Positions 1 through 64,000 of a stretch of 64,000 nucleotides of DNA are shown here, piece by piece. The position numbers and the translations under genes are program-made. This DNA is from Micromonospora siamensis (GTDB lineage: Bacteria > Actinomycetota > Actinomycetes > Mycobacteriales > Micromonosporaceae), in contig NZ_LT607751.1 of the NCBI RefSeq assembly GCF_900090305.1, positions 3,410,001-3,474,000 on the forward strand. Direction: 5' to 3'. Position 1 is the stretch's first letter. Each line of letters starts with the position of its first letter. Below the pieces are notes generated by a model. It was given only the letters and a program-made list of their open reading frames with translations, had not been told where the DNA came from and made no database searches.

Positions 1-39
1 GGCTGACCGGGTCACCGGCGGTGGGGGAGGAGCATTAGC

Positions 40-939
40 ATGGTCCGACCAGTGACAGTGGACATACCGCGCAGCGTGACGGAGGCCCCCTTGACCACCG
101 ACGTTCCGGGCAGCCCGGCTACCGCCCCGCACCCCAGCGACCGGATCGACACGTCGGTGGCGCATCCCGCCCGCCGCTACAACTACTGGCTCGGCGGCAA
201 GGACAACTTCCAGGCCGACCGGGAGTCCGGCGACGCGATGGCGGCTCGCTTCCCGACCATCCGCACCAGCGCCCTGGAGAACCGCCGGTTCCTGCGGCGC
301 GCGGTCGGCTACCTGGCCCGCGAGGCCGGGATCCGGCAGTTCCTCGACATCGGCACCGGCATCCCCACGGCCGACAACACCCACGAGGTGGCGCAGGCCG
401 TCGCCCCGGAGTCCCGGGTGGTCTACGTCGACAACGACCCGATCGTGCTGGCCCACGCGCGGGCGCTGCTCACCAGCTCGCCGGAGGGGGCGACCGCCTA
501 CCTCGACGCCGACGTCCGCGATCCGGAGCGGATCCTGAGCCACCCCGACCTGCTGCGCACCATCGACCTGTCCCGCCCGGTGGCGCTGATGCTGGTGGCG
601 GTGCTGCACTTCGTGCCGGACGCCGACGACCCGTACGCCGCGGTGACCCGCCTGCTGGACGCGCTGCCGGCGGGCAGCTACCTGGTCGCCTCGCACGCCA
701 CCCACGAATACCTTCCGCCGCACATCGCCGAGGAGGCCAAGGCGGCGGCGAAGGGCGGCGGTCCGCACGGTGTGATCAACCTTCGGACCCGCAAGGAGTT
801 CACCCGCTTCCTCGAGAGGCTGGAGCTGATCGAGCCGGGCGTCACGTCGGTGGCGGAGTGGCGCGCCGACGACGAGCCGCAGCCCCGGCCGTCGGTGGTC
901 GACGTGAGCATGTACGGCGCGGTGGCCCGCAAGAACTGA
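40..939 (+). CDS. SAM-dependent methyltransferase, DUF574 (Methyltransf_19) family
   Basis: A 299-residue protein of the actinobacterial DUF574 family, predicted to fold as a class I S-adenosylmethionine methyltransferase. The family signature PARRYNYWLGGKDNF is near residues 43-57. The SAM-binding motif FLDIGTGIPTADNTHEVA is at about 100-117, followed by the acidic strand end VVYVDNDPIV. The ATG at 40 has a GGGAGGAG Shine-Dalgarno (SD) sequence about 8 bases upstream. Many actinomycetes carry dozens of paralogues, the substrates are mostly unknown, and nothing in the neighbourhood suggests one here. A hairpin terminator follows. Family assignment is secure; the reaction is not. Confidence 0.9.
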   Translation: MVRPVTVDIPRSVTEAPLTTDVPGSPATAPHPSDRIDTSVAHPARRYNYWLGGKDNFQADRESGDAMAARFPTIRTSALENRRFLRRAVGYLAREAGIRQFLDIGTGIPTADNTHEVAQAVAPESRVVYVDNDPIVLAHARALLTSSPEGATAYLDADVRDPERILSHPDLLRTIDLSRPVALMLVAVLHFVPDADDPYAAVTRLLDALPAGSYLVASHATHEYLPPHIAEEAKAAAKGGGPHGVINLRTRKEFTRFLERLELIEPGVTSVAEWRADDEPQPRPSVVDVSMYGAVARKN

Positions 940-956
940 CGTCCCCCGTTCGTTTT

Positions 957-985
957 GGCCCGGTGGTGCCCTGCGCCGCCGGGCC
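957..985 (+). terminator. Hairpin terminator after the DUF574 gene
   Basis: GGCCCGG (957-963) pairs with CCGGGCC (979-985), leaving a 15-base loop. It lies 18 bases after the stop codon and is preceded by a short T run. There is no following U tract, as is common in high-G+C actinobacteria. Confidence 0.5.
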
Positions 986-1044
986 GTTCCATGTCTGTCC
1001 TCCGCCGTTCTCCATTGACGTACGCCGACGAGCGCGCGTAGTCT

Positions 1045-1074
1045 CTGAATCGATACAGTTCTGAATCGATTCAG
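1045..1074 (+). promoter_or_regulatory. Tandem LacI-type operator pair, probable autoregulation
   Basis: A perfect 14-bp palindrome CTGAATCGATTCAG lies at 1061-1074. A one-base variant, CTGAATCGATACAG, lies exactly 16 bp upstream at 1045-1058. Both have the central CG typical of LacI-family operators. They sit directly before the GTG start of the LacI-family gene at 1086, so the regulator probably represses itself. Confidence 0.75.
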
Positions 1075-1085
1075 AAGGGGATCCG

Positions 1086-2153
1086 GTGAAGCCCACCCTG
1101 CAAGCCGTGGCGGACGCCGTCGGTGTCTCCCGCAGCACCGTCTCCAACGCCTACAGCCGGCCCGACCAGCTCTCGCCGGCGCTGCGCGAGCGGATCCTGG
1201 CGGCGGCCCGGGAGCTCGGCTACGCCGGCCCCAACCCCACCGCGCGGTCACTGCGCCGGGGCTTCGTCGGCGCTATCGGCGTCCTGTTCACCTCGCAGCT
1301 GTCGTACGCGTTCACCGACCCGTTCGCCGTCCGTTTCCTGGCCGGGGTCAGCCGGGCGGCCGAGCGGCACGGCACGAGCCTGCTGCTGGTGCCCCTGCCG
1401 GACGACCCGGCCGGCGCGCGCCGGGCGGTCGAGAACGCCGCCGTCGACGGCTTCTGCGTCTACTGCGCCGGCGACGAGAGCTGGGCGCTGGACGTGATCG
1501 GTGAGCGCGGCCTGCCGTACGTCACCACCGCCGCCCGGATCGGCGCGGGCGGCGACCATCGGTACGTGGCCATCGACGAGCGGGCCGCGGCTCGCTCCGC
1601 CGCCGAGCACGTGGCCGCCCTCGGGCACCGGCGGGTGGCGTTCCTCGGCGACAGCGTCCTGCCCGACAGCCCGTCGGGCCCGCTGCGACTGTCCGGCGTG
1701 GACGACGTGCCGCACCCCACCACCCGGGGCCGGCTCGCCGGTTTCCACGACGCGTTCGCCGCGGTCGGCGTCGAGTGGTCCGAGGTCATCCTGCTCACCG
1801 CCACCGACAACAGCCGGGCCGCCGGCGCCGATGCCGTCCGCGCCCTGCTCGCCCACGACGCGCCACCGACCGCCGTGCTGGCCTGCTCCGACGTGCTGGC
1901 GCTCGGGGTGCTCGACGCCCTGGCCGCCCGGGACCGGCGGACCGCCGACCGGCATCCCGTCTCGGTGACCGGCTTCGACGACGTCGCCGAGGCCGCCGAG
2001 GCGGGTCTCACCACGGTGCGGCAACCGGCCGAGGAGAAGGGCCGGATCGCCACCGAACTGCTCCTGGAACCGCCCACCGACCCGGCCGCCGGGCAGGTCC
2101 TGCTCGACACCGAACTGATCGTCCGCACCTCCACCCGTCCCGTAAGGAGCTGA
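1086..2153 (+). CDS. LacI-family transcriptional regulator
   Basis: 355 residues. The N-terminal LacI helix-turn-helix, LQAVADAVGVSRSTVSNAYS, lies at about residues 4-23, followed by the hinge helix motif NPTARSLRRG near 50-60. A periplasmic-binding-protein-like effector domain fills the rest, including the C-terminal core VSVTGFDDVAEAAEAGLTTV. The GTG start at 1086 places the DNA-binding domain at the extreme N terminus. The tandem palindromes just upstream suggest autorepression. The only linked gene is a small hypothetical ORF starting 2 bases after the stop, so the effector cannot be guessed from context. Confidence 0.93.
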   Translation: MKPTLQAVADAVGVSRSTVSNAYSRPDQLSPALRERILAAARELGYAGPNPTARSLRRGFVGAIGVLFTSQLSYAFTDPFAVRFLAGVSRAAERHGTSLLLVPLPDDPAGARRAVENAAVDGFCVYCAGDESWALDVIGERGLPYVTTAARIGAGGDHRYVAIDERAAARSAAEHVAALGHRRVAFLGDSVLPDSPSGPLRLSGVDDVPHPTTRGRLAGFHDAFAAVGVEWSEVILLTATDNSRAAGADAVRALLAHDAPPTAVLACSDVLALGVLDALAARDRRTADRHPVSVTGFDDVAEAAEAGLTTVRQPAEEKGRIATELLLEPPTDPAAGQVLLDTELIVRTSTRPVRS

Positions 2154-2155
2154 CC

Positions 2156-2359
2156 ATGGAGCACCCGACCGGCTACACCCTCGCCATCGACGCCGTCACC
2201 CGGCACGTCAACTCGGCCCGCCCGGACGCCCCCGTGCTGCCCCACCGGGAACCACGGCCGCGCCTGGCGCCGAGCCGGCTGCTCGCGGCGACCGCCCTGC
2301 GCCGGCTGGCCGACCTGATGGAGCCGGCCCCGGCCCCGGCCAAGCCCTGCGCCGGCTGA
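2156..2359 (+). CDS. Small hypothetical protein co-transcribed with the LacI regulator
   Basis: A 67-residue ORF beginning MEHPTGYTLAID. It starts 2 bases after the stop of the LacI gene, with an AAGGAG SD sequence inside the end of that gene, and a hairpin follows it. It has no transmembrane segment or signal peptide. The C terminus LLAATALRRLADLMEP is predicted helical. The strong SD and G/C-biased third positions support translation. I do not recognise the family. Confidence 0.6.
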   Translation: MEHPTGYTLAIDAVTRHVNSARPDAPVLPHREPRPRLAPSRLLAATALRRLADLMEPAPAPAKPCAG

Positions 2360-2374
2360 CCGTTCGACCCGTGC

Positions 2375-2398
2375 GGCGCGGGCCCGTGCGCCCGCGCC
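2375..2398 (+). terminator. Hairpin terminator after the LacI/small-ORF unit
   Basis: GGCGCGGGC (2375-2383) pairs perfectly with GCCCGCGCC (2390-2398) across a 6-base loop, 15 bases after the stop codon. The remaining 160 bases before the kinase start show no other clear element. Confidence 0.5.
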
Positions 2399-2557
2399 GT
2401 CACCCGGCCCGGGCCACGTCGCCGGCCACCCGGACCGACCGCTCCGGGTGGCCGGGCCGCCCCACCGACCGGACACCGCGCCCATCCGCCCCCGGCCGGG
2501 GCGAAAACCGGCACCGGGGTGGTGGCCGACGGCGGCGGGAAGGCACACTGGGGCACC

Positions 2558-4075
2558 ATGTCGCCGTTCACGCCCGCCCTGAGGCTGCACGATCGGTACG
2601 TCCTGCGGGCGCGCATCGGCCTCGGCGGGATGTCCGAGGTGTGGCGCGCCGACGACCAGGTGCTGCACCGGCCCGTCGCGGTCAAGGCCCTCGCCGCCCC
2701 GCTCGCTGCGGACCCGCAACTGCGGGCCACCATCGGGCGTGAGGCCCGCGCCGCCGCCCGGCTGACCCACCCGCACGTCACCCAGGTGTACGACTACGCC
2801 GAGGCGACCCTGCCCGACGGCAGCGTCGTGCCGTACCTGGTGATGGAACTCGTCGAGGGGGAGAACCTCGCCGACCGGCTCGCCACCGGCCCGCTCGCCT
2901 GGCCCGACGCCGTCCGGATGGCCGGACAGGTGGCCGGCGCGCTGGCCGCCGCGCACCGCATCGGCGTGGTGCACCACGACATCAAGCCCGGCAACGTCAT
3001 GCTCACCGAGACCGGCGCCAAGGTCCTCGACTTCGGCATCGCCGCCATCGCCGGACCCCGGCACCCCGGCCGGTCCGGCGAGCCGATGATGGGCACGCCC
3101 GCGTACTTCGCCCCGGAACGCCTCGCCGCCGGCCCGCCCGACCCGGCCAGCGACGTGTACGCCCTCGGCGCGCTGCTCTACCGCGCCCTGACCGGTGCAC
3201 CGCCCTTTTCCGTGCGTACCTGGGAGGACGCCCGGGCGGTGCACGCCCGGGCCGCCGCGCCACCGCCGCTGCGGGTGCCCGGGCTGCCGGCCGACCTGGC
3301 CGCGTTGACCCTGGCCTGCCTCTCGCCCGACCCGGCCCGCCGGCCGGTCGCCGCGCAGCTCGCCACCCGGTTCACGGCCGGACAGCCCGCCGACCCACCC
3401 ACCGCCGTGCTGCCCACCGTCCCGCCCCGCCCCGGCCACCCGCCGCACGGCGCGACCGTCGGTCAGCCGGCCTTCGCCCCGGCCCCAGGGAGTGCGGGCC
3501 CGGCCCGCGCCGGGCACCCGCCAACGATGATCGACCGGGCCGTTCCGCGTCCGGCGCGGGCTGCCGCCGGGCGGTCCAACCGCCTGCTCGGCGTGCTGGT
3601 CGCCGCCGGCCTCGCCCTGCTGGTCGGCCTGGTCGCCCTGGTGGGTCGGGACGGCGGAGCCCCCGGCGCGACGTCCCCCACCAGGCCGGCCACCGAGGCG
3701 CCCGTCGAGGCCCCCGCCGCGGAGCCGTCGACCGTGCCGCCCGCGCCGACCCCGCCGGCGACCAGCGCCGCGCCGCCGGCCGCCGGGCAGCCGGTGCCGG
3801 TGACGTTGCGGCAGGTGGCCGCCGCGTTCGCCGCCCTCCTGAACCAGGCGGAGCGCGCCGGACGCGTCGACGAGGACACCGCCGACGAGCTGCGCGACAA
3901 GCTCGACGATCTGGACCGGGGCAAGCCCAAGGACCGGGCCAAGCGGGTCGACGACCTGCGCGAGAAGGTCACCGAGGCGGTGGAGAAGGAGCGGCTCGAC
4001 CCGGCCACCGCCGACGGCCTGCTGCGGCTGCTGGACGCGGCCGACCGGCTGCGCGGTGGCCGCAACGCTGGCTGA
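2558..4075 (+). CDS. Membrane-anchored eukaryotic-type Ser/Thr protein kinase (non-RD)
   Basis: 505 residues from the ATG at 2558. The kinase domain spans about residues 10-270: glycine loop GLGGMSEVW, AVKAL lysine, catalytic loop HHDIKPGN (Asp141), DFG in VLDFGIAA, and GTPAYFAPE. The usual HRD arginine is a histidine, making it a non-RD kinase that may not need activation-loop phosphorylation. A proline-rich linker and one transmembrane helix (LLGVLVAAGLALLVGLVALV, about 341-360) follow. The outer region is Pro/Thr-rich and then a charged helical segment; there are no PASTA repeats, so muropeptide sensing of the PknB type is not supported. Single-gene unit; substrates unknown. Confidence 0.9.
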   Translation: MSPFTPALRLHDRYVLRARIGLGGMSEVWRADDQVLHRPVAVKALAAPLAADPQLRATIGREARAAARLTHPHVTQVYDYAEATLPDGSVVPYLVMELVEGENLADRLATGPLAWPDAVRMAGQVAGALAAAHRIGVVHHDIKPGNVMLTETGAKVLDFGIAAIAGPRHPGRSGEPMMGTPAYFAPERLAAGPPDPASDVYALGALLYRALTGAPPFSVRTWEDARAVHARAAAPPPLRVPGLPADLAALTLACLSPDPARRPVAAQLATRFTAGQPADPPTAVLPTVPPRPGHPPHGATVGQPAFAPAPGSAGPARAGHPPTMIDRAVPRPARAAAGRSNRLLGVLVAAGLALLVGLVALVGRDGGAPGATSPTRPATEAPVEAPAAEPSTVPPAPTPPATSAAPPAAGQPVPVTLRQVAAAFAALLNQAERAGRVDEDTADELRDKLDDLDRGKPKDRAKRVDDLREKVTEAVEKERLDPATADGLLRLLDAADRLRGGRNAG

Positions 4076-4108
4076 GCCCTGGTCGGTCGGGCGGGCTGGC
4101 CGGAGCGG

Positions 4109-4769
4109 TCATCGCGGTGCCAGCGCGCGGACCAGCGAGGCCGCCGGCGCGAGCCGCGCGGGGGCGTGCGGGCCGGTCCGGGCCCGCAGCTCGACCGCCC
4201 GGTCCAGCGCCTCGGCCGGGCCGGCCTCGACCAGGAAGGCGGCCAGGAACTCGTGCGCCGGGCCGGTCAGGGGTCCGGCCGGCTCGGTGGCGACCTCCGC
4301 CAGGAGCAGCGCCGTCGTCGCGCGGTCCAGCGGCGGCGGCCCCTCGTCGGTGTTGCGCCAGTCGATGACGACCGGGCCCGCGGAGGTGAGCAGCACGTTC
4401 GCCGGATGCAGGTCGAGGTGCAGGATCGCGTGGTCCGGATCGGCCGACCGGAGCACCGGCAGGGCGTGCAGCCGTCGGTGCAGGTCGACCAGGATCCGCG
4501 CCCCCGGACCGGACGTCGAGGTCACCGCCGACGAGCGCGTCGACCATGGTGGGTCCGAAGAGCCGCTCCAGCTCCAGGTCCGGCCCGTCCGCGCGGTGCA
4601 CCAGCGGCACGGGATAGCCCACCCCACGCAGGTACGCCATCACCTCGGCCTCGACGCGTACGTCGCCGCCGCGGCGGTAGCGGCGCAGCACGCGATCCGC
4701 GCCCAGGGCGTACACGTCGGCGTCCCGGCCGGAGGCCAGCGGGGTGGGGTCGGCGACGGGATCGGTCAC
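4109..4769 (-). pseudogene. Phosphotransferase (APH/choline-kinase fold), frameshifted
   Basis: Read from the GTG at 4769, the first part gives a kinase N-lobe (VTDPVADPTPLASGRDADVY, then YRRGGDVRVEAEVMAYLR). After residue 88 the homology continues only in the next frame: ARILVDLHRRLHALP, the Brenner motif HLDLHPANVLL and the metal-binding VVIDWRNTD. The frames join if one base is removed from the C run at 4501-4505. Both halves keep normal codon bias, so the break is recent or a sequencing error. The intact protein would be about 219 residues. Target unknown; it resembles aminoglycoside-phosphotransferase-like small-molecule kinases. Confidence 0.8.
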
Positions 4770-4872
4770 CGGTCCACCGTAGCCACGCGGGAGCCGCCGG
4801 GCTGACCCGTGTCGGACGCACAGCGGTGCGCCGGGCGTGGGCGAAGAACCGAACGCCCCGTAACTTTGTCGG

Positions 4873-5670
4873 ATGATCAAAGACGCGCAGCTGGTGCTCG
4901 GGCCCCGTACCGTGGCTTCGGAGCCAACCTCCGACGGGCCGGTCGGTTTCGTGACCGGCCTGGTGGAGCGGCTCGGTGGGCCCGGCGCCGGGCTCGCCGT
5001 CGCCCTGGAGAACCTCTTCCCGCCGATTCCCAGCGAGGTGATCCTGCCGCTGGCCGGGTTCACCGCCAGCCAGGGCCGGATGAGCCTGTTCGGGGCGATC
5101 GCCTGGACCACCCTCGGGTCCGTGCTCGGGGCGCTGGCCCTGTACTACGTCGGCGCCGCCCTCGGACGGGAGCGGATGCGCGCGATCGCCGAGCGGCTGC
5201 CCCTGGTCAAGCTCGCCGACGTCGACCGGACCGAGGCGTGGTTCCTGCGGCACGGCACCAAGGCGGTCTTCTTCGGCCGGATGATCCCCATCTTCCGCAG
5301 CCTGATCTCGGTGCCGGCCGGGGTCGAGCGGATGCCGGTGCCGACCTTCCTGCTCTACACCACGCTGGGCAGCCTGATCTGGAACAGCATCTTCGTGCTC
5401 GCCGGCTACCTGCTCGGCGAGAACTGGCACCTCGTCGAGTCATACGTGGGCACCTTCCAGAACGTCGTGATCGCGGTCTGCGTGGCCGGGTTGGCGTGGT
5501 TCGTGGTGTCCCGTGTCCGGCGCTCACGACGGGCGGGTGCCGACTCCGGCGACGCCGTGGAATCCGGCGTCCCCCCGACGTCCGGCCGGGCGTACCGCGG
5601 CACCGTCTACCGGGGCGGCACCTGGGGGCAGGAACGCGCCGAGGGCAGCGAGTCGCCCGACCGGTGGTGA
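4873..5670 (+). CDS. DedA/SNARE-associated family membrane protein
   Basis: 265 residues. The family signature LENLFPPIPSEVILPLAGF is at about residues 37-55. The later segments FFGRMIPIFRSLISVPAGVERMP and the C-terminal helices are typical of DedA proteins, which include undecaprenyl-phosphate and phospholipid flippases. About four to five hydrophobic segments are visible, then a basic cytoplasmic tail. No good SD precedes the ATG at 4873; translation may be leaderless, or start at the internal GTG near 4910. Stand-alone gene. Confidence 0.88.
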   Translation: MIKDAQLVLGPRTVASEPTSDGPVGFVTGLVERLGGPGAGLAVALENLFPPIPSEVILPLAGFTASQGRMSLFGAIAWTTLGSVLGALALYYVGAALGRERMRAIAERLPLVKLADVDRTEAWFLRHGTKAVFFGRMIPIFRSLISVPAGVERMPVPTFLLYTTLGSLIWNSIFVLAGYLLGENWHLVESYVGTFQNVVIAVCVAGLAWFVVSRVRRSRRAGADSGDAVESGVPPTSGRAYRGTVYRGGTWGQERAEGSESPDRW

Positions 5671-5689
5671 GAACCGGCGGCCGGGTGAG

Positions 5690-5785
5690 GTCCTGCGGTT
5701 CGTGAGGGCTGCCTGCGGTCGGGTGAGGGCGTGCGGTCGGTGATGGCTGGTGGTTCGTGAATGGCCGGCGGGTGGTGAGGTCGCG
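5690..5785. repeat. Degenerate short tandem repeats
   Basis: Roughly five copies of an 18-20 bp unit built on TGCGGTCGGTGAGGG-like sequence, each copy diverged. It lies between the dedA stop and the inverted-repeat element. No ORF with good codon usage crosses it. Confidence 0.4.
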
Positions 5786-5868
5786 GGTTGCCGCGCGTGC
5801 CGGTCGGTGCCGGGGTGCCGGGCCGGCCGGGACCGTTGTCGTGGGGACAGAATGCTGTGGCTCGGGTG

Positions 5869-6022
5869 CCTACCGACTTGAGAGCGTGGATGACTCACCG
5901 GTCCCGTGCCGGACGGGCTTTCGCCCGTTGCCTGCGACCGCGATGCGACCGTCGCGTCGACCTCCCGGATCAACCATGTGGGCGGTCGCTGGGTGAGTCG
6001 TCTGTGCTCTCAGGTCTGTAGG
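5869..6022. repeat. Inverted-repeat element, copy 1 (30-bp arms, 94-bp core)
   Basis: The left arm (5869-5898) and right arm (5993-6022) are complementary at 24 of 30 positions. They share the cores TGAGAGC and GACTCAC. The same arms, with a different shorter core, recur at 18227-18356 upstream of the paralogous hydrolase gene. It could be a MITE-like palindromic element or a long RNA hairpin at the 5' end of the hydrolase leader. Together with 6023-6532 it makes up the gene-free stretch 5671-6532. Confidence 0.65.
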
Positions 6023-6170
6023 CGGATGAAGTCGGTGGTCGGGGCTGCGGCGGTTGACCGGTATCGCCCCTGGCTGCGGGGCCTGTGGTTCTGGGGGCCG
6101 GGTTGTCGATGCCACCCGTGGGCAGTCTGGGGCGAGTGTCCGGATTCTGGGTGTGGCCGGCGGCATCTCG

Positions 6171-6532
6171 GCGGTGGAATGGCGGCCGGGGCCGGGTCGT
6201 TACACCACCCGGACGACCGCAGCAGCGCCCCCGGCTGCCAGCGCCGATACCTGGTGGGCTCGGGTCGGGCCCCGGAATGATGTGGGGCCGGCGGTCGTTG
6301 CACCTGGTCCGCCGCCACGACGAGCCCTCGGGTTCGGGTGGCTGGCCGGGAGCCGGACATTCCGCCGGCCCCGACTGGTGGGCAGGCGAGAGACCGGCCG
6401 CGATGAGCCCCGCTGGGTCCGTGGCCGTGCCGGACACCAAAGACTTTCCCCTGTTTTTCGAGCGCCTGTCGTGGTGCTTGCGCGTCGCCTGTCCCCTGTC
6501 GGGTGGCGTGCCGACCCCCGAGGAGCTTCGTC
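6171..6532 (+). promoter_or_regulatory. Conserved leader upstream of hydrolase gene, copy 1
   Basis: From GCGGTGGAATGGCGGCCGG onward, this sequence is largely the same as 18542-18814. Conserved blocks include GGGTCGTTACA, GGACGACCGCAGCAGC, GGCTGCCAGCGCCGATACCT and GGTCCGCCGCCACGACGAG, followed by GTGGCGTGCCGACCCCCG next to the start codon. Conservation of a non-coding stretch between diverged copies suggests a promoter plus structured 5' leader. Copy 1 carries an 83-bp insertion (6328-6410) flanked by near-identical 9-mers. It does not match the cyclic-di-AMP (ydaO) riboswitch consensus. Confidence 0.55.
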
Positions 6533-7120
6533 ATGAACAAGATGCTGACCAAGAGTGTGCTGGGTGTTGCTGGTCTTGCTTTCACCGGTGGTGTGTTCGC
6601 CGGTCCGGTGGCCGCTCATGCCGCTGAGCCGGTGCACGGCAAGCCGGTGGCGGTGGCGGTGCAGGCCGACAAGCCGGACGCCGGCAAGCTGATTCCGCAC
6701 GGTGTGCAGGGCAAGCAGTCGCGCATCGATCTGAACGACGAGCAGACCGGCAATGTGAAGGCGATCATTGCCGCGACGAAGAAGGCCGGTCTGCCCGAGC
6801 GGGCCGCGGTGGTCTCGATCGCGACGAGTCTGCAGGAGTCGAAGTTGGAGAACCTGGGTCATCTGGGTGACAAGAATGACCATGACTCGCTGGGCCTGTT
6901 CCAGCAGCGCCCGTCCAGTGGTTGGGGAACGCCGGAGCAGATCACCGATCCTGAGTACTCGACGACTGCGTTCCTGAAGGGTCTGAGGCAGGTCGACGGG
7001 TGGCAGGACATGCCGCTGACCGACGCCGCGCAGACGGTGCAGGTGTCGGCCTACCCGGATGCGTACGCGCAGTGGGAGCAGCAGGCCGCCGACCTGGTCG
7101 CCCAGCACTGGAACAGCTGA
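6533..7120 (+). CDS. Secreted lysozyme-fold (lytic transglycosylase-like) protein, copy 1
   Basis: 195 residues with a Sec signal peptide (MNKMLTKSVLGVAGLAFTGG... to the AHAAE cleavage region near residue 30). The mature part carries ATSLQESKLENL, which has the catalytic-type glutamate of goose-lysozyme/SLT-like domains, then DSLGLFQQRPSSGWGT and a C-terminal DAYAQWEQQAADLVAQHW. This pattern is common in actinobacterial cell-wall proteins; muralytic activity is inferred. A GAGGAGC SD precedes the ATG. It is a close paralogue of 18815-19402 (same length, near-identical mature domain) and more distant from 46410-47276. Confidence 0.8.
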   Translation: MNKMLTKSVLGVAGLAFTGGVFAGPVAAHAAEPVHGKPVAVAVQADKPDAGKLIPHGVQGKQSRIDLNDEQTGNVKAIIAATKKAGLPERAAVVSIATSLQESKLENLGHLGDKNDHDSLGLFQQRPSSGWGTPEQITDPEYSTTAFLKGLRQVDGWQDMPLTDAAQTVQVSAYPDAYAQWEQQAADLVAQHWNS

Positions 7121-7136
7121 CACCGCTTGAACGACA

Positions 7137-7170
7137 CGCTGGCCGGCACCCTGACGGGTGCCGGCCAGCG
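7137..7170 (+). terminator. Perfect 15-bp stem terminator
   Basis: CGCTGGCCGGCACCC (7137-7151) and its exact complement (7156-7170) flank a TGAC loop, 16 bases after the hydrolase stop. A closely related hairpin ends the paralogue at 19418-19456, so the terminator was duplicated with the gene. It can also serve the convergent gene at 7186. Confidence 0.85.
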
Positions 7171-7185
7171 GCGTGTCCGGGTCCG

Positions 7186-8547
7186 TCAGGGGCAGCGCGC
7201 GAAGAGCGGGCGGGTGCCCGTGCCGTACGCCGTCGGGTCGGTGAACCGGCAACCGAAGTCCGCCGCGGCGACCTTCTTCCGGTCGGTCACCTCGTCGCCG
7301 GCCGGTCGTGCGCCACCGCGTACCCAGGTGGTGAGGTCGTCCCAGGCCGCGCCCGCCTCGGCGGGGCTGAACTCGCAGTGGTTGGCGGCGCGGACGGCCC
7401 GCTGGACCAGCAGCCGGCTGCGCCCGTGGTGGGCGACGTCCCGGGCGTACGCCTGCTCCATGGAGAAGGGCACGAACATGTCGCCCAGGTCGTGCAGGCT
7501 GAGCACCGGCGCGGTGGGCCGGCCGGCGATCCGCGGCACCTCGGTCAGGGTCGGCAGGACCCGCTGCCACAGGTTCTCCGGCGCCACCCGCTGCACGGTC
7601 GCGTTGACGTTCACCGGGCTGTTCGGCGTGTACCAGGTCAGCAGGTTGGTGGCGAGCTGACCGGGCCGCTGCGCGGGGGAGTCGCCGCCGTTGGTGGTGG
7701 CGATGCCGAACAGAAAGTCCTTCCACACGGCGAAGGCCGCCTCGGCGCCCGGCCGGTCACCGCCGGAACGGTTCACGGTGATCTCGCGCAGCTGCTTCCC
7801 GAGCGCGTTGGTGGTGTCCGGTCCGCCCGGCTTGAGCCCCGCCAGCCCGAGCGCCACCTGGATCCGGGGCACCGCGTTGGTCAGGTAGTCCGGCGGCGTC
7901 GGGTAGGCCCGCACCCCGGCCAGCGCCTGCGCGACCAGGTTGTAGTCCAGGAAGAAGTCGAACAGCTCGTGGTCACCGAGCACCCCGCACATCGGCAGGG
8001 CGCCGTCGTAGTAGCCCGGGTACTGCTCCAGCGAGCGGCCGATGATGTGGCCGCCCATCGACACCCCGGCCATCAGCACCCGCTTCGGCCGGGCCACCGT
8101 GTCGGTGAACAGGTCGGCCAGCGCCCGGGTGGTCAGCACCCCGGAGCGGATGTCGTACCCGTTGCGGTCGTAGGACGACGCGGCCCAGGCGTACCCCTGG
8201 GCCAGCATCCGCTGGCGCAGGCCGAACGCGGGCGTCTCGGGCGACAGCACCGGGGTCTGGCCGCGGTAGCCGTGCGCCCACATCACCAGCTCGCCGTTCC
8301 AGTTGGCCGGGGTCTCGATGATGTACGCGGCGTGCTCGTGCACACCCTGCCGGACGGTGGTGGTGGCGCCGTCGATCTGCAGCGGCGCGAGCGGCGGGTT
8401 GCTGATCGTGTAGCCGGGCAGCGGCTGGCTGCCGTCGTCCTCGCCGACGGCGGCGGCGGCCGGGGCGGCGCCGGTCAGTCCCAGGGCGAGGGTGAGGGCG
8501 GCGCCCGCGGCCAGCAGGCGGCGGGTGAGTCGGGTGGTGGACAGCAT
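7186..8547 (-). CDS. Secreted alpha/beta hydrolase
   Basis: 453 residues from the ATG at 8547, which has a GGGGGAG SD. A Sec signal peptide (TRRLLAAGAALTLALGLTGA, cut near APAAAA) is followed by an alpha/beta-hydrolase domain: MWAHGYRG for the oxyanion region, nucleophile elbow GVSMGG (about residue 190), and a late LHDLGDMFVPF acid region with NHCEFSPAEA supplying the histidine. It resembles prolyl-type peptidase/esterase proteins of actinomycetes; the substrate is unknown. Two TetR-type palindromes lie in the upstream region, implying repression by an unlinked TetR regulator. Confidence 0.85.
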   Translation of the reverse strand: MLSTTRLTRRLLAAGAALTLALGLTGAAPAAAAVGEDDGSQPLPGYTISNPPLAPLQIDGATTTVRQGVHEHAAYIIETPANWNGELVMWAHGYRGQTPVLSPETPAFGLRQRMLAQGYAWAASSYDRNGYDIRSGVLTTRALADLFTDTVARPKRVLMAGVSMGGHIIGRSLEQYPGYYDGALPMCGVLGDHELFDFFLDYNLVAQALAGVRAYPTPPDYLTNAVPRIQVALGLAGLKPGGPDTTNALGKQLREITVNRSGGDRPGAEAAFAVWKDFLFGIATTNGGDSPAQRPGQLATNLLTWYTPNSPVNVNATVQRVAPENLWQRVLPTLTEVPRIAGRPTAPVLSLHDLGDMFVPFSMEQAYARDVAHHGRSRLLVQRAVRAANHCEFSPAEAGAAWDDLTTWVRGGARPAGDEVTDRKKVAAADFGCRFTDPTAYGTGTRPLFARCP

Positions 8548-8603
8548 CGTTGCTCCCCCGGGGACGGTGCCGCCCGCCGGGGGCGGCCGGTGGGACGGGA
8601 TGC

Positions 8604-8617
8604 CTACCGGTCGGTAG
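8604..8617 (-). promoter_or_regulatory. TetR-type operator candidate 1
   Basis: CTACCG-GT-CGGTAG, a 14-bp palindrome with a two-base centre, 57 bases upstream of the hydrolase start at 8547. Shape and spacing are typical of TetR-family operators. Confidence 0.55.
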
Positions 8618-8660
8618 CGCACTGAAACTAGGCCGGTCACCGATCCCTGTCAATCGTTGA

Positions 8661-8676
8661 CTGACCGAACGGTCAG
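8661..8676 (-). promoter_or_regulatory. TetR-type operator candidate 2
   Basis: CTGACCG-AA-CGGTCAG, a perfect 7+7 palindrome in the divergent region between the secreted hydrolase (minus) and the MazG-like gene (plus). It could act on either promoter. Confidence 0.6.
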
Positions 8677-8763
8677 CGGGCGCGTCCACAGAGGTCCGAC
8701 CCGCGCCCGACCCGGGTGGGCCCTGCCGGCCGTCCCGACGGCCCCGTCCGGTTCACTGGTCGG

Positions 8764-9075
8764 ATGGACGAGTCGATCTGGGCCGCCGCCCGGGCCTCCC
8801 GATCGTGGCTGGACGCCGCCAACGGCACAGGCCGGGCGGAGCTGACCGCCCGCATCCTCAAGCTCAGCGAGGAGGCGGGGGAGGCCGCCGGGGCGTGGAT
8901 CGGGGTGCTCGGCCAGAACCCCCGCAAGGGGGTGACGCACGCCCCCGAGGACGTGGTGGGGGAGCTGGCCGACGTGGTCTTCACCGCCCTCGTGGCGATC
9001 GAGAGCCTGGGCTTCGACTCGCGGCAAGCCGTGGAGTCCTGTGCGGCCAAGGTCCGGTCCCGGCTGCCGACCTGA
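8764..9075 (+). CDS. MazG-like nucleotide pyrophosphohydrolase
   Basis: 103 residues. The all-alpha NTP-pyrophosphatase metal site is visible as KLSEEAGEAAGAWIG (EExxE type, about 38-52) and, further on, DVVGELADVVFTAL (ExxD, about 65-78). MazG-like enzymes hydrolyse nucleoside triphosphates to monophosphates and act in housecleaning or alarmone control. The ATG at 8764 gives the usual short single-domain length. Stand-alone gene. Confidence 0.85.
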   Translation: MDESIWAAARASRSWLDAANGTGRAELTARILKLSEEAGEAAGAWIGVLGQNPRKGVTHAPEDVVGELADVVFTALVAIESLGFDSRQAVESCAAKVRSRLPT

Positions 9076-9216
9076 TCCCGGACCTCGGTGAGGACCTGTA
9101 CCGGATCGGTGGGCCGGCCGACAGCGGGATCAGACCCGACCCTGAGTTGCTACCTGACCTGGTGGCGGGTGCCAACACGGTGAGCGTCGGCGCGGGCCCG
9201 GCGTAGAGTCGGGCCG

Positions 9217-10191
9217 GTGGAGCGTACCGAATCGTTGCCGGCACAGACCCGACCGCCCGGCGTGGCGGACGCCGACCCGGGCAGCGTGCTGCTGCCGGGA
9301 CACGACGTGCCGCTCGGTCGGTACACGACGGTACGCCGGCTGCTGCCCCAGCGGCAGCGGCGGATGGTCGGCGCCTGGTGCTTCGTCGACCACTTCGGTC
9401 CCGACGACGTGACCGAGCGGCCCGGCATGGAGGTCCCACCGCACCCGCACACCGGCCTGCAGACGGTGACCTGGCTGCTGGACGGGGAGATCCTGCACCG
9501 CGACAGCCTCGGCAACGTGCAGCCCATCCGGCCCGGCCAGCTCAACGTGATGACCTCGGGGCACGGCATCGCCCACTCCGAGCGTTCGCCGCGGGCCCAC
9601 CCGCCGCTGATGCACGGCGCCCAGCTCTGGGTGGCCCTGCCCGACCCGGCCCGCTCCGGCCCGGCGGACTTCGCCCACCACGCCGACCTGCCTCGCTTCC
9701 GCGACGGGGACCTCGACGTCACGCTCCTCGTCGGCGAGCTGGCCGGCGAACGGTCCCCGGCGAAGGCCCACACCCCGCTGCTCGGCGCGCAGCTCGAGCT
9801 GCGCGGTGCCGCCCCGGCCGCCGTGCCGCTGCGCCGCGACTTCGAGTACGCCATGGTCGCCCTCTCCGGCGCGGCCGAGGTGGACGGGGTGCCGCTCGCC
9901 CCCGGCGCCCTGCTCTACCTGGGTGCCGGGCGGGAGTCGATGGCCATGCGGGCGACCCCGGAGTGCCGGCTGCTGCTGCTCGGCGGGACGCCCTTCGAGG
10001 AGCCGCTGGTGATGTGGTGGAACTTCGTCGGCCGGTCCCACGAGGAGGTGGCCGCCGCCCGGGAGGAGTGGATGGCCGGCAGTGACCGGTTCGGGGTGGT
10101 CGCCGACGACCCGGCGCCGCCGCTGCCCGCGCCGGCGCTGCCCACCACCCGCCTCAAGGCCCGCGACCGGCGGGGCGGGCTGCACGGCTGA
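9217..10191 (+). CDS. Pirin family protein
   Basis: 324 residues with a bicupin architecture. The N-terminal cupin carries the pirin metal-binding block VPPHPHTGLQTVTWLLDGEI and TSGHGIAHSE. The C-terminal half ends with the pirin motif LLLLGGTPFEEPLVMWWNFV. Pirins are iron proteins acting as quercetinase-like dioxygenases or redox-sensitive transcription cofactors; the role here is unknown. GTG start at 9217. The gene at 10235 follows after 43 bases. Confidence 0.92.
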   Translation: MERTESLPAQTRPPGVADADPGSVLLPGHDVPLGRYTTVRRLLPQRQRRMVGAWCFVDHFGPDDVTERPGMEVPPHPHTGLQTVTWLLDGEILHRDSLGNVQPIRPGQLNVMTSGHGIAHSERSPRAHPPLMHGAQLWVALPDPARSGPADFAHHADLPRFRDGDLDVTLLVGELAGERSPAKAHTPLLGAQLELRGAAPAAVPLRRDFEYAMVALSGAAEVDGVPLAPGALLYLGAGRESMAMRATPECRLLLLGGTPFEEPLVMWWNFVGRSHEEVAAAREEWMAGSDRFGVVADDPAPPLPAPALPTTRLKARDRRGGLHG

Positions 10192-10234
10192 CCGACGGCA
10201 GGAGTGCCGGCCACCGGTTCGGGTAGTCGCCGGC

Positions 10235-10900
10235 ATGCCGACCAGTGCCAGCTCCACCATCGAGGACAAGAAGCGCCTGGTCCGCCGGCTGGCCGGCGGC
10301 GGGCGCGGGTTCGCCGAGCAGTACGGCTTCCGGGTCACCAACAACCCGTCCAGCCTGTTCCAGCTGCTCTGCCTGTCGGTGCTGCTCGCCCGACGGGGTG
10401 ACCACCGCCGGGCCGTGGAGGCCGCCGCCGCGCTGCGCGACGCCGGCTGGGACAGCGCGGCGCGGCTGGCCCGCTCGTTGCAGGCCGACCGGGTACGCGT
10501 GCTGCGCGACCACGGGCAGCGCGGCGACGTGGACGCGCTCGCCGACCGGCTGGGTGACCTGGCCCGGACCGTCGTCGACCGGTACCGGGGCGACCTGCGC
10601 CGCTTGCGGGCCGTCGCGCACCACGACCCGGCCGCCGAACGGCGCCTGCTCACCGAGCTGCCCGGAGTGGACGCCGAGGTGGTGGACCTGTTCCTGCGGG
10701 AGGCGCAGGCGTTGTGGCGGGAGGTCGCCCCGGTCGCCGACCGGCACGCCCTGGCCGCGGCCCGGCGGCTGGGGCTGGGTCGCTCCGCCGACGACCTCGC
10801 CGGACTCGCCGGCAGTGGCGAGTCGGAGCGGCTGGCCTGGCTGGTCGGCGCGCTCGCCCGGGTCGACCTGGAGAAGCGGTACGCCGAACTGAGTGCTTGA
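10235..10900 (+). CDS. Endonuclease III-like helical protein
   Basis: 221 residues, almost entirely helical and charged: GFRVTNNPSSLFQLLCLSVLLA near residues 28-49, and LLTELPGVDAEVVDLFLREAQALW near 138-161, which resembles the helix-hairpin-helix of HhH-GPD base-excision proteins. The lysine and iron-sulfur cluster of true endonuclease III are not recognisable, so glycosylase activity is uncertain. Homologues in actinomycetes are often named endonuclease. The ATG at 10235 gives a compact N terminus. Confidence 0.6.
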   Translation: MPTSASSTIEDKKRLVRRLAGGGRGFAEQYGFRVTNNPSSLFQLLCLSVLLARRGDHRRAVEAAAALRDAGWDSAARLARSLQADRVRVLRDHGQRGDVDALADRLGDLARTVVDRYRGDLRRLRAVAHHDPAAERRLLTELPGVDAEVVDLFLREAQALWREVAPVADRHALAAARRLGLGRSADDLAGLAGSGESERLAWLVGALARVDLEKRYAELSA

Positions 10901-10913
10901 TCAGTCCAGAGCC

Positions 10914-10940
10914 GGCCCGGCCCGCCTGGTGGGCCGGGCC
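10914..10940 (+). terminator. Hairpin terminator
   Basis: GGCCCGGCCC (10914-10923) and GGGCCGGGCC (10931-10940) form a perfect 10-bp stem with a 7-base loop, 13 bases after the stop of the preceding gene. Confidence 0.8.
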
Positions 10941-11007
10941 ACACATTCGCCAAAGTCCCCCGAACGGATGACGTGACGCCGTATGCTTGTACCGGCAGTG
11001 ATGCCCG

Positions 11008-11059
11008 CCCGGTTCGGGCGTATCTCCGCCGTACGGCGATCGCGACCCGGTTCGGGCGT
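11008..11059. repeat. Short direct repeat in intergenic space
   Basis: CCCGGTTCGGGCGT occurs at 11008-11021 and again at 11046-11059. It lies between two convergent genes and has no obvious function. Confidence 0.4.
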
Positions 11060-11085
11060 GAACCACCGGCACGGCAGGTCCTGTG

Positions 11086-11121
11086 GGGCGCCCCGGTCGC
11101 GGTTCGTGACCCGGGGCGCCC
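11086..11121 (-). terminator. Terminator for the DUF1345 gene
   Basis: GGGCGCCCCGG (11086-11096) pairs perfectly with CCGGGGCGCCC (11111-11121). It lies 22 bases past the stop of the minus-strand gene ending at 11144. Confidence 0.7.
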
Positions 11122-11143
11122 GCGGTTCTCTCTCCCCCCGGTC

Positions 11144-11800
11144 TCACCCGGCCAGGCCGGCCAGCAGGTTCACCGTCGCCGCTATGATGACGGCCCCGAA
11201 CAGGTACGACACCACCGCGTGCCGCAGCACCGTCCGGCGGATCTCTGGACTGCAGATGTCGGTGTCGGAGACCTGGAACGTCGCCCCGACGGTGAAGGCC
11301 AGGTACGCGAAGTCGGCGTAGCAGGGCCGGCCCTGCTGGTGGAAGTCCACACCCCCGTCGACGCCGCCGTAGTAGAGCCGCGCGTACCGGGTGGCGAACA
11401 CGGTGTGCACCACGAACCAGGAGAGGAAGACGCTGACCACGCCGAGCCCGCCGTAGGCGTCCCGGGACAGCCGGGCCGGCGCGGCGTGCGCCGCGGTCAG
11501 CACCACGGCCACCGCCACCAGACTGGCCAGGCAGGCCGCCAGCAGCAGCGCGTCGCGGGTGGCGCGGTTCGGGTCCTCGCGCATCGCCAGCTGCTCGGTG
11601 CCCGCCGCGTCCAACGGCCACAGCCGCCGCCAGGCGAGGCCCAGCCAGGTCAGCGCGGCGGCGTCCCAGCCGACCAGCGGACTCAACGGCACCGAGACCA
11701 GCACCGCGAACGCCACCGCGCAGAGCGCACCCACCAGCCCCATCACCGCCAACTGCACCGCGGCCGGGGTGTGTCCGTCGTAGTCGGCGAGCCGCCTCAC
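11144..11800 (-). CDS. DUF1345 family integral membrane protein
   Basis: 218 residues with about five hydrophobic segments. The family motif GVDFHQQGRPCYADFAYLAF(T), followed by GATFQVSDTDI, sits in the C-terminal third, and EIRRTVLRHAVVSYLFG near the end. DUF1345 proteins are predicted inner-membrane proteins of unknown function, sometimes resembling two-pore potassium-channel folds. The DUF2795 gene lies upstream on the same strand with a 43-base gap. Confidence 0.85.
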   Translation of the reverse strand: MRRLADYDGHTPAAVQLAVMGLVGALCAVAFAVLVSVPLSPLVGWDAAALTWLGLAWRRLWPLDAAGTEQLAMREDPNRATRDALLLAACLASLVAVAVVLTAAHAAPARLSRDAYGGLGVVSVFLSWFVVHTVFATRYARLYYGGVDGGVDFHQQGRPCYADFAYLAFTVGATFQVSDTDICSPEIRRTVLRHAVVSYLFGAVIIAATVNLLAGLAG

Positions 11801-11843
11801 CGGCGGGTCACCGGCGCGGGTGTCGCGGACACCGGGAGGCGGG

Positions 11844-12116
11844 TCAGATGCCGCGCAGGTGCTGCGAGACGCGCTGGTGGCGCTTGTCCCGCGCCTGTTC
11901 GGCCCGCTGCGCCGTACCCACCTCCGGGGCGGCCTCGATCTTCGCGGACCGGGCCACCTCGGTGCCGTTGGCGTAGTCGACCGGCGGCAGCGCCCGCAAC
12001 GCCCGCAACACCTCCGGCGGGGCGCCCTCCCGCTCGGCCTCGCGTACGACGTCGTCCTTCTCGGCCGGATAGTCCAGGCTCGACAGGTACTGCAGGACGT
12101 CGGAGTAAGTCGCCAT
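11844..12116 (-). CDS. DUF2795 domain protein
   Basis: 90 residues. VLQYLSSLDYPAEKDDVVREAEREGAPPEVLRALRALP matches the small helical DUF2795 domain common in actinobacteria. A charged tail rich in Ala, Glu and Arg follows. The ATG at 12116 has a GAGGAGC SD. Function unknown; likely transcribed with the DUF1345 gene. Confidence 0.8.
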   Translation of the reverse strand: MATYSDVLQYLSSLDYPAEKDDVVREAEREGAPPEVLRALRALPPVDYANGTEVARSAKIEAAPEVGTAQRAEQARDKRHQRVSQHLRGI

Positions 12117-12282
12117 CAGTCGGGCTCCTCGGCACTTCGTTCCGGTCACGACCGGCCGCGGTTACCCGTCCGCGGCCCGCTCACGCGCCGATCCGGGAGC
12201 GAATTCGGCGGTTTCCGGGTCCCCCGGGCGGGTACCCCGCGCCGGCCCGGCGGCCGGCCCGACCGGGGAGGGGAGTGCACCG

Positions 12283-12693
12283 ATGAACTACGACACCTTC
12301 GTCGACCAGGTCGCGCAACGCACCGGCCTCGACCCCGACCGCGCGGTCCAGCTGATCCACGCGACGCTGCGTACCCTGGCGGAACGGTTGACCGGCGGGG
12401 AGGTGCTCGACCTCGCCGCGCAACTGCCCGATCCGCTGCGGCTGGCGTTGCGGACCGGCCCGCACGACGAGGCGGCCGAACGGTTCGGCGCCCGCGAGTT
12501 CGGGGCCCGGGTCGGCGAGCGGGCCGACGCGGACGAGGCCACCGCCCGGGCCGCCGCCCGCGCGGTCCTCACCACCCTGCGCGAGGCGGTGACCGGCGAC
12601 GAGTTCGACGACGTGGTGACCCAGCTGCCCCGGGACTACCGCGACCTGGTGGAACCCGCGATGGCTCCCGGCGTCGGGCTGCGCCGCGCCTGA
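12283..12693 (+). CDS. DUF2267 domain protein
   Basis: 136 residues, helical. Two repeats of the DUF2267 pattern are visible: YDTFVDQVAQRTGLDPDRAV with ERLTGGEVLDLAAQLPDPLR, then ARAVLTTLREAVTGDEFDDVVTQLPRDY. Function unknown; relatives are often found beside stress proteins. A GGGGAGGGGAG SD precedes the ATG. The larger protein at 39360 carries the same domain type. Confidence 0.85.
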   Translation: MNYDTFVDQVAQRTGLDPDRAVQLIHATLRTLAERLTGGEVLDLAAQLPDPLRLALRTGPHDEAAERFGAREFGARVGERADADEATARAAARAVLTTLREAVTGDEFDDVVTQLPRDYRDLVEPAMAPGVGLRRA

Positions 12694-12789
12694 CCGCCCG
12701 CGCTCCGGGCCGTCCGCGGCCGCACTCCGGGCCGCCCGCGGCCCGGGACGTCCGCGGCCCGGGACGGCGGTACGCGCCGACCACGCGGG

Positions 12790-13965
12790 TCAGGCGATCG
12801 CGCCGGCCGCCCGTAGCTCGGCGATCCCTTCGGCGTCCAGCCCCGCCTCGGCGAGCACCTCGTCGGTGTGCTGCCCGGGATGCGGCGGCGGGCGGCGTAG
12901 CGCGGTCGGCGTACCGGAGAACCGGGGCGCCGGGGCTGGCTGCTTGACCCCGGCATGGGTCACGAAGGTCCGCCGGGCCGCCAGGTGCGGGTGCGCGGGC
13001 GCCTCCGCCCAGTCCAGCACCGGGGCGACGCAGGCGTCGGAGGACGCCAGCAGCTCCGCCCACTCGTCCCGGGTGCGGGTCCGGAACAACCGGGCCCACG
13101 ACTCGCGCAGCGCCGGCCAGTTCCCCGGGTCGGTACGGTCCAATGCCTCCTCGCCGTCGAGCGGGAACCCGGCGAGCCGGACCAGTTCGTCGTAGAAGCG
13201 CGGCTCCAACGCGCCCACCGCGAGGTGCCGACCGTCGGCGCACTCGTACGTGTCGTAGAACGGTGCGCCGCCGTCGAGCAGGTTGACCCCGCGCTCGTCA
13301 CGCCACATGCCGAGTCGGCGCAGCGCGTGGATCTGGGTGCTCAGCACCGACACGCCGTCCACGATGGCCGCGTCGACCACCTGGCCGGGAGCGCCGGCGC
13401 GGACCGCGTACAGGGCGGCCACCACGCCGAGGGCCAGCATCATCCCACCGCCGCCGAAGTCGCCGAGCAGGTTCATCGGCGGCACCGGCCGCTCACCGGC
13501 CCGCCCGACCCCGTGCAACGCACCGGTCAACGCCAGGTAGTCGATGTCGTGGCCGGCGTACGGGGCGTGCGGACCGTCCTGCCCCCAGCCGGTCATCCGG
13601 CCGTAGACCAGCCGTGGGTTGACCGCCAGGCACTCCACCGGTCCCAGGCCGAGTCGCTCGGTCACCCCGGGCCGGAAGCCCTCCAGCAGCACGTCCGCCC
13701 CGGCCACCAGGGCGAGCACCGCCGCGCGCCCACCCGGCGACTTCAGGTCCACCGCCACCGACCGGCGACCCCGGTTGAGCAGGTCGGGATGGGGGCCCTC
13801 GGCGGTCGGGTCGGCGTCGGCGACCCGGTCCACCCGGATCACCTCGGCGCCCAGGTCGGCGAGCATCATCGCGGCGAACGGGCCCGGCCCGATGCCGGCC
13901 AGCTCGACCACCCGGACCCCGGCCAGCGGTCCGGTCGGCGCGGCAGTTTCGGTGGCGTCGGTCAC
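12790..13965 (-). CDS. CaiB/BaiF family CoA-transferase (alpha-methylacyl-CoA racemase-like)
   Basis: 391 residues. The N terminus GVRVVELAGIGPGPFAAMMLADLGAEVIRVDR and the following RGRRSVAVDLKSPGGRAAV are class III CoA-transferase signatures. The block YAGHDIDYLALTGALHGVGR holds the catalytic aspartate, in the context seen in alpha-methylacyl-CoA racemases. These enzymes epimerise 2-methylacyl-CoA or move CoA between acids. It has no linked acyl-CoA gene, so the substrate is open. The upstream gap to 14046 is divergent. Confidence 0.9.
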   Translation of the reverse strand: MTDATETAAPTGPLAGVRVVELAGIGPGPFAAMMLADLGAEVIRVDRVADADPTAEGPHPDLLNRGRRSVAVDLKSPGGRAAVLALVAGADVLLEGFRPGVTERLGLGPVECLAVNPRLVYGRMTGWGQDGPHAPYAGHDIDYLALTGALHGVGRAGERPVPPMNLLGDFGGGGMMLALGVVAALYAVRAGAPGQVVDAAIVDGVSVLSTQIHALRRLGMWRDERGVNLLDGGAPFYDTYECADGRHLAVGALEPRFYDELVRLAGFPLDGEEALDRTDPGNWPALRESWARLFRTRTRDEWAELLASSDACVAPVLDWAEAPAHPHLAARRTFVTHAGVKQPAPAPRFSGTPTALRRPPPHPGQHTDEVLAEAGLDAEGIAELRAAGAIA

Positions 13966-14045
13966 CGGCCCACGATAGGCGTAACGGGTTTGCCGCGACA
14001 GGGCACGGGAACGCCCCCGCGCCGACAGGTGAGCGGAGGGGTGGC

Positions 14046-15128
14046 ATGGCCGACGAGCGGATCCGGGTGGCCATGCTGCACGACCCGGACGCGGACGGGC
14101 TCGGCGACTACCTCGCCCACCTGGTGCGGGCGCTGGACGAGGCGGGCGTACGGGTCGAGCCGGTGCCGGTCGGCCCCGGCGGGCTCACCGCCGGCTCCCG
14201 GGCCGCCCGCGAGGTACGCCGCCTGCATCCGGACCTGGTTCACGTGCAGCTCCCGTCGACGGCGTACCGGCTGCCCGGGCTGCTCCCCGGCCTGCTGCCC
14301 CGGGCCACCCCGCTGGTCACCACGCTGCACGCCGACGGTGACCACGACGGGCACCGGGCGGGACGTCTCGCGACGGCGCTGCGCCATCTGACCGACCGGC
14401 TCACCCCGGGCAGCGCCGCGGTGGTGGTCACCGACCCGCGGATCGACGTGCCGGGTGCGGCGCCGGTGCACATCCCGGTCGCGCCGCCGGTCGCCGACCA
14501 GCCGGGCGCGGCGACCCAGGGGCGGCGGATGCGGGCCCGGCTGGGCCTGCCGGAGGGCGCTCCGTTGCTGGCCTTCCTCGGGCCGGCCGGGCCGGAGGGC
14601 GGCCTGGGACACCTGGTTCGGGCGCTGCCCGAGCTGCGCCGTGCCCATCCGGACCTGCGGCTGCTGGTGATCGGCGGCGGGACGGTCGGGGATCCGGCGG
14701 ACGAGCCGGCCGCGCTGGCCCGCCGGTACGCCGTCGCGGACGCGGTCACCGTGACCGGTCCGGTGGGTCCGGACCGGCTCTCCGCCGCCCTGCACGCCGC
14801 CGACGTGGTGGTGCTGCCCGCCGTGGCCGGGGTGGGCGCGACCAGTGGCGAACTGCTCACCGCGCTGGCGCACGGCGTCCCGACGGCGGTCACCGTTCCC
14901 GACGGTGGGGACGGGGAGCCGCACCGGGCCGGGGCGGTGGCGGTGATCAGGCAGCGGGCGGACAGCGCCGCGATCGTCGCGGCGGTCGGCCGGCTGTTGG
15001 CCGATCCGGTGCTGCGTCGCCGGCTGGCCGAGCGGGGGCGGGCGTTCGTCGCCGCGTACACGTGGCCCCGGGTGGCCGCCGCGCACCTGGAGCTGTACCG
15101 GCGGACCCTGGGCCGCGCCGGGGGCTGA
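14046..15128 (+). CDS. Glycosyltransferase, GT4-like
   Basis: 360 residues with a GT-B fold. The N-terminal half carries VHVQLPSTAYRLPGLLPGLLPR and TTLHADGDHDGHRAG. The C-terminal domain carries AFLGPAGPEGGLGHLVRALP, VIGGGTVGDP and a late ATSGELLTALAHGVPTAVT where GT4 enzymes have an E-x7-E region. It probably transfers a sugar from an NDP-sugar to a surface glycan or lipid; donor and acceptor unknown. A GGAGGGG SD precedes the ATG. The TerC riboswitch follows 50 bases later. Confidence 0.82.
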   Translation: MADERIRVAMLHDPDADGLGDYLAHLVRALDEAGVRVEPVPVGPGGLTAGSRAAREVRRLHPDLVHVQLPSTAYRLPGLLPGLLPRATPLVTTLHADGDHDGHRAGRLATALRHLTDRLTPGSAAVVVTDPRIDVPGAAPVHIPVAPPVADQPGAATQGRRMRARLGLPEGAPLLAFLGPAGPEGGLGHLVRALPELRRAHPDLRLLVIGGGTVGDPADEPAALARRYAVADAVTVTGPVGPDRLSAALHAADVVVLPAVAGVGATSGELLTALAHGVPTAVTVPDGGDGEPHRAGAVAVIRQRADSAAIVAAVGRLLADPVLRRRLAERGRAFVAAYTWPRVAAAHLELYRRTLGRAGG

Positions 15129-15178
15129 CGTTGCGTCGTTTCTTGGCGATCCGGCAAGGTTGCCCTAACCTGGTCGCA

Positions 15179-15299
15179 CGAGGGGAGTACTTCCCACGAA
15201 CCATGCCGGTCAGTACGGCGCGCCCCGGGCGTGCCTCGGGTGGTTGCCCACGATCAGTGGGTGAAGGAGACCTCGAACATGTCACGGTGTTCGAGGAGG
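15179..15299 (+). promoter_or_regulatory. yybP-ykoY manganese riboswitch controlling terC
   Basis: The conserved aptamer loop GGGGAGUA is at 15182-15189 and the 3' signature GAAGGAGACC at 15263-15272. P1 forms between CGAGG (15179-15183) and CCTCG (15271-15275). The same CCTCG starts a competing 9-bp hairpin, CCTCGAACA (15271-15279) with TGTTCGAGG (15288-15296), which covers the start of the SD GAGGAGG (15293-15299). P1 formation on Mn2+ binding should free the SD, so metal turns translation on. yybP-ykoY RNAs upstream of TerC genes are established. Confidence 0.85.
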
Positions 15300-15303
15300 C
15301 CCC

Positions 15304-16326
15304 ATGACCGAATTGTCGTACCTGTCCGCCGGTGAGCTGTCGTCCGTCGGCACCCCCACGCTGTGGGCGGTGACCATCGCGGGCGTGCTCGTCCTGCTGG
15401 TGCTGGACTTCCTGGTCACCCGCAAGCCGCACGAGGTGTCGATCCGCGAGGCGCTCGGCTGGTCGGCCTTCTACATCGCGCTGCCGCTGGCCTTCGGCGC
15501 CTGGATCTGGTCCCGGTTCGGCTCCCAGCAGGGCGTGGAGTACCTGACCGGTTACCTGGTCGAGAAGTCGCTCTCGGTCGACAACCTCTTCGTCTTCATG
15601 CTGCTGCTGGCGGCCTTCGCGGTGCCGGCCGTGCTGGCCCAGCGGGTGCTGCTCTACGGCATCGCCGGCGCGCTGGTGCTGCGCGCGATCTTCATCGCCC
15701 TCGGCGCCGCCGCCCTGCAGACCCTCGACTTCGCCTTCCTGCTGTTCGGCCTGATCCTGGTCGCCACCGCGATCAAGCTGCTGCGCGACGCCCTCTCCGG
15801 GCACGAGCAGGAGGTCGACATCAACAAGATGCGGTCGGTCAAGCTGCTGCGCAGGTTCATGCCGGTGGTCGAGGAGTACCACGGCACGAAGATGACCATC
15901 CGCCAGCAGGGCCGCCGGGCGCTGACCCCGTTCGCCCTGGTCGTGGTCGCGGTGCTGGCCACCGACATCGTCTTCGCCGTCGACTCGGTGCCCGCCGTCT
16001 ACGGCATCACCGAGGACCCCTACCTGGTCTTCGCCACCAACGCCTTCGCGCTGCTCGGCCTGCGCGCGCTCTACTTCGTGCTGCACGCCGCGCTGAGCCG
16101 GCTGGTGCACCTCAGCTACGGCCTGGCCATCATCCTGGCCTTCATCGGCGTCAAGCTGGGTCTGCACTGGGCGCACGGCATCTGGAAGGGCGTCCCGGAG
16201 ATCCCGACCCTGGCCTCGCTGGGCGTGATCATCGGTGTTCTGGTGGTGGTCACCCTGACCAGCCTGCGGGCCACCCGCCACCGGGAGCCCGGCGACCGCG
16301 AGGTGGTCGCCGACCGGCAGCACTGA
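15304..16326 (+). CDS. TerC family membrane protein (putative Mn2+ exporter)
   Basis: 340 residues, about nine hydrophobic segments. TerC hallmarks are present: LVEKSLSVDNLFVFMLLL with the acidic membrane residues, and VVAVLATDIVFAVDSVPAVYGIT. TerC/Alx proteins export manganese; this assignment is strengthened by the Mn riboswitch directly upstream. The ATG at 15304 follows GAGGAGG at 5-base spacing. A long hairpin terminator closes the unit. Confidence 0.92.
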   Translation: MTELSYLSAGELSSVGTPTLWAVTIAGVLVLLVLDFLVTRKPHEVSIREALGWSAFYIALPLAFGAWIWSRFGSQQGVEYLTGYLVEKSLSVDNLFVFMLLLAAFAVPAVLAQRVLLYGIAGALVLRAIFIALGAAALQTLDFAFLLFGLILVATAIKLLRDALSGHEQEVDINKMRSVKLLRRFMPVVEEYHGTKMTIRQQGRRALTPFALVVVAVLATDIVFAVDSVPAVYGITEDPYLVFATNAFALLGLRALYFVLHAALSRLVHLSYGLAIILAFIGVKLGLHWAHGIWKGVPEIPTLASLGVIIGVLVVVTLTSLRATRHREPGDREVVADRQH

Positions 16327-16333
16327 CCGCGGC

Positions 16334-16369
16334 GCGTCGCGGCCCGTCGACCCCGGCGGGCCGCGACGC
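16334..16369 (+). terminator. 13-bp stem terminator after terC
   Basis: GCGTCGCGGCCCG (16334-16346) pairs perfectly with CGGGCCGCGACGC (16357-16369) across a 10-base loop, 8 bases after the stop codon. Confidence 0.85.
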
Positions 16370-16433
16370 CTCCGGTGGGTCCGGCGTACGGGAAAGCTCC
16401 CGTCCCGCCGCCCCAGGGTGGTACGAACTACGA

Positions 16434-17033
16434 GTGGGAATCGTGTCTCCGGGATTCCAGGGGCGGCCGCGTTCGGCCGAACCGGCACTGCCGCCCGGGC
16501 AGTACCTGACCGAGGACTTCCCGGTGCTCTCCGCCGGCCCGACACCGAAGGTGCCGCTGGAGACCTGGGAGTTCGTCATCACCACCGAGAACGGCGACGA
16601 GCGTCGCTGGTCCTGGGCGGAGCTGATGGCCCTGCCCCAGGAGACGGCCGAGGTCGACCTCCACTGCGTCACCCGGTGGTCCAAGCTGCACACCAGCTGG
16701 CAGGGCGTCTCCCTGGACACGCTGCTCGACGGCGTCGACACCGACGCCCACTACGCCCTCGCCCACTCCTACGGCGGGTACACCACCAACCTGCCGCTGG
16801 ACGACCTGCGCGGCGGGCGGGCCTGGGTGGCGCACACCTTCGACGGCGCCCCGCTGCACCCCGAGCACGGCGGCCCGGCGCGGCTGCTGGTGCCGCACCT
16901 GTACCTCTGGAAGTCCGCCAAGTGGGTCCGCGGCATCAAGCTGAAGACCATGGACCAGCCCGGCTTCTGGGAGACCGCCGGTTACCACGACTACGGCGAC
17001 CCCTGGCGCGAGCAGCGCTACCAGGGTGACTGA
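16434..17033 (+). CDS. Sulfite-oxidase-fold molybdopterin oxidoreductase, single domain
   Basis: 199 residues, start VGIVSPGF at the GTG 16434. The SUOX-type molybdopterin domain is recognisable from LETWEFVITTENG, then LHCVTRWSKLHTSWQGV with the conserved molybdenum-ligating cysteine. Further on are HSYGGYTTNLPL and ARLLVPHLYLWKSAKWVRGI. There is no signal peptide or heme domain. The reaction is unknown. It heads an operon with an overlapping FAD-reductase gene and a zinc-ribbon gene, suggesting electrons pass between the molybdenum protein and the flavin reductase. Confidence 0.87.
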   Translation: MGIVSPGFQGRPRSAEPALPPGQYLTEDFPVLSAGPTPKVPLETWEFVITTENGDERRWSWAELMALPQETAEVDLHCVTRWSKLHTSWQGVSLDTLLDGVDTDAHYALAHSYGGYTTNLPLDDLRGGRAWVAHTFDGAPLHPEHGGPARLLVPHLYLWKSAKWVRGIKLKTMDQPGFWETAGYHDYGDPWREQRYQGD

Positions 17034-17796
17034 GGTGACCGCCGCCGCGTCGGGCAGCCGGGCCGCCGCCCCCCTGACCTGGCGGGTGGCCCGCCTCGTC
17101 GAGCGCCGGGTGGAGACGGCGACGGCCCAGACCCTGGTGCTGGAGGTGCCGGGCTGGCCCGGCCACCTGCCGGGGCAGCACGTCGACGTGCGGCTCACCG
17201 CCCCCGACGGCTACCAGGCCGCCCGCTCGTACTCGCTGGCCGGGCCGGCCGAGGGGGAGCGGATCGCGCTGACCGTGCAGAAGGTGCCCGACGGTGAGGT
17301 CTCGCCGTACCTCACCGACGTCTGGGCCACCGGCGACCCGGTGGAGGTACGCGGCCCGGTGGGCGGCTGGTTCGTCTGGCGGCCGGAGGAGAAGGCGCCG
17401 GTTCTGCTGGTGGCCGGCGGCTCCGGCATCGTGCCGCTGATGGCCATGCTGCGGGCCCGGCGCGCGGCCGGCAACCGGTCCGCGTTCCGGCTGGTCTATT
17501 CGGTCCGCACCCCCGACGACGTGATCTACGCCGAGGAGCTGCGCCGCCGGGCCCGCGACGACCACGGCCTGGACGTCGCGTACGTCTGGACCCGGGCCGC
17601 GCCGGACGGCTGGCGGGGTGAGCCGCACCGGATCGGGCTGGCCGACCTGAACACCCACGGCTGGCCGGCCGACCTGGAGCCGCTCTGCTATGTCTGCGGG
17701 CCGACCGGTTTCGTGGAGACGGCAGCGGACCTGCTGGTCGGGCTGGGTCACCAGTCCCGGCGGATCCGCACCGAACGGTTCGGCCCCACCGGGTGA
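17026..17796 (+). CDS. FAD/NAD(P)-binding ferredoxin reductase-type oxidoreductase
   Basis: 256 residues. The FAD-binding RSYSLAGPAEGE (about residues 66-77) precedes the nucleotide-binding LLVAGGSGIVPLMAMLR (about 127-143). The C-terminal CYVCGPTGFVETAADLL completes the ferredoxin-NADP reductase family. No 2Fe-2S domain is attached. Its start overlaps the end of the molybdopterin gene by 8 bases (a GTG at 17035 is an alternative), so the two are translationally coupled and probably function as one oxidoreductase system. Confidence 0.9.
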   Translation: MTEVTAAASGSRAAAPLTWRVARLVERRVETATAQTLVLEVPGWPGHLPGQHVDVRLTAPDGYQAARSYSLAGPAEGERIALTVQKVPDGEVSPYLTDVWATGDPVEVRGPVGGWFVWRPEEKAPVLLVAGGSGIVPLMAMLRARRAAGNRSAFRLVYSVRTPDDVIYAEELRRRARDDHGLDVAYVWTRAAPDGWRGEPHRIGLADLNTHGWPADLEPLCYVCGPTGFVETAADLLVGLGHQSRRIRTERFGPTG

Positions 17797-17813
17797 ACGG
17801 CGAGGAGACGCTG

Positions 17814-18107
17814 ATGACCGACATGTCGTACCTGGACGGCAACATGCTCGACGGGCCGCTGCGCGAGCTCTTCGCGGTGGACCTGAGCAGCGCCACCGGC
17901 CGCTGCGAGTCCTGCGGGATGGTCGGCCCGATGGCCGGACTGCACGTCTTCTCGCACGCGCCCGGCCTGGTCGGACGTTGCCCGAACTGCACCGAGGTGA
18001 TGCTGCGCCTGGTCCGCTCGCCCGACCGGGCCTGGCTGGACCTGCGCGGCGCCACCTTCCTCCAGGTGCCGATGCCCCTGGACCAGCCCCATCCCCGCCC
18101 GCTCTAG
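17814..18107 (+). CDS. DUF6510-like zinc-ribbon protein
   Basis: 97 residues. YLDGNMLDGPLRELFAVDLS begins the protein, and two CxxC pairs (CESC near 30, CPNC near 57) form a probable zinc ribbon. The ATG at 17814 is favoured by a GAGGAG SD 6 bases upstream. It ends the molybdopterin/flavin-reductase operon, 17 bases after the reductase stop. Function unknown; it may be a small redox or assembly partner. Confidence 0.8.
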   Translation: MTDMSYLDGNMLDGPLRELFAVDLSSATGRCESCGMVGPMAGLHVFSHAPGLVGRCPNCTEVMLRLVRSPDRAWLDLRGATFLQVPMPLDQPHPRPL

Positions 18108-18226
18108 GCCGACGCTCCCGCGCCCCGGCGCCGACCCGGGAGTTCGGGCCCGGCCGTCGCGTCGTCGTCGGCCGTCGGTGGCCGGCGGCCGTTTCGTGGA
18201 CTGCGACGGATCGGGCCGGTTCGGCG

Positions 18227-18356
18227 GCTACAGACCTGAGAGCGTGAACGAGTCACAGACCTGCCACATCTCGGTGTGTGCGACCGGCACGGCGGCCTGC
18301 CGGACGACCCGCGTGACCGTTGCGGATGAGTCATCTGTGCTCTCAAGCCTGTAGGC
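18227..18356. repeat. Inverted-repeat element, copy 2
   Basis: Arms at 18227-18256 and 18325-18356 carry the same TGAGAGC and AGTCA cores as copy 1 at 5869-6022. The core between them (about 68 bp) is unrelated to copy 1. The stretch 18108-18226 before it holds only G/C-rich hairpin sequence after the preceding operon, and 18357-18541 shows nothing definite. Confidence 0.6.
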
Positions 18357-18541
18357 GCGTGGAGGCAGCCGTCGGGGCGTTCACGTCGGTTGACCGGTCT
18401 CCCCGATCGCGCCCGATCTTGGAGGTTCGGGGCGGCATGCCGGTCGATTCTTCCCAGGATCTCCACGGAGTCACGTCGCCGATGCCCGCGACGGGCGCGT
18501 TGGGGTGATTGTCCGAATCGCGGGTGACCGGCCGCACCCGG

Positions 18542-18814
18542 GCGGTGGAATGGCGGCCGGGCCCGGGTCGTTACATCATCTGGACGACCGCAGCAGCACC
18601 CCCGGCTGCCAGCGCCGATACCTACGGGATCGGGTCGGGCCCCCGGGAATGATGTGGGGCTGGCGGTCGTTACACATGGTCCGCCGCCACGACGAGCCCC
18701 GCCGGGTCCGTGGCCGTGCCGGACACCCCCCAAGACTTTTTGAGCGCCTGACGGTGCTTGCGCGTCGCCTGACCCCCATCGGGTGGCGTGCCGACCCCCG
18801 AATGGAGCTTTCCC
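18542..18814 (+). promoter_or_regulatory. Conserved leader upstream of hydrolase gene, copy 2
   Basis: Largely the same sequence as 6171-6532 without its 83-bp insertion. It runs from GCGGTGGAATGGCGGCCGG to GGAGCTTTCCC just before the ATG. Both the promoter and any RNA structure should lie here. Together with the duplicated terminator it shows the whole transcription unit was duplicated. Confidence 0.55.
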
Positions 18815-19402
18815 ATGAACTCGATGCTGACCAAGAGCGTGCTGGGTATCGCTGGTCTGGCTTTCGCCGGTGGGATGGCCGCCGGTCCGCTGAACCACGC
18901 CGACACCACCCCCACCACCGCCCTGACCCCGGCCGCCGTCGTGCAGGCCGACAAGCCCGACGCCGGCAAGCTGATCCCGCACGGCGTGCAGGGCACCCAG
19001 TCGCACATCGATCTGAACGACGAGCAGACCGGCAATGTGAAGGCGATCATCGCCGCGACGAAGAAGGCCGGTCTGCCCGAGCGGGCCGCGGTCATCTCGA
19101 TCGCTACCAGCCTGCAGGAGTCGAAGCTGGAGAACCTGGGCCACCTGGGCGACAAGAATGACCACGACTCGCTGGGCCTGTTCCAGCAGCGCCCGAGCTC
19201 GGGTTGGGGAACGCCGGAGCAGATCACCGACCCCGAGTACTCCACCCTGGCGTTTCTGAAGGGTCTGAAGCAGGTCGACGGGTGGCAGGACATGCCGCTG
19301 ACCGACGCCGCCCAGACGGTGCAGGTGTCGGCCTACCCGGATGCGTACGCGCAGTGGGAGCAGCAGGCCGCCGACCTGGTCGCCCAGCACTGGAACAACT
19401 GA
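18815..19402 (+). CDS. Secreted lysozyme-fold (lytic transglycosylase-like) protein, copy 2
   Basis: 195 residues, paralogue of 6533-7120. The signal peptide MNSMLTKSVLGIAGLAFAGG is followed by a short Thr/Ala/Pro linker (residues 29-45) that differs from copy 1. The mature domain is nearly identical: DKPDAGKLIPHGVQG, ATSLQESKLENL, DSLGLFQQRPSSGWGT, and it ends QHWNN. A GGAGC SD precedes the ATG at 18815. Catalytic function is inferred from the conserved glutamate. The two copies form a 12-kb direct repeat pair. Confidence 0.8.
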   Translation: MNSMLTKSVLGIAGLAFAGGMAAGPLNHADTTPTTALTPAAVVQADKPDAGKLIPHGVQGTQSHIDLNDEQTGNVKAIIAATKKAGLPERAAVISIATSLQESKLENLGHLGDKNDHDSLGLFQQRPSSGWGTPEQITDPEYSTLAFLKGLKQVDGWQDMPLTDAAQTVQVSAYPDAYAQWEQQAADLVAQHWNN

Positions 19403-19417
19403 CCCGAAGACAGCACA

Positions 19418-19456
19418 CCGCCGGCCGGCATCCCACCACGGGGTGCCGGCCAGCGG
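19418..19456 (+). terminator. Terminator related to 7137-7170
   Basis: A 17-bp stem with two G-U pairs (19418-19434 with 19440-19456) and an ACCAC loop. Same GGCCGGCA core as the terminator of copy 1. It also lies just past the end of the minus-strand kinase gene at 19483. Confidence 0.8.
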
Positions 19457-19482
19457 CATGTCCGGCGAGCGGCCTGCGATGC

Positions 19483-20424
19483 TCAGGCGTCGACGAGGCC
19501 GGCCAGCTCCTGCCCGTGGGGCGGGTCCGCGCCGGGTCGCCCGCAGGTGATCGCCGCGACCCGGGTCGCGTGTTCCAGCACCGCGTCCAGCCCGGCGGCG
19601 TCGAGTGAACCCACCGCCGACGGCGTTGCGGCCGCGACCTCCACCAGCGCGTCGAGCAGGCCGGCGGTGAAGGCGTCGCCGGCCCCGACGGTGTCCACCA
19701 CGGTCACCCGCCGGGCCGGGTGGTGCCGCTGCACTCCGTCGGCCGTGACCGCGTACGAGCCGGCGGCGCCGCGGGTCACCACGACCAGGCGTACCCCGAG
19801 GGCGATCAGGTGGGCGGCGGCCTGCTCCACGGTGGCGCCGGGCAGGAGCCAGGCCAGGTCCTCGTCGCTGGCCTTGACCAGGTGCGCGTACCGGGCCAGG
19901 GCGAGCAGCCGGGCCCGGGCAGCGGCCGGGTCGTCGAGCACCGCCGGCCGGACGTTCGGGTCGAGGCTGACCAGCACCCGCCCGGCCGCGTGCTCCCGAG
20001 CCAGCAGGTCGGCGACCACGTCCGCCCCGGGCGGCAGCAGTACGGCCAGCGAGCCGGTGTGCAGCACCTCGGTGCCGGCCGGCAGCCCGACCAGTTCGTC
20101 GCTGGTCCACTGCCAGTCGGCCGTCCCGGTGAGGTAGAAGTCGTACTCCGCCGTCCCGGTGGGGTTGAGGGAGACCACGGCCAGGGTGGCCGGCCGGTCG
20201 TCGGCGACGGCGTGCGTCAGGTCGACCTTGTTGGTGTCCGCGTGCGCGCGCAGCCGGCGGCCGAACGCGGTGCGGGAGAACCGGGCCAGCATGGCGGTGG
20301 GCCGGCCGAGCCGGGCCAGCCCGACCGCCACGTTGAGCGGACTGCCGCCGGGGTGGGCGGCGAACAGATCGCCACCCCCGGACGGGGCGAGGTCCACCAC
20401 GGCCTCGCCGAGCACGGTCAGCAC
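19483..20424 (-). CDS. PfkB-family carbohydrate kinase (fructokinase)
   Basis: 313 residues. PfkB signatures are clear: GGSPLNVAVGLARLG (about 26-40) and the C-terminal DTVGAGDAFTAGLLDAL with the catalytic aspartate and anion hole. The sequence pattern fits fructokinases, and the genome context of fructan hydrolases supports ATP-dependent phosphorylation of fructose as the last step of the locus. It begins 3 bases after the stop of the GH32 gene, so the two are one operon. Confidence 0.9.
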   Translation of the reverse strand: MLTVLGEAVVDLAPSGGGDLFAAHPGGSPLNVAVGLARLGRPTAMLARFSRTAFGRRLRAHADTNKVDLTHAVADDRPATLAVVSLNPTGTAEYDFYLTGTADWQWTSDELVGLPAGTEVLHTGSLAVLLPPGADVVADLLAREHAAGRVLVSLDPNVRPAVLDDPAAARARLLALARYAHLVKASDEDLAWLLPGATVEQAAAHLIALGVRLVVVTRGAAGSYAVTADGVQRHHPARRVTVVDTVGAGDAFTAGLLDALVEVAAATPSAVGSLDAAGLDAVLEHATRVAAITCGRPGADPPHGQELAGLVDA

Positions 20425-20427
20425 GGC

Positions 20428-21531
20428 TCAGGCCCCCGCCGTGACCGCGTCGGCCGGCGTACCCGTGGAGGGCGCGCTGTCGGCGGCGGCCGTGGTGTCG
20501 TCGGCCCGGGTCCGCGCGCCGGCCCGGGCCGGGTCGGGGGCGACGTCGCGACGGCCGTGCACCGAGTACGGGGTGCCGGGCTCGGCGTCGCCGAGCAGCA
20601 CCGTGCCGTCGGCGGTGACCCGCACCGGGATCGGGTCGCTCAGCTCGCCGACGAACCGGCCCTGCTCGTCGTGGTTGAGGAAGGCCAGCAGCTGCCACTC
20701 GCCGGCGGCGTCACGCACCAGCCGGCCGCTGTAGAGGCTGTCGTCGGTGAGCCGCTGCGCCCGGGTGACGTCGAACGGGCCGAGCAGCGAGTCGCCGGGG
20801 ACCGCCCAGACGCCGCAGGCACGGGCGTCGCGGCAGCGCTCGGCGAGCTGGTCGTGCAGGCAGGAGAAGATCAGGATCGGCCGGCCGTCGACGATCTCCA
20901 CCTGGGGCACCTCGAGGTGACCGAAGCCGCTGCCCGGCGTGGTCACCGGCGGCTGTGCCTCCCAGTGCACCAGGTCGTGCGAGCGGGCGTGGGCGATGAC
21001 GCCACGGTCGTCGACCGGTCCCTCGTTGGCGCGGGCGGTGATCAGCATGTGCCAGCCGTCGCCCTCCGGGTCCGGGAAGACCCACGGATCGCGCCACGCC
21101 TCGTCCTGCCAGGTGGAGTCCCCGAACCGCTCGTACCAGCGACCGGCTGCGGTGAGCACCGGCGAGGTCGGGTGCCGCTCCCAGGTGACCAGGTCAGTGG
21201 AGGTGGCCAGTCCGATCCGCTGCACCAGGGCCCGTTCGGTGCTGCCCGCGCCGGTGTAGAACATGTGCCAGCGGCCGTCCGGCCCGGGCAGCACCGAGCC
21301 GGTCCAGGTGGCCACGTCGTCGAAGGCCGGCCGGTCGGCGGGGACCAGGGCGTCCGCGAGCTGTGTCCAGGTGCGCAGGTCGGTGGAGACGGCGTGCCCG
21401 ACGCTGGCCCGGAAGTGCCGGCGGTCCGGGTCGCCGAGCGCCCGCGAGGCACGTAGGAAGAACAGGTGGTGGGTGTCGCCCTCGCGGGCGAACCAGAAGT
21501 CCCAGATCCAGGCGTCGGGGAGTCGCAGCAC
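20428..21531 (-). CDS. Cytoplasmic GH32-type beta-fructosidase
   Basis: 367 residues, GTG start with an AAAGGA SD. Five-bladed propeller enzyme: the nucleophile region PDAWIWDFWFAREGDTHHL at the N terminus, the transition-state stabiliser in EAWRDPWVFPDP, and an acid/base region near GHLEVPQVEIVDG. There is no signal peptide and no C-terminal beta-sandwich; instead the protein ends in a disordered Ala/Asp/Thr tail. It is short for GH32 and may prefer small fructo-oligosaccharides such as inulobiose released by the GH172 enzyme. Confidence 0.82.
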   Translation of the reverse strand: MLRLPDAWIWDFWFAREGDTHHLFFLRASRALGDPDRRHFRASVGHAVSTDLRTWTQLADALVPADRPAFDDVATWTGSVLPGPDGRWHMFYTGAGSTERALVQRIGLATSTDLVTWERHPTSPVLTAAGRWYERFGDSTWQDEAWRDPWVFPDPEGDGWHMLITARANEGPVDDRGVIAHARSHDLVHWEAQPPVTTPGSGFGHLEVPQVEIVDGRPILIFSCLHDQLAERCRDARACGVWAVPGDSLLGPFDVTRAQRLTDDSLYSGRLVRDAAGEWQLLAFLNHDEQGRFVGELSDPIPVRVTADGTVLLGDAEPGTPYSVHGRRDVAPDPARAGARTRADDTTAAADSAPSTGTPADAVTAGA

Positions 21532-21604
21532 GGTGGGTCCTTTACCTTCGGCGCCGCCCGGGGGCGGCGGGTGCGTCGAGGCCGCGGCTGCGGCGGGGGT
21601 ACGT

Positions 21605-21620
21605 CGGTACGGCCGTACCG
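21605..21620 (-). promoter_or_regulatory. 16-bp palindrome upstream of the GH32/fructokinase operon
   Basis: CGGTACGGCCGTACCG is a perfect palindrome 74 bases upstream of the GTG at 21531 and 48 bases beyond the stop of the LacI gene at 21668. It could be a repressor operator for the downstream pair or a terminator-like hairpin of the LacI gene. Confidence 0.45.
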
Positions 21621-21667
21621 GCGAGGGCCGGTCGGCGGTGGTGTGTGGCGGGGGTGGGGACCCGTCG

Positions 21668-22702
21668 TCAGCCGGGTGGGGCGGCGACCGACGCGCGCGT
21701 GACCAGCGGGCACGGCATGACGACCTGCCGCGCGGCGCGCCGTCGCGCCCCCTTGGGCTGGTTGAGCAGCTCGACCATGGTCTCCACGGCCCAGGCGCCC
21801 ATCTCGTAGTGCGGCAGGGCCACCGTGGTCAGGCCGGGGTGCAGCCCGTCCGCGATGAGCTCCTGGTTGTCGAAGCCGATCACCGACAGGTCGTCGGGGA
21901 TCCGCAGGCCGAGTTCGGCCGCCGCCCGGTAGGCGCCCATCGCCATCCGGTCGTTGAAGCAGAACAGGGCGGTCGGCCGCCGCGGGCGGGTCAGCAGTTC
22001 CCGGGCCGCCCGGTAGCCGCCGAGGGTGTCGGAGACCTCGGCGAGCACCAGGTCCGGCCGGTAGGGCACCCCAGCCTCCCGCAGCGCCTCCTGGTAGCCC
22101 AGCAGGCGGCCGCGGGTGGCGGGGATGTCGTCGACGTTGGTCACGAAGCCGATCCGCCGGTGCCCCCGGTTGAGCAGTTCCCGGACGGCGACCCGGCCGC
22201 CACCGATCTCGTCCGGCACCACCGAGGGCAGGCTGGGGTCGGTGCTGGCGGCGTCGAGCAGCACCACCGGCATCGGCCCCAGCTCGTCGGGGACCTGTAC
22301 GACCCGGTGGTACATGGTCGCGTAGAGCACCCCGTCGACCCGGTGCTGCGCCAGCGCCTGGATCTCCCGCCGCTCGACCTGCGGGTCGCCGCCGGTGGTG
22401 AGCAGCATGAGCACCCAGCCGCGGGCCGAGGCGGTCTCCTGCGCGCCGAGGATGATCCGGCCGGCGTGCGGGGTGGTGGCGATGACGTCGCTGAGCAGGC
22501 CGAGGGTGTGCGAACGTTGCAGCCGCAGCCCCCGGGCCAGCCCGTTGGCCGCGTAGCCGAGCTGTCGGGCCGCCGACTCGACGCGTTCGCGGGTCTCCGG
22601 ACTGACCCGGGTGCCGGACTTGTTGTTGAGCACGTGGGACACCGTGGTCACCGAGACGCCCGCGGCCGCGGCCACGTCCCGGATGCTCACCTTGGATCCC
22701 AT
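21668..22702 (-). CDS. LacI-family repressor of the fructan locus, paralogue A
   Basis: 344 residues. The N-terminal HTH SIRDVAAAAGVSVTTVSHVL is followed by hinge ANGLARGLRLQRS, then the effector domain with GLLSDVIATTPHAGRIILGA and the C-terminal CPLVTRASV. It shares these effector-domain blocks with the LacI protein at 27223-28248, so they are paralogues, but the recognition helices differ. It sits between the GH172 and GH32 genes. A fructose-derived ligand is likely. Confidence 0.92.
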   Translation of the reverse strand: MGSKVSIRDVAAAAGVSVTTVSHVLNNKSGTRVSPETRERVESAARQLGYAANGLARGLRLQRSHTLGLLSDVIATTPHAGRIILGAQETASARGWVLMLLTTGGDPQVERREIQALAQHRVDGVLYATMYHRVVQVPDELGPMPVVLLDAASTDPSLPSVVPDEIGGGRVAVRELLNRGHRRIGFVTNVDDIPATRGRLLGYQEALREAGVPYRPDLVLAEVSDTLGGYRAARELLTRPRRPTALFCFNDRMAMGAYRAAAELGLRIPDDLSVIGFDNQELIADGLHPGLTTVALPHYEMGAWAVETMVELLNQPKGARRRAARQVVMPCPLVTRASVAAPPG

Positions 22703-22774
22703 CAGCTCATCACCGCATCACTCGGCTGGGGTCGGTCGTCCGGAAAGGACGGCCGGCCAACGGTATCGGACCGG

Positions 22775-23902
22775 TCACTCGTCCCACAGGCCGTGCTCGG
22801 GCCAGCGGCGCGGCAGCCGCTCGGCCACCGGCGGCAGCTCCGGCAGCGGCTTGTGCGGGTGGTGCTGGTACCAGTACGCCACCGAGGAGAAGTCGTTGCC
22901 CTGGTCGTTGGCGTGCCCGTGCTCGATCGTCACCTTGATGGACTTCGAGAAGCGCACCGGGTCCTCGATGTGGAACCGGTACATGCTCCACAGGCCGAAG
23001 TGCTCCTGCGGGCTGCTGGCCAGGCTGATGCCGTGGTACGGCCCGGCGTACGCGCCGCTGGGGAAGCCCCACGCCGCGTTGAAGTAGTCCTCGGTGCCGG
23101 TGCCGTGCAGCGACGGCGGCCACTGCTCCCCGTCGATGAAGATCATGTCGTCGCCCTCGCCCGGCCAGGTGTACGGCTGGTTGGAGGCGTTGTGGTTGTC
23201 GATGCTCAGCACGCAGCCGACGTAGTGGCCCGCCCCGCCCTCGGCGTCGAGGATGACGTAGTTGTCCTCGCCGGTCAGGTTGACCCCCGGCAGGTCCCAC
23301 GGCGCCGGCACCTCACCGGGAGCGAGGCCGTTCGGCACCGGGGTGCAGGGCTTCTCCTGCCGGTAGTACGCGTGGAAGTACGCCACGTCGTCCGGCTTCG
23401 CCTCGTCGGTCAGGTCGTAGTCGACGTAGTAGAACAGGTTCTCGATCGGCATGTCCGACTCGTTGCGGATGACGATCTTCGCGCTCGTGCCGAACGGCAT
23501 CGGGAAGTACGAGTTCATCGCGGCGGCGAACGGGCCCTTCGGGCCGCGACGCGGGCCGAACACCATGCTCAGCGGCAGCGACACGTAGTGCGTGCAGGTG
23601 GCGTGCCCGACGCCGAAGAAGTCGCCGAGCGGGCTGCGGACGCTCGGGTTCTCCTCGCCGTCCCAGTACATCTCGATGACCAGCTTGCGCAGGTACTTCT
23701 CGGAGTAGCAGCGGGTGGTCAGCCAGATGTGCTCGATCACGCCGGTGCCGGTGATGTCGGCCAGCACGTGGGTCTCGCCCGGCGGCACGACGGCGAAGTC
23801 GCGGTTCCCGCCGGTGCGGTCCCAGCTCGACTCGCGCTTGGAGCGACCGGCCTTGACCCGGGTGAGGCCCGCCAGCGGGCTGGTGGGGCGCCAGAACGAC
23901 AT
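22775..23902 (-). CDS. GH172 (DUF2961) difructose-dianhydride hydrolase
   Basis: 375 residues, no signal peptide. DUF2961 is recognisable from RKLVIEMYWDGEENPSVRSP and GDFFGVGHA near the N terminus, FPMPFGTSAKIVIRNESD in the middle, and DDMIFIDGEQWPPSLHGTGT with EDYFNAAWGFP in the C-terminal half. The founding GH172 enzyme hydrolyses alpha-fructofuranosyl linkages of difructose dianhydride I; other members act on D-arabinan. A GH91 inulin fructotransferase in the same locus makes dianhydride hydrolysis to inulobiose the best prediction. It lies 37 bases after the second permease gene. Confidence 0.88.
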   Translation of the reverse strand: MSFWRPTSPLAGLTRVKAGRSKRESSWDRTGGNRDFAVVPPGETHVLADITGTGVIEHIWLTTRCYSEKYLRKLVIEMYWDGEENPSVRSPLGDFFGVGHATCTHYVSLPLSMVFGPRRGPKGPFAAAMNSYFPMPFGTSAKIVIRNESDMPIENLFYYVDYDLTDEAKPDDVAYFHAYYRQEKPCTPVPNGLAPGEVPAPWDLPGVNLTGEDNYVILDAEGGAGHYVGCVLSIDNHNASNQPYTWPGEGDDMIFIDGEQWPPSLHGTGTEDYFNAAWGFPSGAYAGPYHGISLASSPQEHFGLWSMYRFHIEDPVRFSKSIKVTIEHGHANDQGNDFSSVAYWYQHHPHKPLPELPPVAERLPRRWPEHGLWDE

Positions 23903-23939
23903 GGTGTTTCCTTTCGGGGGTTGTGCGGGGTGGAGCGGG

Positions 23940-24776
23940 TCAGCCCTTGACCGCGCCGAGGCTGAGCCCGGCGACGATGCGGCGCTGCAGCAGCAGCGTC
24001 AGCACCACCGCGGGTACGGAGTAGAGGGTCGCCAGGGCCGTCATCGGGCCCCAGTCCAGGCCGAACTGGCTCTGGAAGTTGGCGATCGCGATCGGGGTGG
24101 TCTGTGCCCGTACCGAGGTGAGCAGCAGGGCGAAGAGGAACTCGTTCCAGGAGGCGAGGAAGGCGAAGATGGCGGTGACCGCCAGTCCGCCGGATACCAC
24201 CGGCAGGATCACCCGCAGCAGGGCGGTGAACCGGCCGCAGCCGTCGACCAGGGCGGCCTCCTCGATCTCCCGGGGCATCCCCTCGAAGAAGCTGGCCAGC
24301 AGCCAGATCGACAGCGGCAGCGCCACCGTTGTCTGGGCCAGCGCCAGCCCGGTCGGGGTGTCGGTGAGCCCGGCCGCGCCGAGGATGGTGACCAGCGGGA
24401 TGCCGATCGCCACGGCCGGAGCCATCCGGACCAGCAGCGAGCCGGCCATCAGCAGCCGCCCGGCGCGGGTCCGGTAGCGGGTGATCCCCCAGGCGGCCGG
24501 GATCGCCAGGGCCATCGACAGCAGCGTGGCGATGACGGCCGTGCTGACGCTGTTGATGAACGAGGCGGTGACGCCGGGCCGGTTGAGCGCGGTGAGGTAG
24601 TTGTCCAGGGTGAACCGCTGCGGCAGCACGGTCGGCGGCACCGCGATGGCGTCGACGGCCGGCTTGAACGAGGTGAGCACCAGGTAGACGAAGGGGAAGC
24701 CGTAGACCACCACGACGGCGACGGCGGCGGCCCAGAGCAGCCCGGTCCTGACCCGCGCGGCGAGCAGGTGCGACAT
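23940..24776 (-). CDS. ABC sugar transporter permease (MalG type)
   Basis: 278 residues with six predicted helices. The EAA loop EIEEAALVDGCGRFTALLRVILP contacts the ATPase. The C terminus ends RRIVAGLSLGAVKG, a MalG hallmark. Its ATG shares one base with the stop of the first permease gene, so translation is coupled. It belongs to the CUT1 importer of the fructan locus. No ATPase gene is nearby; an unlinked MsiK-type ATPase is expected. Confidence 0.93.
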   Translation of the reverse strand: MSHLLAARVRTGLLWAAAVAVVVVYGFPFVYLVLTSFKPAVDAIAVPPTVLPQRFTLDNYLTALNRPGVTASFINSVSTAVIATLLSMALAIPAAWGITRYRTRAGRLLMAGSLLVRMAPAVAIGIPLVTILGAAGLTDTPTGLALAQTTVALPLSIWLLASFFEGMPREIEEAALVDGCGRFTALLRVILPVVSGGLAVTAIFAFLASWNEFLFALLLTSVRAQTTPIAIANFQSQFGLDWGPMTALATLYSVPAVVLTLLLQRRIVAGLSLGAVKG

Positions 24777-25738
24777 CAGGACTCCTTGCCCGGTCGCCAG
24801 ATGGTCAGCACCGCGACCATCGCGACCACCATCATCACGATCATGAACAGGGTGCTGGTGGCGGCGGCCGTGCCGGGGTCGTTGTAGCTGACCATCGTCC
24901 TGTAGATGGTCAGGCTCAACGTCTCCGACGCCGACTGCGGCCCACCGTCGGTCTGGATGAGGATCACGTCGAACGCCCGGGCGGCGTCCACTCCCCGGAT
25001 GATCAGCGCCACCGCGATCACCGGCCGCAGCAGCGGCAGGGTCACGCTGACCAGGAGCCGCAGTCCGCGGGCGCCGTCGAGGCGGGCGGCCTCGTACAGG
25101 TCCGGCGGGATGGCCTGGAGGCCGGCGTAGAGGACCAGGGTCATGAACGAGGTGGTGAGCCAGATGTCCGGCAGGGCGACCGAGAAGAGCACCAGGTCCG
25201 GGTCGCTGAGCCAGGAGACGTCGCCCGGGTTGTCGAGGATGCCGACCCGGGTGAGCAGCTCGTTGACGATGCCCACGTTGTCGATCATCAGGAACCGCCA
25301 GAGCAGGCCGGCGACCACCGGCGCGATCATCAGCGGATAGAGGAACAGCGTCTGGAGGATCCGGGCCTTCGGGCCGAGCCGGTGGAACAGCAGCGCCACC
25401 GCCAGGCCGAGCACCAGCTCGGCGCTGACCACGATCAGGGTGTACGCCAGCGTCCGCCCGGCCGCCGCCCGGATCCCCGGGTCGGTCAGCGCGGTGAGGT
25501 AGTTGTCCACCCCGGCGAAGCTGCGTCCGTCGCCGAGCCCGGACCCGGTGTAGAGGCTGTCGACCACCAGCTTGACCAGCGGCCAGCCGACCAGCGCCAG
25601 CAGCACCACCGCGGCCGGCGCGGCGAGCAGGGTCGCGTACCCGGCGTCCGACAGCCCGCGGCGGGCCCGTCGCCCACCGGTCGGGGCCGGGGTACGCGGG
25701 GCGCTCCGCGGTGGTGCCGCCTGCGCTGTCGGGCTCAC
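24776..25738 (-). CDS. ABC sugar transporter permease (MalF type)
   Basis: 320 residues from a GTG at 25738, whose codon overlaps the stop of the binding-protein gene by 4 bases. A polar N terminus is followed by six predicted helices, with the EAA loop DLYEAARLDGARGLRLLVSV near residue 220 and FMTLVLYAGLQAIP before it. It pairs with the MalG-type protein to form the importer for the fructan-derived sugar. Confidence 0.93.
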   Translation of the reverse strand: MSPTAQAAPPRSAPRTPAPTGGRRARRGLSDAGYATLLAAPAAVVLLALVGWPLVKLVVDSLYTGSGLGDGRSFAGVDNYLTALTDPGIRAAAGRTLAYTLIVVSAELVLGLAVALLFHRLGPKARILQTLFLYPLMIAPVVAGLLWRFLMIDNVGIVNELLTRVGILDNPGDVSWLSDPDLVLFSVALPDIWLTTSFMTLVLYAGLQAIPPDLYEAARLDGARGLRLLVSVTLPLLRPVIAVALIIRGVDAARAFDVILIQTDGGPQSASETLSLTIYRTMVSYNDPGTAAATSTLFMIVMMVVAMVAVLTIWRPGKES

Positions 25739-27057
25739 TTGACGATGCCCTCGATCTGGGTGCGGGCGGCCTTGAGCAGGGCGGCGTAGTCCGCGCCCGG
25801 GGTGAGTGCCTTCTGGATCGTGGGCACCAGCACGCTGTCGACGATCCGCTGCCAGTGCGGGCTGGCCGGGCGCGGCCGGGTGGCGCTCGCGTTGAGGGTG
25901 GACAGCAGCGGACCGAACGACTCGAAGCCGGGCTTTTCCGCGTACGACTGGTAGGCGGACTTGCGGGCGGCCAGGCCGAGGCTGGTCTCGATGCTCAGCG
26001 CGTTGTTGTCGTAGGCGGCCTTGATGAACTGCTTGGCCAGGTCGGCCTTGGCGCCGCCCTGCGGGGCGGACAGGTACCACGGCCCGGGGATGCCGGCGAC
26101 CCCGGCGGTGCCGCCGATCATCGGCGCGGCGCCGACCTTGCCGGCCACCTTGGCGTCGGCGGGAATCTGCCGGTACGCGTGCGCCCAGAACCGGGTCATC
26201 GCGGTCTGGCCCTGGTTGAACAGGTTCTGCGCGGCGCTCCAGTCGGTCTGCGCGGCGCCGGCCGGGGCGACCTTGTGCTTGTTGTTGAGGTCTGCGTAGA
26301 AGGTCAGCGCGGCCAGGTGCTGGGCGTTGTCGACGATGACGTTGCCGCTGTCGTCGAGGACCACGCCGGGGGAGCCGGCCTGGAGCACGTGGGCCAGCCA
26401 CTCGGTCTCCACCGCGCCCTTGACGTCGGTGCCGTAGAGCTTCTGGCCGGGCCGGGTGAAGAAGACGGCGATGTCGGTGAACTGCTGCCAGGTGGTGGGC
26501 GGGGCGAGGGGGTAGCCGTACTTCTTCTCGAAGGCGGCCTTCTCCTTGGGGTCCTCGAAGAGGTCCTTGCGGTAGAACAGGATCTCGCTGTTGGTCCAGA
26601 CCGGCATGCCGATGAACTTGCCGCCGGACTGCGCCTCCTGGACCAGCGCCGGGAACAGGTCGTTCTTCACCTCGGCGGTGAACAGGTCGTCGAGCGGGGC
26701 GAGCTTACCGGCCAGCAACGGGATCCAGACTGCGTCGACGGCGCACACGTCGAACGACGCGCGGTTGCCGGACAGCTCGCTGGTCAGCCGGTTGAACAGC
26801 CCGTCGTAGGGGAGCTCGACCAGGGTGACGGTGGTGCCGGTGTCCTGCTTGAACTTGTCGGCCACGGGCTGGAGCTCGATCTTGCCGCCGCCCTCGCAGG
26901 CGACGGTGAGGGTCTTGTCGTCGCCGGAGCCGCCGGCGGCGGTGCTGCCACCGGCGCCGCAGCCGGTCGTGCCGAGCAGCGCCGCCGCGCCGGCGCCGAC
27001 GCCCAGGCCGAGGAAGCCACGGCGGGGCCAGCCGCTGGTTGTCGCGCGAGATGCCAT
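25735..27057 (-). CDS. ABC transporter sugar-binding lipoprotein
   Basis: 440 residues from the ATG at 27057 (CGGAGC SD). The signal region carries RRGFLG (Tat-like) and a lipobox LGTTGC near residue 32, so it is a membrane lipoprotein. Family 1 extracellular solute-binding features follow: VPYDGLF-like loop ELPYDGLFNRL, FDVCAVDAVWIPLLAGKLAPL, GMPVWTNSEILFYRKDLFEDP and GPWYL. The expected ligand is a difructose dianhydride or a short fructo-oligosaccharide. First gene of the operon behind a repressed promoter at 27137-27198. Confidence 0.92.
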   Translation of the reverse strand: MASRATTSGWPRRGFLGLGVGAGAAALLGTTGCGAGGSTAAGGSGDDKTLTVACEGGGKIELQPVADKFKQDTGTTVTLVELPYDGLFNRLTSELSGNRASFDVCAVDAVWIPLLAGKLAPLDDLFTAEVKNDLFPALVQEAQSGGKFIGMPVWTNSEILFYRKDLFEDPKEKAAFEKKYGYPLAPPTTWQQFTDIAVFFTRPGQKLYGTDVKGAVETEWLAHVLQAGSPGVVLDDSGNVIVDNAQHLAALTFYADLNNKHKVAPAGAAQTDWSAAQNLFNQGQTAMTRFWAHAYRQIPADAKVAGKVGAAPMIGGTAGVAGIPGPWYLSAPQGGAKADLAKQFIKAAYDNNALSIETSLGLAARKSAYQSYAEKPGFESFGPLLSTLNASATRPRPASPHWQRIVDSVLVPTIQKALTPGADYAALLKAARTQIEGIVK

Positions 27058-27136
27058 GGTTCTGCTCCGTTCGAAGGGGTGGTCCGGGCGCGTGGGGGCG
27101 CACGCCGGAGCGTGTGGTGGGTGGTCGGTGAGGCGG

Positions 27137-27168
27137 TTGCCAAAACCTTTTGGCAAAAGCTTTTGGCA
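27137..27168 (-). promoter_or_regulatory. Overlapping LacI-type operators of the ABC/GH172 operon
   Basis: TGCCAAAACCTTTTGGCA (27138-27155) is an 8+8 palindrome, extended by one base on each side. It overlaps a second perfect palindrome CAAAAGCTTTTG (27154-27165). CTTTTGGCA is thus repeated in tandem. Two repressor dimers could bind side by side just after the predicted -10 box. Confidence 0.8.
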
Positions 27169-27169
27169 G

Positions 27170-27198
27170 AGCGTAGGGGCGGTTTCCGTGTCGGTCAA
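27170..27198 (-). promoter_or_regulatory. Promoter of the ABC/GH172 operon
   Basis: On the minus strand, TTGACC (27193-27198) and TACGCT (27170-27175) are separated by exactly 17 bases, matching a housekeeping sigma-70-type promoter. The operator cluster follows immediately, so a bound repressor would cover the transcription start. Confidence 0.65.
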
Positions 27199-27222
27199 GG
27201 GTCGAGCCGGTAAATTCCTGCG

Positions 27223-28248
27223 TCAGACCGAGGCGCGGGAGACCAGCGGGCAGGGCAGCCGGGTCGCGCCGGGCGGCAGCGGGGTCGCACCGACCAGATG
27301 TTCGACCGCCCGCCGGCCCATCTCGCGGTAGGGCAGGGCCACCGTGGTCAGGGCCGGTCGCAGGTGGGCCGCGATCTCCTCGCGGTTGTCGAAACCGATC
27401 ACCGCGACGTCCCCCGGCACCCGTAGACCGCGCTCGCGCAGCAGGTCGTACGCGCCCATCGCCATCCAGTCGTTGGCGCAGAACAGCGCCGTCGGTGGCT
27501 CGGGCAGGTCCAGCAGCGCGGCGGCCCCGGTGTGGCCGGACTCCTGCCACCAGTCACCGACACGGATCAGCCGCTGGTCGACCTCGACGCCCGCCCCGGC
27601 CAGCGCGTCCCGCCAGCCGGCCAGTCGGCCCGCCGAGGCCGGGTAGTCCGGCGGGCCGTTGACCAGGCCGATCCGCCGGTGTCCCGCCGCGAGCAGGGTG
27701 TCGGTGGCGAGCCGCCCGCCCTGCCGCTCGTCGGGCACCAGCGCCGGCAGCCGGCCGTCGGCCTCGACGCAGTCCACCAGCACGGTCGGCGGCAACCCGG
27801 CCACCTCGCCGTCGAGGGACACCTCACGGTGGTGATCGGTGGCCAGCATCAGCCCCTCGACCTGCCAGCGGGTCATCGCGGCGGCGGCGTCCAGCAGCGA
27901 GCCGGCGCCACTGTCGGTGTCCACGATGAGCAGGGTGCGACCGTGCCGCGCCGCGGCCTCCTGCGCGCCGGCGATGATGCCCACCGCGTACGGGGTGGTG
28001 GCGATCGCGTCGGTGACCAGGCCGAGTACGCCGCTGCGCCGGGAGCGCAGACCCCGGGCCAGCTCGTTCGGCCGGAAGCCGAGCTGTTCCACGGCCGCCC
28101 ACACCTTGGCCCGGGTGGCCGCCGGGATGGCCACGCCGGTGACGCCGTTGACCACGAACGAGACGGTCGTCCGGGACACGCCGGCCAGCCGGGCCACGTC
28201 CTGCTGTGACGGTCGGGTCGGGCGCTCACTCGTCACCCGGCCGAGCAT
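27223..28248 (-). CDS. LacI-family repressor of the fructan locus, paralogue B
   Basis: 341 residues. HTH SQQDVARLAGVSRTTVSFVV is near residues 14-33, the hinge is RPNELARGLRSRRS, and the effector domain includes GLVTDAIATTPYAVGIIAGA and ends CPLVSRASV. It is transcribed away from the inulin fructotransferase genes, sharing the divergent region that holds the palindrome TAACACGTGTTA. The start could be the ATG at 28248 or the GTG at 28236; neither has a strong SD. Likely sensor of a fructan-derived sugar. Confidence 0.92.
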   Translation of the reverse strand: MLGRVTSERPTRPSQQDVARLAGVSRTTVSFVVNGVTGVAIPAATRAKVWAAVEQLGFRPNELARGLRSRRSGVLGLVTDAIATTPYAVGIIAGAQEAAARHGRTLLIVDTDSGAGSLLDAAAAMTRWQVEGLMLATDHHREVSLDGEVAGLPPTVLVDCVEADGRLPALVPDERQGGRLATDTLLAAGHRRIGLVNGPPDYPASAGRLAGWRDALAGAGVEVDQRLIRVGDWWQESGHTGAAALLDLPEPPTALFCANDWMAMGAYDLLRERGLRVPGDVAVIGFDNREEIAAHLRPALTTVALPYREMGRRAVEHLVGATPLPPGATRLPCPLVSRASV

Positions 28249-28267
28249 ATCGGTAGGCGTCGGTGTC

Positions 28268-28306
28268 TTGACAGCGCGCGGACCGGGCGAGTACTAACAC
28301 GTGTTA
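28268..28306 (+). promoter_or_regulatory. Promoter and LacI operator of the inulin fructotransferase unit
   Basis: TTGACA (28268-28273) and TACTAA (28292-28297) have an 18-base spacer. The perfect 12-bp palindrome TAACACGTGTTA (28295-28306) overlaps the -10 box. Binding there should block this promoter and possibly also the divergent LacI gene. The operator differs from the one in front of the ABC operon. Confidence 0.75.
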
Positions 28307-28383
28307 ACGCCGGGTTGCCCGGCTGTTTCGCACTCTCCCCGACCGACCCGGCCCCCACCGGCACCCCGCACCAGGAGAGTTCC

Positions 28384-28572
28384 ATGGACCCTCGCCAACT
28401 GCCCCGCCGTACCCTGCTGCGGGCGCTCGCCCTCGGCGTCGCCGCCGTCCCCGCGGCCCTCGGCGCGACACCCGCCGCCGCCGCGCCGCCCGCGGCCCCC
28501 GGTGCCCGCGCCGACGCCCCCACCGTCGCCGCCGGGCGCCCCTCGCACGCCCACCTCATCGGCGTGCTCTGA
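28384..28572 (+). CDS. Tat signal-peptide micro-ORF preceding the fructotransferase
   Basis: 62 codons with an AGGAGAG SD. The start MDPRQLPRRTLLRALALG has a twin-arginine-like motif, a hydrophobic core and an Ala-rich cleavage region (ATPAAAAPPA). About 20 residues follow, then a stop. It looks like the signal peptide missing from the fructotransferase that starts 37 bases later in the +1 frame. It may be a frameshifted N terminus, a sequencing error, or a genuine separate peptide. Strong G/C third-position bias up to the stop argues that it is translated. Confidence 0.6.
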   Translation: MDPRQLPRRTLLRALALGVAAVPAALGATPAAAAPPAAPGARADAPTVAAGRPSHAHLIGVL

Positions 28573-28609
28573 CCTCACCGGCCCCGCCCATCGCCTGCAA
28601 GGGAGTCCC

Positions 28610-29815
28610 ATGTCGACCGTGTACGACGTGACCACCTGGACCGTCCCCGGCAACCCCGCCGTCACCTGCTGGACCGACGTCGGCGCGGTGATCAACAGCA
28701 TCATCGCCGCCGTGAAGGCCGGCCAGCCCGACCAGAACAGCAAGCCGGGAGCGGTGATCTACCTGCCGCCCGGCGACTATCCGCTGAAGACCCGGGTCGA
28801 GGTGGACGTCAGCTACCTGACCATCAAGGGCTCCGGGCACGGCTTCACCTCCTCCAGCATCCGCTACAACTCCGGCGACACCTCCTCCTGGTGGGAGATC
28901 TGGCCCGGCGGCAGCCGGATCCGGGTGCAGAACACCGACGGGCGGGCCGAGGCGTTCCGGGTCGCCCGCACCGGCAACCCCCGGCTCAGCTCGGTGGTCT
29001 TCGAGAACTTCTGCCTCGACGGGGTCGGCTTCACCCCCGACCAGAACTCGTACCGCAACGGCAAGGTCGGGATCCTGGTCGACACCGCCAACGACGCCTT
29101 CCGGATCGAACGGATGGGCTTCGTCTACCTGGAACGCGCCCTGGTCGTCCGGGACGCCGACGCGCTCAGCGTCAGCGACAACTTCATCGCCGAGTGCGGC
29201 AACTGCGTCGAGCTGATCGGAAGCGGTCAGGCGTCCAAGGTCACCGACAACCTGATCGGCGCCGGCTACGTCGGCTACTCGCTCTTCGCCGAGGGACACG
29301 AGGGGCTGCTGGTCACCGCGAACAACATCTTCCCCCGGGGGAAGAGCGCCATCCAGTTCAGGAACACCAACCGCTCGTCGATCACCGCGAACCGGCTGCA
29401 CGGCTTCTATCCCGGCATGATCACCTTCGAGGGGTTGAACAAGGAGAACCTGGTCAGCGGCAACCACCTGCGCCGGGAGGCCGAGCCGTGGGGGCCGATG
29501 CAGCCGTACGGCAACGGCCGCGACGACCTGTTCGGCGTGATCCAGCTGCGCGGCGACAACAACCTGGTCACCGGCAACCTGATCGCCTGGTACGTCGACC
29601 CGGCCAAGATCACCCCGGCCGGCGCCACCCCGACGATGATCCTGGTCGCCTCGGGCGCCAGCAACGTGATCGCCACCAACCACGTGGTGGCCAACGTGGG
29701 CGTGAAGACCGTCGTGCTCGACGCCACCACCACCGGCACCCGGGTGCTGGACAGCGGCACCGCCGCGCAGTTCCAGGCGTACACCGGCAGTTACGCCTTC
29801 CGGGCCACGCCGTGA
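28610..29815 (+). CDS. GH91 inulin fructotransferase (difructose-anhydride forming)
   Basis: 401 residues. A right-handed beta-helix enzyme that cleaves inulin by intramolecular fructosyl transfer, releasing difructose dianhydrides without water. YDVTTWTVPGNPAVTCWTDV, GAVIYLPPGDYPLKTRVEVD and YLTIKGSGHGFTSSSIRY match known Arthrobacter enzymes. Asp190 (VSDNF) and Glu201 (NCVEL) have the D-x10-E spacing described for the catalytic pair. The frame has no signal peptide; its own SD (AAGGGAG) and ATG are good. GH172 linkage suggests the product is DFA I rather than DFA III. The next gene starts inside its stop codon. Confidence 0.9.
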   Translation: MSTVYDVTTWTVPGNPAVTCWTDVGAVINSIIAAVKAGQPDQNSKPGAVIYLPPGDYPLKTRVEVDVSYLTIKGSGHGFTSSSIRYNSGDTSSWWEIWPGGSRIRVQNTDGRAEAFRVARTGNPRLSSVVFENFCLDGVGFTPDQNSYRNGKVGILVDTANDAFRIERMGFVYLERALVVRDADALSVSDNFIAECGNCVELIGSGQASKVTDNLIGAGYVGYSLFAEGHEGLLVTANNIFPRGKSAIQFRNTNRSSITANRLHGFYPGMITFEGLNKENLVSGNHLRREAEPWGPMQPYGNGRDDLFGVIQLRGDNNLVTGNLIAWYVDPAKITPAGATPTMILVASGASNVIATNHVVANVGVKTVVLDATTTGTRVLDSGTAAQFQAYTGSYAFRATP

Positions 29816-32232
29816 GCCGGCGTACCCGCACGGGGGTGTGGCTCGCACTGGTCGCGACCGTGCTGGCGCTGCTGCCGGGACTGCCCGCAGCGGCCGGCAC
29901 GCCCGGCGACTATCCCGAGTTCCCCTACCCGGCGACCGGCTACACCGAGCCACAGCGTGGGCAGTTCCACTTCAGCCCCCGGGCCGGCTGGATGAACGAC
30001 ATCAACGCCCCGCTCTGGCACAACGGGCAGTACCACCTGTTCTTCCAGCACAACCCGCACGGGCTGACCTGGGACACCATGCACTGGGGGCACGCCACCT
30101 CGCCGGACCTGGTGCACTGGACGCAGAAGCCGATCGCGCTGGAACCGGGCGTCCACCCCGGTGATCTGTGGTCCGGCGGCGGCGTCGTCGACACCGCCGA
30201 CACCGCCGGCCTCAAGACCGGCGCCGACGCCCCGATCGTGGTGTTCACCGGCACCAACGGGGTCAGCCTCGCCTACAGCAACGACGGTGGCCGCACCTTC
30301 CAGAACTACGACGGCGGGCGTCAGGTGCTCGCCCTGCCCGCCAACAGCCGCGACCCGAAGGTCTTCTGGCACGCCCCCACCGGGCGGTGGGTGATGGTGG
30401 TCTGGACCGACAACGGCGGCAACGCCGCCCTCATCTACACCTCGCCCAACCTGCGCGACTGGACCTGGCGCAGCCGGTACGCCGCGGACTGGCTGCTGGA
30501 GTGCCCCGACCTGTTCGCCCTGCCGCTGGACGGCACCGGCCCCACGAGATGGGTGCTCACCGACGCCAGCGGCGAGTACGTCGTCGGTGGCTTCGACGGC
30601 GCCACCTTCACCGCCGACTCGCCCACCCCGCAACGGATGGACCAGGGCGCGAACAGCTACTTCGGCACGTTCTACGCCGGACTCACCTTCCAGAACATGC
30701 CCGACGGCAGGGTCGTGCAGATGGCCTGGCAGCCCGGTAACACCGGCAAGGGCTGGACCGGCAACGCCACCGTCCCGGTGCAACTGGGCCTGCGCAGCTA
30801 TCCGGAGGGGGTCCGGCTCACCCGGTTCCCGGTGGCGGAGCTGGCCACCCTGCGCACCAGCAGCCAGAGCTGGGCCGACCGCACGGTCACCGCCGACCCG
30901 GCCACCGACCCGCTCGTCGGCCTCACCGCCGACACCTACGAGCTGGTCGCCGAGTTCGACACCGCCGCCAGCACCGCCAGCCGCTTCGGCTTCGACCTGC
31001 ACCGGCGGGCCGACGGCAGCTACGACCGGCGGGTCGCGTACGACCGTGCGGCGCAGACCCTGTACGGGGCACCGCTGGCCCCGGCCGGCGGACGGGTGAA
31101 GATGCGGATCCTCGTCGACCGCGGGCAGTTGGAGATCTTCGGCAACGACGGGAAGCTGTCCTACACCGACAACGTCGCCTTCGACTCGTCCCCTGGCAGC
31201 CAGGGGCTACGGCTGTTCGCCGAGGGCGGCGGGGTGCGGGTGGTCTCGTTGCAACTGCACCGGATCGGCTCCACCTGGGGGCAGGGCGAGTCCACCCTGG
31301 AGGGCAACCTCGCCGGGCCGTGGACCACTGCCGGCGGCACCTGGACCGACGTGACCGGCGGCAAACGCGGCGAGGCCATCGGGGACGGCTTCTACCTCAG
31401 TGGCAGCACCGCCGGGGACGTCGCGTACGAGGCCGACGTGCGGCTGGAGACCGCGGCGGCGGCCGGGATCACCGTCCGGGCCAGCGCCGACGGGTCCGCC
31501 CACTACACCGCCAACGTCGACGCCGCCGGGCTGGTCAAGCTCTGGCGACCGGGTCGGGACATCGCGGTGTACCCGACCCCGGTCAGCCGGGGGCGGACCT
31601 ATCACCTCAAGCTGGTGGCCAGCGGGTCGAGCCTGAAGGTCTACCTGGACCACGGCGCCACCCCGGTGATCGACGCGACCGACACCGCGTACGCCACCGG
31701 CCGGCTCGGGGTCAACGTCTTCGCGGGGGCGGCGGTGGCGCAGAACGCCCAGCGGGACGCCGCGGGGTTCCGCACCAACCTCGGTCAGCGGTGGAACCCG
31801 GTGGCGGGGGAGTGGACCGTGCCGACCGGCGGGCTGCGCGGGCGGCGGATGGACAACGGTTTCCGGCTCAGCGAGCGCACCGCCGGTGACCTGACCCTCA
31901 CCGGGGACGTCCGGGTGCTCGCCGGCCGGGCCGCCGGGCTGACCTTCCGGGCCAGCACCGACGGCGCCGCCCACTACACCGTCAACGTCGACACCGACGG
32001 GCTGGTCAAGCTCTGGCGGCCGGGCCGGGACATCGCCACCTGGCCGACGACGATCGTGCCGGGGCGCACGTACCGGTTGCGGGTGGCCGCCACCGGGCCG
32101 CGGATCCAGGTCTTCTTCGCCGGTGGCGCGACGCCGGTCATCGACGTCGCCGACGGCACGTACGCCACCGGGCGGGTCGGGGTGAACGTCTTCGACTCGG
32201 TCGCCGAGTTCCAGGACGTGACGATCGGCTGA
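29812..32232 (+). CDS. Secreted GH32 fructanase (levanase/inulinase) with tandem beta-sandwich domains
   Basis: 806 residues, GTG start overlapping the previous stop by 4 bases (GTGA). A Sec signal peptide (VWLALVATVLALLPGLPAAAG) precedes a full GH32 domain: nucleophile Asp63 in GWMNDINAP, Asp181 in SRDPKVFW, and acid/base Glu230 in LLECPDLF. The GH32 C-terminal sandwich reaches about residue 480. Two homologous domains follow (about 485-641 and 660-805), sharing AHYTxNVDxxGLVKLWRPGR and ATGRxGVNVF. They are probably CBM66-like fructan-binding modules. Likely exo-acting on extracellular fructan beside the fructotransferase. Confidence 0.92.
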   Translation: MSRRTRTGVWLALVATVLALLPGLPAAAGTPGDYPEFPYPATGYTEPQRGQFHFSPRAGWMNDINAPLWHNGQYHLFFQHNPHGLTWDTMHWGHATSPDLVHWTQKPIALEPGVHPGDLWSGGGVVDTADTAGLKTGADAPIVVFTGTNGVSLAYSNDGGRTFQNYDGGRQVLALPANSRDPKVFWHAPTGRWVMVVWTDNGGNAALIYTSPNLRDWTWRSRYAADWLLECPDLFALPLDGTGPTRWVLTDASGEYVVGGFDGATFTADSPTPQRMDQGANSYFGTFYAGLTFQNMPDGRVVQMAWQPGNTGKGWTGNATVPVQLGLRSYPEGVRLTRFPVAELATLRTSSQSWADRTVTADPATDPLVGLTADTYELVAEFDTAASTASRFGFDLHRRADGSYDRRVAYDRAAQTLYGAPLAPAGGRVKMRILVDRGQLEIFGNDGKLSYTDNVAFDSSPGSQGLRLFAEGGGVRVVSLQLHRIGSTWGQGESTLEGNLAGPWTTAGGTWTDVTGGKRGEAIGDGFYLSGSTAGDVAYEADVRLETAAAAGITVRASADGSAHYTANVDAAGLVKLWRPGRDIAVYPTPVSRGRTYHLKLVASGSSLKVYLDHGATPVIDATDTAYATGRLGVNVFAGAAVAQNAQRDAAGFRTNLGQRWNPVAGEWTVPTGGLRGRRMDNGFRLSERTAGDLTLTGDVRVLAGRAAGLTFRASTDGAAHYTVNVDTDGLVKLWRPGRDIATWPTTIVPGRTYRLRVAATGPRIQVFFAGGATPVIDVADGTYATGRVGVNVFDSVAEFQDVTIG

Positions 32233-32235
32233 CCG

Positions 32236-32274
32236 CCGGGGCACCGGGCCGGGTTCGCCGGCCCGGTGCCCCGG
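32236..32274. terminator. Bidirectional 17-bp stem terminator
   Basis: A perfect 17-bp stem (32236-32252 with 32258-32274) and 5-base loop GTTCG lies between the convergent fructanase and MFS genes, 3 bases from the fructanase stop. Confidence 0.9.
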
Positions 32275-32281
32275 CCGCCGC

Positions 32282-33514
32282 TCAGCCGGCCGCGACCGCC
32301 AACCGCCGCCACACGGCGACGGTGAGCGCCGCGAGGGCGCCGGCCGCCGCCCAGAAGGGCGCGGTGATCCAGCCGGTGGCCTGGGCGAGCAGGCCGCCGA
32401 GCGCGGTGCCCACGGCCGCCCCGCCCAGGTCGGCCAGGGCGTAGACGCTGTTCACCCGCCCGCGCAGCCGGTCCGGCACGAGGCGCTGCCGCAGCGAGAC
32501 CACCAGCACGCCCCAGACCATCGTGTGCACGCCCCAGATCGCCAGCGCCGCGCCGGCCACCCAGGGTTGTCGGGTGGTGGCCAGCACCAGCTGGAGTCCG
32601 ACCTCGATCAGCAGGCCGACGCGCAGCAGGGCCGGCGTGCCGAACCGGGACCGCAGCCGGGTGGCCAACGCGCTGCCGGCCAGCCCGCCCACCGCCGAGG
32701 CGGTGAGCAGCACGCCGTACCCGACGTCGCCGAGCCCGAGCCGCTGGCGGGCGTAGAGCACGAAGGCGGCGAACGCGGCGCAGAACGCCACGTTCATCAC
32801 CGCGATGCAGACCACGAGGGTGCGCAACGCCGGGATCGACCACAGGGCCCGCAGGCCGTCGCGTATGTCGGCCCGGATTGACCGCTTACGATCAGCACTC
32901 GGCGCCGATTCGGCCGGTGGCGGCAGCGGTCGCCAGCGCAGCAGCGCCACGAGCAGCGCGGCCAGTCCGAAGCTGCCGGCGTCCACCGCGAAGGGCAGCG
33001 CCGCCCCCACGGTGAACAGGTACGCCCCGAGCGGCTTCGCGGCGAACTGGTTGCCCACCACGAAGGTGGCGAAGAGCCGGCTGTTCGCCCGTTCCAACTG
33101 CTCCGCCGGGACCAGCGCCGGCAGCAGCGCGCCGGAGGCGGTGTCGGCGAGGGTCTCGCCGAGCCCGGTCAGGAAGAACGCCAGGCAGATCACCGGCACG
33201 GTGGCCGTACCGGTGAGCACCGCGACGGCTAGCGCGGCGAGCACCCCACCCCGGGCCACGTTGACCGTGACGACCAGGCGGCGCCGGTCGAGCCGGTCCA
33301 CCAGGGCGCCGCTGACCAGCGCGAAGAGCAACCAGGGCAGCTGCGGGGCGAGCGCCGCGGCGGCCACCGCGGCGGGATCGTCGCTGATCGAAGCGACCAG
33401 CAGGGGGCCGGCGACCATGGTGACGCCGTCGCCGAGGTTCGACACGGCGTTCGCGGTCCAGAGACGGGTGAAGTCGGGGCCCAGCCGGGCCCGGTCGGCG
33501 CTGACGGCGGTCAT
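32282..33514 (-). CDS. MFS exporter (MFS_3/macrolide-efflux-like), leader-regulated
   Basis: 410 residues from the ATG at 33514, preceded by GGTGG; in-frame starts at 33541 (ATG) and 33619 (GTG) would run through the leader hairpins. Twelve predicted helices. FTRLWTANAVSNLGDGVTMV opens the protein, with the loop DRLDRRRLVVTVNVARG between helices 2 and 3, and LRGRVNSVYALADLGGAAVG late. This matches MFS_3 drug and metabolite exporters. A 21-codon leader peptide and nested hairpins precede it, as in antibiotic-inducible efflux genes. The efflux substrate is unknown. Confidence 0.88.
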   Translation of the reverse strand: MTAVSADRARLGPDFTRLWTANAVSNLGDGVTMVAGPLLVASISDDPAAVAAAALAPQLPWLLFALVSGALVDRLDRRRLVVTVNVARGGVLAALAVAVLTGTATVPVICLAFFLTGLGETLADTASGALLPALVPAEQLERANSRLFATFVVGNQFAAKPLGAYLFTVGAALPFAVDAGSFGLAALLVALLRWRPLPPPAESAPSADRKRSIRADIRDGLRALWSIPALRTLVVCIAVMNVAFCAAFAAFVLYARQRLGLGDVGYGVLLTASAVGGLAGSALATRLRSRFGTPALLRVGLLIEVGLQLVLATTRQPWVAGAALAIWGVHTMVWGVLVVSLRQRLVPDRLRGRVNSVYALADLGGAAVGTALGGLLAQATGWITAPFWAAAGALAALTVAVWRRLAVAAG

Positions 33515-33541
33515 CGGGACCACCGGCGGGTGCAGCGGCAT

Positions 33542-33702
33542 GCGGGCGCGCGGAAGCGCCCGCACGGCAGGTGCGGAAACACGAGGACTCCCTCGGAAGC
33601 GATGTGGTGGCGTGGTCACGCCATGACGGAGGACCCGCGCCTGAGGCGGGTCACTTCATCGCTTCGCGACGGGTGAGCGGGGGGTGCGTCGACCCCGGAG
33701 GG
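33542..33702 (-). promoter_or_regulatory. Attenuator-like leader of the MFS gene (four nested hairpins)
   Basis: Perfect pairings visible: GAAGCGATG/CATCGCTTC (33596-33604 with 33657-33665), enclosing GACCCGC/GCGGGTC (33632-33638 with 33646-33652) and TGGCGTG/CACGCCA (33608-33614 with 33617-33623). A further stem GCGGGCGC/GCGCCCGC (33542-33549 with 33556-33563) lies directly before the coding start. Together with the upstream leader peptide this is the layout of ribosome-mediated attenuation. Confidence 0.65.
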
Positions 33703-33768
33703 TCAGCGGACCGGCGTCGCCCGCGACGAAGCGGAGGCCAGCATCGTGCCGAGAGCGCCCATACCCAT
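33703..33768 (-). CDS. 21-residue leader peptide upstream of the MFS exporter
   Basis: Starts MGMGALGTMLAS and ends ATPVR. A perfect GGAGG SD sits 6 bases before the ATG at 33768. The stop is 188 bases before the MFS start, and the space between is filled by nested hairpins. Ribosome stalling on this peptide, by an antibiotic or by shortage of a charged tRNA, could re-fold the leader and switch on the exporter. No known leader sequence is recognised. Confidence 0.65.
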   Translation of the reverse strand: MGMGALGTMLASASSRATPVR

Positions 33769-33887
33769 GATCAGCCTCCGAACCTCGGTGGAATGCCGAC
33801 CCTACTGGCCGGCCATGCCGTCCGCGACCCCGTCGGCAGCCAGTGCAGTTGGACAGCCCTTCGGGCGAGGGACGAGAGTGGTCGGTC

Positions 33888-34421
33888 GTGAGATACCTGC
33901 GTACCGCCGGGAGGGTCGGAATCCGCCGGCCGCGACCGGACGACGAGGCCGAGTTCACCGCCGCCGCCCGCCGCAGCGCGCAACTGCACCACCCCTGGGT
34001 GGCCGCGCCCGCCACCCCGGCCGCGTTCGCGGCGTACCTGGCCAAGGCGCGTCGGCGCGACACCCAGAGCTTCCTGTTCTGCGACCGGGACAGCGGGGCG
34101 ATCGCCGGGTACGCCAACATCGGCGGGATCATCATGGGGCCGCTGCGGGGCGGATTCCTCGGCTACGCCGCCTTCCTGCCGTACGCCGGCACCGGTCACG
34201 CCTCGACCGGGATCGGCCTGGTCGTGGCGCACGCCCTCGACACGCTGGGCCTGCACCGGTTGGAGGCGAACATCCAGCCCGGCAACGAGCCGTCGAAGCG
34301 GGTGGCCCACAGGCTGGGCTTCCGGCTGGAGGGCTTCTCACCCGACTACCTGTTCGTCGACGGCGCCTGGCGCGACCACGAACGCTGGGCGGTCACCGCG
34401 GAACGGGAGGGGCTCCGCTGA
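33888..34421 (+). CDS. GNAT acetyltransferase (RimJ/RimL type)
   Basis: 177 residues from the GTG at 33888 (GAGAG SD); longer in-frame starts lack an SD. The acetyl-CoA-binding region and C terminus are typical of RimJ/RimL: HASTGIGLVVAHALDTLGLHRLEANIQPGN, then SKRVAHRLGFRLEGFSPDYL. These enzymes acetylate N-terminal amines of proteins or small molecules. It is divergent from the MFS exporter, and a drug-modifying role is possible but unproven. Confidence 0.88.
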   Translation: MRYLRTAGRVGIRRPRPDDEAEFTAAARRSAQLHHPWVAAPATPAAFAAYLAKARRRDTQSFLFCDRDSGAIAGYANIGGIIMGPLRGGFLGYAAFLPYAGTGHASTGIGLVVAHALDTLGLHRLEANIQPGNEPSKRVAHRLGFRLEGFSPDYLFVDGAWRDHERWAVTAEREGLR

Positions 34422-34442
34422 CCGGGGCCCCTCCCGGCCGGG

Positions 34443-35891
34443 TCAGCTGCCGGGGCGGGGGAAGGCGACCGGGCTGCGGTGCCCGGCGGTGTCCACCGCG
34501 CGTACGCCGAAGAAGACGTTGTCCTTGGACAGGTCGACAGTGACCTCGGTGACGTCGCCGACCGGAATCACCTTCTGCCACTCGGCCGCCGTGGTCTCCC
34601 GCCACACCACCTCGTAGCCGGCGAGGTCCGGCTCGGTGCCGCGCTGCCAGCGCAGGGTGGTGTCGTTGGTCAGGTTGGTGGTGACGACGATCGCTCCCTT
34701 CGGGGTGCCCGGCGCCTGGGCGAGGGACCACAGCGCCGCGCCGTTGACCCGCGCCACCCGGGTGATGTAGTCGAAGTCGCAGAACTCCGGCAGGTCGCCG
34801 TACTGGACGCCGTCGACCACCCGGACGTCCTGGTGCTGGTGGGCGAAGTCCTCGTTCGGCTCGGTGAACCGGGCGGCCGGCCAGCCCTCGCGCAGGAACG
34901 GGATGTGGTCGCTGCCGCGCAGGTAGCGGTCCCGCCGGTAGATCACCCGGACCCGCATGCCGGTGGCGCCGTTCTCGGCCACGTCGACGACGAACCGGGC
35001 GAGCTGGCGGGACGGCGAGTCGTTCTCGCCGCCGACCGACTGCCGGACGCTCGCCTCGGCGGGGGTCTCCGTGGTCGGCACGCCCTCGGCGAAGAGCCGG
35101 ACCGTACGCGGGTCGCGGGTGCCGTCGTCTGCGGTGCTGGAGCCGACGATGTCGTCGCTGAACATGCCCTGCACGTCCACGCCGGCCGCCTTGAGCTGCC
35201 CGGCCAGGTAGGTCGAGCCGTACAGGCCCTGCTCCTCGCCGGCCACGGCGGCGAAGACGATGGTCGCCTCGCTGCGCCGGGTGGCCATCACCCGGGCCAG
35301 TTCCATCAGCACCGCCACGCCGGAGGCGTCGTCGTCGGCGCCGGGCGCGTCGCCGACCGCGTCCAGCACGTCGGTGGCCCGCGAGTCGTAGTGGCCGGTC
35401 ACCACGTACACCCGGTTCGGCGCGGTCTCGCCGCGCAGGGTGGCGACCACGTTGGTGATCCGGGTGGCCACCGGGATCCTGGACGCGGGCTGCTGAACGT
35501 ACGACTGGAGCTGCACGGTCATCCGGCCGCCGGAGGCGGCGGCGTACCCGGAGAGCTGCGCGAAGATCCAGTCCCGGGCGGCGCCGATGCCCCGCTCGGG
35601 ACTGTCCTGGTCGGAGAGGGTGTGCCGGGTACCGAAGGCGGCCAGCCGGCGCACGGTGGCCTCGATCCGGTCCCGGTCCACCTCGCGCAGCAGCGCGCGC
35701 AGCTCGCGGTCCGGCTGCTGCGGGTGGGCCGGTTGGCCCGGACCGTGCGGCACGAGGGTGTCGGCGTCGACGGCCTGCGCGGTGGCCGGTGAGGTGGTGA
35801 CGGCGGCCGCGGTGGCCGCCGCCGAGGCGGTCAGGAAGGTACGCCGGCTGGGCCTGGTGGGCCCGCCGCCGGCGTTCTCATTGATTCCCAT
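34443..35891 (-). CDS. Tat-exported M28 family metallopeptidase
   Basis: 482 residues from the ATG at 35891. A twin-arginine signal (PSRRTFLTASAAATAAAV) leads to an M28 peptidase domain with zinc ligands in VTGHYDSR and PGADDDASGVAVLMELAR, catalytic Glu in AVAGEEQGLYGS, and a late RYLRGSDHIPFLREGWPAARFTE. The last 90 residues look like a fibronectin type III-like domain (LRWQRGTEPDLAGYEVVWRE). It is predicted to be a secreted aminopeptidase folded before export. Single gene. Confidence 0.9.
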   Translation of the reverse strand: MGINENAGGGPTRPSRRTFLTASAAATAAAVTTSPATAQAVDADTLVPHGPGQPAHPQQPDRELRALLREVDRDRIEATVRRLAAFGTRHTLSDQDSPERGIGAARDWIFAQLSGYAAASGGRMTVQLQSYVQQPASRIPVATRITNVVATLRGETAPNRVYVVTGHYDSRATDVLDAVGDAPGADDDASGVAVLMELARVMATRRSEATIVFAAVAGEEQGLYGSTYLAGQLKAAGVDVQGMFSDDIVGSSTADDGTRDPRTVRLFAEGVPTTETPAEASVRQSVGGENDSPSRQLARFVVDVAENGATGMRVRVIYRRDRYLRGSDHIPFLREGWPAARFTEPNEDFAHQHQDVRVVDGVQYGDLPEFCDFDYITRVARVNGAALWSLAQAPGTPKGAIVVTTNLTNDTTLRWQRGTEPDLAGYEVVWRETTAAEWQKVIPVGDVTEVTVDLSKDNVFFGVRAVDTAGHRSPVAFPRPGS

Positions 35892-36028
35892 CACCGCATC
35901 CTCGCCCCGGGTACTGACGCTTGTCCATGTCTGGAGCGGTGGTGACCGCCGCCGGCGCGGCATCGGACGGGCCGGCGTCGGCGGGTCGACAACGTTTGGC
36001 TGCCCCACCGACGGGAACGGGAGCGGGC

Positions 36029-37327
36029 ATGACGAAACCTCGTGTGGTGATCGTGGGGGCCGGATTCGCCGGTTACCACGCGGCGAAGACGTTGAGCCGG
36101 CTGGCCGGCGACCGGGCCGAGATCGTCCTGCTGAACTCGACCGACTACTTCCTCTATCTGCCGCTGCTGCCCGAGGTGGCGGCCGGGGTGGTCGAGCCGA
36201 CCCGGATCTCGGTGCCGCTGTCCGGCACGCTCGACGGGGTCCGGGTGGTGATCGGCGAGGCGGACCGGGTCGACCTGCAGAACCGCTGGGTGGGTTTCAC
36301 CCAACCCGAGGGTGACCGCAACCAGCTCGCCTACGACCGGCTGGTGCTCGCCGTGGGCAGCGTCAACAAGCTGCTGCCGATCCCCGGCGTCACGGAGTAC
36401 GCGCACGGCTTCCGGGGCCTGCCCGAGGCGCTCTACCTGCACGACCACGTGATCCGGCAGATCGAGCTGGCCGAGCAGGCCGAGGATCCGGCCGAGCAGC
36501 AGGCCCGAGCCACCTTCGTGGTGGTCGGCGCCGGCTACACCGGGACCGAGGTGGCTGCGCACGGGCAGCTCTTCACCGACGCGCTGGCCGCCCAGCGGCC
36601 CCGGCTGAGCATCCGCCCGCGGTGGATGCTGCTGGACGTGGCGCCCCGGGTGCTGCCCGAGCTGGACCAGCGGATGTCGCGCACCGCCGACCGGGTGCTG
36701 CGCCGGCGCGGCGTCGACGTGCGGATGGGCACCTCGGTCGCCGAGGCCACCGCCGACGGGGTCAAGCTCACCGACGGCGACTACGTGCCGACCTGCACGC
36801 TGGTCTGGTGCGTCGGCGTACGCCCCGACCCGTTCGTCGCCCAGCTCGGGCTGCGCACCGAGAAGGGCCGGCTGGTCACCGACGAGTACCTCAACGTGCC
36901 CGGCTACCCCGAGGTGTACGCCTGCGGCGACGCCGCCGCCGTGCCGGACCTGACCCGCCCCGGCGAGATCTGCACGATGACCGCCCAGCACGCCCAGCGG
37001 CAGGGCAAGCTCGTCGCGCACAACATCGCGGCGTCGTACGGGCAGGGCCGGCGCAAGCCGTACAAGCACCACGATCTGGGCTGGGTGGTCGACCTGGGTG
37101 GCAAGGACGCCGCGGCGAACCCGCTGAAGGTGTCGCTGTCCGGGCTGCCGGCGAAGGCGGTGACGCGGGGCTACCACCTGATGGCCATGCCGGGCAACCG
37201 GGCCCGGGTCGGCGCGGACTGGGTGCTGGACGCCACCCTGTCCCGGCCGGCGGTGCAGCTGGGCCTGGTCCCGGCGAACGCGGTGCCGCTGGAGAGCGAG
37301 TCGCCGGAGACGATCCGCCGACACTGA
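36029..37327 (+). CDS. ndh: Type II NADH dehydrogenase (NDH-2)
   Basis: 432 residues from the ATG at 36029 (GGGAGCGG SD). Two Rossmann motifs: FAD-binding VVIVGAGFAGYHAAKTLSRL at the N terminus and NADH-binding FVVVGAGYTGTEVAAHG near residue 160. A further FAD contact is EVYACGDAAAVPD. The C-terminal part, with amphipathic segments, would attach to the membrane. It passes electrons from NADH to quinone without proton pumping. Single-gene unit ended by a shared terminator. Confidence 0.9.
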   Translation: MTKPRVVIVGAGFAGYHAAKTLSRLAGDRAEIVLLNSTDYFLYLPLLPEVAAGVVEPTRISVPLSGTLDGVRVVIGEADRVDLQNRWVGFTQPEGDRNQLAYDRLVLAVGSVNKLLPIPGVTEYAHGFRGLPEALYLHDHVIRQIELAEQAEDPAEQQARATFVVVGAGYTGTEVAAHGQLFTDALAAQRPRLSIRPRWMLLDVAPRVLPELDQRMSRTADRVLRRRGVDVRMGTSVAEATADGVKLTDGDYVPTCTLVWCVGVRPDPFVAQLGLRTEKGRLVTDEYLNVPGYPEVYACGDAAAVPDLTRPGEICTMTAQHAQRQGKLVAHNIAASYGQGRRKPYKHHDLGWVVDLGGKDAAANPLKVSLSGLPAKAVTRGYHLMAMPGNRARVGADWVLDATLSRPAVQLGLVPANAVPLESESPETIRRH

Positions 37328-37342
37328 CCGCCTGCTCGACGA

Positions 37343-37364
37343 CCCGGGGACCGCGCGCCCCGGG
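37343..37364. terminator. Terminator between convergent ndh and AI-2E genes
   Basis: CCCGGGG (37343-37349) pairs with CCCCGGG (37358-37364) across an 8-base loop, between the two stop codons. Confidence 0.6.
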
Positions 37365-37367
37365 GCG

Positions 37368-38462
37368 TCAGCGTGCGTCGTCGGCGGCGTCGTCCGGACC
37401 GGCTCCCTCGGCGGGGATCGGGACGTGCCAGCGCCCGGCCGGGGCGAACTCACGCAGCAGGATCTGCACGACGCCCGCCGCCGGAATGGCCAGCAGCGCG
37501 CCGAGCAGGCCGGCGAGCTCCACCGCGAGCAGCACGCTCACCAGCACGGTCAGCGGGTTCAGCCGGACCGCCCGGCCCATGATGACCGGTTGCAGCAGGT
37601 GGTTCTCGACCTGCTGGTACACCACGAAGAAGACCAGCACCACGATGCCGGCGGTGGGGGAGTGCAGGAACCCGGCGCCGGCCGCGATGATCGCGCCGAG
37701 GGTCGCCCCGACCAGCGGGATCAGGTCGGCCACGGCGACCAGCAACGCGATCACCCCGGCGAACGGGACGCCGGTCAGGGCCAGCACGACGAAGGTCAGG
37801 CCGCCGCAGATGACGCTGATCAGCAGGTTGCCGGTGAGATAGCCGGTGACCGTGCGCGAGCACTCCCGGCCGATCCGCCGCAGCCGGTCGGCCGCCCCGT
37901 CGCCGACCAGGCCCAGCGTGCTGCGGATGATCTTCGGGGCCTCCAGCACCATCAGATACGCCAGCACGATCACGGTCAGCAGCCCGGCCAGCGTGGTCAG
38001 CACCCCACGGACCACCCCGACGGCCGGTTGGCGCAGCTGCGCGCCGTACCGCTGGACCTGGTCCGGGTGCGCCACCAGGTACGACCGCAGCCGCAGCCGC
38101 TCCAGCGCCTCGCCGAACGGCCCCCGGCCGGCCCGGGTCTCCCGGTACACCTCCGGCGCCCGGTCGACGAACCGGCCCACCTCGTCCAGCAACGGCACCA
38201 CGATCAGCGCGCCGAGCGCCGCGAGCAGGCCGAACACGGCCAGGAACACCAGCAGCGTGGCGAGCGCCCGGCGGCGCACCAGCCGCCGCTCCAGCCGGTC
38301 GACCAGGGGCTTGAGCGCGACGGCGAAGAACGCCGCCACCACCAGCCACACCAGCACCCGCCGGGTCACCCAGATCAACGCGAGACCGGCGACGGTGGCC
38401 AGCACCAGACCGATCACGATCAGCGCCCGGCGGGCGGTGCCGCGGTCGTCGGCGTCGCTCAT
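37368..38462 (-). CDS. AI-2E family transporter (PerM-like permease)
   Basis: 364 residues with about eight hydrophobic segments. RRVLVWLVVAAFFAVALKPLVDRLERR, FAGVIALLVAVADLIPLVGATLGAIIA and QQVENHLLQPVIMGRAVRLNPLTVL are diagnostic of the AI-2E/PerM family, which includes exporters and Na+/H+ antiporters. The substrate cannot be predicted. Confidence 0.9.
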   Translation of the reverse strand: MSDADDRGTARRALIVIGLVLATVAGLALIWVTRRVLVWLVVAAFFAVALKPLVDRLERRLVRRRALATLLVFLAVFGLLAALGALIVVPLLDEVGRFVDRAPEVYRETRAGRGPFGEALERLRLRSYLVAHPDQVQRYGAQLRQPAVGVVRGVLTTLAGLLTVIVLAYLMVLEAPKIIRSTLGLVGDGAADRLRRIGRECSRTVTGYLTGNLLISVICGGLTFVVLALTGVPFAGVIALLVAVADLIPLVGATLGAIIAAGAGFLHSPTAGIVVLVFFVVYQQVENHLLQPVIMGRAVRLNPLTVLVSVLLAVELAGLLGALLAIPAAGVVQILLREFAPAGRWHVPIPAEGAGPDDAADDAR

Positions 38463-38508
38463 CCGCCGCGCCTACCCCCGCCCGTCCGGGAAAAACGCGG
38501 CGGCCCGG

Positions 38509-39291
38509 TCAGGGGGCCAGGGTGGCGTCGGTGGCCGGGCGGGCCCCGGCGACGAAGGCGTCCAGCGTCTGGGCGTGCAGCACCACGCCGGGCAGCGGGT
38601 CCCGGGCGACCCGCGCCGCGAGCCGGGTCACCGGCAGCCGGCCGGGCCGGACCGCCGCGGCCAGCACCAGGTTGCCGTAGCGGCGGCCCCGGACCATCCG
38701 CCGGTCGGCGACCAGGCAGACGTCGGCGAAGACCGCCCGCAGGGTGGCCACCTGGGTACGGCAGAAGACCAGCGGCGGCAGGTCGGTCACGTTGAGCAGG
38801 TACGCCCCGTCCGGGCGGAGCACCCGGGCCACCTCGGCGACGAACTCCACGCCGGCCACGTGCCCCGGCATCCGGGCCGCCCGGTAGACGTCGCCGAGCA
38901 CCACGTCGTACCGGCCGGCCGGGGCGGCGGTGACGGCGGCGCGGGCGTCGGCCACGTCGACGCGTACCTCCGGCGGCAGCGGGGGCAGCTCCCGGGCGAC
39001 CAGCTCCACCACCCGGGCGTCCCGCTCGACGACGGTCTGCGGCGAGCCGGGGCGGGTGGCGGCGAGGTAGCGGGGCAGGGTGAGCGCCCCGCCGCCCAGG
39101 TGCAGCGCGGTCAGCGGCACGCCGGGCGGGGCGGCCAGGTCGAGCAGGGCCGCCATCCGCCGGACGTACTCGAAGTGCAGGTGGCGGGGGTCGGCGACGT
39201 CGACGTACGACTGGGCGACCCCACCGGCGAGCAGCGTGCGGCCGGTCCGCCGGGCCGGGTCGGCGACCAGCTCCGGGGCGTCGGAGGGCAT
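38509..39291 (-). CDS. Spermidine-synthase-like methyltransferase-fold protein
   Basis: 260 residues. A spermine/spermidine synthase core is visible: QSYVDVADPRHLHFEYVRRM, the nucleotide-binding ALHLGGGALTLPRYLAATRP, VERDARVVELVARELP and YDVVLGDVYRAARMPGHVAG, where polyamine synthases have the catalytic aspartate region. Many actinobacterial relatives do not make polyamines. It has no linked speD or polyamine gene, so the activity is open. Confidence 0.8.
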   Translation of the reverse strand: MPSDAPELVADPARRTGRTLLAGGVAQSYVDVADPRHLHFEYVRRMAALLDLAAPPGVPLTALHLGGGALTLPRYLAATRPGSPQTVVERDARVVELVARELPPLPPEVRVDVADARAAVTAAPAGRYDVVLGDVYRAARMPGHVAGVEFVAEVARVLRPDGAYLLNVTDLPPLVFCRTQVATLRAVFADVCLVADRRMVRGRRYGNLVLAAAVRPGRLPVTRLAARVARDPLPGVVLHAQTLDAFVAGARPATDATLAP

Positions 39292-39359
39292 GGCCGCACG
39301 CTAGCGCAGCGGGCGCCGGGCCCGGTCGCGGGTGTGCCGGCGACCGGGCCCGGCGGCGG

Positions 39360-40328
39360 TCAGCCGGCGTTCATGCCGGCGCCCGCCTCCTCGATGGCGT
39401 CGTCCACCCGCAGGGCCAGGTCCACGTCCAGCGCGGTCACCGCGTCGGCCTGCTGGGTGCGTACCGTGAGCACCGCCGTCTCGGCGGTCGGCCGCCCGAT
39501 CTGCGGGGACCGGCCGGTCTCGTCGCGGAGCCGGTCGATGCGGTCCAGCACCCGGTCGAGGTTGTCGGCGGGCAGCTCCACCGTGCGGACCAGCGACCGC
39601 TGGTCACTGGACCAGTAGGTCAGCCGGTCGAGCGCGTCGCGCAGCTCCGGTTCGGTCAGCGGCGCGGTCGCGGTCCGCGCACCGACCAGGCCGCCGCCGA
39701 CCGGCGGTGGCGCGACCAGGTCCCGCAACCCGTCGGGTACGTCCAGCGAGGCGACCAGGTCCGCGTCCCGGTCGGCCAGCGCGGCCAGCGTCGCCTGCGC
39801 CTGGTAGCGCGCCTGTTCCGGGGTGAGGCGGCTGCGTCGGCCCACCTCGGCCAGGAATTCGGGCAGCTCCTCGGCGCGTTCGATCCCGTCGACCGGGACC
39901 ACGTCGTGCAGCTTCATCGGCACCGCGTCGAGCAACCGTTCCCGCTGCGCCTCGCCCAGCGCCCAGGCCAGGGTCAGCACGGTCGCCTCGGCGGCCACCT
40001 TGGCCGTGGAGAAGTCCACCCCGGCCCGCCGGCCGACGTCGTCGACCAGTTCGCGGTAGCTCATCGTGGGCAGTCCGGCTCCCGGCTCGGGCCGAGGCCA
40101 GGTGCGCTCCGCCACAGCCACCGGCGGCGGGGCGGGGCCGCCGCGCGTACTGTCCGGCTTATGCCGGCCGGCCGGCGGTGGCCCGGCCCGTTTGCCCTGG
40201 TCGAGGTGGGTGAGCTGCTTGCTGGCGCTCAGGCTCGCGCCGGTCTCGCTCGGCCGCTGCCCGCGTTCCCGGGCCTGGCGGGCCAGGGCCCGGCGGCGCT
40301 GGTTGTCGCCCTCCATCTGCTTGCGCAT
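39360..40328 (-). CDS. DUF2267 domain protein with basic N-terminal region
   Basis: 322 residues from the ATG at 40328 (GAGGTGC SD). The N terminus RRRALARQARERGQRPSETG, then ASLSASKQLTHL, is a short basic motif found in several Micromonosporaceae proteins. A Pro-rich linker leads to a helical part (about 95-190): YRELVDDVGRRAGVDFSTAK and LLDAVPMKLHDVVPVDGIER, which resembles DUF2267. A second helical half follows. Function unknown. Its upstream region holds a perfect 26-bp inverted repeat. Confidence 0.7.
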   Translation of the reverse strand: MRKQMEGDNQRRRALARQARERGQRPSETGASLSASKQLTHLDQGKRAGPPPAGRHKPDSTRGGPAPPPVAVAERTWPRPEPGAGLPTMSYRELVDDVGRRAGVDFSTAKVAAEATVLTLAWALGEAQRERLLDAVPMKLHDVVPVDGIERAEELPEFLAEVGRRSRLTPEQARYQAQATLAALADRDADLVASLDVPDGLRDLVAPPPVGGGLVGARTATAPLTEPELRDALDRLTYWSSDQRSLVRTVELPADNLDRVLDRIDRLRDETGRSPQIGRPTAETAVLTVRTQQADAVTALDVDLALRVDDAIEEAGAGMNAG

Positions 40329-40359
40329 GTCGCACCTCGTCTCCGCGTCGGCGGGATGT

Positions 40360-40437
40360 GCTCCGGTCCCACCCCGCCTTCCCGGGCGGGCGAGGAAGGT
40401 AACGGCCCCGGCCGGGAAGGCGGGGTGGGACCGGAGC
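40360..40437. repeat. Perfect 26-bp inverted repeat with 26-base spacer
   Basis: Positions 40360-40385 are exactly complementary to 40412-40437 (outer ends GCTCCGGTCCCACC and GGTGGGACCGGAGC). It lies in the divergent gap between the DUF2267 gene and the small gene at 40532. A second hairpin with a 10-bp stem is at 40447-40471. Possible roles: stable 5'-UTR hairpin, regulator site, or remnant of a palindromic mobile element. Confidence 0.85.
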
Positions 40438-40446
40438 TTCATCCGC

Positions 40447-40471
40447 TGCGGGTGAGGGGCGCTCACCCGCA
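40447..40471. repeat. 10-bp hairpin next to the long inverted repeat
   Basis: TGCGGGTGAG (40447-40456) pairs with CTCACCCGCA (40462-40471) across GGGCG. It is 61 bases before the start of the small gene at 40532. Confidence 0.7.
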
Positions 40472-40531
40472 CCGGCGGCACGATCCAGATGGACCGGAAT
40501 TTCTTCCGAGTTTGCGGAAGGGAAGGTCGTC

Positions 40532-40846
40532 ATGAAGAGGATCGTCGAGATCGTTCCCGCCCGACCCGGCTGGTACGCGCGCTGGCAGGTCTCCCCGGAG
40601 ACCACCCGCTGCTACCCGGTGAGCCTCTGGGCGCTGCTGGAGGAGGCCGACGGGACCGGCCGCGAGGTCGTCGGCGTCGACTGTGTCGGCCAGTGGCCGG
40701 GCGCGGACGACAACGAGGTGGGTGGGGAGTTCGTCCGTTACCTGTTCCAGACGCCGGATTCCGGAACGCCCGAGGACGTCGAGCCGCCCGACCCGGGCGA
40801 GCTGCGCGAGAGCGGGCCGCGGCTGCAACCGGTCACCGCGGCGTAG
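40532..40846 (+). CDS. Small hypothetical protein
   Basis: 104 residues: MKRIVEIVPARPGWYARWQV, then CYPVSLWALLEEADGTGREV and DNEVGGEFVRYLF. It is soluble, acidic and Trp-containing, with a Pro/Glu-rich tail. A GGGAAGG SD lies 6 bases before the ATG. I do not recognise the family. The SD and codon bias support it as a real gene. Confidence 0.75.
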   Translation: MKRIVEIVPARPGWYARWQVSPETTRCYPVSLWALLEEADGTGREVVGVDCVGQWPGADDNEVGGEFVRYLFQTPDSGTPEDVEPPDPGELRESGPRLQPVTAA

Positions 40847-40906
40847 GCATTGCTCCGGCCCCCGGCCCCTGGTCCCAGGGCCGGGGGCCTCCCCGACGGC
40901 GCCGGC

Positions 40907-41254
40907 TCAACCGACGTCGCGTACCCCGTCCTCGGCCGCCGGGGGCGCGAGCGCCAGCAGTTCCCCCAGGCCGGTGCGGTTCAGCAGCCCCTGCACCTGG
41001 GCGTTGGCCCCGGTCAACCGGATCGGGCCGGTCCCGGCGCGGTGGACCACGACCAGCGCGCTCAGCCCGGACGAGTCGCACAGACCCACCCCGGACAGGT
41101 CGATCTCCAGCTGCTGGTGGCCGTCGCGGCGGGCTTGTGCGGCCGCGGCGATCAGCTCCGGAGCGGTGTCGAAGTCCAGGTCACCGGTCAGCCGGAGCCG
41201 GGCGCGGCCCGCGTCGAGCGGGCCCACCTCGATGATCAACGGCTGGGGTGGCAT
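40907..41254 (-). CDS. STAS domain anti-sigma factor antagonist (1)
   Basis: 115 residues. PLIIEVGPLDAGRARLRLTG and LEIDLSGVGLCDSSGLSALV show the SpoIIAA-like STAS fold; the second serine of DSSGLS is the usual phosphorylation site of an RsbW/SpoIIAB-type kinase. It should be dephosphorylated by a PP2C protein such as the one encoded at 41959. It is the last of two minus-strand STAS genes divergent from that phosphatase. Confidence 0.9.
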   Translation of the reverse strand: MPPQPLIIEVGPLDAGRARLRLTGDLDFDTAPELIAAAAQARRDGHQQLEIDLSGVGLCDSSGLSALVVVHRAGTGPIRLTGANAQVQGLLNRTGLGELLALAPPAAEDGVRDVG

Positions 41255-41338
41255 GTGTCCATGTTCCCAGCCGTCCGGCAACCGGAAACCTCCGGGGCCG
41301 TCCCGCCGGGTGGCGCGGTCCCGCCGGATGCGGTGGGC

Positions 41339-41746
41339 TCAGGCCGAGGTGGTGGGGCCGGTCGCGGCGGAGGCCCGATCCGGCTGGTCCGCGCGGGCGG
41401 CGGGCAGCGGCCGGTCCAGCAGCCCGGTGACGCCGGTCATGTCCAGGATCGTGGTGAGGAACCGGGGGGTCGAGCGCAGCCGCACGACGGTGCCGCTCCG
41501 CTGCCCCTCCCGCCACGCGTGCACGATCACCGACAGGCCGGTGCTGTCGATGAAGAGCAGCTCACCGAAGTCGAACACGATCGCCGAGGGCCGACCGGCG
41601 AGGAGCCGGTCCACCGCGGCCCGCAGCGGTGCGGCGGTGGTGAAGGCCAGGTCACCGGCGACCCGCAGCAGCGGCGCCTCGGGGTCGGAGTCGTCGACGC
41701 CGACGGTCAGCGGGTTGTTCTCGGCTTTCCGCCCATGGGATGCCAC
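41339..41746 (-). CDS. STAS domain anti-sigma factor antagonist (2)
   Basis: 135 residues from the GTG at 41746, with AAAGG at good spacing (the GTG at 41752 is too close to it). LTVGVDDSDPEAPLLRVAGD and IVFDFGELLFIDSTGLSVIV mark the STAS domain with phospho-acceptor serine or threonine in DSTGLS. A 25-residue Ala/Pro/Thr tail follows. It is divergent from the phosphatase gene at 41959, so shared regulation is plausible. Confidence 0.88.
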   Translation of the reverse strand: MASHGRKAENNPLTVGVDDSDPEAPLLRVAGDLAFTTAAPLRAAVDRLLAGRPSAIVFDFGELLFIDSTGLSVIVHAWREGQRSGTVVRLRSTPRFLTTILDMTGVTGLLDRPLPAARADQPDRASAATGPTTSA

Positions 41747-41911
41747 TCTCACGCCTTTCCGCAGGCTGCCGGTCGGGCAGGGGTCGTCCGGGATCGTAAC
41801 AACGCCTGCGATGCGCCGCCCGGCGCGCGGGATCCGCGCTGGTCCGGCCGTGGGGTGGCGGTACCGGCGCACCGGCGTAGGGTGGGGCGAAGAGATTGGA
41901 ACACATACACC

Positions 41912-41934
41912 GTTTCGGAAACGACCGTGGGTAT
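41912..41934 (+). promoter_or_regulatory. SigB/SigF-like promoter upstream of the phosphatase
   Basis: GTTT (41912-41915) and GGGTAT (41929-41934) match the alternative stress-sigma consensus GTTT-N-GGGTA(T/C). The 13-base spacing is slightly shorter than the usual 14-16. It suits a gene for partner-switching control but needs transcript data. Confidence 0.4.
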
Positions 41935-41958
41935 CGACAAGGAGTGGGGCTTCAGCTG

Positions 41959-43719
41959 GTGACTGCCGCCGACGTCAGGGACTGGGACCCGGGCGACGGA
42001 CCGATCTCCACGCCGAGTCCCGCCCGGGCCCCGGCTCGGTCCGCCGGGGCCCCGGTTCGTCCTGCCCAGGCGCTGCCGCCGCTGGCCCCCGACCGCGGCC
42101 ACTCCGCGCCGGACTGGTCCGAGGTCGTCGAGCACTTCCGCGAGGGCCTCATCGTCTGTGACGCCGACCAGGTCGTGCGCCACCTCAGCCCGGTCGCCGA
42201 GCGGCTGCTGCCGGAGGTCTCGCCCGGCGCCACCCTGGCCGCCGCCGGGATCGCCGAACTGCTCGGCGGGGACGATCCGGCCGAGTTCACCCACCGCGCC
42301 CGCCGGCTGCGGGTCCGGCGGGTACCGCTCTCCGCCGCGCGCTCCTGCTGGTACGTCGAGGACGTCACCGAGAGCGTCACCCGCGCGGACGCGCTGCTGG
42401 CCGAACGTGCCCGCTCCGCCTTCCTGGCCGTGGTCGGCGAGAAGCTCGGCAACCCGCTGCACCCGGACCGGGCCGCCGCGGCGGTGGTCCGGCTGGCCGT
42501 GCCGACCCTCGCCGAGGTGGCCGTGCTGGTGCTGGCCCCCCGCTCCGGGCGGGCCCGCTGGTGGCGGGCGTCCCGCTCCGATGACGAGGCGCCGACGGTG
42601 GACTCCGGCGTGCTGACCTCCGCGGAGCTGCCGACGGCGATCGAGGAGGGGCTGGCCGGCACCGAGCCGCACGCGGTCGGCTGGTTGGTGGAGCAGGCCG
42701 TCGAGGCCGGCTGGCTGCCCGGCCTGGCCACCCACGAGACGTCCGCGCGGGTCGTGCCGCTGCCCGGCCACGACGCGCCGGCCGGTGTGCTGCTGGTCGC
42801 CCGGCGGGCGGTGCGCTACTACGACGAGGCCGACGTCGACCTGGTGCGGGCGTTCGCGGCCCGGGCCGGGGCGGCGCTCACCACCGCGGTGCTCTACCGC
42901 GACCAGGCCGAGGTCGCCGACACCCTCCAGGCCAGCCTGCTGCCGGTCGAGCCCGCCCCGGCCAGCGGAGTGCAGTGGGGCACCGCGTACCGCCCGGCCC
43001 AGGCGGGGCTGCGCATCGGCGGGGACTTCTACGGCTCGCACCGGCTCGCCGACGGCGGCTCGGTGTTCTTCCTCGGCGACGTCTCGGGCAAGGGCGTGGA
43101 GGCCGCCGTCTTCACCGGCCAGCTGCGGCAGTGCCTGCAGGCGCTGCACCGGGTCGAGTCCCGTCCGGCCCGGTTGCTGCGGCTGCTCAACGACGCGCTG
43201 CTGGAGACCACCCAGGCGCACGGCCAGGGCCGCTTCGCGACCATGGTGCTGGGGACGGTGCGTCCGCACCGCGACGGCGGCCTGACCCTCACCATGGCCG
43301 GCGGAGGTCACCTGCCGCCGCTGGTGCTGCGGTCCTCCGGCGAGGTCGAGCAGGTCGGCCTCACCGGGATGCTGGTCGGCGTGGTGCCGGATCCGCGGAT
43401 CGGCGAGGTGACCGTCCAGCTGGAGCCGGGGGAGACCTGCCTGCTCTACAGCGACGGGGTGACCGAGGCCCGGGGCGGTCGGCGCGGCGACGAGCTGTTC
43501 GGCACCGACCGCCTGGTCGGCGCCCTCGCGGGCTGCCAGCGGATGCCGGCGCCGGCGCTCGCCGAGCGGGTCGAGCAGGTGACCTGTGACTGGCTCGGGC
43601 GCGGCGACCACGACGACATCGCCGTCCTGGCGCTGCGCGCCACCGGGGCGGGCGCCCGGATGTCCCGGCACCTGCACTCGGTGCCCCGCCCGCCCGAACA
43701 GAGGGAGAGCAACGAATGA
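41959..43719 (+). CDS. GAF-PP2C (SpoIIE/RsbU-type) serine phosphatase
   Basis: 586 residues from the GTG at 41959 (start uncertain; AAGGAG lies about 15 bases upstream). A PAS-like segment (about 50-140, FREGLIVCDADQVVRHLSPV) and a GAF domain (about 150-310, ending YDEADVDLVRAFAARAGAAL) precede the PP2C domain: LLPVEPAPASGVQWG, RIGGDFYGSHRL with metal-binding Asp, FLGDVSGKGVEAA, CLLYSDGVTEARGG and DHDDIAVLAL. It should dephosphorylate STAS antagonists, releasing a sigma factor. It is coupled by ATGA to the B12-binding gene. Confidence 0.9.
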   Translation: MTAADVRDWDPGDGPISTPSPARAPARSAGAPVRPAQALPPLAPDRGHSAPDWSEVVEHFREGLIVCDADQVVRHLSPVAERLLPEVSPGATLAAAGIAELLGGDDPAEFTHRARRLRVRRVPLSAARSCWYVEDVTESVTRADALLAERARSAFLAVVGEKLGNPLHPDRAAAAVVRLAVPTLAEVAVLVLAPRSGRARWWRASRSDDEAPTVDSGVLTSAELPTAIEEGLAGTEPHAVGWLVEQAVEAGWLPGLATHETSARVVPLPGHDAPAGVLLVARRAVRYYDEADVDLVRAFAARAGAALTTAVLYRDQAEVADTLQASLLPVEPAPASGVQWGTAYRPAQAGLRIGGDFYGSHRLADGGSVFFLGDVSGKGVEAAVFTGQLRQCLQALHRVESRPARLLRLLNDALLETTQAHGQGRFATMVLGTVRPHRDGGLTLTMAGGGHLPPLVLRSSGEVEQVGLTGMLVGVVPDPRIGEVTVQLEPGETCLLYSDGVTEARGGRRGDELFGTDRLVGALAGCQRMPAPALAERVEQVTCDWLGRGDHDDIAVLALRATGAGARMSRHLHSVPRPPEQRESNE

Positions 43720-44765
43720 CCGCCCCGACCACCGAGGCCAGCCCCGACGCCGCCTTCCCCGGCTACCTCGACTGCCTCGCCGAGGCCGACGAGTACGCCG
43801 CGATCGACGTCGCGCTGGGGCTGGTCGACGCCGGGGTGCCGGCCGAGCGGGTCCTGCTGGACCTGGTCGCCCCGGCGCAGGCCGAGGTGGGTGAGCGGTG
43901 GGCGCGCAACGAGTGGAGCGTGGCGCAGGAGCACGCGGCGACCCACATCAGCGAGCGCGTGGTGGCGGCGATCGCCGCTCGGGTCAACCCGCGCCCCACC
44001 CGGGGGCGGATCGTGGTGGCCTGCATGGACGGTGAGTGGCACGCGCTGCCGCCCCGCCTGGTGGCCGAGGTGCTGCGGCTGCGCGGCTGGCAGGTCACCT
44101 TCCTCGGCGCGAGCGTGCCGGTCGCGCACCTGGTGTCGTACCTGCACCGCTACGACGCCGAGGCGGTGGCGCTGGCCTGCGCGCTGCCGATGCGGCTGCC
44201 GCACGCGCACCGCATGATCGAGGCGTGCCGGCGATCGGACGTACCGGTGGTGGTCGGCGGCCGGGGCTTCGGCGCCGACGGCCGGTGGGCCCGCCGGCTC
44301 GGGGTGGCCTGGGCGCCGGACGCGCCGACCGCGGCCGAACTGGTGGCCGACGAGCGGACCCTGCGCCGGGTGCCGCCGGCGCAGCTGTCCCACCTCGCCG
44401 ACGACGAGTACGCGGGCCTGCTCAAGCGGCGCGGCGAGCTGATCGACTCGGCGCTGGCGGACCTGCGGGACCGGGTTCCGGGGATGCGCGACTACACCGG
44501 CGCCCAGATGGACTCCACGGTCAGCGACCTGGGCTACATCGTGGACTTCCTGGCCGCGGCGCTCTACGTCGACGACGAGTCGCTGTTCACCGAGTTCGTG
44601 CAGTGGCTGGTGGCCATCCTGACCAGTCGTGGCGTACCGGGCGCGGCGGTCGGCGCGACGCTTCACCACTACGGCGCGGTGCTGCACGACTTTCCCCGGG
44701 CCGGGCGGTTCCTCGCCGCCGGCGCGGCCGTGATCCCGGTGCCGAGCGGCGCGGGCCGGCGCTGA
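43716..44765 (+). CDS. B12-binding sensor protein with CarH-type W-x9-EH motif
   Basis: 349 residues. A helical cap domain carries W62-x9-E72-H73 (GERWARNEWSVAQEHAAT), the signature that shields adenosylcobalamin in CarH-type photoreceptors. The Rossmann B12 domain (about 95-220) has E107-x-H109-x-x-P, close to the E/DxHxxG motif that ligates cobalt, and VVVGGRGFG. A helical C-terminal domain (about 245-345) is unassigned. There is no DNA-binding HTH. Its start overlaps the phosphatase stop (ATGA), suggesting it senses light or B12 for that phosphatase. Confidence 0.85.
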   Translation: MTAPTTEASPDAAFPGYLDCLAEADEYAAIDVALGLVDAGVPAERVLLDLVAPAQAEVGERWARNEWSVAQEHAATHISERVVAAIAARVNPRPTRGRIVVACMDGEWHALPPRLVAEVLRLRGWQVTFLGASVPVAHLVSYLHRYDAEAVALACALPMRLPHAHRMIEACRRSDVPVVVGGRGFGADGRWARRLGVAWAPDAPTAAELVADERTLRRVPPAQLSHLADDEYAGLLKRRGELIDSALADLRDRVPGMRDYTGAQMDSTVSDLGYIVDFLAAALYVDDESLFTEFVQWLVAILTSRGVPGAAVGATLHHYGAVLHDFPRAGRFLAAGAAVIPVPSGAGRR

Positions 44766-44852
44766 TCGCCGGGGTGCCGGCCCGTACCCGCCCCGTGCTT
44801 ATACTTGCTCCACTGCAAGCGTCCGCCTGCGGTGGGAGCGAGAGGGAACACG

Positions 44853-45200
44853 GTGACGTTCACCGTCACGTACGCCCCGCGCGACGGGGGTACGGCGTGC
44901 CTGCGCCTGGTGGGCGAGCTCGACATGAGCACGGCTGCCGAGCTCAACGCGGCGATCGACCAGCTCGCCGCCGACGGGCACCGGCACCTGGTGGTGGACC
45001 TCTCCGAGCTGACCTTCTGCGACTCCACGGGCATCGCCGCGTTCGTCCGCGGTGACAACCAGGCGGCGGCCGAGGGCGGCTGGTTGCGCGTCACCGGGGC
45101 GAGTGGCCGGGTGCAGCGGGTGCTGGTGATCACCGGTCTGGCGGACGTCCTGCGGTACGACCCGGACACGCCCGACCCAGCCTCGCGCACCGTGCCGTGA
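44853..45200 (+). CDS. STAS domain anti-sigma factor antagonist (3)
   Basis: 115 residues from the GTG at 44853 (GAGAGGG SD). FTVTYAPRDGGTACLRLVGE and LVVDLSELTFCDSTGIAAFV define the STAS fold with the phospho-acceptor in DSTG. It lies 87 bases after the B12 gene in the same direction and is a candidate substrate of the PP2C phosphatase. No HATPase anti-sigma kinase is present in the window. Confidence 0.9.
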   Translation: MTFTVTYAPRDGGTACLRLVGELDMSTAAELNAAIDQLAADGHRHLVVDLSELTFCDSTGIAAFVRGDNQAAAEGGWLRVTGASGRVQRVLVITGLADVLRYDPDTPDPASRTVP

Positions 45201-45272
45201 TCGGCTAGATTTCCCCGGCCAGCAGGGGACCGAGAGGTCCGTTCCGTCACCAGAGATAAGCAGGTATCTCCC

Positions 45273-45719
45273 ATGGGTCCAGGCACCCCGAGCCCCGTCC
45301 GCATCCTGGTGGTGGACGACGATCCCGGTGACGTGCTGATGATCGAGGAGGCCCTGGAGGACTCCGACGTCGACAAGGTCATCGACGTGGTCAACGATGG
45401 CCAGGAGGCGATGGAGTTCCTGCGCCGCACCGGCCGGCACACCGAGGCGCGTCGCCCGGACGTCATCCTGCTGGACCTGAACATGCCGCGGATGGACGGT
45501 CGCCAGGTGCTCAGCGAGGTCAAGCAGGACGAGGACCTGCGCACCATCCCGATCGTGGTGCTGACCACCTCCAACGCCGACACCGACATCGTCGGCAGCT
45601 ACACGCTCCAGGCCAACGCGTACGTCACCAAGCCGATCGACCTGGACGACTTCAACGACGTGGTGCGCCGCATCGACGAGTTCTTCGGCCGGGTGGTCGT
45701 GCTCCCCAAGCGCGTCTGA
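45273..45719 (+). CDS. Single-domain response regulator (Rcp1-like)
   Basis: 148 residues consisting only of a receiver domain: acidic pocket VDDDPGDVLMIEEAL, phospho-acceptor in VILLDLNMPRMDG, the conserved Thr in IVVLTTSNADTDI and Lys in AYVTKPIDL. The DPGDxxMIxEAL helix and long loop resemble Rcp1-type regulators that work with phytochrome-family kinases. No kinase is linked. Placement in this cluster suggests cross-talk between phosphotransfer and partner switching. Confidence 0.9.
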   Translation: MGPGTPSPVRILVVDDDPGDVLMIEEALEDSDVDKVIDVVNDGQEAMEFLRRTGRHTEARRPDVILLDLNMPRMDGRQVLSEVKQDEDLRTIPIVVLTTSNADTDIVGSYTLQANAYVTKPIDLDDFNDVVRRIDEFFGRVVVLPKRV

Positions 45720-45842
45720 GCCTTCCGGTCGCCCCGCGCGTCACGCGGATGCTGAACAATTTTCGCAGAATGTCCCCGGGTGGCGGCGGCACCGCCGAGG
45801 ATCGGCAGGTGGGAAGGAACCAGCTGCCTGGGGGGCGACACC

Positions 45843-46361
45843 ATGAGGTTCTCCGTCGTTGAGACCGGTTACGACCAGCGGCAGGTGGACTCCTGCCTCG
45901 ACCAGCTGCACCTGCGGCTGACCCGGCTCGCGGCCCGGGCCGAGCGGGCCGCCGTGGCCGGCCGGGAGTGGGACCAGATCCGGCAGGAGGCGCTCGCGCT
46001 GCGCAGGCTGGTCGGCCGCCCCGCCGATCCGGCCGACGCCGACCGGGACGCCGTGCGTCGGGGCGTACCGACGGTGCAGCGGGAGGCGGCTCAGCTGCTC
46101 GACGCGGCGCGGCAGGAACTCGACGCCGCCCGCGAGGAGGCCCGCCGGCTCCGCGAGCGGGCGTACGCCGAGGCGGTGCAGGCCCGTCGGGACCTCGAGG
46201 TGGCCCTGGCCGAGCGCCGGCGGCGGGCGGAGCTGGTCGACCGGTTGCTGGACGGGACGACGGTGCCGGTCGACGCGCCGACCGCGGCGGCGGGGGTGCC
46301 CGTCTCGCGTGCCGTCGGCGCCGGGGCTGACGAGCCCGCTCCGGGCACCAGGGCGGCCTGA
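45843..46361 (+). CDS. DivIVA-like coiled-coil protein
   Basis: 172 residues from the ATG at 45843. MRFSVVETGYDQRQVDSCLD is a DivIVA-type N-terminal motif (usually FxxxxRGYDxxQVD). A long coiled coil, VQREAAQLLDAARQELDAAR, continues to about residue 138, then an Ala/Pro/Thr tail. It may bind membrane curvature or scaffold signalling proteins; the true DivIVA/Wag31 would be in the division cluster, not here. Confidence 0.78.
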   Translation: MRFSVVETGYDQRQVDSCLDQLHLRLTRLAARAERAAVAGREWDQIRQEALALRRLVGRPADPADADRDAVRRGVPTVQREAAQLLDAARQELDAAREEARRLRERAYAEAVQARRDLEVALAERRRRAELVDRLLDGTTVPVDAPTAAAGVPVSRAVGAGADEPAPGTRAA

Positions 46362-46409
46362 CCCAGGGCGGAGGCAGGGTGACCGCGGTCGGGGTCCGCT
46401 GGCGCCGGC

Positions 46410-47276
46410 TCAGGCCAGCAGCGCGTCCACCACGGCGCCGGCCCGCTCCTCGTGCTTGGCGTACGCGTCGGGGAACGCGGAGATCTGCACGGCCTGGGCG
46501 GCGTCGGTGACGCTGAGCTCGGTCCAGGCCGGGATCTCGGCCAGCGCCAGGTAGAACGCCCGGGCGGCGTACGCCGGGTTCATCAGTTGGCCCACCGTGC
46601 CCCAGCCGCTGCTCGGTCGCTGCTGGAACAGGCCGACCGAGTCGTGGTCGGCGCCGGTGCCCTGGTGGGGGTACTCGGTGGACTCCGGGACGACGTCGCT
46701 GGCGAGGTTGTGCAGTTCGCTCTCCTGCATGGCGGTGGACAGCGCCACCACCAGGCCGCGCCGCGGCATCTTGAGCGCCACGCCCACGTCGACGATCACC
46801 TTGGCGTTGTCCATCTGGGCCTGGTCGAGCCCGGCGACGGGGCGGGGGCGGCGCGGCGGGGCCGGCACCTTCCGGAGGGCGGGCTTGCGCAGCGCGGGCG
46901 GCTTGGGGGCGACCGGGCGAGGGCTGGTGGTGGGGCCGGCCGGCGGCACCGGCACGGGGCTGCGGTCCAGCGACCGGGAGGACCGCTGTTGGGCCTCGGC
47001 GGCGATCGCCGCCCGGTCCGCCAGCACCTCGTGCACCGGCTGGGTGGGTTCGGCGGCCTCACCCCGGGAGACCCCGGCGAACCCGGCAGCGCCCAGACAG
47101 CAGGTCACGCCGGTGGCCAGCGCCACCCGCAGCGGGGTGGCACCCAGCAGGGGCCGGCGGGGCGGCTCCGGGACCCGGTGGCGGCCCACCCTCCGAAGGG
47201 TTGAGGGGGCATCGGTCGAACGGCTGTCCGGTCGCGTGGCGGTCGGCTTCTGCTCAGGGGAGTCGTCGGGATGCAC
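46410..47276 (-). CDS. Membrane-anchored lysozyme-fold protein, third paralogue
   Basis: 288 residues, GTG start without a clear SD. A 45-residue basic N terminus is followed by a hydrophobic segment (VALATGVTCCLGAAGFAGVS), a Pro/Arg/Ser-rich linker, and the lysozyme-like domain: STAMQESELHNLASDV, DSVGLFQQRPSSGWGTVGQL and DAYAKHEERAGAVV. It shares the catalytic-type Glu and FQQRPSSGWGT with 6533 and 18815 but is longer and diverged. It may be a signal-anchored cell-wall hydrolase. Confidence 0.75.
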   Translation of the reverse strand: MHPDDSPEQKPTATRPDSRSTDAPSTLRRVGRHRVPEPPRRPLLGATPLRVALATGVTCCLGAAGFAGVSRGEAAEPTQPVHEVLADRAAIAAEAQQRSSRSLDRSPVPVPPAGPTTSPRPVAPKPPALRKPALRKVPAPPRRPRPVAGLDQAQMDNAKVIVDVGVALKMPRRGLVVALSTAMQESELHNLASDVVPESTEYPHQGTGADHDSVGLFQQRPSSGWGTVGQLMNPAYAARAFYLALAEIPAWTELSVTDAAQAVQISAFPDAYAKHEERAGAVVDALLA

Positions 47277-47284
47277 CCGCCGAA

Positions 47285-47460
47285 CCTAGAGAGCTTCCCG
47301 GCCGTTGCCATCGGGGTAGTTGGTGGCATGCGCCACAATTGGCCAGAATCAGCAGCGACATTAGCGTCAAGAAACAACGGAATTCTCGTAACTCCACAAT
47401 CTATTATTCCTTATATGTCTGTTATATACGGGCAAAGCCGGCGTCGACTCGGATCGAATG
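47285..47460. other. A+T-rich island in the divergent promoter region
   Basis: This stretch includes runs such as CAATCTATTATTCC and TATGTCTGTTATATACGG, in strong contrast to the surrounding G/C-rich DNA. It separates the lysozyme-fold gene (minus) from the EEP gene (plus). GTGGC-ATGC-GCCAC near 47322-47335 could form a small hairpin. No ORF with normal codon use crosses it. It likely holds both divergent promoters. Confidence 0.55.
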
Positions 47461-47572
47461 TCGCCGTTGTCCGACTCGTACGTTCGGAGGAGGGGGCGAC
47501 GTCGACCCGGGGAGGCGGGGTGGGGCCGTTGTGTCGGCTCAACCGCCCCGCCGCCACGTCCCCCTCGGTACG

Positions 47573-48529
47573 ATGCGGACGGTGATCGGCAGTGTGATGG
47601 AGGAGCCCACCGCGGGCGGCGCGAGCCCGGCCCGGCACCCGCGGGGCCGGGTCGTCGCCGTCCTGGCCGTGCTGCTCGCCGCCGTGCTGCTCGGCCACCG
47701 CCTGGTCCCCAACGTGCACGGCTTCGGCAGCCTGCTGGACAGCGTCGCGCCGCTGCTCGGCCTCGGTGTGCCGCCGCTGGCGCTGGCCGCGCTGCTGCGC
47801 CGGTCCCGCACGGCCCTGCTCGCCGTGCTGCTCCCCGCCGTGGTCTGGGCGGCCCAGCACGGGCCCGCCTGGCTGCCGCCCGGGGCCGAGGCGGGTGAGA
47901 CCGAGCTTCGGGTGGCCAGTCAGAACCTGCGGGTCGACAACCCGGACCCGGCGGCCACGGTGAGCGCGCTGGCCGGCGCGCAGCCGGACCTCATCGCGCT
48001 CCAGGAGGTCGCCGACGAGGAACGGATCGCCCCGGCGCTCGGCCGCCGGTACCCGCACCGGGCAGCCGTCTCCACCGTGGCGCTCTACAGCCGCTACCCG
48101 ATCCGGACCGAGGCCGGGGTGGACACCGGACTGGGCTGGACCCGCGCCCTGCGGGCCGTCGTCGCCGCACCGGGCGGCGACGTCGCCGTCTACGTCGTAC
48201 ACCTCGGGTCGGCCCGGGCCGGCCACACCGCCACCCGGGACGGCACCGTGGCGGCGCTGGCCGGGGCGGTACGCGCGGACCCGGCGGGCCGGTTGGTGGT
48301 GCTCGGGGACCTGAACACCGCGAGCACCGACCGGTCCTTCCTGCCGCTGAGCCACCTGCTGCACGACGCGCAGGCCGACGCGGGCCAGGGGTTCGGCTTC
48401 ACCTGGCCCGCCGAGCTGCCGCTGACCCGCCCGGACCACGTCCTCTACCGGGGGCTCACGCCCACCACGGCCGGGGTGCTGCACACCCCGGACAGCGACC
48501 ACCGGGCGGTCACCGCCGGTTTCCGCTGA
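47573..48529 (+). CDS. Membrane-anchored endonuclease/exonuclease/phosphatase (EEP) family protein
   Basis: 318 residues. Three N-terminal hydrophobic segments (VVAVLAVLLAAVLLG, LLGLGVPPLALAALL, LLAVLLPAVVWAA) precede an EEP domain outside the membrane: VASQNLRVDNPDPAATV, IALQEVADEE with the metal-binding Glu, VVLGDLNTASTD and a C-terminal RPDHVLY...DSDHRAVTA catalytic His. Candidates are phosphodiester or sphingomyelin-like substrates. The start at 47573 is uncertain; 47597 is an alternative ATG. Confidence 0.85.
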   Translation: MRTVIGSVMEEPTAGGASPARHPRGRVVAVLAVLLAAVLLGHRLVPNVHGFGSLLDSVAPLLGLGVPPLALAALLRRSRTALLAVLLPAVVWAAQHGPAWLPPGAEAGETELRVASQNLRVDNPDPAATVSALAGAQPDLIALQEVADEERIAPALGRRYPHRAAVSTVALYSRYPIRTEAGVDTGLGWTRALRAVVAAPGGDVAVYVVHLGSARAGHTATRDGTVAALAGAVRADPAGRLVVLGDLNTASTDRSFLPLSHLLHDAQADAGQGFGFTWPAELPLTRPDHVLYRGLTPTTAGVLHTPDSDHRAVTAGFR

Positions 48530-48552
48530 ACCGCGCCCGTGGGTGCCGCCGG

Positions 48553-48978
48553 TCAGTGCCGGCCGTTCTCCGCCGACGTCACGGTCAGCCGGTGCCGGGT
48601 GCTGTCCCCGCTGGAGAAGGGCCAGAGCCGGTCGGCGTACTCGACCAGGGTGGCCAGCTGCTCCCGGCTCAACCCGGCGGACGAGATGGAGGCGTGCACG
48701 TCGGCGCGGTAGCGGCCGTCGTCGTCGCGCCCCAGCTTCGCCTCGGCGGTCACCTGGACCGTGTGCGCCTCGTCGGTGATCTCCCCGGCCGCCTCCACCG
48801 CAGCGTGGTGCAGGCAGGATGCGAACGCGGCGGCGAGCAGCTGTTCGGGCGTCAGCCCGGTGCAGTGCGGCGCCAGGGGTGACGCCAGCGCCGTGGAGAG
48901 CCCGCCGTCGTCGGTGCGTACGTGCCCACCCGTCGCGGTGGCCGTTGCCTCGTGCAGCCAGGAACTGGGATCCGGCAT
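48553..48978 (-). CDS. OsmC/Ohr-like protein lacking the resolving cysteine
   Basis: 141 residues from the ATG at 48978 (GGGAGG SD). PEQLLAAAFASCLHHAAVEA holds the peroxidatic-type cysteine of Ohr. The second site, usually VCPYS, reads LWPFSSGDSTRHRLTV, so the resolving cysteine is a tryptophan. An extra cysteine is at PHCTGL. Ohr proteins reduce organic hydroperoxides with dihydrolipoyl partners; here the chemistry may be altered or lost. Confidence 0.85.
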   Translation of the reverse strand: MPDPSSWLHEATATATGGHVRTDDGGLSTALASPLAPHCTGLTPEQLLAAAFASCLHHAAVEAAGEITDEAHTVQVTAEAKLGRDDDGRYRADVHASISSAGLSREQLATLVEYADRLWPFSSGDSTRHRLTVTSAENGRH

Positions 48979-49038
48979 GGCGTTCCTCCCGTCGTCCACG
49001 CCCCGGCTACCCGGCCCACAGGCGGTGAAACGAGCGGG

Positions 49039-49989
49039 TCAACGCTCGGCGACGGTGTCCCACTCCAGCGCCGCCGCCTGGGTCGCCTCGGCCGCGGCCT
49101 GTTCGGTCCAGGGCGACACCACCGGCTGGCGGGGGCGGGGGCGGGGGACGATGTTCGCCATCGGCACGTACACCCGGGCGTCCACCACCTCGGCGAGCAG
49201 CAACGCCGCGACCAGGCTGCTGGGCCGCTTCTCCGGGTCGTCGTCCAGGCAGCGCCAGCACAGCTCGGCCACCTCGGCGGGCAGCCCCGGCACCTCCGGC
49301 AGCGGCTCGGGCGCCTGCCGCCGGCGCATCCCCAGCAGTTGGGTGGTGGAGTCGGCCGGATAGGGCAGCCGACCGGTCAGGCAGTAGTAGAGCAGCACCC
49401 CGAGGGCGTACATGTCGGCGGCCGGCGTGACCGGCCGGCGGTCCAGCTGCTCCGGCGCGAGGTACGCCGGGGTGCCCACCACCATCCCGTCGGGCGTGCG
49501 ATCGGGGGCGCCGGCGGGGGTGGCGATGCCGAAGTCGAGGACCTTCACCCCGGCCGGGGTGAGGATCACGTTGGCCGGCTTCACGTCGCGGTGCACGATG
49601 CCGTGCGCGTGCGCGGCGGCCAGCGCCGCGCTGATCTCGGCGCAGACCCGCACGGCGATCCGCCAGTCCAGCGGGCCGTCGCGCAGGTGACTGGCCAGCG
49701 TCTCGCCCTCCGCCAGCTCCATCACGATGTACGCCGACCGGCTGCCCGGCAACGTCGCGGCGGTGCCGAAGTCGTGCACGCTGGCCACGTTCGGGTGCAC
49801 CAGCCGCGCCGCCGAGCGGGCCTCCGCGCGGATCCGCTCCACCGAGGTCTCCGCCCCGTGGTCCTCGGGCGACATCACCTTCACCGCCACGGACCGGTCC
49901 AGCACCACGTCGTGTGCCCGCCACACCTCAGACATGCCGCCGATACCGATGCGCTGTTCGAGCTCGTACCGCCCGTCCAACGTCCGCAT
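49039..49989 (-). CDS. Cytosolic eukaryotic-type Ser/Thr protein kinase
   Basis: 316 residues from the ATG at 49989 (GAGGAGC SD). Complete kinase core: GIGGMSEVWRAHD, AVKVM, catalytic loop HRDVKPANVIL, DFG in VLDFGIATP, and VVGTPAYLAPEQL. Unlike the kinase at 2558, it is an RD kinase and has no transmembrane helix; the 50-residue tail is Pro/Arg-rich then acidic. Substrate unknown; no phosphatase gene is adjacent. Confidence 0.93.
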   Translation of the reverse strand: MRTLDGRYELEQRIGIGGMSEVWRAHDVVLDRSVAVKVMSPEDHGAETSVERIRAEARSAARLVHPNVASVHDFGTAATLPGSRSAYIVMELAEGETLASHLRDGPLDWRIAVRVCAEISAALAAAHAHGIVHRDVKPANVILTPAGVKVLDFGIATPAGAPDRTPDGMVVGTPAYLAPEQLDRRPVTPAADMYALGVLLYYCLTGRLPYPADSTTQLLGMRRRQAPEPLPEVPGLPAEVAELCWRCLDDDPEKRPSSLVAALLLAEVVDARVYVPMANIVPRPRPRQPVVSPWTEQAAAEATQAAALEWDTVAER

Positions 49990-50171
49990 CGGGTGCTCCT
50001 CGGTCTCGTCCGCCGGGCTGGTGTCCGGCGCTGGAGCCTCCGGTACCCGGCCTCTCAGCAGCACAAACCGCCGGGGGTGTCGGAGCGGCGGGGGTGTCGG
50101 CCCCGACTGCGGTAACGTGCCGGACGGAGCCGGTCACACAGCGTGCCGGCCGGTGCGGACGGCGGTCGGGG

Positions 50172-50405
50172 ATGGGCGAGGTGCGGGTGCGGTTCGTCGG
50201 CGGGCCGGCCGACGACCTGGTCCGGGACCTGCCCGCCGAGCCGGGCGGCGGGCCCCCCGCGCACTGGGTGCTGCGCCACCCTGGCGGCGCCGAAGTGCCC
50301 GGGGAGCCCGGGGCGGACCATCTCTACGAACGGGACCGTCCCGCCCCGGGTGGGGAGTGGACGATGCGCTTCGTGCACAGCTATCCGGTGGGTGCCGGCG
50401 AGTAA
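50172..50405 (+). CDS. Small hypothetical protein
   Basis: 77 residues: MGEVRVRFVGGPADDLVRDL, a Pro/Gly-rich middle, then GGEWTMRFVHSYPVG. A GGTCGGGG sequence lies just upstream of the ATG. Short, soluble and likely beta-rich. I do not recognise the family. It ends 4 bases before the stop of the convergent hydrolase. Confidence 0.6.
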   Translation: MGEVRVRFVGGPADDLVRDLPAEPGGGPPAHWVLRHPGGAEVPGEPGADHLYERDRPAPGGEWTMRFVHSYPVGAGE

Positions 50406-50409
50406 CGGC

Positions 50410-51221
50410 TCAGCCTGCCGCGCTGGTGGTCTCCAGGATCACCGAGGCGACCAGCTCCGGGGCGTCGTACATCGGCACGTGACCGCAGTCGACGAGGTCC
50501 AGGTGGCGGGCATCGGGCAGTCGGGTCCGGGCGGCTGCGGCCTGCCGGTACGGCAGGATCCGGTCCCGGGTGCCCCAGGCGATGGTGACCGGCACGGCCG
50601 GTACGCCGGTGAAGGCGTAGCCGCGGCCGGCGCGGGCGACCGCCCGGAAGGCGTGTGCGTCGCGCAGCGCCCGGGTGTCGGCCAGCGCCACGTCGAGGGT
50701 GAGCCGGTCGGCCCGCGCCACGATCATCCCGAGCGCCAGTGCGCGCAGCGCCGGCCGGGCGAGCACCGCGCTCACCAGCGGCTCGGGCAGCCGGGCGGCG
50801 GCCCGGTGCGCGCCGAGCACGGTCATCGCCCGGCGCAGCTCCCGCGGGCTGCAGAAGCCGGCCGGGGAGAGGGCGGTGACCGAGGCCGCGTGGCCGGCGG
50901 CGGCGAGCTCCAGGGCGATCGCCCCGCCCAGGCTGTTGCCGGCGACGTGCGGCCGGTCCAGGCCCAGCGCCGCGCAGAACTCCGCGATCGCGGCCACCAC
51001 CTGCGCCATGTCCCGGGGCAGGCCGGTCGGCGGCACCGGTGAGCGGCCGAAGCCGGGCAGGTCCAGCGCGACCACGTCGTGCCGGCGAGCAGGTCCAGCA
51101 CCGGCAGCCAGGCCGCCCAGTGGTGCCCGATGCCGTGCAGCAGCACCAGCGGCGGGCCTGCGCCGCGTCGTTCGAACGCCACCCGCACGCCCGTGGAGGA
51201 GCCGTCACCAGCCGTGCCCAC
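50410..51221 (-). pseudogene. Alpha/beta hydrolase, frameshifted
   Basis: From the GTG at 51221 the first frame gives RRGAGPPLVLLHGIGHHWAA (oxyanion HG motif) up to VLDLLAG. The sequence then continues only in another frame as HDVVALDLPGFGRSPVP, the nucleophile elbow GNSLGG, GTRDRILP with the acid, and DCGHVPMYDAP with the catalytic His. Inserting one C in GCCGGC at 51081-51086 restores an intact protein of about 270 residues, reading LLARHDVVALDLPGFG. The break is therefore a single-base deletion, either real or a sequencing error. Confidence 0.85.
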
Positions 51222-51370
51222 GACCGGAAGTTACCACTGGGTAACGCGCTGTGGTAGAGGCTTCCGGCTCCCTTGTCCGGCCGGTCGCAGGCCCGCCGGG
51301 CGGCACAGCTGGTACACAGGAAGCGCAGAGGTGCGGCACAGCGACGGCGCCCACGATGGGGGACATGGTC

Positions 51371-52111
51371 ATGGAGGGGCAGGCCGCGCAGGGCCGCATC
51401 GAACTGCGCCGACCCGACGGCGAGCCGGTCCGGGTGCTGGTCGTCGACGACGAGCCGACCCTGACCGACCTGTTGTCGATGGCGCTGCGCTACGAGGGCT
51501 GGCAGGTCCGCAGCGCCGGCAACGGAATGGCCGCGCTCACCGCCGCCCGGCAGTTCCAGCCGGACGCCGTGGTCCTCGACGTGATGCTGCCCGACCTGGA
51601 CGGCTTCCAGGTGCTGCGCCGGCTGCGCGAGCAGACCCCGACCGTGCCGGTGCTCTTCCTGACCGCCCGCGACGCCGTGGAGGAACGCATCGCCGGGCTC
51701 ACCGTCGGCGGCGACGACTACGTGACCAAGCCGTTCAGCCTGGAAGAGGTGATCGCCCGGCTCCGGGCGCTGCTGCGCCGTTCCGGCTTCGCGGTGGCCG
51801 CCCGGGAGGACGCCGTGCTCACCGTCGGCGACCTCAGCCTCGACGAGGACAGCCACGAGGTACGCCGGGACGGCACCATGATCACGCTGACCGCCACCGA
51901 GTTCGAGCTGCTGCGCTACCTGATGCGCAATCCCCGCCGGGTGCTGAGCAAGGCGCAGATCCTCGACCGGGTCTGGAACTACGACTTCGGCGGCCAGGCC
52001 AACGTGGTGGAGCTCTACATCTCGTACCTGCGCAAGAAGATCGACGCGGGCCGGGCGCCGATGATCCACACCCTGCGGGGCGCTGGTTATGTCCTCAAGC
52101 CGGCGGAGTGA
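51371..52111 (+). CDS. OmpR/PhoB-family response regulator
   Basis: 246 residues from the ATG at 51371, 7 bases after GGGGGA (ATGs at 51356 and 51365 are alternatives). Receiver domain VRVLVVDDEPTLTDLL, phospho-acceptor in VVLDVMLPDLDG, TAR and TKPFSLEE; then a winged-helix DNA-binding domain with LTATEFELLRYLMRNPRRVL and VELYISYLRKKID. The histidine kinase gene overlaps it by 23 bases. The pair lies directly upstream of glycosyltransferase genes for envelope modification. Confidence 0.93.
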   Translation: MEGQAAQGRIELRRPDGEPVRVLVVDDEPTLTDLLSMALRYEGWQVRSAGNGMAALTAARQFQPDAVVLDVMLPDLDGFQVLRRLREQTPTVPVLFLTARDAVEERIAGLTVGGDDYVTKPFSLEEVIARLRALLRRSGFAVAAREDAVLTVGDLSLDEDSHEVRRDGTMITLTATEFELLRYLMRNPRRVLSKAQILDRVWNYDFGGQANVVELYISYLRKKIDAGRAPMIHTLRGAGYVLKPAE

Positions 52112-53609
52112 CCTGAGCCGGCGGCTGCGGCGGTGGCTGGCCGGCTGGTCGCTGCGCCGGCGCCTGGTCGTCTCCGTGGTGGCGCTCCTCGCCCTGGTCA
52201 GCGTCGGCATCGGCGGGCTCACCACCGTGGCCCTGCGGCACTTCCTGATCGCCCAGGTCGACAACCAGCTGACCTTCGGTGACCGCCGGCCCGCCGAGCT
52301 GGCCCGGTGGTTCCGCTCCGGCGGCCCGTCCTGGCCGGGCCGGCCAGGCCCGCCGGGGGAGGAGGCCGACATCCCTGAGCCGCCGCCCAACTTGCCGACC
52401 GGGTCGATCGCGGTCCGGGTGCCCCCGGTGGGAGAACTCACCGCCGGCGTCCGCACCGAGAGCGCGACCACCGAGGCCGTCCCCGCCGCCGAGGTACGGG
52501 GCTTGGCCGCCGTGCCCATCGACGACCGACCTCGCACGGTCGAGGTCGGCGACCGCGGCGACTACCGGGCGATCGCGACCCTCTCGCCGCGCGGCGACAG
52601 GGATGTGCTCGTCCTGGCCATCCCACTCGCCCAGGTCGACGACACCATCATGTGGATGGTCGTCGCCCAGGCCGGCGTGGCGACAGCAGGGCTGCTGATC
52701 GCCGGCAGTCTCGGCGCGCTGATCGTCCGGGCCACGCTGCGCCCGCTCAACCGGGTCGCCGGCACGGCCGTGCGGGTCACCGAGCTGCCCCTGGACCGGG
52801 GCGAGGTGGCCCTGTCGGTGCGGGTGCCCGACGCCGACACCGACCCGCGTACCGAGGTGGGGCAGGTGGGGGCGTCGCTGAACCGGCTGCTCGGGCACGT
52901 CGCCGCGGCGCTCGCCGCCCGGCAGGCCAGCGAGACCCGGGTACGCCAGTTCGTCGCCGACGCCAGCCACGAACTGCGTACCCCGCTGGCCGCCATCCGC
53001 GGCTACGCCGAGGTGGCCCGGCGCGGCCGGGACCGGGTGCCGCCGGACGTGGCGCTGGCGTTGAGCCGGGTCGAGTCGGCCAGCACCCGGATGACCAGCC
53101 TCGTCGACGACCTGCTGCTGCTGGCCCGGTTGGACGCCGGCCGGCCGCTGGCCACCGGGCCGGTCGACCTCACCGCGCTGGTCGTCGAGGCGGTCGCCGA
53201 CGCGCACGTCGCCGGTCCCGAGCACCGCTGGCAGCTCGACCTGCCCGACGAGGCGCTCGACGTGCCCGGCGACGCCGTACGCCTGCACCAGGTGGTGGCG
53301 AACCTGCTGGCCAACGCCCGGGTGCACACCCCGCCCGGCAGCACCGTGACCACCCGACTGGTCCGGCTGGGCGACGCGGTGGAGCTGAGCGTCACCGACG
53401 ACGGCCCGGGGATCCCCCCGGAGCTGCGCGACGAGGTCTTCGAACGGTTCGCCCGGGGCGACAGCTCCCGGTCCCGGGAACACGGCAGCACCGGCCTCGG
53501 CCTGGCCATCGTGGCGGCCGTCGTGGAGGCCCACCACGGCGCCGTCACGCTGGACAGCGAGCCCGGGCGGACCGTCTTCACGGTCCGGTTGCCGGCAGGC
53601 CACAGCTGA
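52089..53609 (+). CDS. Sensor histidine kinase
   Basis: 506 residues. Two transmembrane helices (about residues 26-50 and 196-217) flank a Pro-rich extracytoplasmic sensor of about 145 residues without recognisable fold. HAMP follows (ATLRPLNRVAGTAVRVTELP), then the phospho-acceptor VADASHELRTPLAAIRGYAE, the N box NLLANARVHTPPG, and DDGPGIPPE and GSTGLGLAIV of the ATPase. It overlaps the response-regulator gene by 23 bases, so the two are translationally coupled. Confidence 0.93.
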   Translation: MSSSRRSDLSRRLRRWLAGWSLRRRLVVSVVALLALVSVGIGGLTTVALRHFLIAQVDNQLTFGDRRPAELARWFRSGGPSWPGRPGPPGEEADIPEPPPNLPTGSIAVRVPPVGELTAGVRTESATTEAVPAAEVRGLAAVPIDDRPRTVEVGDRGDYRAIATLSPRGDRDVLVLAIPLAQVDDTIMWMVVAQAGVATAGLLIAGSLGALIVRATLRPLNRVAGTAVRVTELPLDRGEVALSVRVPDADTDPRTEVGQVGASLNRLLGHVAAALAARQASETRVRQFVADASHELRTPLAAIRGYAEVARRGRDRVPPDVALALSRVESASTRMTSLVDDLLLLARLDAGRPLATGPVDLTALVVEAVADAHVAGPEHRWQLDLPDEALDVPGDAVRLHQVVANLLANARVHTPPGSTVTTRLVRLGDAVELSVTDDGPGIPPELRDEVFERFARGDSSRSREHGSTGLGLAIVAAVVEAHHGAVTLDSEPGRTVFTVRLPAGHS

Positions 53610-53660
53610 CCCACAGCCCCATCATGGGGCGGGAACAAGAACCTCGCCGAGGCTTCCGGC

Positions 53661-56048
53661 ATGGACAGAACCGAGAGCCTGCTGGCCGTGCCGGACGGCC
53701 CGGCGGCGCAGATCCCGCCCACGCCCGACCCCATACCCGTCGAACCGGAACCGCCCCGCCGCGATCCCGCCTGGACCCGGCCGGCCCTGGTGGCGCTGCT
53801 GCTGGGCACCGGGCTGCTCTACCTGTGGGGGCTCGGCGGGTCGGGCTGGGCGAACTCGTTCTACTCGGCGGCCGTGCAGGCCGGTTCACAGAGCTGGAAG
53901 GCGTTCTTCTACGGCTCGTCGGACGCGGCGAACTCGATCACGGTGGACAAGACCCCGGCCTCGCTGTGGCTGATGGCCCTGTCGGTACGCGTCTTCGGGC
54001 TGAACAGCTGGTCGATCCTGGTGCCGCAGGCGCTGCTCGGGGTGTCCACGGTCGGAGCGCTCTTCGCCACCGTCCGCCGCTGGTACGGCCCGGTCGCCGG
54101 CCTGGTCGCCGGCGCGGTCCTCGCCCTCACCCCGGTCGCCACCCTGATGTTCCGGTTCAACAACCCCGACGCCCTGCTGGTGCTGCTGCTGGTGCTCGCC
54201 GCGTACGCCACGGTACGGGCGGTGGAGACCGCGGGCACCCGGTGGATCGTGCTCGCCGGCGCGCTGGTCGGCCTCGGCTTCCTCACCAAGATGCTCCAGG
54301 CGTTCCTGGTGGTCCCGGTCCTCGCCGGGGTGTACCTGCTGGCCGCGCCGACCGGGCTGTGGCGGCGGATCCGCCAGCTGCTACTGGCCGGGCTGGCCCT
54401 GCTGGTGGCCGGCGGCTGGTGGGTGGCGATCGTCGAGCTGGTGCCGGCTAGCGCCCGGCCGTACGTCGGCGGATCGCAGCACGACAGCGTCCTGGAGTTG
54501 ACCCTCGGCTACAACGGGCTGGGGCGGCTCACCGGCGAGGAGGAGGGCAGCGTCGGGGGCGGCGGTGGCCCGTTCTCCGGGCAGACCGGCTGGCTGCGGA
54601 TGTTCGACACCGAGGTCGGCGGGCAGATCTCCTGGCTGCTGCCGGCCGCGCTGATCCTGCTGGTCGCCGGGCTGCTGCTCGCCGGCCGGGCGGCCCGCAC
54701 CGACCGCGCCCGGGCCGGGCTGCTGCTCTGGGGTGGATGGCTGCTGGTCACCGGGCTGGTGTTCAGCTTCATGTCCGGGATCTTCCACGCCTACTACACG
54801 GTGGCGCTCGCCCCGGCCGTCGGCGCGTTGGTCGGCATCGGGGTGGTCCTGCTCTGGCGCGAGCGCGGGCGACCGGCGACCGGGCCGGCGGGCCGTACGG
54901 TCCCGGCCGGCGGCACCGGCCCGGTGGACGGCGTCCCGCCGACGGATCCCGAGGCCCGGCGGGGGAGCGGCCGTGCTGCTGCCGCCACGGCGGTGCTGGC
55001 GCTCACCCTCGCGGTCACCGCCTGGTGGTCCTGGCGGCTGCTCGGTCGCAGCCCCGACTGGTACCCCTGGCTGCGCACCGGCGTGCTGGTCGCCGGTCTG
55101 GTCGCGGCGGCGCTGCTGCTGCTCACCGTCCGACTGTCCCGGCGGGTGGTCCCGCTGGCCCTGGTGCTGGGCGCGGCGGCGGCGCTGGCCGGCCCGGCCG
55201 CGTACGCCGCGCAGACGGCGGCCACCCCGCACACCGGCGCCATCCCGACCGCCGGCCCGTTCGTGGAGGGCGCCTTCGGCCCGGGCCGGGGCGGCTTCCC
55301 CGGCGGCGGCTTCCCCGGCCGCGCCGGCCGGGGGCAGGCGGGTGAGTTCCCCGGATTTCCCGGTGGCGGTCAGTTCCCCGGTTTCCCGGGCGGTGGCCAG
55401 TTCCCCGGTTTCCCGGATGGCGGCCAGTTCCCCGGCTTCCCGGGCGGACCGAACGGCACCGCGCCCAACGGCACCGGGTCGAACGGCAGCGGTCCGAACG
55501 GCAGCGGTCCGAACGGCAGCGGTCCGAACGGCAGCGGTCCGAACGGCACCGGGTCGAATGGCACCGGGTCGAATGGCACCGGGTCGAACGGCAGCGGCCA
55601 GAACGGCGCCGGTCAGCTTCCCGGACTGCCGGGTGGGTTGCCGGGCGGGCTGCCCGGTGGGGGCCGGCGGGGCGGCATGGGCGGGCTGCTCGACGCCCGT
55701 GAGCCCAGCGCCGAGCTGCGGGCGCTGCTCACGGCCGACGCCGACGCGTACACCTGGGTGGCGGCGACCGTCGGGTCCAACAACGCCTCCGGCTACCAGC
55801 TGGCCACCGGCGAGCCGGTGATGGCGATCGGCGGCTTCAACGGCAGCGACCCGTCCCCGACCCTGGCCCGGTTCCAGGCGTACGTCGCCGACGGGCGGAT
55901 CCACTGGTTCGTCGGCGGCGGCGGATTCCGGGCCAACGGCGGCAGCTCCGCGTCGCAGGAGATCGCCACCTGGGTGGCCGAGAACTTCGAGTCGAGGACC
56001 GTCGACGGCGTCACCGTCTACGACCTGAGCAGCGGAAGGCAGGGCTGA
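53661..56048 (+). CDS. YkcB-type polytopic mannosyltransferase (GT39-like) with repeat linker
   Basis: 795 residues. About a dozen hydrophobic segments form a PMT-like membrane glycosyltransferase, with VDKTPASLWLMALSVRVFG and RFNNPDALLVLLLVLAAYA typical of the family. A repeat-rich extracytoplasmic linker (about 530-660) of GGGQFPGFP and NGSGP units leads to a conserved C-terminal domain (LLTADADAYTWVAATVGSNN, then GYQLATGEPVMAIGGFNGSD). It probably uses a polyprenyl-phosphate sugar made by the next gene. It is 51 bases after the histidine-kinase gene, in the same operon. Confidence 0.88.
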   Translation: MDRTESLLAVPDGPAAQIPPTPDPIPVEPEPPRRDPAWTRPALVALLLGTGLLYLWGLGGSGWANSFYSAAVQAGSQSWKAFFYGSSDAANSITVDKTPASLWLMALSVRVFGLNSWSILVPQALLGVSTVGALFATVRRWYGPVAGLVAGAVLALTPVATLMFRFNNPDALLVLLLVLAAYATVRAVETAGTRWIVLAGALVGLGFLTKMLQAFLVVPVLAGVYLLAAPTGLWRRIRQLLLAGLALLVAGGWWVAIVELVPASARPYVGGSQHDSVLELTLGYNGLGRLTGEEEGSVGGGGGPFSGQTGWLRMFDTEVGGQISWLLPAALILLVAGLLLAGRAARTDRARAGLLLWGGWLLVTGLVFSFMSGIFHAYYTVALAPAVGALVGIGVVLLWRERGRPATGPAGRTVPAGGTGPVDGVPPTDPEARRGSGRAAAATAVLALTLAVTAWWSWRLLGRSPDWYPWLRTGVLVAGLVAAALLLLTVRLSRRVVPLALVLGAAAALAGPAAYAAQTAATPHTGAIPTAGPFVEGAFGPGRGGFPGGGFPGRAGRGQAGEFPGFPGGGQFPGFPGGGQFPGFPDGGQFPGFPGGPNGTAPNGTGSNGSGPNGSGPNGSGPNGSGPNGTGSNGTGSNGTGSNGSGQNGAGQLPGLPGGLPGGLPGGGRRGGMGGLLDAREPSAELRALLTADADAYTWVAATVGSNNASGYQLATGEPVMAIGGFNGSDPSPTLARFQAYVADGRIHWFVGGGGFRANGGSSASQEIATWVAENFESRTVDGVTVYDLSSGRQG
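55351..55610. repeat. Two tandem-repeat arrays inside the ykcB-like gene
   Basis: About four 24-bp units encoding GGGQFPGFP (55351-55446) are followed by about ten 15-bp units related to CCGAACGGCAGCGGT, encoding NGSGP or NGTGS (55451-55610). All units are in frame, so copy-number change alters linker length without breaking the protein. Confidence 0.85.
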
Positions 56049-56051
56049 GCG

Positions 56052-57278
56052 ATGACCGGTACCCCCGCAGTACGCCCGGCGGTCGACGTCGCGGTGCAGG
56101 CGCCCACCGTGGTGCTGGACGTGGTGGTCCCCGTGTACAACGAGGAGGCCGACCTCGGGCCCTGCGTACGGCGGCTGCACGCGCACCTGGGCGAGCACTT
56201 CCCGTACCCATTCCGGATCACCGTGGCGGACAACGCCAGCGTCGACGCGACGCTGGCCGTCGCCGAGTCGCTCGCCGCCGAGCTGCCGAACGTGCGGGTG
56301 CGGCACCTGGCCGAGAAGGGTCGGGGCCGGGCCCTGCGGGCGGTGTGGGGCGCCTCGGACGCGCCGGTGCTGGCGTACCTGGACGTGGACCTCTCCACCG
56401 ACCTGGCCGCGCTGCTGCCGCTGGTCGCGCCGCTGATCTCCGGGCACTCCGACCTGGCCATCGGCACCCGGCTGGCGCGTACCTCCCGGGTGGTGCGCGG
56501 CGCGAAGCGGGAGGTGCTCTCCCGGGGCTACAACCTGCTGCTGCGCGGCGCGCTGGCGGCCCGTTTCTCCGACGCGCAGTGCGGCTTCAAGGCGATCCGG
56601 GGCGACGTGGCGGCGCAACTGCTGCCGCTGGTGGAGGACACCGGCTGGTTCTTCGACACCGAGCTGCTGGTGCTGGCGCAGCGGGCCGGGCTGCGCATCC
56701 ACGAGGTGCCGGTGGACTGGGTGGACGACCCGGACAGCCGGGTGGAGATCGTCCCCACCGTCCTGGCCGACCTGCGCGGCATCGGCCGGCTCGGCCGGGC
56801 CCTGCTCACCGGTGCGCTGCCGCTGCCGCGGCTGCGCGAGCAGCTCGGCCGGGCCCCGCTGGCCGCCCCGCCGGCGCAGGTGCCGGTCGGGCTGCCCCGG
56901 CAGCTGGCCCGGTTCGCCGCGATCGGGGTGGCCAGCACGCTGGCGTACCTCGCGCTGTTCGTGGCGGCCCGGGGCGCGCTCGGCGCGCAGCCGGCGAACC
57001 TGCTGGCGCTGCTGCTCACCGCCGTGGCGAACACGGCGGCGAACCGGCGGCTGACCTTCGGCATCAGCGGGCGCCGCGACGCCGGCCGGCACCACCTGCA
57101 GGGCCTGCTGGCCTTCGGGCTTGGCCTGGCGCTCACCAGCGGCGCGCTCGCCGGGTTGCACCTGGTGGCGGCCACCCCGCCGCGTGCGGTGGAGCTGGCC
57201 GTGCTGGTGGCGGCGAACCTCGCCGCCACCGTCCTGCGGTTCGCGTTGTTGCGGCTCGCCATGCACCACCGGCGCTGA
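56052..57278 (+). CDS. Bifunctional GT2 glycosyltransferase/GtrA family protein (YkcC-like)
   Basis: 408 residues. The N-terminal GT2 domain resembles dolichyl-phosphate mannose synthase: VVLDVVVPVYNEEADLGPCV, DNASVDAT, LAYLDVDLSTDLAALLPL (the DxD region) and SDAQCGFKAIRGDVA. The C-terminal third is a GtrA domain with four helices (ARFAAIGVASTLAYLALFVA), which would flip or carry the polyprenyl-linked sugar. It starts 3 bases after the YkcB-type gene; together they add sugars to an extracytoplasmic acceptor. Confidence 0.9.
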   Translation: MTGTPAVRPAVDVAVQAPTVVLDVVVPVYNEEADLGPCVRRLHAHLGEHFPYPFRITVADNASVDATLAVAESLAAELPNVRVRHLAEKGRGRALRAVWGASDAPVLAYLDVDLSTDLAALLPLVAPLISGHSDLAIGTRLARTSRVVRGAKREVLSRGYNLLLRGALAARFSDAQCGFKAIRGDVAAQLLPLVEDTGWFFDTELLVLAQRAGLRIHEVPVDWVDDPDSRVEIVPTVLADLRGIGRLGRALLTGALPLPRLREQLGRAPLAAPPAQVPVGLPRQLARFAAIGVASTLAYLALFVAARGALGAQPANLLALLLTAVANTAANRRLTFGISGRRDAGRHHLQGLLAFGLGLALTSGALAGLHLVAATPPRAVELAVLVAANLAATVLRFALLRLAMHHRR

Positions 57279-57322
57279 CCGGCCTCGCGCCGTCCAGGGC
57301 ACGCCGTGGCAGGCTGAGCGGC

Positions 57323-58003
57323 GTGTATCGGGAACGACCGGCCGCGATCGCGGGCGCGGTGCTCTGGACCAGCCACAGCGCCGGAAGGCCGACCCGGGTG
57401 CTGCCGGACGGCTGCCTCGATCTGCTCTGGTCCAGTCGGGCCGGCCTGCTGGTGGCCGGTCCGGACCGTCGGGCGTACGTGACCGGGTCGGCCGCGGGCG
57501 AGCGGTGGCTGGGGCTGCGGCTGCCACCCGGAGTCGGCCCGGCGGTGTTCGGCGTTTCCGCCGACGAGCTGCGGGACCGCCGGGTGCCGTTGGAGGCGCT
57601 CTGGGGCCGGGCGGCCGGTGAGATCGCCGAGCGGTTGGGCGACCGGCCGACCGGCGCCGCGCTGACCGCGGTGGCCGCCGGCCGGCTCGCCGCCGCCGGT
57701 GGTCCGGACCCGCTCGGCCCGCGGGTGGCCGCGCTGCTCGCCGCCGGCCGGTCGGTGGCCGCGACCGCCGCCGAGGTCGGCCTCGACCCGCGCCTGCTGC
57801 ACCGGCGCAGCCGGGCCCTGTTCGGGTACGGCCCGAAGACCCTGGCCCGGATCCTGCGGATGCGTCGGGCGCTGGCGCTGGCCGGCACCGGCATCGGGCT
57901 GGCCGAGGTGGCCGCCCGCACCGGTTACGCCGACCAGGCGCACCTGACCCGGGACGTTCGTGACCTGGCGGGGGTGCCGCCGCGGGCGTTGCTCGGCGGC
58001 TGA
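57323..58003 (+). CDS. AraC-family transcriptional regulator
   Basis: 226 residues from the GTG at 57323. The N-terminal part matches DUF6597-like sensor regions (RVLPDGCLDLLWSSRAGLLV). The C-terminal AraC double HTH is clear: VAATAAEVGLDPRLLHRRSR, FGYGPKTLARILRMRRAL, then LAEVAARTGYADQAHLTRDV. Single gene; regulated partner unknown. Confidence 0.88.
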   Translation: MYRERPAAIAGAVLWTSHSAGRPTRVLPDGCLDLLWSSRAGLLVAGPDRRAYVTGSAAGERWLGLRLPPGVGPAVFGVSADELRDRRVPLEALWGRAAGEIAERLGDRPTGAALTAVAAGRLAAAGGPDPLGPRVAALLAAGRSVAATAAEVGLDPRLLHRRSRALFGYGPKTLARILRMRRALALAGTGIGLAEVAARTGYADQAHLTRDVRDLAGVPPRALLGG

Positions 58004-58037
58004 TCCGCAGCCCGTCGCCCGCGGGACGCGGCGCCGC

Positions 58038-58436
58038 TCAGTCGCCGCCCAGCGGGGCGAACAGGTCGACGCCGTTGCCGTCGGGGTCGTGCAGCACCGC
58101 GTACCGCTGGCCCCAGAAGGCGTCCCACGGCGGCAGCTCGCCGTGGAAGCCGGCCTCGGTCAACTCCGTCCAGTACCGGTCCACCTCCGCCGGGTCGGCG
58201 CAACGGAAGGCCAGGGCGGCCCGGGGGCTGCCGGTCGGCGCCGTCCAGTTCGGGTGGAAGCCGAGGACCATCTCCACCGTGTCCCAGGCCAGCCGGAGCC
58301 CGTTGGGCAGCGTGATCTCCACGTGCGGTTCGGACTCCGCGCCGGCCGGGATCGGCAGGCCGAGTCGGCGGTAGAAGTCCAGCGTGCGGGCCATGTCGGT
58401 GACCACGCTGCCGAGCAGGTCGAGGTGAGGTGCCAT
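58038..58436 (-). CDS. VOC (glyoxalase/bleomycin-resistance) family protein
   Basis: 132 residues from the ATG at 58436. The beta-alpha-beta-beta-beta pattern is visible: LDLLGSVVTDMARTLDFYRR, EPHVEITLPNGLRLAWD, and RYAVLHDPDGNGVDLFAPLG with the usual metal-site Glu replaced by Asp. A member of the vicinal oxygen chelate superfamily; the substrate cannot be inferred. Confidence 0.88.
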   Translation of the reverse strand: MAPHLDLLGSVVTDMARTLDFYRRLGLPIPAGAESEPHVEITLPNGLRLAWDTVEMVLGFHPNWTAPTGSPRAALAFRCADPAEVDRYWTELTEAGFHGELPPWDAFWGQRYAVLHDPDGNGVDLFAPLGGD

Positions 58437-58633
58437 GGCTCGGCACGCTACCGGCGGCTCGGCGGCCCGGTCTTGAACGAATCGGACGGGTGGTGTGCCG
58501 GGTGTGACCGTCACGGCGGAGTCGGGACGGCTACGGTGACAAGGAGACAATCCCGGCTTAACGGTCATCGCCGCCGCATGGTGGCGTCCGTTCACGCCGG
58601 CTTCCACGACGGCGAGGAGAGGAGCGGTCGGTG

Positions 58634-58780
58634 ATGCACCTGGCCTACCTGGACGCGGGGTCCGGCAGCCTGATCGTGCAGGCGGTGGTCGGCGGAGTTG
58701 CCGGTGCGGCGGTCGCCGCCAAGCTCTACTGGCGCCGGCTGGTCGCCCGGTTCCGCCGGCAGCCCACCGACCACGGCTGA
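58634..58780 (+). CDS. 48-residue membrane micro-protein (YLDxGSGS family)
   Basis: MHLAYLDAGSGSLIVQAVVG, then one transmembrane helix (GGVAGAAVAAKLYW) and a basic tail RRLVARFRRQ. GAGGAGAGGAG lies upstream. Small proteins starting YLDPGSGS are often found beside surface-polysaccharide and sulfatase-type genes; here a methyltransferase starts 9 bases later and a sulfatase follows. Probably a small accessory subunit of that operon. Confidence 0.75.
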   Translation: MHLAYLDAGSGSLIVQAVVGGVAGAAVAAKLYWRRLVARFRRQPTDHG

Positions 58781-58789
58781 GCCGGGGCG

Positions 58790-60217
58790 ATGGCGATCTC
58801 CGAGAGCGGCGTACGGGTCGAGCCCGGCTCGTTCCGTGACCCGGCGAACCGGGTCTTCCACGCCGGTGGCGACGTGCTGCGGGCGCTGGACGAGACGGCC
58901 GCCGCCGACTGGCGGGCGCTGGCCGGAAGCGAGTTCTTCCCGGCGCTGATGGCGTCCGGCCGGGTCTGCCGCACCGAACCGGTCGAGCCGGCCGGCCCGC
59001 TGCCGGAGAGCGGCCGGGCCTGGGCCGCGGTGCTGCGCCACGAGCGGATCCCGTTCGTGGCGCACCCGTACGAGTGGTCCTTCTCGATGCTGCGCGACGC
59101 CGCGCTGCTGCACCTGGAGATCCTGCGCGCCGCGCTGCCGGCCGGCTTCACCACCAAGGACGGCTCGGCGTACAACCTCCAGTGGCGCGGGTCCGACCCG
59201 GTCTTCATCGACGTCGGCTCGTTCACCCCGGTCCGCGACGGCGAACCCTGGGCCGGCTACCGGCAGTTCTGCCAGACGCTGCTCTATCCGCTGCTGCTCC
59301 AGGCCCACCTGGGGCTGGACTTCCAGCCGTTGCTGCGGGCCCGCGTCGACGGCATCGAACCCGAGCAGATGCGGCGGATCTTCGGCGGCGCCCGGCGGCT
59401 GCTGCCCGGCGTACCCACCCACGTGCACCTGCACGGCGCCATGCAGCGCCGCAACTCCGGCGCCACCACCACCGACGTACGCTCCCAGCTGCGCGCCGCC
59501 GGCTACTCCCGGGAACTGGCCCTGGCCACCGTACGCGGGCTGGAGAAGCTGGTCCGCCGGCTGGACCACCGGCCCGGCGCCAGCCACTGGGCCGACTACC
59601 AGCGCACCTGCGGCTACACGGGTCAGGACCGGGCGGCCAAGGAGCAGTTCGTGACCACCGCGGTCGCCGGCGACCCGGAGCTGGTGCTCGACCTGGGCGC
59701 CAACGACGGCCGGTACGCCCGCCTCGCCGCCCGGCACGCCCGGTACGTGGTTGCCGTGGAGCAGGACCCGGCGGTGGTCGACGAGCTCTACCGGGCCCTG
59801 CGCACCGAGCGGGAACAGCGGATCCTGCCGCTGGTGATGGACCTCGCCGACCCGTCGCCCGGTGGTGGCTGGCGGGGCGTGGAGCGGGCCGGCTTCACCC
59901 CGCGCGCGGCGTGCGCCGACGTGACGCTCGCCCTGGCGCTGGTGCACCACCTGGCCATCGGGCGCAACGTGCCGCTGCCCGAGGTGGTGGACTGCCTGGC
60001 CGGGTGGTGCGCGCCGGGCGGGCGGCTGGTCGTCGAGTTCGTCGACCCGGCCGACCCGATGGCGGTCCGGCTGCTGGCCAACAAGCCCGACGGGCTCTTC
60101 CCCGACTACCACCGGGAGGAGTTCGAGCGGCTGCTCGCCGGCCGCGGCCGGGTCGAACGCCGCCTGGAGCTGCCGTCGGGCACCCGTACCCTCTACCAGG
60201 TGGTCGTGGGTGGCTGA
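58790..60217 (+). CDS. Class I SAM-dependent methyltransferase in sulfatase operon
   Basis: 475 residues. An N-terminal domain of about 270 residues of unknown role (EWSFSMLRDAALLHLEILRA, NLQWRGSDPVFIDVGSFTPV) precedes a methyltransferase domain: LVLDLGANDGRYARLAARHA (motif I), YVVAVEQDP, then DVTLALALVHHLAIGRNVPL and GGRLVVEFVDPADP. It resembles nodulation NoeA-like methyltransferases. The target is probably a surface glycan or lipid carrier. It overlaps the sulfatase gene by 8 bases. Confidence 0.85.
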   Translation: MAISESGVRVEPGSFRDPANRVFHAGGDVLRALDETAAADWRALAGSEFFPALMASGRVCRTEPVEPAGPLPESGRAWAAVLRHERIPFVAHPYEWSFSMLRDAALLHLEILRAALPAGFTTKDGSAYNLQWRGSDPVFIDVGSFTPVRDGEPWAGYRQFCQTLLYPLLLQAHLGLDFQPLLRARVDGIEPEQMRRIFGGARRLLPGVPTHVHLHGAMQRRNSGATTTDVRSQLRAAGYSRELALATVRGLEKLVRRLDHRPGASHWADYQRTCGYTGQDRAAKEQFVTTAVAGDPELVLDLGANDGRYARLAARHARYVVAVEQDPAVVDELYRALRTEREQRILPLVMDLADPSPGGGWRGVERAGFTPRAACADVTLALALVHHLAIGRNVPLPEVVDCLAGWCAPGGRLVVEFVDPADPMAVRLLANKPDGLFPDYHREEFERLLAGRGRVERRLELPSGTRTLYQVVVGG

Positions 60218-62258
60218 CCGGACCCTCGCGCCGCCCGCACCGGCCGCGCCCGCGGCGTCGCCCGAGGCGGCGACCACCGCCGGCTGGCGGGTGGAGCTGC
60301 GCCGGCTGGCCGAGGTGGCCGCGCTGGTCGGCCTGGTGGTCACCCAGCCGGTGCTGGACGTGCTCGGGCACAGCCCCGACTTCTTCCTGTTCCATCGCGC
60401 CCGACCCTCGGACGTGCTGCTGCTGGCGGGGCTGATCGCGGTGGTGCCCACCGTGCCGCTGGCGCTGCTCGGGGCGGCCAGCCGGCTGGCTGGCCGGATG
60501 GTCCGCGCGGCGGTGCACACCGGGCTGGTCGGGCTGCTGCTCGCCGCGCTCGCGGTGCAGGTGGGACGGCAGGTGACGCCGCTGCGGGGCGTACCGCTGC
60601 TGCTGGTGGCGGCGCTGGCCGGCGCCGCCGGGGCGACCGCGCACCGGCGGTGGCGGGTGCCCGGCCGGGTGCTGCGGGTGGCCGCCGTCGGCCCGCCGGT
60701 GTTCGTGCTGCTGTTCCTGTTCGCCTCGCCGGCCTCGGCGGTGGTGCTGCCGCGCGGGCAGGGCGGAGCCGCCGGTCAGGTCGCGACGGGCGCCCACCCG
60801 CCGATCGTCATGATCGTCCTGGACGAGTTCCCGCTGGTGTCGCTGCTGGGCCCCGACGGCCGGATCGACGCCGCGAAGTACCCGCACTTCGCCGAGCTGG
60901 CCGGCGGGTCGACCTGGTACCGCAACGCCACCGGGGTCAGCGGCTGGACCCCGTACGCGCTGCCGGCCATGCTCACCGGCCGGTTCCCGGCGAAGTCGGT
61001 CGCCCCGCACTACTCGCAGTACCCGGACAACCTCTTCACCGCCCTCGGCGGCCTGTACGACGTCCGCGCCGAGGAGAGCATCACCCGGCTCTGCCCACCC
61101 AGCCGCTGCGAGCAGCCCCGCACCCCCGAGCAGGGCCTCGGCGTGCTGGTGCGGGAGAGCGGCAAGCTGCTGCGCCAGGTCGCCGCGCCGGTGGACAGCC
61201 GGATCGACCCGGAGGAGTCGTACCGGGAGCGGACCGCGGCCGAGGCGGGGCTGGACGCGGCCGAGCCGATCCCGGACGACCCGAAGTTCCGCTTCGACAG
61301 CCTGGACGACAACCAGCCGGCCCGGTTCACCAGCTTCCTGGCCGGGCTGCGCCCGAGCCCCCGACCGACGCTGCACTTCCTGCACCTGCTGATGCCGCAC
61401 GCGCCGTGGGTGTTCCTGCCCTCGGGCGCCCGCTACGCCGCCCCCGAGGACCTGCCCAACGACGGGGCCGGTTGGGTGGACCTGGCCCGGGCCCGGCACC
61501 TGGCCCAGCTCGGCTACACCGACCGGCTGATCGGCGAGACGCTGCGGACCCTGAAGGCCACCGGCCTGTACGACCAGGCGCTGGTGCTGGTCACCGCCGA
61601 CCACGGGGTGAGTTTCCAGCGGGACTGGCAGGGCCGGGGCCTGGACGCGATCAACCACGCCGCCGGGCAGGTGGCCTGGGTGCCGATGTTCGTCAAGGAG
61701 CCGGGCCAGCGCGCCGGCCGGGTGGACGACCGCAACTGGGAGCACGTCGACCTGCTGCCCACCATCGCCGACTACGCCCACGTACGCCTGCCGTGGCGGG
61801 TCGACGGGCGGTCGGCGCGGCAGGCCCCCCGGCCGGACACGGACAAGCGCTTCTACGACCGGCCCGGGCAACCGCTGACGATCACCGGCGGGGTGCCCGC
61901 CCCGCCACCGTCGCCGGCCGTCCACCCGCTGGTCGGCACCACGGTCGGCGACCGGCCGGCCGCGGGTGGCGCCACCGTGGCGAACCTGGCCGCGTTCCGT
62001 GACGTCCGGCCGCAGAGCGGGGAGCTGCCGGCGCTGGTCTGGGGCACGGTGCCGGCCTCGGTGCCGGACGGCACCCTGCTGGCCGTGGCGGTCAACGGCC
62101 GGGTGGGGGCGGTGGTGCCCGTGACGCCGCCGGACCCCGGCGGGCGCCGGTTCGCCGCCCTGCTCGCCGACGACCGGCTGTTCCGCCCCGGCGCCAACGA
62201 CCTCGCCCTCTACCGGGTGGGGCCGGGGGACGCGCTGCGTCGGCTGCGGCTGTCCTGA
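60210..62258 (+). CDS. Membrane-anchored sulfatase/alkaline-phosphatase superfamily hydrolase
   Basis: 682 residues, GTG start. Four to five N-terminal helices (about 30-180) precede an extracytoplasmic domain with IVMIVLDEFPLVSLLGPDGR (first metal-binding Asp), TGVSGWTPYALPAMLTGRFP, where the nucleophile Thr or Ser should lie, HFLHLLMPHAPWVFLP, and VTADHGVSFQRDW. The arrangement is like LtaS/EptA-type phosphotransferases. It may transfer phosphoglycerol or a similar group to a surface polymer. Last gene of the operon. Confidence 0.88.
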   Translation: MADRTLAPPAPAAPAASPEAATTAGWRVELRRLAEVAALVGLVVTQPVLDVLGHSPDFFLFHRARPSDVLLLAGLIAVVPTVPLALLGAASRLAGRMVRAAVHTGLVGLLLAALAVQVGRQVTPLRGVPLLLVAALAGAAGATAHRRWRVPGRVLRVAAVGPPVFVLLFLFASPASAVVLPRGQGGAAGQVATGAHPPIVMIVLDEFPLVSLLGPDGRIDAAKYPHFAELAGGSTWYRNATGVSGWTPYALPAMLTGRFPAKSVAPHYSQYPDNLFTALGGLYDVRAEESITRLCPPSRCEQPRTPEQGLGVLVRESGKLLRQVAAPVDSRIDPEESYRERTAAEAGLDAAEPIPDDPKFRFDSLDDNQPARFTSFLAGLRPSPRPTLHFLHLLMPHAPWVFLPSGARYAAPEDLPNDGAGWVDLARARHLAQLGYTDRLIGETLRTLKATGLYDQALVLVTADHGVSFQRDWQGRGLDAINHAAGQVAWVPMFVKEPGQRAGRVDDRNWEHVDLLPTIADYAHVRLPWRVDGRSARQAPRPDTDKRFYDRPGQPLTITGGVPAPPPSPAVHPLVGTTVGDRPAAGGATVANLAAFRDVRPQSGELPALVWGTVPASVPDGTLLAVAVNGRVGAVVPVTPPDPGGRRFAALLADDRLFRPGANDLALYRVGPGDALRRLRLS

Positions 62259-62425
62259 GATAGCCTTCCGCCTTCGCGGACGAGCGGGTTTCCGATCGGC
62301 CAGGTCGGGAATCGGGTGACGCATACCTCACCCCCGAACCACGGTGGGCGGTATCGGCCGGACCGCGATTACGGTAAAAGCGAAGGCAATTCAACGAGGA
62401 TTTCGCCGGCGAAGCGAGGAACCAC

Positions 62426-63709
62426 ATGACGGAAGTCAAGCTCGATCACCCGGGTGGCCAGCTCTCGATGCCGGTGCACAGCGCGGTCGAGGGCCCCGCG
62501 GGCATCGGGGTGAGCAAGCTGCTGAAGGAAACCGGGATGACCACGTACGACCCCGGTTTCGTCAATACCGCCTCCTGTTCGTCCGCGATCACCTACATCG
62601 ACGGTGACGCGGGCATCCTGCGCTACCGGGGCTACCCGATCGAGCAGCTGGCGGAGAAGTCCTCCTTCCTGGAGGTCTCGTACCTGCTGATCTACGGTGA
62701 GCTGCCGTCCCAGCAGCAGCTGACCGAGTTCTCCGAGTGGATCCGGCGGCACTCGCTGCTGCACGAGGAGATGCGCCGCTTCTTCGACGGCTTCCCGCGC
62801 GAGGCGCACCCGATGGCGGTGCTGTCGTCGGCCGTGAGCGCCATCTCGACCTTCTACCAGGACAGCCTGGACCCGTTCGACTCCGAGCACGTGGAGATCT
62901 CCACTGTCCGCCTGATGGCGAAGGTCCCGACCATCGCCTCGTACGCGTACAAGAAGGCGATCGGCCAGCCGCTGCTGTACCCGGACAACTCGCTGGGCTA
63001 CGTGGAGAACTTCCTGCGGATGACCTTCGGCGTGCCGGCCGAGCAGTACGAGGTCGACCCGGTGATGGCCCGCGTGCTGGACATGCTCTTCGTGCTGCAC
63101 GCCGACCACGAGCAGAACTGCTCCACCTCCACGGTGCGCCTGGTCGGCTCCAGCAACGCCAACCTGTTCGCCTCGGTGTCGGCGGGCGTCAACGCCCTGT
63201 TCGGGCCGCTGCACGGTGGCGCGAACCAGGCCGTGCTGGAGATGCTGCAGAAGATCCAGGAAGACGGCGGCGACGTCCAGTCCTTCGTCCGCAAGGTCAA
63301 GGACAAGCAGGACGGCGTCAAGCTGATGGGCTTCGGCCACCGGGTCTACAAGAACTACGACCCGCGGGCCGCCATCGTCAAGAAGGCCGCCCAGGACGTG
63401 CTCGGCCGGATGGCCAAGCCGGACCCGCTGCTGGACCTCGCGATGCAGCTGGAGGAGATCGCGCTCGCCGACGACTTCTTCGTCTCCCGCAAGCTCTACC
63501 CGAACGTGGACTTCTACACCGGCCTGATCTACAAGGCCATGGGCTTCCCGACCCGGATGTTCACGGTGCTCTTCGCGCTGGGCCGGCTTCCCGGCTGGAT
63601 CGCCCAGTGGCGCGAGATGATCAACGACCCGGACACCAAGATCGGCCGCCCGCGGCAGATCTACAGCGGCGCCGCGGCGCGGGACTACACCCCGCTGACC
63701 GAGCGCTGA
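62426..63709 (+). CDS. gltA: Citrate synthase
   Basis: 427 residues. Catalytic residues are visible: His in VLHADHEQNCSTSTV, His in LMGFGHRVYKNYDPR and Asp in KLYPNVDFYTGLIYKAMGFP. It condenses oxaloacetate and acetyl-CoA in the first TCA-cycle step. Length and N terminus fit the hexameric type found in actinobacteria. Single gene with its own upstream region (62259-62425) and a strong terminator. Confidence 0.97.
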   Translation: MTEVKLDHPGGQLSMPVHSAVEGPAGIGVSKLLKETGMTTYDPGFVNTASCSSAITYIDGDAGILRYRGYPIEQLAEKSSFLEVSYLLIYGELPSQQQLTEFSEWIRRHSLLHEEMRRFFDGFPREAHPMAVLSSAVSAISTFYQDSLDPFDSEHVEISTVRLMAKVPTIASYAYKKAIGQPLLYPDNSLGYVENFLRMTFGVPAEQYEVDPVMARVLDMLFVLHADHEQNCSTSTVRLVGSSNANLFASVSAGVNALFGPLHGGANQAVLEMLQKIQEDGGDVQSFVRKVKDKQDGVKLMGFGHRVYKNYDPRAAIVKKAAQDVLGRMAKPDPLLDLAMQLEEIALADDFFVSRKLYPNVDFYTGLIYKAMGFPTRMFTVLFALGRLPGWIAQWREMINDPDTKIGRPRQIYSGAAARDYTPLTER

Positions 63710-63728
63710 CCGGACTCGGCACGAGGAG

Positions 63729-63763
63729 AGGCCGCCGGCCCCGCGAGGGGTCCGGCGGCCTTT
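63729..63763 (+). terminator. Strong terminator after citrate synthase
   Basis: A stem of AGGCCGCCGG-CCCC with GGGG-(T bulge)-CCGGCGGCCT and a GCGA loop, followed by TTT. It is 19 bases after the stop. The remaining sequence to 63892 shows no gene. Confidence 0.9.
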
Positions 63764-63892
63764 CGCGTACGCCTGCCGCGCAAGCCCGTGCAGATCTTCG
63801 CGCGAGGGTGCTGGAGCGGTCGGCGTGGACCGGTGCTGGCTTGCCGGACTCGCTCGGCAGCGGACGACTTTTCGAGCATCGACCGGCAGAAT

Positions 63893-63955
63893 CCGACCCG
63901 CCAGACCCGCCAGACCCGCCAGACCCGCCAGACCCGCCAGACCCGCCAGACCCGC
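63893..63955. repeat. 9-bp tandem repeat, six perfect units plus one degenerate
   Basis: CAGACCCGC is repeated six times at 63902-63955, preceded by the variant CCGACCCGC at 63893-63901. It is intergenic, downstream of the citrate synthase terminator. Confidence 0.9.
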
Positions 63956-64000
63956 CCGGTGGGAAGGCCGGACGGGTCGGGGACGGTCGGCGCCGTCAGC

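Follow-up and report, generated by a model that had tools for sequence, protein, structure and literature searches.

The founding GH172 enzyme, alphaFFase1 of B. dentium, acts on difructose dianhydride (DFA) I but has no action on DFA III (PMC8605356), and its activity on inulobiose requires two +1 residues, Glu85 and Lys147 (Table 2 of that paper). That paper also proposes a three-stage DFA I pathway for S. davawensis. In PMC4640833 and PMC11538131, which deal with DFA III in Arthrobacter and Blautia, the ring is opened by a second GH91 protein, the DFA III hydrolase. DFA III is made industrially, and the gene of an extracellular DFA I-forming enzyme is said to have no signal-peptide structure (PMC5448860). 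Here we analyzed a 64,000-nucleotide stretch of the genome of Micromonospora siamensis, a soil actinobacterium (the window; NZ_LT607751.1, positions 3,410,001 to 3,474,000). From sequence comparison, we consider it quite likely that one of its loci encodes an inulin-to-DFA III pathway in which a type-B GH172 protein would serve as ring opener and GH91 would be exported via a small Tat ORF.

The initial annotation had named a set of fructan genes at this place, and ORF and Pfam analysis recovered all of them. On the minus strand lie a PfkB sugar kinase, probably a fructokinase (19483..20424; Pfam PfkB E 2e-42, with fructokinase the best NCBIfam similarity, below cut-off); a GH32 beta-fructofuranosidase without a signal peptide, which we propose to be an inulobiose hydrolase (20428..21531; Glyco_hydro_32N E 2.7e-16); a LacI-family regulator (21668..22702; LacI and Peripla_BP_3); the type-B GH172 protein, a proposed cytoplasmic DFA III hydrolase (22775..23902; DUF2961 E 1.8e-83); ABC permeases of the MalG (23940..24776) and MalF (24776..25738) types; a substrate-binding lipoprotein (25735..27057, ATG at 27057; SBP_bac_1 E 7.6e-33); and a second LacI-family regulator (27223..28248; LacI and Peripla_BP_3). 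The plus strand carries a small ORF (28384..28572), GH91 (28610..29815) and a secreted GH32 (29812..32232). The importer genes proposed previously are thus present, as two BPD_transp_1 permeases and an SBP_bac_1 lipoprotein, and the GH172 protein indeed has no signal peptide. The secreted GH32 has a signal peptide visible in the sequence and matches to GH32N (E 2e-54) and GH32C; its GTG start codon at 29812 overlaps the stop codon of GH91. Its C-terminal domains, described earlier as tandem and binding-like, look repeat-like by eye, but only the last reaches a Pfam match (3keto-disac_hyd). We propose that this enzyme degrades fructan ends and short fructans left by GH91.

The 401-residue GH91 protein (Beta_helix_2 E 3.6e-34) was correctly called an inulin fructotransferase (IFTase), but its start had to be moved to ATG 28610, which has its own ribosome-binding site and leaves no in-frame signal peptide. 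It keeps the counterparts of the catalytic D233 and E244 of 2inu and has none of the short insertions of the DFA III hydrolase 5zky (alignment A2), both as expected of an IFTase. Its solved relatives are 2inu and 9j4i, to which it is 57.5% and 56.5% identical. Identity to 8hsn, which we take to be a DFA I-forming inulin fructotransferase (Fructotransferase in the structure table), is 51.0%, so the window enzyme is not closer to 8hsn than to the DFA III-forming enzymes. Two of the 13 active-site positions of 2inu are changed (Q313 to H, F346 to M), and no active-site column at an 85% cut separates GH172-linked from hydrolase-linked IFTases. The GH91 tree places the protein among IFTases that are linked to a DFA III hydrolase. 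Table 2 and a reference title in PMC4640833 give a Nonomuraea IFTase as forming DFA III. It is probably orthologous to the GH172-linked GH91 proteins of L010 and L011, judging from the reference title and similar identity figures; both Nonomuraea genomes compared hold one GH91 gene, with a type-B GH172 gene in its locus. Several close relatives carry the database name 'DFA-I-forming', apparently assigned automatically, which we did not use as evidence. We consider DFA III a more likely product of the window GH91 than DFA I.

The initial annotation had also noted the absence of a second GH91-type hydrolase. This holds genome-wide: the 6.25 Mb contig contains one GH91 gene, so the DFA III hydrolase of the three-stage DFA III pathway is absent, and one DUF2961 gene. 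That absence had been read as a pointer to DFA I. Because the window GH91 groups with hydrolase-linked IFTases, and a probable orthologue of GH172-linked GH91 proteins is listed as DFA III-forming, the missing hydrolase points instead to its replacement by GH172.

GH172 and GH91 are found no more than 10 kb apart in the window and in 14 further loci, fetched among the best 80 of 332 GH91 relatives, so the linkage is not unique to this genome. This sample, on which our counts mainly rest, favors window-like GH91 proteins. GH91 itself is rare: 397 genomes of the order hold three full-length genes and one short weak match, and 394 genomes of the class include four GH91 genomes, M. siamensis being counted in both. 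On plasmids, only GH172 matches below 60% were found, in 131 records. DFA III hydrolase is absent from all 16 genomes with type-B GH172 (M. siamensis and 15/15 others of the GH172-type loci), and none of 38 searched genomes with a DFA III hydrolase holds an intact type-B GH172, the genomes on both sides being mostly drafts. These 38 belong to 42 hydrolase-type loci, of which L045, L050, L054 and L057 were left out of the GH172 search. The GH91 tree, with 59 labelled rows, shows at least four partner switches, a small number. The labels omit L015, L024, L045 and L066, IFTases on short or edge contigs, although L045 holds a hydrolase-type GH91; L012 is labelled GH172 although its type-B copy sits on another contig. 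A single clade of GH172-linked IFTases was ruled out (p-AU 5.6e-46, for a group chosen after the tree was seen), and the GH172-linked L035 branches as the sister (96/92) of the clade that includes 2inu and 9j4i. An independent-pairs test of the partners carries no evidence, its second trait being the complement of the first. Three hydrolase loci retain type-B remnants: L027 (47 aa, 83%), L063 (42 aa, 71%) and L059 (32 aa, 62%, directly after MalG); a fourth, in L081, is doubtful (E 0.006). On the strength of this exclusion, the partner changes and the gene remnants, type-B GH172 probably represents a second kind of DFA III-opening enzyme, unrelated to the first. Against this stands the founding GH172 enzyme, which does not act on DFA III (PMC8605356).

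Could the locus instead follow the S. davawensis proposal, with GH91 making DFA I and GH172 acting as a DFA I synthase/hydrolase? The window protein belongs to GH172, having DUF2961 with conserved catalytic residues, and alignment to alphaFFase1 shows that it retains the catalytic pair and most residues of the -1 site; the S. davawensis precedent (PMC8605356) and the database names of relatives fit as well. However, the window GH172 and seven other aligned type-B proteins have neither the +1-subsite insert bearing Glu85 nor Lys147, the residues that mark a DFA I synthase/hydrolase. Identity to alphaFFase1, 44.8% over the printed residues of 7v1v, lies below the authors' homolog set (>47.45%). 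Moreover, GH172 proteins of the alphaFFase1 type (60–64%) accompany another kind of GH91, the 8hsn type, in five of six genomes, and those so paired have the insert, Glu85 and Lys147. By its published description, the S. davawensis DFA I module resembles this pair. Given also the mutual exclusion of type B and the DFA III hydrolase, and the type-B remnants in hydrolase loci, we regard a DFA I pathway as unlikely, and the DFA I product suggested by the initial annotation is unsupported. An activity on broader alpha-fructofuranosides or on alpha-D-arabinofuranosides, with only an incidental link to DFA, would fit the match between the window GH172 and the solved exo-alpha-D-arabinofuranosidase 8ic8, the alignment of 4kq7 and 8ah3 likewise without the insert, the spread of named relatives over several phyla and the alpha-D-arabinofuranosidase activity of the founding enzyme (PMC8605356). 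The recurrence of type B in DFA loci and its exclusion of the DFA III hydrolase make this improbable. The reading of type-B GH172 as a DFA III opener would give a likely substrate to a GH172 branch for which the literature searched gave no function and, if true, would add another way of opening DFA III to the known one; type B also offers a means to test what part the +1 subsite plays in the choice between DFA I and DFA III.

The 62-codon small ORF upstream of GH91 has its own Shine-Dalgarno-like stretch and encodes a Tat signal, an Ala/Pro linker and the C-terminal tail HLIGVL. Such an ORF, its Tat signal identified through a simple sequence pattern, precedes 44 of 47 GH91 genes that have no fused signal and none of 16 that do; the pattern occurred before 0 of 60 hydrolase genes and at 19 of 4740 random places. 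The count includes L019 and L064, added after the distance was widened, and L012, added after reading upstream sequence that is partly N. Three signal-less IFTases remain: in L028 and in L034 it is the downstream copy of a tandem pair, and in L045 the gene has only about 260 bases upstream. Pfam searches of the 28 small ORFs aligned (A4; the L033 entry is shortened, with its leading M put at a non-start codon) gave weak matches only, to TAT_signal in two and TM_PetC in one, and a profile search with them returned 26 hypothetical or unnamed proteins at E up to 1. GH91 and the small ORF form the arrangement of a Tat hitchhiker, a signal-less enzyme beside a partner with a Tat signal. MelC1 plays the Tat role for MelC2 tyrosinase in this way, and its help to MelC2 is described in a published abstract. 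The distribution of the small ORF and its conserved tail suggest that it is probably an in-trans export helper for GH91.

It seems doubtful that the small ORF is rather a leader peptide, or the front part of a GH91 protein joined by frameshifting. In the window and in some loci, a +1 step at its stop codon would carry reading on into GH91. Yet the spacing between the two genes takes every one of the three frames, and in 22 of 44 cases the GH91 frame is already closed ahead of the small-ORF stop. GH91 also has a ribosome-binding site of its own, and the small ORF is missing where the GH91 signal is fused. Frames and stops thus rule out frameshift fusion of signal and GH91 as a general route. 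If the small ORF is a carrier, it would explain the remark in PMC5448860 on the missing signal peptide and would represent a naturally occurring adaptor, very small in size, for exporting folded enzymes.

The binding lipoprotein begins with a twin-arginine lipoprotein-like sequence (MASRATTSGWPRRGFLGLGVG...TGC). Where found among L007–L066, its relatives are 51–84% identical and those of the MalG-type permease 57–94% (best HSP). The cytoplasmic GH32 has a relative of 50–87% identity (best HSP) in part of the fetched loci, and distant matches or none elsewhere. Transporter trees do not split the partners, GH172 and DFA III hydrolase, into two sides, requiring three and four changes; GH91 or the transporter could have shifted specificity along with the partner. 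A palindromic operator-like site, an exact match to CTTTTGGCAAAAG (27147..27159; two strand matches versus 0.08 expected), lies between the binding-protein gene and the adjoining LacI gene. The window has this site ahead of the binding protein and not ahead of GH91; its core, TTTGGCAAAA, occurs within 650 bases upstream of GH91 in 7 of the 16 loci with GH172 and in 23 of the 45 others.

We propose the following route. GH91, brought in folded form to the Tat translocase probably by the small ORF, whose conserved C-terminal tail would hold it, would form DFA III from inulin outside the cell, as its kinship suggests. The binding lipoprotein and MalFG would import DFA III. Inside, type-B GH172, from a retaining alpha-fructofuranosidase family and with a known -1 site and a changed +1 site, would open the alpha-(2->3') bond to give inulobiose, in place of the GH91-family hydrolase of Arthrobacter and Blautia; GH32 would split inulobiose, and PfkB would phosphorylate fructose. 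The general scheme proposed earlier, of a dianhydride made outside, imported, opened by a non-secreted GH172 and split by GH32, is supported by gene content, as is the phosphorylation step by PfkB. We give somewhat better than even chances to the joint proposition that type-B GH172 is an unrelated second DFA III opener repeatedly exchanged with the GH91 hydrolase and that signal-less IFTases are exported by separately encoded Tat carriers, which dock the folded enzyme through their conserved C-terminal tail ([ILV]-x-G-[VLM]-[LIV]-COOH).

Compared with MelC1–MelC2 and other Tat hitchhikers, the locus likewise places the Tat signal on a separate partner of a presumably exported folded enzyme, but carriers of the window type have only about 50–80 residues: just a signal, a linker and a short tail. 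The window GH172 shares its family with alphaFFase1 (7v1v) and has counterparts of E270, E291, D292, W267 and W298; unlike the B. dentium enzyme, it has no 65–95 insert (Glu85), and Lys147 is replaced by Gly and Tyr187 by Phe. S. davawensis likewise combines GH91, GH172 and GH32 in one genome, but its GH172 is 51.4% identical to alphaFFase1 and its GH91 makes DFA I (PMC8605356), whereas the window GH172 is more distant and has no +1 insert. With the pathways of Arthrobacter and Blautia, as given in PMC4640833 and PMC11538131, the proposed route shares an outside GH91 IFTase (in Arthrobacter), uptake, opening to inulobiose and GH32, and the fetched Arthrobacter loci encode an ABC transporter homologous to that of the window. 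The difference lies in the ring-opening step, carried out there by the second GH91 and in M. siamensis probably by type-B GH172.

The genes that the initial annotation assigned to the locus (window 19483–32232), among them GH91, GH172 and GH32 enzymes, a CUT1 importer and LacI regulators, are present as stated, judged by sequence, Pfam and solved-structure matches. The window GH172 matches DUF2961 (E 1.8e-83) and has alphaFFase1 of B. dentium (7v1v), the founding GH172 enzyme, as its best solved relative; the AlphaFold2 model of the GH91 protein is confident (pLDDT 88.5). The genome encodes one GH91 and one DUF2961 gene, and the nearest named relatives of both products come from Micromonospora. 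GH91 is scarce in the order, with a full-length match in 3 of 397 genomes (this one counted) and one further short, weak match.

The window GH91 is 57.5% identical to 2inu and 56.5% to 9j4i (solved inulin fructotransferases, IFTases), 54.5% to the DFA III hydrolase 5zky, and 51.0% to 8hsn, a solved GH91 of another type. It retains 11 of 13 active-site positions of 2inu (Q313 is replaced by H and F346 by M); 8hsn has a different residue at seven of the same 13. The Nonomuraea IFTase BAN62836 is listed as DFA III-forming in Table 2 of PMC4640833, with identities of 53.74% (to Bacillus snu-7) and 50.64% (to the S14-3 enzyme, which forms DFA I); the title of its reference there speaks of conservation across Nonomuraea species. 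Two of the relatives' loci that we compared, L010 and L011, are from Nonomuraea, with one GH91 per genome. Together, the identities, the active-site residues and the Nonomuraea precedent suggest that the window GH91 makes DFA III.

The GH91–GH172 linkage check proposed in the initial annotation was run by scanning GH91 alignment A2 against genome contigs and keeping 80 relatives, the best of 332, from 78 loci; of these loci, 60 (L007–L066) carry IFTase-type GH91, defined as at least 55% identical to the window protein. Within this sample from the best 80 of 332, 14 of the 60 loci combine GH91 with a window-like GH172 (type B; 79–98% by HSP) no more than 10 kb away (L007, L008, L009, L010, L011, L013, L018, L030, L031, L032, L034, L035, L036 and L038). 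In 42 of the 60, the IFTase gene is accompanied by a DFA III hydrolase-type GH91 (about 47–52% identical to the window protein), in most cases with a related transporter. Neither partner is at L012, whose type-B gene is on another contig, and neither was seen at L015, L024 or L066, which are short or end-of-contig pieces. Loci L067–L084, many from Enterobacterales, contain hydrolase-type genes and no IFTase within the sequence fetched, which is short for some of them; their carriers may be DFA III scavengers.

With the window GH91 as query, only IFTase-type GH91, and no DFA III hydrolase, was found in the 15 other genomes of GH172-type loci. The window GH172 was used to search 39 genomes, detecting type B in that of L012 and an intact type-B gene in none of the other 38, nine of which gave weaker GH172 matches. 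Two of these (L051 and L049 genomes) are alphaFFase1-type genes without a stop, four are distant (39–43%) and unassigned to type (a stop was counted in three; the match in the L044 genome is split in two and has no stop), and the last three are remnants resembling type B. A remnant search covering 63 loci placed type-B pieces in L027 (4666–4806; the last 47 residues, at the end of the hydrolase gene, 83% identical to L030), L063 (6031–6156; 42 residues shortly 3′ of MalG, 71% to L018) and L059 (7461–7556; the first 32 residues, directly 3′ of MalG, 62% to L030). A piece in L081 is doubtful (E 0.006). The GH91 tree places the IFTases of L063 and L059 in the clade of solved DFA III-forming enzymes. 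The remnants in L027, L063 and L059 indicate that type B was formerly present in loci where the hydrolase now serves.

Partner labels, available for 59 of the 72 rows of the GH91 tree, need four changes on it, and uniting the 17 GH172-linked rows, a group defined after the tree was seen, was rejected (p-AU 5.6e-46). GH172-linked Kocuria L018 is nested within hydrolase-linked Micrococcaceae (97/91), five GH172-linked Kribbella loci have as their sister a group in which most members are hydrolase-linked, and GH172-linked L035 branches next to the clade containing 2inu and 9j4i, as its sister (96/92). Quick trees of the binding protein and MalG, with long branches flagged, need three and four partner changes, respectively.

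By the sugar names in PMC8605356 and PMC11538131, the alpha-fructosyl bond goes to the partner's O3 in DFA III and to O1 in DFA I. A kept −1 site and a changed +1 site would accordingly be expected. An alignment to the printed portion of alphaFFase1 shows that the window GH172 and seven other type-B proteins retain E270, E291, D292, W267 and W298, lack the Glu85-bearing insert, and have Lys147 replaced by Gly and Tyr187 by Phe. According to PMC8605356, Glu85 and Lys147 mutants of alphaFFase1 retain pNP-arabinoside activity with less than 5% of inulobiose activity, Y187F keeps 30.7% on inulobiose, and the enzyme is not active on DFA III. A retained −1 site with an altered +1 site thus appears to match the expectation for DFA III versus DFA I. 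Neither an assignment of DFA III to GH172 nor a carrier ORF for GH91 export was found in the part of the literature searched (titles and abstract starts).

Upstream of GH91, a small ORF (window 28384–28572) encodes a Tat signal and the tail HLIGVL. Using a simple pattern for Tat-like signals (RR or KR, then a hydrophobic stretch), we found a fused signal in 16 of 63 IFTase genes, none with a tailed small ORF beside it. The other 47 lack a fused signal, and a small ORF precedes 41 of them by the strict test, or 44 once the permitted distance is widened and one gene with a partly masked upstream region is counted. Such ORFs precede 0 of 60 DFA III hydrolase genes, and 19 of 4740 random places passed the test. 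Fused and split signals require two changes on the GH91 tree. Frameshift fusion with GH91 is excluded as a general route because the frames between the two vary. Some relatives of the small ORF are listed as hypothetical proteins; two of them, from Micromonospora NPDC048930 and Actinoplanes DH11, are on contigs equal in length to those carrying GH91 relatives. The S14-3 enzyme is described in PMC5448860 as extracellular, though no signal-peptide structure is present in its gene. In the tandem IFTase copies of L028 (8785–11203) and L034 (10007–12433), the small ORF precedes the first copy only. The sequence ACGTGTTAACG, near the GH91 promoter (window 28299–28309) and also upstream of the L007 small ORF, is a possible LacI-regulator site, its occurrence being within chance expectation.

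A second GH91–GH172 module was found in one other genus, probably Streptomyces, where an 8hsn-type GH91 lies about 0.4–8.5 kb from GH172 in five of six genomes; the sixth (G953) has a GH91 fragment only. The GH172 of this module is 60–64% identical to alphaFFase1 over residues 96–381. Its GH91 proteins in L103 and L104 are 74–75% identical to 8hsn, the remaining ones are 72–79% identical to that of L103, and L103 and L104 also have the small ORF (tails IVGLL and IVGVL). A DFA I pathway has already been proposed for S. davawensis (PMC8605356). The initial annotation had read the window locus as a DFA I pathway; given its pairing of 8hsn-type GH91 with alphaFFase1-type GH172, the module of the other genus is, on sequence grounds, better suited to that model than the window locus.
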